The translations under genes and the position numbers were made by a program. The notes beneath the pieces were generated by a model, which saw only the letters and a program-made list of their open reading frames with translations, was not told the DNA's origin and searched no databases. A DNA stretch of 16,455 bases from Acidithiobacillus sulfuriphilus (GTDB lineage: Bacteria > Pseudomonadota > Gammaproteobacteria > Acidithiobacillales > Acidithiobacillaceae). Location of the stretch: positions 1 through 16,455 of the forward strand of contig NZ_RIZI01000129.1 in the NCBI RefSeq assembly GCF_003721225.1, read 5' to 3'. Shown piece after piece: positions 1 to 16,455 of the stretch (position 1 is its first letter; every line of letters starts with the position of its first letter).

Positions 1-454
1 AGACGGCGGCCAGGGATTCCACATTGCCGATGCCGGAGCCGTGGTAGTTCCAGGCGGTACAGGAGGTCTGGTCGGTCTCGTCGAGGTAATTGATGCCCAG
101 CTTGTTCATGAACCAGATGAGGCTGGTGGGATAGCCGGGGATGTTGCCGCACTGTCCGCAGCTCTTGTGGTGCCAGAGCTGATTGGTAGGAATGCGCTTT
201 TTCCAGCCGAAGAGCGTATCCACCTCTTCCGGCCGGTGCGCATCGGAGATGCGGTGGACGATGATCTCGCCTTCCTTCTCCAGTTCCCACATATGTTCGC
301 GAATGTCGTCCATGCGTTCGCCCAGATCGACGCTGCGGCGATCCACATGGCTGCGCACCCAGGCCGTCGCGGCTTCGGCCTCCTGGGCGGAGAGGTTGGT
401 GTCCTGGAAGAAGGCGCCGTGTCCGGCCACACCCTGCTGTGTTTTTTCAGTCAT
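1..454 (-). CDS. hdrB: sHdr-type heterodisulfide reductase-like subunit B (HdrB), partial
   Basis: The reading frame opens at ATG 454 and stays open for 151 codons to the window edge, so the C-terminal part is missing. GGAG lies just upstream of the ATG, 10 nt after the hdrC stop. Seen: residues 1-95 are polar, mostly helical-looking and free of cysteine; then HKSCGQCGNIPG (C99, C102) and SCTAWNYHGSG (C132), the first half of a CCG-type cysteine-rich domain that in the HdrB family binds a non-cubane iron-sulfur cluster. Known: in sulfur oxidisers the cytoplasmic sHdr complex (HdrC1B1A-HdrC2B2) oxidises protein-bound sulfane sulfur to sulfite. Position after rhd-tusA-dsrE-hdrC makes this the B1 copy. 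Odd points: the long N-terminal extension before the first CCG domain, and CT where classical HdrB has CC. Family assignment is firm; the paralogue number is inferred from order. Confidence 0.88.
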   Translation of the reverse strand, partial: MTEKTQQGVAGHGAFFQDTNLSAQEAEAATAWVRSHVDRRSVDLGERMDDIREHMWELEKEGEIIVHRISDAHRPEEVDTLFGWKKRIPTNQLWHHKSCGQCGNIPGYPTSLIWFMNKLGINYLDETDQTSCTAWNYHGSGIGNVESLAAV

Positions 455-464
455 TATTCACTCC

Positions 465-1151
465 TCAATCCTTGTCGCCCTGCTTTTCCAGCCAGTCTTC
501 GTAATCTTCCCGTTTCTCATCGATGAAGTCTTCGATTACGTCAAAAAGATTCTCATCCATGGTTTCGAGGGATTTCAGAACACCAGTCATTTCCCAGATG
601 GTATACATTTCCACGGAAGTCTTGAGCGAGACCTCCCAGGCCGTATCCGTGGTTTGCAAGGTGCGCACCGGGATCGCCTTGCGCAGCACACGCAAATCGC
701 CTTCAACCTTCTGAATGTTGGGGCCCCAGTCGGGAAAATGATCCGGCTGAATCATGTCCGGCGACAATTGGTTGCCCGTCGTGATCAGTTTCAACATGAC
801 GCGCCCGAAGGGCCGCAATACGTCCTTGGCCGATTGCATGCCATGACGAATGGATACCTCGCGCATGATCATGACGAGGCCGCCGGGAGAATTCTTGAAA
901 GGACAACGAGCAGCGCAGGTCATGCATTGGGCGCAGGCCCAGATCTTTTCCTGCATGGCGTCGTAGATCTGCTCGACGTTTTCGGTCCACAGCAATTGTA
1001 CGATTTCCCGCGGACTATAATCATAAAACTGTGCGGAGGGGCAGGTTGCAGTGCAAATCCCGCAATTTAAACAGCCGTTTAGCTCGTGATCGTAACGAAA
1101 ATCCGCACGGACCTCGTCAAACATCCCCTTCATCTCAGCGTAAGTCGCCAT
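465..1151 (-). CDS. hdrC: sHdr-type heterodisulfide reductase-like iron-sulfur subunit C (HdrC)
   Basis: A 228-residue cytoplasmic protein with two [4Fe-4S] ferredoxin motifs of the CxxCxxCxxxCP type: C27/C30/C33/C37 (CLNCGICTATCP) and C73/C76/C79/C83 (CAQCMTCAARCP). The rest is helical with an acidic, lysine-rich C-terminus. In Hdr complexes HdrC passes electrons between the HdrA flavin subunit and the HdrB cluster subunit. In sulfur oxidisers the complex runs in the oxidative direction on sulfur delivered by TusA and DsrE proteins. The ATG is well placed, 6 nt after AAGGAG (1158-1163). It follows dsrE by 58 nt and precedes hdrB by 10 nt, so it is cotranscribed with hdrB and probably with tusA-dsrE. 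By position this is the first (C1) copy; a second HdrC would be expected beyond the left edge. Confidence 0.92.
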   Translation of the reverse strand: MATYAEMKGMFDEVRADFRYDHELNGCLNCGICTATCPSAQFYDYSPREIVQLLWTENVEQIYDAMQEKIWACAQCMTCAARCPFKNSPGGLVMIMREVSIRHGMQSAKDVLRPFGRVMLKLITTGNQLSPDMIQPDHFPDWGPNIQKVEGDLRVLRKAIPVRTLQTTDTAWEVSLKTSVEMYTIWEMTGVLKSLETMDENLFDVIEDFIDEKREDYEDWLEKQGDKD

Positions 1152-1209
1152 TACTCGCTCCTTGCTTTAACCATTGCGCCAATGCAACCTTGGCACCACC
1201 GCGATCCAT
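1152..1209 (-). other. dsrE-hdrC intercistronic gap with small hairpin and strong RBS
   Basis: This 58-nt gap holds, on the minus strand, the perfect 5-bp hairpin CATTG-GCG-CAATG and then AAGGAG 6 nt before the hdrC ATG. There is no T-run, so it does not look like a terminator. A palindrome CATTTAAATG spans the dsrE stop codon. The gap probably lies within one transcript. Confidence 0.4.
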
Positions 1210-1683
1210 TTAAATGAACAGCGTAATGTCCGCCTCGCCGGCAAACTCGAAGAAGAGCGCCGCGCCACCCAGTTCGACCCCATCGATGAAGTCCGAGGTA
1301 TCGAACTCGAAGAGATCGACGGTCATCTGGCAGGCGATCATCCGCACTTCCGCCTCAACGCAAAGCTCGCGCAACTCCTCAAGGCTGGCAACACCCTTGG
1401 ACTTCATCTTGCTTTTCATCATGGAAGTAGCCATCGCTTCCATGCCGGGCACCAGGGCCATGACAAAATTGGGCATGGGGACGGGCATGGGCATGGCCGG
1501 GTTGCCCAGGGGGCTGACCCGCAAATGGCCGAGATCCTTTTTCAGGAGTTGCAGACCGTAAAAGGTGAAAAATATTTCCGTCGCATACCCCAAAGCCGCC
1601 GCCGTGGAGGCGAGAATGAAGGGAGGATATCCCCAGTCAAGGGTTCCCTTGGTGGCAATGATGGCCAATTTTTTTTCGTCCAT
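1210..1683 (-). CDS. dsrE: DsrE-family sulfur carrier (DsrE2/DsrE3 group) of the sHdr locus
   Basis: A 157-residue protein of the DsrE/DsrF-like superfamily. It opens with a Rossmann-like strand-loop (KKLAIIATKGTLDWGYPP). It then has a methionine- and proline-rich stretch (residues 62-93, nine Met) and the conserved ACQMTVDLF segment with C118, plus C108 ten residues before it. Known: in sHdr gene clusters DsrE proteins take part in thiosulfonate and sulfane-sulfur transfer with TusA, using paired cysteines of this kind; the Met-rich stretch is typical of this family. The ATG lies 6 nt after AGGAG (1690-1694). The gene sits between tusA and hdrC, which is the usual order. Assignment to the DsrE2 or DsrE3 subgroup needs a tree; the family call is secure. 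It is probably cytoplasmic, as no signal peptide is visible. Confidence 0.87.
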   Translation of the reverse strand: MDEKKLAIIATKGTLDWGYPPFILASTAAALGYATEIFFTFYGLQLLKKDLGHLRVSPLGNPAMPMPVPMPNFVMALVPGMEAMATSMMKSKMKSKGVASLEELRELCVEAEVRMIACQMTVDLFEFDTSDFIDGVELGGAALFFEFAGEADITLFI

Positions 1684-1689
1684 AACTCG

Positions 1690-1694
1690 CTCCT
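1690..1694 (-). promoter_or_regulatory. dsrE ribosome binding site
   Basis: AGGAG on the minus strand, 6 nt before the dsrE ATG. The surrounding GGAGCGAGT(T/A)ATGG is the same as at hdrC except for one base, giving two nearly identical translation starts within one operon. Confidence 0.7.
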
Positions 1695-1742
1695 AGCGCA
1701 GACCCATGTGGGTATCGAGTCCGTAAATGTCAGCCCTTCTGG

Positions 1743-1973
1743 TCAGGCCTTTTGGATGAAGAAGACAAATTCACCGCCGGCCTCGGCCTGTTCCAGCAAC
1801 GGATTCTTGGTCTGCTTGGAGAAGGCCTCGAAGTCCTTGACCGCACCGGGATCGGTAGCCACGATCTTTAGGACCTGACCGGCGGTCAATTCGCCAAGGG
1901 CCTTTTTCGTGCGGAGAATGGGCAACGGGCAGTTGAGGCCGCGCGCGTCGAGAACTTTATCTTCCTGTACCAT
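1743..1973 (-). CDS. tusA: TusA sulfur carrier protein
   Basis: A complete 76-residue TusA (SirA-like) protein. The signature CPLPILRTKKAL begins at C15, the cysteine that carries sulfur as persulfide or thiosulfonate. The ATG follows GAGGAGG with close spacing. Known: TusA is a central cytoplasmic sulfur donor, and in sulfur oxidisers it passes sulfur from rhodanese and DsrE to the sHdr (or rDsr) machinery. It lies between rhd and dsrE, 59 nt before the dsrE start, which supports a role in feeding sHdr rather than in tRNA thiolation alone. Length and all family landmarks are normal. Confidence 0.95.
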   Translation of the reverse strand: MVQEDKVLDARGLNCPLPILRTKKALGELTAGQVLKIVATDPGAVKDFEAFSKQTKNPLLEQAEAGGEFVFFIQKA

Positions 1974-2094
1974 GGGTTACCTCCTCGGTTTAGTGATCTC
2001 TGATTTACTACTGGTTGAACTCTATCAGGAACGACAGGGACAGCAAGGTAAATATTTTGATTTGATGATTAACCCCACCTATTTCAGTATCCCC
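1974..2094 (-). promoter_or_regulatory. AT-rich rhd-tusA gap, possible internal promoter
   Basis: A 121-nt gap that is clearly richer in A and T than the genes on both sides. It ends in the strong tusA ribosome site. On the minus strand a weak pair TTGCTG-N16-TAGAGT can be read, but neither box is convincing. By position it could start a tusA-dsrE-hdr transcript separate from soe-moaA-rhd. The promoter itself is only inferred. Confidence 0.3.
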
Positions 2095-2442
2095 TTATGG
2101 ATTGGCCGGGGGCGCTATGGGAAAACCCCTGCTGGCCCAGGCCGAAATACCTCCGCGCAGATTCAGGACCTGGCTAAACCCCTGTGCCGCTGCGAAGGCG
2201 GCAGCCTGGGCAGATCGTCCGCCGCTGAGGCAGTAAAACACGATGGGACTTTGCTTATCCAGCTTCTGGATCGACATGGGCAAGAGATGCAGCGGGAGAT
2301 GCTGGGCACCATCGATAATGCCCCGCGCCACCTCTGCCGGCGAGCGCACATCAATCAGGGTAAACGCCTCACCCTCCTCACGCAGTGCCTTGAGCTGGTC
2401 AGGGGTAATTTCTTGAAAGCCGTGCATAAGGTGTTCTTCCAT
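2095..2442 (-). CDS. rhd: Single-domain rhodanese sulfurtransferase
   Basis: A 115-residue rhodanese domain. It shows FTLIDVRSPAEVARGII (the conserved DVR...E entry motif), IVFYCLSGGRSAQAA with catalytic C71 and a six-residue active loop CLSGGRS, and the closing NLRGGISAW. Known: single-domain rhodaneses move sulfane sulfur from thiosulfate, GSSH or persulfides to acceptors, and in sHdr loci the rhd product feeds TusA. No signal peptide is visible, so it is cytoplasmic. The start is uncertain: a TTG at 2448, ATG 2442 and ATG 2427 are all in frame and none has a strong ribosome site; ATG 2442 is used here. It follows moaA by about 60 nt. Confidence 0.9.
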   Translation of the reverse strand: MEEHLMHGFQEITPDQLKALREEGEAFTLIDVRSPAEVARGIIDGAQHLPLHLLPMSIQKLDKQSPIVFYCLSGGRSAQAAAFAAAQGFSQVLNLRGGISAWASRGFPIAPPANP

Positions 2443-2501
2443 AGACAATACGATTAACGCCAGAGTTTACACCAAGCACGCGCCGCCTTGCACCCATGCC
2501 C

Positions 2502-3527
2502 CTACCCGCCCAGACGCATCATGAAGATGCGCGCGGAGCGCCCGGGATCGCTGACAAAAAAATGTTTCAGCGGCTTGTCCTGCCAAACTCCCCTGCGCAG
2601 CGCTTCGGCGATATGCTCATCGCCCTGGCCGCCGCGCAGGAGCGGCAGCAGATCAATGCCTGCTTCCTGCCCGAGGCAATACACCAGCCGCCCGCCGGCC
2701 GTGAGCCGGACCCGGTTACAGGTGGCGCAGAAATTATCGCTGATGGGCGTGATGAAGCCCACATGGGTCTGCGTCCCCGGGACCCGAAACAAGCGGGCCG
2801 GGCCATGATCGGCCTGGGCTTCGGCCGGCTCCAGGGGATAGCGTTCGGCAATGAGCCGCCGCGCCTCTTCCGCGCTCAGATATTGCCCATCCTGGGCCTC
2901 CGATCCCGCGACACCCAGCGGCATGGTTTCAATGAAACGGATATCCACCCCTTTGCCAATGGCATAGGCGACCAGCGCGGGCAACTCTGCGCCGTTGCGC
3001 TGGCGGAGCAGGACCACGTTGATCTTGATGCGCGGGATCCCGGCCTTTACCGCCTCTTCAATCCCCTGTTGCACGCGGCCTAGATCACCACCACGGGTGA
3101 TGACCGCAAAAGTGTCGGCATGAAGGCTGTCCATACTGATGTTGAGGTTATTCACCCCCGCCGCCACCAGCCTTGGCGCCAGGCGGCCCAGCAGCAAGCC
3201 ATTGGTACTTACGCTGATTTTGCCGACACCATGGCGCTTGGCCGATTCGATGAGGGAGAGCAGGTGCGGATAAATGAGGGGTTCACCGCCGGTGAAGCGG
3301 ATGTGACGCATGCCTAGATGGGCAAAAAGGCCGATGAGTCGATCGTATTCCTCCACCCGCAGATGGTCGTCGCGATCGAAGTAGGGGGTGCCCTCTTCGG
3401 GGGAGCAATATTCACAACGGAAGTTGCAGTGTTCCGTGACCGAGACACGCAAGTAGCTGATATGCCGACCAAACTGATCGATGAGATCAGCCTCCTTGTC
3501 CATTGCGGAAATGGCGGGTAGCAACAT
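2502..3527 (-). CDS. moaA: GTP 3',8-cyclase MoaA (molybdenum cofactor synthesis)
   Basis: A 341-residue radical SAM enzyme that, with MoaC, turns GTP into cyclic pyranopterin monophosphate, the first stage of Moco synthesis. Seen: the radical SAM motif CNFRCEYC (C34, C38, C41); FTGGEPL for SAM binding; the second cluster motif CATC-x13-C (C267, C270, C284); and the C-terminal double glycine (RLGG) that MoaA needs. ATG 3527 is chosen because TAGGAG lies 7 nt upstream; the internal ATG at 3503 has no ribosome site. It follows soeC by 113 nt, where a weak TTGCAA-N17-TAGATG pair (3604-3632, minus strand) might serve as a promoter. Its place between a Mo enzyme operon and sulfur-transfer genes suggests cofactor supply for that enzyme. 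Confidence 0.96.
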   Translation of the reverse strand: MLLPAISAMDKEADLIDQFGRHISYLRVSVTEHCNFRCEYCSPEEGTPYFDRDDHLRVEEYDRLIGLFAHLGMRHIRFTGGEPLIYPHLLSLIESAKRHGVGKISVSTNGLLLGRLAPRLVAAGVNNLNISMDSLHADTFAVITRGGDLGRVQQGIEEAVKAGIPRIKINVVLLRQRNGAELPALVAYAIGKGVDIRFIETMPLGVAGSEAQDGQYLSAEEARRLIAERYPLEPAEAQADHGPARLFRVPGTQTHVGFITPISDNFCATCNRVRLTAGGRLVYCLGQEAGIDLLPLLRGGQGDEHIAEALRRGVWQDKPLKHFFVSDPGRSARIFMMRLGG

Positions 3528-3640
3528 GGATCACTCCTAGACGAGGGGCACCTGTCCCGGAAGAGAAAAACGGGGCATTTTCACTTGCTCGGCATAGGCC
3601 TCGCATCTAGTTCCATCTTAGACCCTTTGCAACCTTACAT

Positions 3641-4579
3641 TCAACATTGTTGACGACCATGGTAAAGATTAACCACATGCTGGGCCTCGACGAAAAAGAG
3701 CCAACGCTCCACCCCGATACCGAAGAAGACCGATACGACAGCCAGCCACGCCAGGCTGCCAAGTCCTAGGGACAAAGCCAGGGCCAGTGCCCATACGGGG
3801 ATCACAAAAGCGAAGAGGTACATGAGGAACTTGATGGTGTTGGCCTTGGCGGCGGGAATCGTGTGCCCGAACTCCTGGGTAAGAAAGGTGCCGAAGGTGT
3901 GCCCCTGGTCCAGTATGCGCACGTTGGAACGGTTGAAGCCCGTGGCCGTGCGGATGGTGGGACCGTTAGGACGGGCGATCCAGAAATAGTAGATGCCCTT
4001 GAGCACGGCGGCGGCGGCGAGCAGGGCAACGGCCATCCCCACCAGCGTCTGCGCCGGCCCACCCGTAGCGATACGCAAAGCCGCCAGCACGGTCGCGCCG
4101 ATGGCAAGACCCATGGCGTAAAAGTTGGCCGGAACGAGGGGCGTATTCCACTGGCGGATGGTGCGCAGGCAGGCGTAGATCATGCCTTGGCAGAAAATCG
4201 TGATCAGGCCGAGGGCGCCGGCCACATTGGCAAGCAACAGACCCGTTACATCCGCCGATCCGCCGGTGAAAAACACCCATACCAGATAAAGCATGGCGAA
4301 GGGATAGTACAGCACGGCGAAGACGCCCTCGCGGGCGAGCCAGGAGGTCCGCCAGCGGGTAAAGGCGCGCCAGGCGTTCTTCGGGTTGGCCAGATGGGCG
4401 GTGGAGGACAGCATGCCGATGGTGACGAAGAGGACGGACAACAACACTGCCACCATGGTCTGCATGGGGGAGAGGCCGCCGTCGATCTGGAAATCGTTGA
4501 CGATGGCGGTCAGTGCCATGAGTCCGAAACCGCCACCGGAGAAAAGCGTCAGAAAAATAACTGCGAGGGCCGGATGCAT
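3641..4579 (-). CDS. soeC: DmsC-like membrane anchor subunit (SoeC)
   Basis: A 312-residue integral membrane protein with eight predicted helices, at about residues 5-27, 40-62, 83-105, 112-134, 150-170, 176-198, 247-270 and 275-297. The loop with HLANPKNAW and SWLAREG is typical of the DmsC family, not of the ten-helix NrfD type. Known: in SoeABC this subunit anchors the cytoplasmic catalytic pair to the membrane and passes electrons to the quinone pool. ATG 4579 is chosen over an in-frame start at 4600 because AAGGAG lies right before it and it leaves a 10-nt gap after soeB rather than an overlap. The soluble C-terminal end is short. Function as a sulfite:quinone link is inferred from the operon. 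Confidence 0.88.
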   Translation of the reverse strand: MHPALAVIFLTLFSGGGFGLMALTAIVNDFQIDGGLSPMQTMVAVLLSVLFVTIGMLSSTAHLANPKNAWRAFTRWRTSWLAREGVFAVLYYPFAMLYLVWVFFTGGSADVTGLLLANVAGALGLITIFCQGMIYACLRTIRQWNTPLVPANFYAMGLAIGATVLAALRIATGGPAQTLVGMAVALLAAAAVLKGIYYFWIARPNGPTIRTATGFNRSNVRILDQGHTFGTFLTQEFGHTIPAAKANTIKFLMYLFAFVIPVWALALALSLGLGSLAWLAVVSVFFGIGVERWLFFVEAQHVVNLYHGRQQC

Positions 4580-4589
4580 GTTTTTCTCC

Positions 4590-5282
4590 TTAACGCTCAA
4601 CCACGCGGTTCACCCATTCCTTCACCTTGCGGACCGCTTTTTTCTTGAGGTCGTCGGTGGGGATGGGGGCGTGCACGCGGGGTGGCAGGTAGTGATTGGT
4701 GGGGTTGTAATTCAGTTCCGGCATCAACTGGTAGCCGCCACGTTGACGCACCGCCCGGGCGACCGGGCTCTCGGGATCGTCCAGATCGCCGAACATGCGG
4801 GCATGGGCAGGACAGGTGAGGACGCAGGCCGGTTGCCGTTCTTCCTCCGGTATCTCCCGATCATAGATGCGATCGATGCACAAGGTGCACTTCTTCATCG
4901 TCCCGGAGACCCGATCCAGTTCCCGCGCGCCGTAGGGACAGGCCCAGGAACAGTAGTTGCAACCCATGCACTTGTTCTGATCGACAAGGACGATTCCGTC
5001 TTCGGCCCGCTTATAGGAGGCCCCCGTCGGGCAGACCGTAACGCACTCGGCGTTTTCACAGTGCATGCACGACATGGGGAAGTTGATGGTCTTGTTGTGG
5101 GGGTACTCGCCCACTTCGTAATGCCGAATGCGGTTGAACCACACCCCGGACGGCCGTGCCCCGTAGGGATCATAGTCCGTCAGGGGTGCCGTAGTGCCGC
5201 TGGTGTTCCATTCCTTGCAGGCGACCGCGCAGGCATGGCAGCCCACGCAGGTATCAAGGTCAATAACCAGTCCTAGTCGCAT
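4590..5282 (-). CDS. soeB: Four-cluster [4Fe-4S] electron transfer subunit (SoeB)
   Basis: A 230-residue ferredoxin-like subunit of the DmsB/PsrB/SoeB family. Four cysteine groups are present: C12/15/18/22, C72/75/80/84, C105/108/111/115 and C132/135/153/157, enough for four [4Fe-4S] clusters that wire the Mo site to the quinone-reactive anchor. No signal peptide is visible. ATG 5282 is used; it follows AAGGAG by 7 nt and lies 19 nt after the soeA stop. The gene is in tight order soeA-soeB-soeC, so the three form one unit. Length and cluster pattern are normal. Substrate is set by the A subunit. Confidence 0.92.
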   Translation of the reverse strand: MRLGLVIDLDTCVGCHACAVACKEWNTSGTTAPLTDYDPYGARPSGVWFNRIRHYEVGEYPHNKTINFPMSCMHCENAECVTVCPTGASYKRAEDGIVLVDQNKCMGCNYCSWACPYGARELDRVSGTMKKCTLCIDRIYDREIPEEERQPACVLTCPAHARMFGDLDDPESPVARAVRQRGGYQLMPELNYNPTNHYLPPRVHAPIPTDDLKKKAVRKVKEWVNRVVER

Positions 5283-5301
5283 GAGTGCTCTCCTTGCCCC
5301 G

Positions 5302-8160
5302 TCACGATTTGAGGTTGACGGGCTGATGCGTATGGTAGCGCAAGACGTCCGGCGCAGGCCTTGCGCCGGGGATCGGCTTGATGGTGGCAAAGGTCGGCCA
5401 GACCCCTTCCTCACCGGGGGCCGCCGGGTAGACCTTGACCATCAGGTCATACCACGCGGCCTGGCCGGTCACCGGGTCGGAATTGGTGATCCGCCGTTCC
5501 CCCTGTTTTTCGGGAAGCAATTCGGAGATCAGGTGATTCATGAGGAAACCCTTGGTAGCCTCCGCGGCATCGGGCTTCAGGCCCCAGGCACCCGGCTGCT
5601 TGCCGATGGCATTCCAGGTCCAGACCGTATCTTCCTGGCAACCCTCGATGAGCTTCACCTGGACGCGGATCTTGCCGTTGTGGGATTCCACCCAGACCCA
5701 ACTCTGGTCGACAATCCCCAGTTGCTCCCCTTTCTTGCGGTTCATGTAGAGGAAATTCTGGGCGATGATCTGGCGCAGCCAGGCGTTTTGGCTATCCCAG
5801 GAGTGGTACATCATCATGGGGCGCTGATTGACGGCGTAAAAAGGATATTCCGTCTTGTCGATACGCTGCTGCTCCAGCGGCTCGTAGAAATCCGGCAGGG
5901 GATCGAAATATCTGGCCAGGCGCTCGCGATCCGCGGGATCCTTGGGCTGGGGACCGTCATAAAGGCCCTGTCCCGCCAAACGGAAGCGCTGGAAGGTCTC
6001 GGAGTAGAGCTCGATGACGATGGGATTGGCCGTCGGATTGAAGCCGGCATGCTGCGCAAACTCCAGATACTCCTTGTTGGCGAAGCGGTAGTAGCGCATG
6101 GACTCGGGCAGATGGTATTGAAAGAAGCCCTGATGCTCGATGTAGCGTTCCCATTGCTCGGGATTGGGCTCGCCGCGCAGGCTCTTGCTGCCATCCTTGC
6201 CGCGCCATCCCGCCAGAAAACCGATGCCCGGGGCGCGCTCGTAATGGATGATGAAGTCCTTGTATCCGCTAAACCTGGGCTGACCGTCCTCACGGGTGAA
6301 GGCGGGGAATTTCAGCCGTCCCGCCAAGTCCACCATGACCTCCTGCCACGGCCGCACGTTGCGATCCGGCTGCAACAGGGGATGGCGAATGGAATCGCAC
6401 ACGGCATCGGGCTCGGAGATGGGCCGGTCGAGCAGGGATATGGCGTCGTAACGCTCCAGATAGGTGGTGTCGGGAAGCACCAGGTCGGCGAAGTTGACCA
6501 TTTCCGAGTGAAAGGCGTCCACCACCACCAGAAAGGGGATCTTGTACTCGCCCTGCTCGTCTTTGGACTTGAGCATTTCCTGCACATTGGCCGTGTTCAT
6601 GGTCGAGTTCCAGCTCATGTTGGCCATGAAGAAGATCAGGGTATCAATGGCGTAGGGATCATGGTTGACGGCATTGGTGATCACCATGTGCATCAAGCCA
6701 TGATTGGCGATGGGCGCCTCCCAGGAGTAGGCCTTGTCAATCCGCCTGGGGTTGCCATCGGCGTCGATGACCAGGTCCTCGGGTGCCGTGGGGAAACCCA
6801 GGGGCAAGGATTTCAAGGGGGTATTGGGCGCGCTGTCCTGGGCCGGCTTGTTGGGCGGCGGGACATGCTTGGGGTAGGGCGCCTTGGAGCGGAACCCGCC
6901 GGGGCAGTCGATGGTGCCCAACAGGACCTGCAGGAGGTGGATGGCACGCGCCGACTGCAGGCCGTTGGAATGGGCGGAAATGCCGCGCATGGCATGCATG
7001 GAGACCGGGCGGCCGATGAAGCGATCCTGCTTGCGGCCGGCCCAATCAGTCCATTCGCATTCGATTTCGATGCTTTCCTGGAAGGCCACATGGGCCATTT
7101 CCAGCGCCAGGCGTTCGATGGTCTCGGCGGGAATGCCGGTGATCTTGCTGGCATTCTTGGGCGAGAACTGCTCGTCGGTGTACTTTTCGGCGAGGATGGA
7201 CATGACCGTGCGCACGGGACGGCCATCGGGGGCGGCAAATTCACCGAACATGGCCGGGGAGATGCCCGCCTGCATGCCGTTGACAAAGGCCTCCTGCCGC
7301 AGATCCCAAACCAACGGATGGCCATCGGCGTCGCGCGCGATGAGGCCGTCACCCCGTTGTCCCGGGGTATTGACCACAAGGAAGGGGGCGTTGGTATAGC
7401 GCACCAGGAAATCCCAGTCGAAGAGTTCGTTGTTGAGCAACACATGCACCATGGATAGGGCGAACATGCCGTCGGTACCCGGTTTGATGGGCACCCATTC
7501 GTCGGCGATGGCCTGATAACCGGTACGCGCCGGATTGATCCCGACAAATTTGCCGCCGTGGCGCTTGAGCTTCTCCAGGCCGATCTTCATGGGATTGGAG
7601 GAGTGGTCTTCGGCGACGCCCCAAAGCATGAAGTATTTGGTCCGCTCCCAGTCGGGGTCGCCAAACTCCCAGAAGGCATGGCCCAGCATGTACAGCCCGG
7701 CAGTGGCCATGTTCACCGAGCAGAAACCGCCGTGGGCCGACCAGTTGAGGGTGCCGAACTGCTGGGCCCAGAGGCCGGTGAGGGCCTGCATCTGGTCGCG
7801 GCCGGTAAAGAAGGCCAGCTTGTTGGGGTCCGTGGCGCGGATATGGCTGAGGCGTTTGGTCAGCAGTTCCAGGGCCTCATCCCAGGAAATCTCCTCAAAC
7901 TCCCCGGCGCCACGCTCGGATCCGGGTTTGCGGATGAGCGGGTTGCGCAGCTTGCCGGGGGAGTACTGCTTCATGATCCCCGCCGAGCCCTTGGCGCAGA
8001 GCACACCCTGATTGATGGGATGGTTCCGGTTCCCCTGGATAAAGCGTACCTTGTTATCCTCTACCGTGACCTTGATGCCACATCGGCAAGCGCACATGTA
8101 ACACGTGGTATATTTGATTTCCTGCTTGCCGTGATCTTCAAACTGCATGACGGTAGCCAT
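5302..8160 (-). CDS. soeA: Cytoplasmic molybdopterin oxidoreductase, probable sulfite dehydrogenase catalytic subunit (SoeA)
   Basis: A 952-residue member of the DMSO reductase family. The N-terminal [4Fe-4S] motif is C20xxC23xxxC27 ... C55, with an extra cysteine at C25. C147 in GGFCSVN is the likely Mo ligand, as in the polysulfide reductase branch. FADLVLPDTTYLE and the C-terminal molybdopterin-dinucleotide domain are present. There is no twin-arginine signal, so the enzyme stays in the cytoplasm, which fits SoeA and argues against periplasmic SreA, PhsA or TtrA. Known: SoeABC oxidises sulfite to sulfate and reduces quinone; sulfite is the product of the neighbouring sHdr system. ATG 8160 is chosen because GAGG lies just before it; 54 extra in-frame codons upstream look non-coding. 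The substrate is inferred from context and localisation; related thiosulfate or polysulfide enzymes remain possible. Confidence 0.85.
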   Translation of the reverse strand: MATVMQFEDHGKQEIKYTTCYMCACRCGIKVTVEDNKVRFIQGNRNHPINQGVLCAKGSAGIMKQYSPGKLRNPLIRKPGSERGAGEFEEISWDEALELLTKRLSHIRATDPNKLAFFTGRDQMQALTGLWAQQFGTLNWSAHGGFCSVNMATAGLYMLGHAFWEFGDPDWERTKYFMLWGVAEDHSSNPMKIGLEKLKRHGGKFVGINPARTGYQAIADEWVPIKPGTDGMFALSMVHVLLNNELFDWDFLVRYTNAPFLVVNTPGQRGDGLIARDADGHPLVWDLRQEAFVNGMQAGISPAMFGEFAAPDGRPVRTVMSILAEKYTDEQFSPKNASKITGIPAETIERLALEMAHVAFQESIEIECEWTDWAGRKQDRFIGRPVSMHAMRGISAHSNGLQSARAIHLLQVLLGTIDCPGGFRSKAPYPKHVPPPNKPAQDSAPNTPLKSLPLGFPTAPEDLVIDADGNPRRIDKAYSWEAPIANHGLMHMVITNAVNHDPYAIDTLIFFMANMSWNSTMNTANVQEMLKSKDEQGEYKIPFLVVVDAFHSEMVNFADLVLPDTTYLERYDAISLLDRPISEPDAVCDSIRHPLLQPDRNVRPWQEVMVDLAGRLKFPAFTREDGQPRFSGYKDFIIHYERAPGIGFLAGWRGKDGSKSLRGEPNPEQWERYIEHQGFFQYHLPESMRYYRFANKEYLEFAQHAGFNPTANPIVIELYSETFQRFRLAGQGLYDGPQPKDPADRERLARYFDPLPDFYEPLEQQRIDKTEYPFYAVNQRPMMMYHSWDSQNAWLRQIIAQNFLYMNRKKGEQLGIVDQSWVWVESHNGKIRVQVKLIEGCQEDTVWTWNAIGKQPGAWGLKPDAAEATKGFLMNHLISELLPEKQGERRITNSDPVTGQAAWYDLMVKVYPAAPGEEGVWPTFATIKPIPGARPAPDVLRYHTHQPVNLKS

Positions 8161-8417
8161 TTGCACCTCATCTTTAATGCCGTAGGGCTCTGAAACTGCT
8201 GCATAGGGAGACGTCCAAAGAACTGCGCAGCGACCGCCGGTGCGGGGAAGCACGTGGCGGCCGGGGTGTTTTGGAGACTTTCCGTGGGAGTGATGGTGGC
8301 TGAGCAGGCACCGATAAAGCAACTCAGCGTTTTTGATTTTGTAATAAACAGGGCTTATTTGCTTTGCCGGCGCTGCGGTGATTAGTTTAGCTGGCGTTCA
8401 ATCGAAGGAGACACCCC
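8161..8417. promoter_or_regulatory. Divergent control region between soeA and the 101-aa gene
   Basis: About 257 bp without a gene. It must hold promoters for soeA (left) and the small gene (right). Near the right side an AT-rich patch (8329-8362) contains TTGATT-N17-TATTTG (8333-8361, plus strand), a modest sigma-70 candidate. An interrupted inverted repeat CCGCC-G-GTGC / GCAC-GT-GGCGG (8234-8260) lies in the probable soeA leader and could be an operator or RNA hairpin. No sigma-54 -24/-12 pair was found here. The soeA promoter was not located. Confidence 0.45.
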
Positions 8418-8723
8418 ATGAACCGAAGCGATTTCAAAGAGCACATGCGCATGACCGTGGCCTGGCGCGACAAGGATGGCAAACTGCGCCCGGGCAACTT
8501 CTACATTTATGCCCTTTTCAATGATGCGATGATCGTTCGCGCCACCGACAAGGACGGCCTGCTGCGCAAGCTCGCCTATGCCGATGTGCTGCGCATCGTC
8601 AAGTCGCAGGACGTCGCGCCCCAGGACCGTTACCTGATCCCCGATGAAATCCTGAAGGAAGCCAACTGGAAGGATCGGGAATTCATGGAGCGTTACAGCT
8701 CTTCGCCCCATCGCGGAAAGTGA
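8418..8723 (+). CDS. Small conserved-looking protein of unknown function
   Basis: A 101-residue soluble, charged protein; I do not recognise its family. The ATG has an excellent GAAGGAG site 7 nt or so upstream and GC-rich codon use like its neighbours, so it is very likely a real gene. Seen: no cysteine, no signal peptide and no membrane segment. The middle (residues 28-67) reads as alternating short beta strands (FYIYALFNDAMIVRAT, LRKLAYADVLRIVKS), which would suit a small SH3- or Sm-like barrel, with a helical charged tail. It is divergent from soeA and convergent with moaC, so a link to the Mo enzyme (accessory or regulator) is possible but only from position. Confidence 0.8.
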   Translation: MNRSDFKEHMRMTVAWRDKDGKLRPGNFYIYALFNDAMIVRATDKDGLLRKLAYADVLRIVKSQDVAPQDRYLIPDEILKEANWKDREFMERYSSSPHRGK

Positions 8724-8729
8724 GGCCGT

Positions 8730-8760
8730 GGAGGCAGCGGCACCCTATTGACCTGCCTCC
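8730..8760. terminator. Convergent hairpin between the 101-aa gene and moaC
   Basis: The perfect 8-bp inverted repeat GGAGGCAG / CTGCCTCC (8730-8737 and 8753-8760) with a 15-nt loop lies between two converging genes and overlaps the last codons of moaC. There is no T-run on either side, so it is a possible bidirectional, Rho-assisted or 3'-end-protecting structure rather than a classic intrinsic terminator. Confidence 0.4.
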
Positions 8761-9245
8761 CATAGTCCGCTGCGGCCGCCCTCCTTACGCAGGAGGCGAA
8801 TGCCCTGGAGCTGCATGCCGCGATCTATGGCCTTGCACATGTCATAGACGGTGAGCAGGGCAACGGTTACTGCCGTGAGGGCCTCCATCTCCACACCCGT
8901 CTGCCCCAGGCAGCGCACCTGCGCCTGACAGACGATGCGTGGGGGGGTTGCTTCGCTGCGAAATTCGATATCCGCACTGGTGAGCGCCAGCAAATGAGCC
9001 AGGGGAATCAGCTCCCAGGTCTTTTTGGCGGCCTGGATGGCAGCCAAACGCGCCACACCCAGCACATCCCCCTTGCCCATGCTGCCAGCCTGGATCCTGG
9101 CCAGGGTACCCTCTGCCATGACAATATACCCTTCGGCAACGGCGGTTCGGGTCGTTGCGGCCTTGCCCCCCACTTCCACCATATGCACGTGACCAGAACG
9201 ATTGAAATGGCTCAACTCGTCCGACACCGGCGGTTCTTGACTCAA
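8745..9245 (-). CDS. moaC: Cyclic pyranopterin monophosphate synthase MoaC
   Basis: A 166-residue MoaC, partner of MoaA in making cPMP for molybdenum cofactor. Seen: [18 protein letters not shown] near the N-terminus; [11 protein letters not shown] with H84; [23 protein letters not shown] (D135, K138), the family's longest motif; and catalytic-site lysine K154 in [10 protein letters not shown]. The start is TTG 9245, supported by GAGGTG 5 nt upstream on the minus strand. The first conserved motif begins at residue 11, so any later start would cut close to it. Small departures from the usual motif, such as AHLL where CHPL is common, leave the key histidine intact. It is separated from moaA by the soe operon rather than lying in a moa operon. 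Confidence 0.95.
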
Positions 9246-9301
9246 CTTGGCACCTCTTTTGCTAGGATTATGGAACTATTGTCTGGAGACGGGACATTGC
9301 C
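9246..9301. promoter_or_regulatory. 56-bp divergent gap between moaC and the tandem PhnD gene
   Basis: This short gap must carry the promoter for the sensor operon on the plus strand and the moaC leader on the other. A weak plus-strand pair TTGGCA-N16-TATGGA (9247-9274) fits, with five of six and three of six consensus bases. It is suggestive only. Confidence 0.3.
9251..9256 (-). promoter_or_regulatory. moaC ribosome binding site deciding a TTG start
   Basis: GAGGTG on the minus strand, 5 nt before TTG 9245. No ATG lies in frame before the conserved LSHFN motif, so this site supports TTG initiation. Confidence 0.6.
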
Positions 9302-10837
9302 ATGATCATCCCCATTCGCATTCTGCTGTGTCTTATCTTCTTCGTTTTCAGCCCGGCGGCGCAAGCACAGTTGCGATTACTGCTGCCTCCGGTGAGCAGC
9401 CCCGCCACCATGTATGCGGCCTTTGCCCCCCTGGCGGCCTATCTGGGCAAGGCAACGGGAGAAACGGTGACCTTGCACTTCAGCGCCAACCTGGACAGCT
9501 TTTATGCCGAGGCGAAGATGCCCGTCGCCCAGGTCACGTTTTTTTGCCCCATTGCCTATCTCAAGGTCGCCCATGAGGATCGCTATTTCCCCTTGGCGGA
9601 AGTGAACCCTACACCGGGCGGCGACCGCAGCGTCATCCTCGTACGCAGGGATAGCCCCATCCATAACGTCCTGCAACTGCGCGGATCCAGTTTTGTCGCG
9701 GGGGATCCCGCTTGCGCGGCATCCTCCCTGATCCCCCTCACCCTGTTGCAGGAGGCCGGGCTGACGCCCAAGGACTTTCACGTCTTTCGGCAAACGGGAA
9801 GCGATCAGAGCGCTCTCATGGACGTGGCCGCCCGCTTTTATGATGCCACTGCCGTGGCGGAGAATGTGGCGGCACCGTACTTGCGGGCAGGCACGCTGCG
9901 GGTGATCGGACAGGCGCCCGTGGGGCCCGGCGACTTGCTGGCCGCCTCGGGAAAAGTGCCTGCGCCGCTGCGCGCCCGGCTGACAACGGCCTTGCTGGCC
10001 GCGACCCGGAATGCGCCGGCGGCCATGACGGCGTTGGCGGGTATGGTGCGTGGATTCCAACCCGTACAGGATGGGGACTATGCCGTGCTGCGCACCCTCT
10101 ATGCGGATCTTTTCGGCGTGGCGCTCACGCCCAAGCGCAACTCCATGGCCATGAGCTTCGCCATTCCACCCACCTATACCCCCATGGCCGCCTACCAGAT
10201 TTTTGCCCCCCTGCGGGAGGCCCTGGCGCGGGCCATTGGCCGCCCCGTGCGCCTGGTCATCCCTGCCGATCAGCAGGACTTTGTGCAGCAGGGCCGCCGC
10301 GGCGCCTATGATTTCAGCTTGCTGACGCCTGCCATGGTGACGGCAGAGCGGCGCACCATGACCCCCCTGGCCCGCTCGCTACCCAATCCCAGCGCGCAAC
10401 GCATTGCCATCATTGCCCGCGAGCCCGTTTCCCTGGCGGTACAGGCCCTGCAACCGCCTTTGCGCATAGCCTATGCGGGACCTTACTGCAGCGCGCGCGA
10501 GGCGGCGCTGCCGGCGCTGCACAGCCGGGAGCGGGGAACGCAGCCTTTTATCTGGAAGGCGGTGGGATCGGAGCGTGCCGTATTCACCAGTGTCGCCAAT
10601 GGATCGACGGACCTTGGGGTCGTACGGGCGGCCACCTTTAGCTCCCTCGACCAGGCTCTGCCCGGGGCGTGGACCGTCCTGATGACGGTGGGCACGGCGG
10701 CACCGTGGAGCTTTGCGGTGAATCGCCATTTTTCGCCGGCGCAACGGCAGGTACTCCTCCAGGCCATGCTTCACCTGGCACCCAACGCCCTCTCCGGTGC
10801 GGGCTTTGCGCGTTTTATCCCCATCCCCCATGAATAG
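9302..10837 (+). CDS. Exported tandem PhnD-like substrate-binding protein, probable sensor partner of the kinase
   Basis: A 511-residue protein with a clear signal peptide (residues 1 to about 22, cleavage after AQA). It consists of two similar halves, about 24-275 and 282-511. Both begin PPxxxPxxxYxxFAPLxxxL (F41 and F301 align) and share PLAxxxPxP and RxPxxL further on, which marks an internal duplication of a PhnD-like type 2 periplasmic binding domain. Each half has a cysteine at the same place: C138 in GDPACAAS and C396 in AGPYCSAR. Known: PhnD domains bind phosphonates in ABC transport but are also the sensory part of TtrS-type kinases for tetrathionate or thiosulfate. No ABC permease or ATPase is nearby; the stop overlaps the kinase start (ATGAATAG). 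I infer a ligand-sensing partner of the kinase. The ligand is unknown, a sulfur oxyanion being likely. Confidence 0.85.
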   Translation: MIIPIRILLCLIFFVFSPAAQAQLRLLLPPVSSPATMYAAFAPLAAYLGKATGETVTLHFSANLDSFYAEAKMPVAQVTFFCPIAYLKVAHEDRYFPLAEVNPTPGGDRSVILVRRDSPIHNVLQLRGSSFVAGDPACAASSLIPLTLLQEAGLTPKDFHVFRQTGSDQSALMDVAARFYDATAVAENVAAPYLRAGTLRVIGQAPVGPGDLLAASGKVPAPLRARLTTALLAATRNAPAAMTALAGMVRGFQPVQDGDYAVLRTLYADLFGVALTPKRNSMAMSFAIPPTYTPMAAYQIFAPLREALARAIGRPVRLVIPADQQDFVQQGRRGAYDFSLLTPAMVTAERRTMTPLARSLPNPSAQRIAIIAREPVSLAVQALQPPLRIAYAGPYCSAREAALPALHSRERGTQPFIWKAVGSERAVFTSVANGSTDLGVVRAATFSSLDQALPGAWTVLMTVGTAAPWSFAVNRHFSPAQRQVLLQAMLHLAPNALSGAGFARFIPIPHE

Positions 10838-12416
10838 GCCCGCGCCCGAAATCGCCACCAACGCAATGCCCGAAAAGGCGTTTTATCCGGGCCGGGCGAG
10901 GCGCAAGTCCGCCCATCCCGACATCGGCGTAGTGCAGGACCGCACAACCGCCCCTTTTCCGCCGGCCCGCAACGCGCTCCTTGAACTTCCCGGCCGGCTT
11001 TGGCAACGCTTGACCTGGCCGGCAAAGAGCATGATCTTCGTCCTGTTGGTCATCGCCCTGATTTACGCCCTCATTGCCATTTTCCTCTATAGCTCCGTCC
11101 GCAATGACCTTACCGGCCAGGTACAGACGGAATTGCAACGCCTGACCAGCAATCTCGCCGCTAGCGCCACCGATCCTCTCCTCCTGAAAGACGGCGGCGC
11201 CCTGGGCAAACTTGCCGAGGCGCGCAACCCATTGGTGGAGCGCATCACCATCGCCGATCGGCAAGGCATCGTGGTGGCCAGCGGCAATTTGTCCCGATTG
11301 GGCCAAATTCAGCATCGCCCGCTCCCCAACGCCGCTGGCTATAGCGGGACCCGTTTTTATGCACCCATCGTCGCCGGTGGCCAGCGCCTTGGAGCGGTCT
11401 GGGTGGATGGCAACTCGGGAAGAATCCATGCCCTGGTCAACGCCCGCCTGGACAGGACCAGAAATCGCTTACTCATCCTGGGCGGCATTACCGCACTGAT
11501 GGGCTTACTGGGTGCCTATCTGGTAAGCCGCGCGGTGACCCGGCCGGTACTGCGCCTTCTCGGGGAGATCGAGGGTATGGAAGCGCAGCTCCGCACGGAG
11601 GACCGGCCAACACCCGCACCGCCGCACATCGAAGGTGACGAGCTCCATCGTCTGGACTTCGCCTTCAAGCGGGTGGAAACCCGTCTGCGCGAACATCTGA
11701 ACGAGTTGAATCAACTGCATCGGCGCCAGCAGGCCATGCAGTGCATGGCCACCATCGGCGAAATGTCGGCGCAGGTGGCCCATGAGATTCGCAACGCCCT
11801 CTCTTCCCTGCGCGGCGCTGCGCGCTTTTTGGTGCGCTATGGTGACGACAAGAACCGCGACGAGTTCCTCCGCATCATCGAGGAGGAAGTCAAGCGCCTC
11901 TACGACATGACCCAGGGCTTTCTCGACTTCGGCAGGCCTTATGCCGCCCTGCGCGTGGAGGCCGAGATCCTGCCCCTGCTCACCCGCAGCGCCGCCCGCC
12001 ACGGCGCCGATCTCGAAGCCAAATCCATCGGGATATCCATACAATGCGCACCCGGGCTCCACGCCGTTCTTGATGCTTCGCTGCTGGAGCAAGCGATCAG
12101 CAACCTGCTCCTGAACGCCATTGATGCCGTACCCTCCGCGGGCGGAGAGATCACCTTATATGCCGTCGCCGATGTCGACCAATCGGTCTTGATCGGCGTG
12201 CGCGATAATGGTCCCGGCATTCCCGGCGACAAGATCCAGACCATCTTCAAGCCCTACGTCACCACCAAAACCAAGGGCAGCGGGCTGGGACTGGCAGTGG
12301 TGACCAAGATCATGATGGTGCATGATGGTCAGGTGGAATTGCGTCCCAGCGCCGAGGGCGCCGACTTTGTGCTGCGTCTGCCCCGTCATCCCCATCCTCC
12401 CCCCCAACAAAATTGA
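10830..12416 (+). CDS. tspS: Membrane histidine kinase of the sox sigma-54 two-component system (TspS-like)
   Basis: A 528-residue sensor kinase. Order: 66-residue cytoplasmic N-terminus, helix about 67-88, periplasmic region of roughly 120 residues that looks like a single Cache-type domain, helix about 212-232, HAMP, dimerisation domain with phosphorylated H318 (VAHEIRNALSS), N box (NLLLNAIDAV), and ATP-binding boxes (DNGPGIP, GSGLGLAVV). This is the NtrB-like HK class that partners NtrC-type regulators. ATG 10830 overlaps the previous stop by 8 bp, which suggests translational coupling; no strong ribosome site is seen, and ATG 10866 is an alternative. Known: a sigma-54 pair named TspS/TspR controls sox in Acidithiobacillus caldus; the name here rests on position and domains. 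Confidence 0.87.
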   Translation: MNRPAPEIATNAMPEKAFYPGRARRKSAHPDIGVVQDRTTAPFPPARNALLELPGRLWQRLTWPAKSMIFVLLVIALIYALIAIFLYSSVRNDLTGQVQTELQRLTSNLAASATDPLLLKDGGALGKLAEARNPLVERITIADRQGIVVASGNLSRLGQIQHRPLPNAAGYSGTRFYAPIVAGGQRLGAVWVDGNSGRIHALVNARLDRTRNRLLILGGITALMGLLGAYLVSRAVTRPVLRLLGEIEGMEAQLRTEDRPTPAPPHIEGDELHRLDFAFKRVETRLREHLNELNQLHRRQQAMQCMATIGEMSAQVAHEIRNALSSLRGAARFLVRYGDDKNRDEFLRIIEEEVKRLYDMTQGFLDFGRPYAALRVEAEILPLLTRSAARHGADLEAKSIGISIQCAPGLHAVLDASLLEQAISNLLLNAIDAVPSAGGEITLYAVADVDQSVLIGVRDNGPGIPGDKIQTIFKPYVTTKTKGSGLGLAVVTKIMMVHDGQVELRPSAEGADFVLRLPRHPHPPPQQN

Positions 12417-12447
12417 ACCGTTATTGACCTTGCGAGAATACGACCCC

Positions 12448-13815
12448 ATGCCCAAGCCCATCTTACTGGTCGAAGACGAAAAGAATCTCCGCCACGTCCT
12501 GCTTGCCGTCCTCAACGCCGAGGGCTTCAGCACCATGGAGGCCGAGAGCGCCGAACAGGCCCTGGAGCGGCTGAACGAGGCCATGCCCGCCCTGATCCTA
12601 TCGGATCAACGTTTGCCGGGCATCTCCGGGACCGAGTTGTTGCGCACCGTCAAAAAGCGCTACCCGCAGTTGCCCTTCATTATTACCACCGCCTACGGCG
12701 AGATTGAACAGGCCGTAAACGCCATCAAGGCGGGTGCCGAGCACTACCTCACCAAACCCGTGGATGAGGGGGAACTCATAGCCCTCATTCGCCAGACCCT
12801 CAGCCGCTTCGGCACACCCTTGCCGCCCATGCGCCAGGAGCCGCGCCGCCACGGCCTGATCGGCATCAGCCGCGCCATCGAAACCCTTCTCGAGATCATC
12901 GATCTGGTGGCCCCCGCCCCCTCCAATGTGCTCATCACCGGCGAATCGGGCACCGGCAAGGAACTGGTAGCCAAGGCCCTGCACCTGGCCTCGCCGCGGG
13001 CGGAGCAGCCTTTTGTGGCCTTCAACTGCGGGGCCATCCCCCTGGAGTTGGTGGAAAGCGAAATTTTCGGCTACGAACGGGGCGCCTTCACCGGCGCGAC
13101 GCGCTCCCAACCCGGCAAACTCGAACTGGCAGCCAACGGCACCCTCTTCCTCGATGAAGTGGGCGACATGCCGTTGTCCATGCAGGTCAAGCTCCTGCGG
13201 GCGCTGCAGGAACGCGAGTTCACGCGCCTGGGGACCCATCAGCCCGTGCGCCTGTCGGCGCGCATTGTTGCGGCAACCCATGTGGACATCACCAAGGCCG
13301 TGGCGGAAGGGCGTTTTCGCGAAGATCTGTACTATCGGCTCAATGTCATCCCCCTCCATATCCCGCCCCTGCGGGAAAGGCGGGCCGACATCGCCCCCCT
13401 GGTGCAGCATTTTTTGGGGCAGGTTTGCCAGGCCATCGGCCGGCCGGCGATGAGTATCACCCCGGAAGCCATGGTCGCCTTTGAAGCCTATGACTGGCCC
13501 GGCAATATCCGTCAGCTCGAAAACCTCATTGAACGGATGGTGGTCCTCAATCGTCACGGGGTTATCCAACGCGCGGATCTGCCCGCCGAACTGCACCAGG
13601 CCCAAGGCGAGGGCGGTGATGTTCCCGGTGCCGGCCCCTTCGATTTGCCGGCGCTGGAACGCCAGACCGTGCTGGGCGCCTTGGAAAAGACCCGTTTCAA
13701 CCAGAGCCAGGCCGCCGTCCTCCTCGGCATCAGCCGCAAGCAGTTACGCACGCGCATGAAAAACATCGGCCTCCTCGGGGAGCAGGACGGCGAGGATGAC
13801 AGCGGCGAAGGTTGA
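12448..13815 (+). CDS. tspR: Sigma-54-dependent NtrC-type response regulator (TspR-like)
   Basis: A 455-residue regulator with three domains. Receiver, residues 1-120: acidic pocket E9/D10, phosphorylated D53 (LSDQRLPG), K103. AAA+ domain, about 135-370: Walker A GESGTGK (165-171), GAFTGA (212-217) that contacts sigma-54, Walker B GTLFLDE (231-237), arginine-rich [16 protein letters not shown]. Fis-type helix-turn-helix, about 405-440. All key residues are present, so it should be a working activator. It begins 31 nt after the kinase stop; the ribosome site is weak (GCGAGA). ATG 12448 is chosen because the receiver fold starts at once. It precedes a -24/-12 promoter in front of soxX, so sox is its evident target. 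The name TspR follows the A. caldus system by inference. Confidence 0.92.
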
Positions 13816-13852
13816 GCCGGGACGTCCGCACCCTTTCTGCAGGCTGGTCCGT

Positions 13853-13867
13853 TTGGCACAGTACCAA
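13853..13867. promoter_or_regulatory. Inverted repeat, candidate activator (UAS) site 1
   Basis: TTGGCACAGTACCAA has two 7-bp arms around a single central base, with one mismatched pair. It ends 88 bp before the -24 element, a normal distance for an NtrC-type enhancer. Binding by the upstream regulator is inferred. Confidence 0.45.
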
Positions 13868-13898
13868 TCGCCGCCCTTCTCCAACAGATCCTTACCTT

Positions 13899-13909
13899 GT
13901 CTGGCAGAC
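13899..13909. promoter_or_regulatory. Inverted repeat, candidate activator (UAS) site 2
   Basis: GTCTGGCAGAC is a perfect 5-bp inverted repeat around one base, 46 bp before the -24 element. Its sequence differs from site 1, so the two may bind different proteins, or one may be chance. Confidence 0.3.
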
Positions 13910-13955
13910 GCCGTGAATTGTGCTATAAACAAAGGCACCGGTGTCGTTCTGGCAA

Positions 13956-13971
13956 TGGCATGAAACATGCT
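13956..13971 (+). promoter_or_regulatory. Sigma-54 (-24/-12) promoter of the sox operon
   Basis: TGGCATGAAACATGCT matches the sigma-54 consensus closely: GG at 13957-13958 and GC at 13969-13970 with exactly 10 bases between. Transcription would begin near 13982, giving a leader of about 40 nt before soxX. The sigma-54 activator gene directly upstream supports it. Confidence 0.82.
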
Positions 13972-14021
13972 TAAAGAAAACCGTCGCCCCCGTGGCAACG
14001 GATGCGCCAAAGGAGGAGTCC

Positions 14022-14414
14022 ATGAAAATCCATTTGCTGCAGTACATCACCCGATCCCTCGTTATCGGAGCAATGTCCATCGTTCCATTTGGCGCATCGG
14101 CCCTGGCCGAGGGCGCCGACATGACGAAAAACATTGACGCCGGCCGCACCCTGGCCTTCGATCGGGCCAAGGGCAACTGCCTCGCCTGTCATGCCCTGCC
14201 GGGTGGCACCATGGCCGGCGATGTGGGGCCGGCCCTACCGATGAAGGGCGTTACTTTCCAACAAATGTTCCAGACCAAGGAAAAACTGGTGGCATTCCTT
14301 GCCGATCCGGAAAAGATGTTTCCCTACGCCAATATGCCCGAGTTCGGAAAAAACAAAGTACTCACCCATGAGGAATTGGGCCTCATTGCCGACTATTTAT
14401 GGTCATTGAAATAA
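14022..14414 (+). CDS. soxX: Monoheme c-type cytochrome SoxX
   Basis: A 130-residue exported protein, signal peptide to about residue 29 (ASALA). One heme motif CLACH (53-57) and a likely axial methionine M105 in NMPEFG identify SoxX, which pairs with SoxA to join thiosulfate oxidatively to the SoxY cysteine. ATG 14022 is chosen: AGGAGG lies 5 nt before it, whereas the longer in-frame start at 13941 lies upstream of the sigma-54 promoter and cannot be in its transcript. First gene of the operon, 24 nt before soxY. Confidence 0.94.
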   Translation: MKIHLLQYITRSLVIGAMSIVPFGASALAEGADMTKNIDAGRTLAFDRAKGNCLACHALPGGTMAGDVGPALPMKGVTFQQMFQTKEKLVAFLADPEKMFPYANMPEFGKNKVLTHEELGLIADYLWSLK

Positions 14415-14424
14415 CATACTTGCA

Positions 14425-14430
14425 AAGGAG
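14425..14430 (+). promoter_or_regulatory. soxY ribosome binding site deciding a GTG start
   Basis: AAGGAG, about 8 nt before GTG 14439. The next in-frame ATG (14454) lies just before the twin-arginine pair and has no ribosome site, so GTG is preferred. Confidence 0.65.
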
Positions 14431-14438
14431 TATTAGTC

Positions 14439-14954
14439 GTGACGAAAAACACCATGCAACGACGTCAGTTTTTGAGCGCAACTCTTGCTACCGGTGCCGT
14501 GGCAACGGCGGCGGGGCTGGGTTTGCTGCGCCCCCAGCTCGCCTTTGCCGGTGATGTCTCGGGCTGGCCGGCCAAAGCCTTTGATGCCAAAGTCCTGAAC
14601 GACGCCATGATGGCCAGCGTCGGCAAAACCGATGTCCCGGTTTCTCCCAAGGTCAAGCTGACCGCCCCCTCCATCGCCGAAAACGGCGGTGCCGTCCCCG
14701 TCACCATCGAGGTGGATTCGCCCATGACGGCGGACGACTATATTACTACGGTATATCTCTTTGTTGACCACAATCCGACGCCATTGGCAAGCCAGTTCAG
14801 TTTTACGCCGGCTTCCGGCCAGGCCTACATCCAGGAACGCATCAAAATGGCCAAGACCGACAACGTGCGCGTCATCGCCAAGACCAGCAAGGGCGAGCTT
14901 CTGGCTTCCGCTCCCCGCGAAGTCAAGGTCACCATCGGCGGCTGCGGCGGCTAA
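14439..14954 (+). CDS. soxY: Thiosulfate carrier protein SoxY
   Basis: A 171-residue exported protein with a twin-arginine signal (QRRQFLSATLATG, residues 7-19), so it is probably exported folded and with SoxZ as a hitchhiker. The immunoglobulin-like body ends in the flexible GGCGG arm with C169, the cysteine on which sulfur intermediates are carried during the Sox cycle. GTG start, see the ribosome site entry. It lies 24 nt after soxX and 33 nt before soxZ, the usual order. All hallmark residues are present. Confidence 0.96.
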   Translation: MTKNTMQRRQFLSATLATGAVATAAGLGLLRPQLAFAGDVSGWPAKAFDAKVLNDAMMASVGKTDVPVSPKVKLTAPSIAENGGAVPVTIEVDSPMTADDYITTVYLFVDHNPTPLASQFSFTPASGQAYIQERIKMAKTDNVRVIAKTSKGELLASAPREVKVTIGGCGG

Positions 14955-14987
14955 CTCCATAACCAATCGAGACGAAAGGACTGAACC

Positions 14988-15320
14988 ATGGCAGACAATA
15001 TCGGCAATCCAATGCTTCGCATGCCCAGCACGGCGAAGAAGGGAGAACTCGTTGAAATCCGCTCCCTGATCATGCACCCCATGCTCACGGGGCTGACCAA
15101 GGACAAGAGCGGCAAACTGATTCCCGCCCATTTCATCCAGACCGTTACGGCCACCTTCAACGGCAAGCCCTTGCTCGACATCGACTGGAGCACTGCGGTG
15201 AGCGCAAACCCATTCCTCGCCTTCAAGATGCGAGCCGAAGACAACGGCACCTTGAAAGTGGTATGGAAGGATAACCAGAATGGCGACTGGAGTGCGGAAT
15301 CCAAACTCACGGTAAGCTGA
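14988..15320 (+). CDS. soxZ: Thiosulfate carrier partner SoxZ
   Basis: A 110-residue beta-sandwich protein that forms the SoxYZ heterodimer. Family landmarks: EIRSLIMHPMLTG, the KSGKLIPAHFI loop, FNGKPL, and SANPFLAFKM followed by KVVWKDNQNGDW. There is no signal peptide, as is normal, since SoxZ is exported with SoxY by the Tat route. AAAGGA lies 7 nt before the ATG. The length is typical. It is followed by a hairpin and then soxA. Confidence 0.96.
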   Translation: MADNIGNPMLRMPSTAKKGELVEIRSLIMHPMLTGLTKDKSGKLIPAHFIQTVTATFNGKPLLDIDWSTAVSANPFLAFKMRAEDNGTLKVVWKDNQNGDWSAESKLTVS

Positions 15321-15325
15321 GTGAT

Positions 15326-15346
15326 CGGGGCGGATCTACCGCCCCG
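15326..15346 (+). other. Stable hairpin between soxZ and soxA
   Basis: CGGGGCGG / CCGCCCCG forms a perfect 8-bp GC stem with a 5-nt loop (ATCTA), starting 6 nt after the soxZ stop and ending just before the soxA ribosome site (GAGGAGG). There is no T-run, so it may mark RNA processing or 3'-end protection inside the operon rather than termination. Confidence 0.6.
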
Positions 15347-15367
15347 CTTGATAGAGGAGGAAAGACC

Positions 15368-16231
15368 ATGAAGCGGTGGCTGATTGCGCTTTCAATCGCC
15401 GGGCTCACCGGCATCAGTGGTGCGGCCCAAGCGGTCAACTGGTGGGATCTGGGCAATATCAAGGTAGGTCCTGATGAAACCTTGAAACAATTCCACGAAT
15501 ATTTCAAGCAGCGCTTCCCCAATATACCTTTGGAGAAATATGCTATAGGCTCTTACGCCTTTAATCCAGAGATGTATAGTCAATACCAGGAGGCCATGCA
15601 ATTCAATCCTGGCGATCTTACCCTTTCTGCCGGGCAGAAACTCTGGGATATCCCGTTCAAGAACGGCAAGACCTATGCCAGTTGTTATCCCAATGGCGGC
15701 AAGGGCGTCGCCACCCATTATCCTTACTTCGACGACAAAACCAAGACCGTCGTCACCATCGGCACCAGCATCAACGCCTGCCGCAGCGAAAACGGGGAAG
15801 CGCCACTCAAATATGGCAGCCCCGACATGGTCGCCCTGCAAACCTATCTGACTTCCCTGTCCAATGGTATGCCCATGGCCATACAGGTTTCGGGTCCTGC
15901 GGCCACCAAGGCCTTCGAGGAAGGCAAGGCATATTACTTCATGAAGCGCGGTCAATTGAATTTTTCCTGCGCATCTTGCCACGTTGCCTATCCCGGCAAA
16001 TATCTGCGTGACCAGATCATTTCCCCCGTGTTAGGCGAGAGCGCGCACTTCCCCAGCTATCGGGCGGCATGGTCTTCTGTCAACACCTTACAGAAGCGCA
16101 TAGAGGGCTGTAACAAGAATGTAGGAGCCGAACCGCAGCCTCTGGAAAGCGTGGATTACCGTAATCTGGAGTACTTCATGTCGTATTTAAGCAACGGCAT
16201 CAAGATCAACGTGCCGGGCTATCGTCCCTGA
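15368..16231 (+). CDS. soxA: Monoheme-type cytochrome SoxA
   Basis: A 287-residue exported protein with signal peptide (residues 1 to about 22, AAQA). One heme motif is present, CASCH (201-205). Where diheme SoxA proteins carry a first CxxCH there are only single cysteines C106 and C138, which fits the monoheme class with a disulfide there. C248 in RIEGCNKNVGA is the active-site cysteine that, as a persulfide, ligates the catalytic heme. Together with SoxX it forms SoxAX, which starts the Sox cycle. The ATG follows GAGGAGG by 7 nt. An AT-richer stretch with rare-looking codons covers about residues 51-75. Length and motifs are normal for the class. Confidence 0.94.
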   Translation: MKRWLIALSIAGLTGISGAAQAVNWWDLGNIKVGPDETLKQFHEYFKQRFPNIPLEKYAIGSYAFNPEMYSQYQEAMQFNPGDLTLSAGQKLWDIPFKNGKTYASCYPNGGKGVATHYPYFDDKTKTVVTIGTSINACRSENGEAPLKYGSPDMVALQTYLTSLSNGMPMAIQVSGPAATKAFEEGKAYYFMKRGQLNFSCASCHVAYPGKYLRDQIISPVLGESAHFPSYRAAWSSVNTLQKRIEGCNKNVGAEPQPLESVDYRNLEYFMSYLSNGIKINVPGYRP

Positions 16232-16239
16232 TCTCCGCT

Positions 16240-16264
16240 GGCGGCGCCGCAGGCTGGCGCCGCC
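16240..16264 (+). other. Very GC-rich hairpin downstream of soxA
   Basis: GGCGGCGCC / GGCGCCGCC is a perfect 9-bp stem with a 7-nt loop (GCAGGCT), starting 9 nt after the soxA stop. It is followed by CTTCCCTC, not by a T-run. It could attenuate transcription into the next gene or protect the upstream message. Confidence 0.55.
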
Positions 16265-16298
16265 CTTCCCTCACCCATGCCGATATGGAATGCGTCCC

Positions 16299-16455
16299 AT
16301 GAACTATTACAGATCGTCGCAAATTCTCTCTGCGTTAGGCCTGCTGGGAATTTTCCTGCTGCCTGGACAGGCCCTGGCCAGGACACCAGCCACCAGCTCT
16401 CCCGCCCCCGTGGCGGGAATGCCGGCCATACCCGCCAATTCCCCCCTATACGTCG
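16299..16455 (+). CDS. Exported protein of unknown family after soxA, partial (N-terminus only)
   Basis: The frame is open from ATG 16299 to the edge (52 codons). Residues 1-27 form a classic Sec signal (QILSALGLLGIFLLPGQALA), followed by a Pro/Ala/Ser-rich stretch as in a periplasmic linker. There is no twin-arginine motif, so it is unlikely to be soxB. A small SoxK-like SoxAX partner or another periplasmic protein is possible, but nothing visible decides. An in-frame ATG at 16290 would add three residues; GGAA at 16287-16290 fits the 16299 start better. It lies 67 nt after soxA, beyond the hairpin. Confidence 0.65.
   Translation, partial: MNYYRSSQILSALGLLGIFLLPGQALARTPATSSPAPVAGMPAIPANSPLYV

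Follow-up and report, generated by a model that had tools for sequence, protein, structure and literature searches.

How the regulators of sox genes sense reduced sulfur is an open question, and for the kinase TspS thiosulfate is so far a proposed signal. The stretch of DNA analysed here (the window; positions 1 to 16,455 of contig NZ_RIZI01000129.1 of Acidithiobacillus sulfuriphilus) carries genes for a kinase and a sigma-54 activator directly upstream of soxXYZA, and the gene that begins at 9302 and runs into the kinase start encodes a PhnD-like binding protein. Could this protein be part of the sensor? A translationally coupled, conserved partner with a two-cysteine pocket is a concrete sensor candidate, and the product of the 9302 gene is probably the part with which the TspS/TspR switch for sox senses the periplasm; the switch would then be a three-component system of the XSR type. 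The features concerned are:

9248 to 9263, plus strand: sigma-54-type promoter TGGCACCTCTTTTGCT, which precedes the start of the binding-protein gene by 54 bp and matches TGGCAC-N5-TTGC at 10 of 10 positions
9302 to 10837, plus strand: tandem PhnD-like (PF12974) binding protein of 511 aa, the proposed sensor component (profile match, AlphaFold, orthologues)
9368 to 10126, plus strand: domain 1 (D1), residues 23–275, with the codons of C82 (9545–9547) and C138 (9713–9715)
10148 to 10834, plus strand: domain 2 (D2), residues 283–511, faster-evolving, with the codon of C396 (10487–10489)
10830 to 12416, plus strand: TspS sensor histidine kinase, 528 aa, with two TM helices flanking a single Cache/PAS-like periplasmic domain
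12448 to 13815, plus strand: TspR sigma-54-dependent response regulator (profile match; orthologues 57–80% identical)
13845 to 13860, plus strand: putative TspR site TGGTCCGTTTGGCACA, lying before sox where A. caldus has its published UAS
13956 to 13970, plus strand: sigma-54-like site TGGCATGAAACATGC with 2 mismatches, before soxX (ATG at 14022)
14022 to 16231, plus strand: soxX-soxY-soxZ-soxA, the presumed target operon (profile matches)

The 9302 gene runs from an ATG to a TAG codon, and two stretches of its product match PF12974 (together 218 bits; 145.4 and 78.3 bits singly, both above the curated cut-off). AlphaFold predicts two flytrap domains, at about residues 19–275 and 283–511 (mean pLDDT 89.4, pTM 0.85), and the N-terminus, judged by eye, resembles a signal peptide, with a hydrophobic stretch and an A-x-A motif ahead of residue 23. 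The initial annotation had described an exported, duplicated protein lacking ABC transporter partners, whose gene shares 8 bp with the start of the kinase gene; all of this was borne out, with the kinase ATG at 10830, the overlap reading ATGAATAG, and no ABC partner genes within the window. D1 and D2 share 26% identity over 193 aa (E 3e-9). Full-length orthologues exist across genera (93% identity within the genus, 44–57% in other genera of the family), so 9302 is no chance ORF. Among solved structures, PtxB, ArrX and AioX come closest in fold. In the A. sulfuriphilus genome as a whole, PF12974 matches six stretches at five places, the 9302 gene included; two of the five are weaker matches, and inspection by eye found no PhnC/PhnE-type neighbours within 1.5 kb of two of the other places.

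Place, homology and a related UAS identify the kinase and activator encoded in the window as TspS/TspR, the published regulator of sox in Acidithiobacillus. The original TspS/TspR paper is that of Li (2017; doi 10.1007/s00253-016-8026-2). In the published model, as given in the accessible text of PMC6335251 and PMC12194929, thiosulfate is a potential signal for TspS and TspR binds TGTCCCAAATGGGACA; the species named are A. caldus and A. thiooxidans, and TspS is given as the sensor there and in PMC10531304. The accessible parts of the first two papers make no mention of PhnD or phosphonate, and those of the third none of phosphonate; nor is the gene for the binding protein mentioned there. A literature search, with most subscription papers outside its reach, returned no described binding-protein partner for TspS/TspR.

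The published site TGTCCCAAATGGGACA occurs exactly between tspR and sox at locus L097 (genome G006) and at L087, and on the other strand at L088, while at L112 the palindrome is the same with a different spacer. The window variant TGGTCCGTTTGGCACA agrees with the UAS at 9 of its 12 fixed positions, a score equalled by 3% of shuffles, and its form TGGTCCN4GGCACA has a single copy in the genome, at 13845–13860. In 21 of 26 loci there is a UAS match that no more than 6% of shuffles equal, the exceptions being L105, L106, L108 and both Thiohalorhabdus loci. Across seven genomes (A. ferrianus and others), TGGCCCN4GGCRCA gave 13 matches versus 12 for the reversed control; in genome G008 there were 4 matches, and none for the control. 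The sigma-54-like site before soxX is by itself no better than chance, because 8 sigma-54 matches with 2 mismatches were observed in the window against 8.1 expected. Sites comparable to it (TGGCAC-N5-CTGC) are present in several relatives.

The surroundings of the gene are rich in sulfur metabolism. On the minus strand the window carries, in order, genes for an HdrC-like protein, DsrE2, a rhodanese, MoaA and a SoeABC-like molybdoenzyme (a label given by context, with no NCBIfam equivalog passing). Next come a small ORF at 8418 with no assigned function and, on the minus strand, moaC; from 9302 the plus strand reads tandem binding protein, kinase, sigma-54 activator, soxX, soxY, soxZ and soxA. 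The initial annotation held that departure of the gene from the side of the kinase in relatives would speak against a joint role, and the gene was found to keep its place: it lies directly before tspS in 27 of the 28 genomes that have the binding protein, across three families, a count that leaves out G031 and G049, whose weak PF12974 matches were taken as other proteins. Within the family (G000–G028), the protein was found in 24 of 29 genomes and the kinase gene is directly next, on the same strand, in 23; the contig of G012 ends inside the binding-protein gene. The five family genomes without it (G018, G020, G022, G025 and G028) have only a TcsS-like paralogue of the kinase. The gene is broken by contig ends in G014 and across two reading frames in G015. 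Two genomes enter the locus counts twice (L100/L118 and L101/L116).

A single-domain version occupies the same place in the other family of the order (G029, G030) and in Thiohalorhabdus (G150, G264). The order of genes in these outgroups is SoeABC, orf8418, moaC, M48-TPR peptidase, binding protein, TspS, TspR and soxXYZA, except that orf8418 was not seen at L182 and that the peptidase was identified at L087, L088 and L182 but not at L181. In 11 of 15 relatives a potential start codon of the kinase gene overlaps the end of the binding-protein gene, by 4 or 8 bp. The conserved, exported binding protein directly before tspS is new here. Its adjacency is not fully independent evidence, because the entire neighbourhood is conserved. 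It is strengthened by loci where sox is gone (L108, A. ferrianus) or only soxYZ is left (L116) and the trio of binding protein, TspS and TspR is kept, although these also show that sox is not the sole possible target. PhnD-like proteins without the cysteines described below also lie near kinases, in 5 of 53 other loci (cysteines placed by profile alignment, among 59 fetched loci); the one at L183 shows a 4-bp overlap.

The same neighbourhood could be read in another way, that TspS senses through its own Cache domain and the binding protein is just co-transcribed, with a periplasmic role in sulfur metabolism, for instance carrying or scavenging sulfane sulfur or a metal for the Sox or Soe enzymes. 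The periplasmic Cache/PAS-like domain of TspS is near that of CitA, TcsS has no PBP gene beside it, and the locus is a sulfur-metabolism cluster, all of which fit; we nevertheless hold this reading to be unlikely, since the binding protein accompanies TspS and not TcsS, often overlaps the TspS start, and stays with TspSR at L108 and L116, where sox is gone or reduced.

The pocket of D1 is marked by two cysteines. Of the 113 proteins collected (a set that includes near-copies, P0001 of the window protein and P0023, P0024 and P0030 of three loci), 108 carry C82 together with C138; four of the others are full-length, and these lie outside this clade. Both are found in all 22 Acidithiobacillaceae tandems and in all 45 other tandems; among single-domain proteins C82 occurs in 41 of 46 and C138 in 42 of 46. 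They are the sole cysteines of mature D1. C82 aligns to PhnD G65 and C138 to PhnD S127, which are ligand-contact positions in PhnD and AioX, and PhnD Y47, Y93, S127, S129, H157 and N175 are replaced by L64, D108, C138, A140, S167 and V185, respectively; an alignment to PtxB puts D168, not S167, at the H157 equivalent. A plain sulfur-oxyanion pocket is doubtful, because D1 is without most of the tetrahedral-oxyanion contacts and has two cysteines. The initial annotation had proposed that the protein presents a sulfur oxyanion to the kinase; the sensory role is the best reading and stands, while the oxyanion part is weakened by the lost contacts. C396 of D2 aligns with C138 of D1 and is present in 22 of 22 Acidithiobacillaceae tandems and none of the 45 others.

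In the AlphaFold model C82 lies just before helix 83–90 and C138 just before helix 139–151, which, from general PBP topology, we take to be in different lobes. Two sole cysteines so placed could bridge the cleft as a disulfide, structural or redox-active, and the protein would then report the redox state of the periplasm rather than bind a ligand. This is quite unlikely, since homologues use both positions for ligand contact, and it is not fully exclusive of a sensory partnership with TspS.

The closest precedents are the XSR systems. AioXSR and ArxXSR, for arsenite, comprise a free PhnD-like protein, a kinase and a sigma-54 activator, and ArrXSR has another type of regulator; AioX Cys106 corresponds to PhnD Gly65, and Thr128/Asn162 and Asn175/Asp210 are further PhnD/AioX pairings (accessible text of PMC5908839), while we infer the pairing of both Tyr and of His. 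The 9302 protein has the exported PhnD-type PF12974 fold of AioX, ArxX and ArrX (export judged by eye), its gene likewise lies beside those of a kinase and a response regulator, and TspR is a sigma-54 activator, as are AioR and ArxR. The initial annotation had suggested that the system as a whole may be undescribed; it missed that the pair is the published TspS/TspR and that the three-part design is known from AioXSR and ArxXSR. C82 stands at the AioX Cys106 position; unlike in AioX, the equivalents of Tyr88, Tyr131, Ser161, Ser163, His192 and Asp210 are not kept, with the second cysteine, C138, in place of the Ser161 equivalent. The Acidithiobacillaceae protein also differs from all three systems in being a tandem and in lying next to sox and Soe-like genes rather than arsenic molybdoenzyme genes; on the window, the NCBIfam arsenite oxidase and ArrA models scored 17.5 of 359 and 97 of 1600, far under cut-off. 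The aioXSR genes of NT-26 have RpoD and RpoE2 promoters (PMC6011840, accessible text), in contrast to the sigma-54-type promoter of the sensor operon here. A direct AioX orthologue was considered and rejected, and the XSR-like system is not filed as AioX, because the remaining pocket and the arsenic context both fail.

A pair of thiols is a fitting site for As(III) or Cu(I), and acid bioleaching habitats are metal-rich. The protein might thus sense a thiophilic metal or metalloid (arsenite, Cu, Hg), its thiols coordinating as AioX Cys106, at the position of C82, does arsenite (PMC5908839, accessible text). We judge this very unlikely: the neighbours are sox and a Soe-like molybdoenzyme, with the arsenic models far below threshold, the other AioX pocket residues are not kept, and the named relatives are Thiohalorhabdus, unnamed Gammaproteobacteria, and Nitrospirota and Desulfobacterota, including Candidatus Sulfobium.

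In TtrS and ThsS a PhnD-like domain is the likely periplasmic sensor in sulfur metabolism (PMC5408782, accessible text). The 9302 protein resembles them in having such a domain in a sulfur-metabolism sensing context, and differs in that theirs is fused to the kinase whereas here the two are separate, overlapping ORFs. The comparison is thin, because of the 11 TtrS-like loci fetched only 3 yielded a domain that could be aligned; these have AFGG[WY] at the place of C138 (3 of 3), NPxx[YF] at the place of C82 (2 of 2 aligned) and no cysteine. A TtrS-like sensor domain was rejected on these other motifs and on the lack of cysteine at the aligned places of the three domains. To the likeness with TtrS drawn by the initial annotation it must be added that PtxB, ArrX and AioX are nearer in fold and that the motifs of the three aligned domains differ. 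In a sample of the class, NF040750 matched in 10 of 369 genomes at E ≤ 1e-60, none of them over the cut-off. BvgS also feeds a kinase from two flytraps in series, and its periplasmic domain (4q0c) is among the Foldseek matches; its flytraps are fused to the kinase, unlike the free 9302 protein, and presumably belong to a different flytrap family.

An ordinary phosphate, phosphonate or sulfonate ABC-transporter binding protein, here by accident, is extremely improbable and was rejected, for although Pfam and the source names make the protein PhnD-like, its gene, unlike those of PtxB, PhnD and HtxB, has no transporter genes beside it (in the loci read it is flanked directly by moaC or the M48 peptidase gene and by tspS), TIGR03431 (84 of 261 bits) and TIGR01098 (67 of 112 bits) both score under their curated cut-offs, and the pocket Ser/Thr, Tyr and His are not kept.

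As the sensory component of TspS/TspR, the binding protein would sample the periplasm, and D1 would close on thiosulfate, tetrathionate or some other sulfane-sulfur species, a compound that would touch or react with the thiols. The closed protein would dock on the small Cache domain of TspS and shift its kinase/phosphatase balance, and TspR-P would then activate sox from the upstream site, with sigma-54. Here we infer both the contact with TspS and, from gene context and organisms, the sulfur ligand. If correct, the XSR design would be extended from arsenic to sulfur, which is of relevance to bioleaching bacteria and to the engineering of sulfur sensors. More speculatively, and with considerable doubt, the proteins may form a new sensory family, in which tetrathionate, thiosulfate or polysulfide is clamped between two cysteines, one on each of the opposing lobes, or forms an adduct with them, and the flytrap, once closed, drives a kinase; its users would be Acidithiobacillus, Thiohalorhabdus and the tandem-bearing Nitrospirota and Desulfobacterota.

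The sigma-54-type promoter before the binding-protein gene suggests that the level of the sensor is itself regulated. Within 260 bp upstream, TGGCAC-N5-TTGC is matched at 10 of 10 positions in 23 of 24 Acidithiobacillaceae loci (22 genomes) and at 9 of 10 in the other, about 50 bp before the binding-protein start, and in 12 aligned loci the promoter letters form an invariant island amid differing flanks. The 2.8 Mb genome has 5 copies of TGGCACNNNNNTTGCT and none of the reversed-pattern control. The reverse complement of the promoter overlaps the likely moaC Shine-Dalgarno; at L118 the spacer is altered and the moaC Shine-Dalgarno motif weakened, with the sigma-54 letters kept. No sigma-54 site was found in the 260 bp upstream of the outgroup genes (best 6–7 in 4 of 4 loci). 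At L087 and L088 a 10 of 10 match lies some 390–400 bp upstream, within the M48 ORF. Autoregulation of the sensor operon by TspR was considered and rejected, with no site within 260 bp upstream; a search with the own UAS form of each locus gave an 11-of-12 match at -299 in 2 of 15 loci (L107, A. marinus; L110, A. montserratensis) and none in the other 13.

The tandem was dropped as a defining feature, the outgroups being single-domain, and duplication is not needed, because Thiohalorhabdus and the other family of the order have a single domain. No relatives of the 9302 protein were found in a viral scan, and no plasmid record covered 80% of the query; among the 20 records listed of 733, PhnD-type matches extended over 51%. 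Tandems of about 500 aa with both cysteines are found among proteins named Nitrospirota, Candidatus Sulfobium and Desulfobacterota/Deltaproteobacteria. Mean pairwise identity is 0.660 for D1 versus 0.448 for D2, with D1 higher in 231 of 231 pairs, and D2 is the more divergent in a second set of pairs too (990 of 990). In a quick domain tree the Acidithiobacillaceae D1 joins the single-domain proteins from the order's other family (99*), and the second domains are long-branched; D2 would be a faster-changing addition, perhaps serving as a docking or tuning module.

The trio of the exported tandem binding protein, the kinase TspS and the activator TspR is retained at a locus without sox genes, where an mreB-like gene (labelled by eye) comes after it. 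These three may act on targets other than sox.

L108 (Acidithiobacillus ferrianus), 7923-12493: binding protein-tspS-tspR

Loci L104, L105, L094, L095 and L101/L116 (the last two from one genome) retain soxYZ while soxA and soxX are broken or absent, and are decaying sox clusters. A palindrome resembling the TspR-type upstream site (UAS) was located beside the gene for TcsR, the regulator of the paralogous pair.

L191 (G028:C96:18045-18060): TGGCCCTTTTGGCACA, 3′ of tcsR and ahead of the next gene

Since the same UAS-like palindrome stands after tcsR, its sequence suggests that TcsR and TspR could share a binding site.

Two other genes lie beside moaC in the loci below, and one tandem protein is divided.

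Window, 8418-8723 (+): unknown ORF, 101 aa, between soeA and moaC
L087, 4458-5918; L088, 4645-6393; L182, 8256-9719 (outgroups): M48 peptidase-TPR gene, with moaC on one side and the single-domain binding protein on the other
L099 (G015), 9995-11511: tandem binding protein as two reading frames, 359 and 152 aa

The 101-aa ORF has relatives in three families (51-83% identity), and none of the Pfam and NCBIfam models matched it. The M48 peptidase-TPR gene was not found at the moaC/binding-protein junction in the Acidithiobacillaceae loci read. The split in L099 may be a real break or a sequencing error.

PhnD-like proteins also occur elsewhere.

Same genome as the window, L004 (985-2199) and L002 (1366-2601): PF12974 domains, no evident export signal
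L183 (G109), 6097-8273: PhnD-like protein and a different histidine kinase, 4-bp overlap

One of the PF12974 pair is preceded by a STAS-like N-terminus and adjoins an ammonium-transporter gene; the other sits in a longer ORF adjoining a UbiD-like gene (labels by eye). The L183 protein has neither of the two cysteines (C82 and C138 of domain 1), and its pairing with a kinase looks unrelated to that of the binding protein and TspS.
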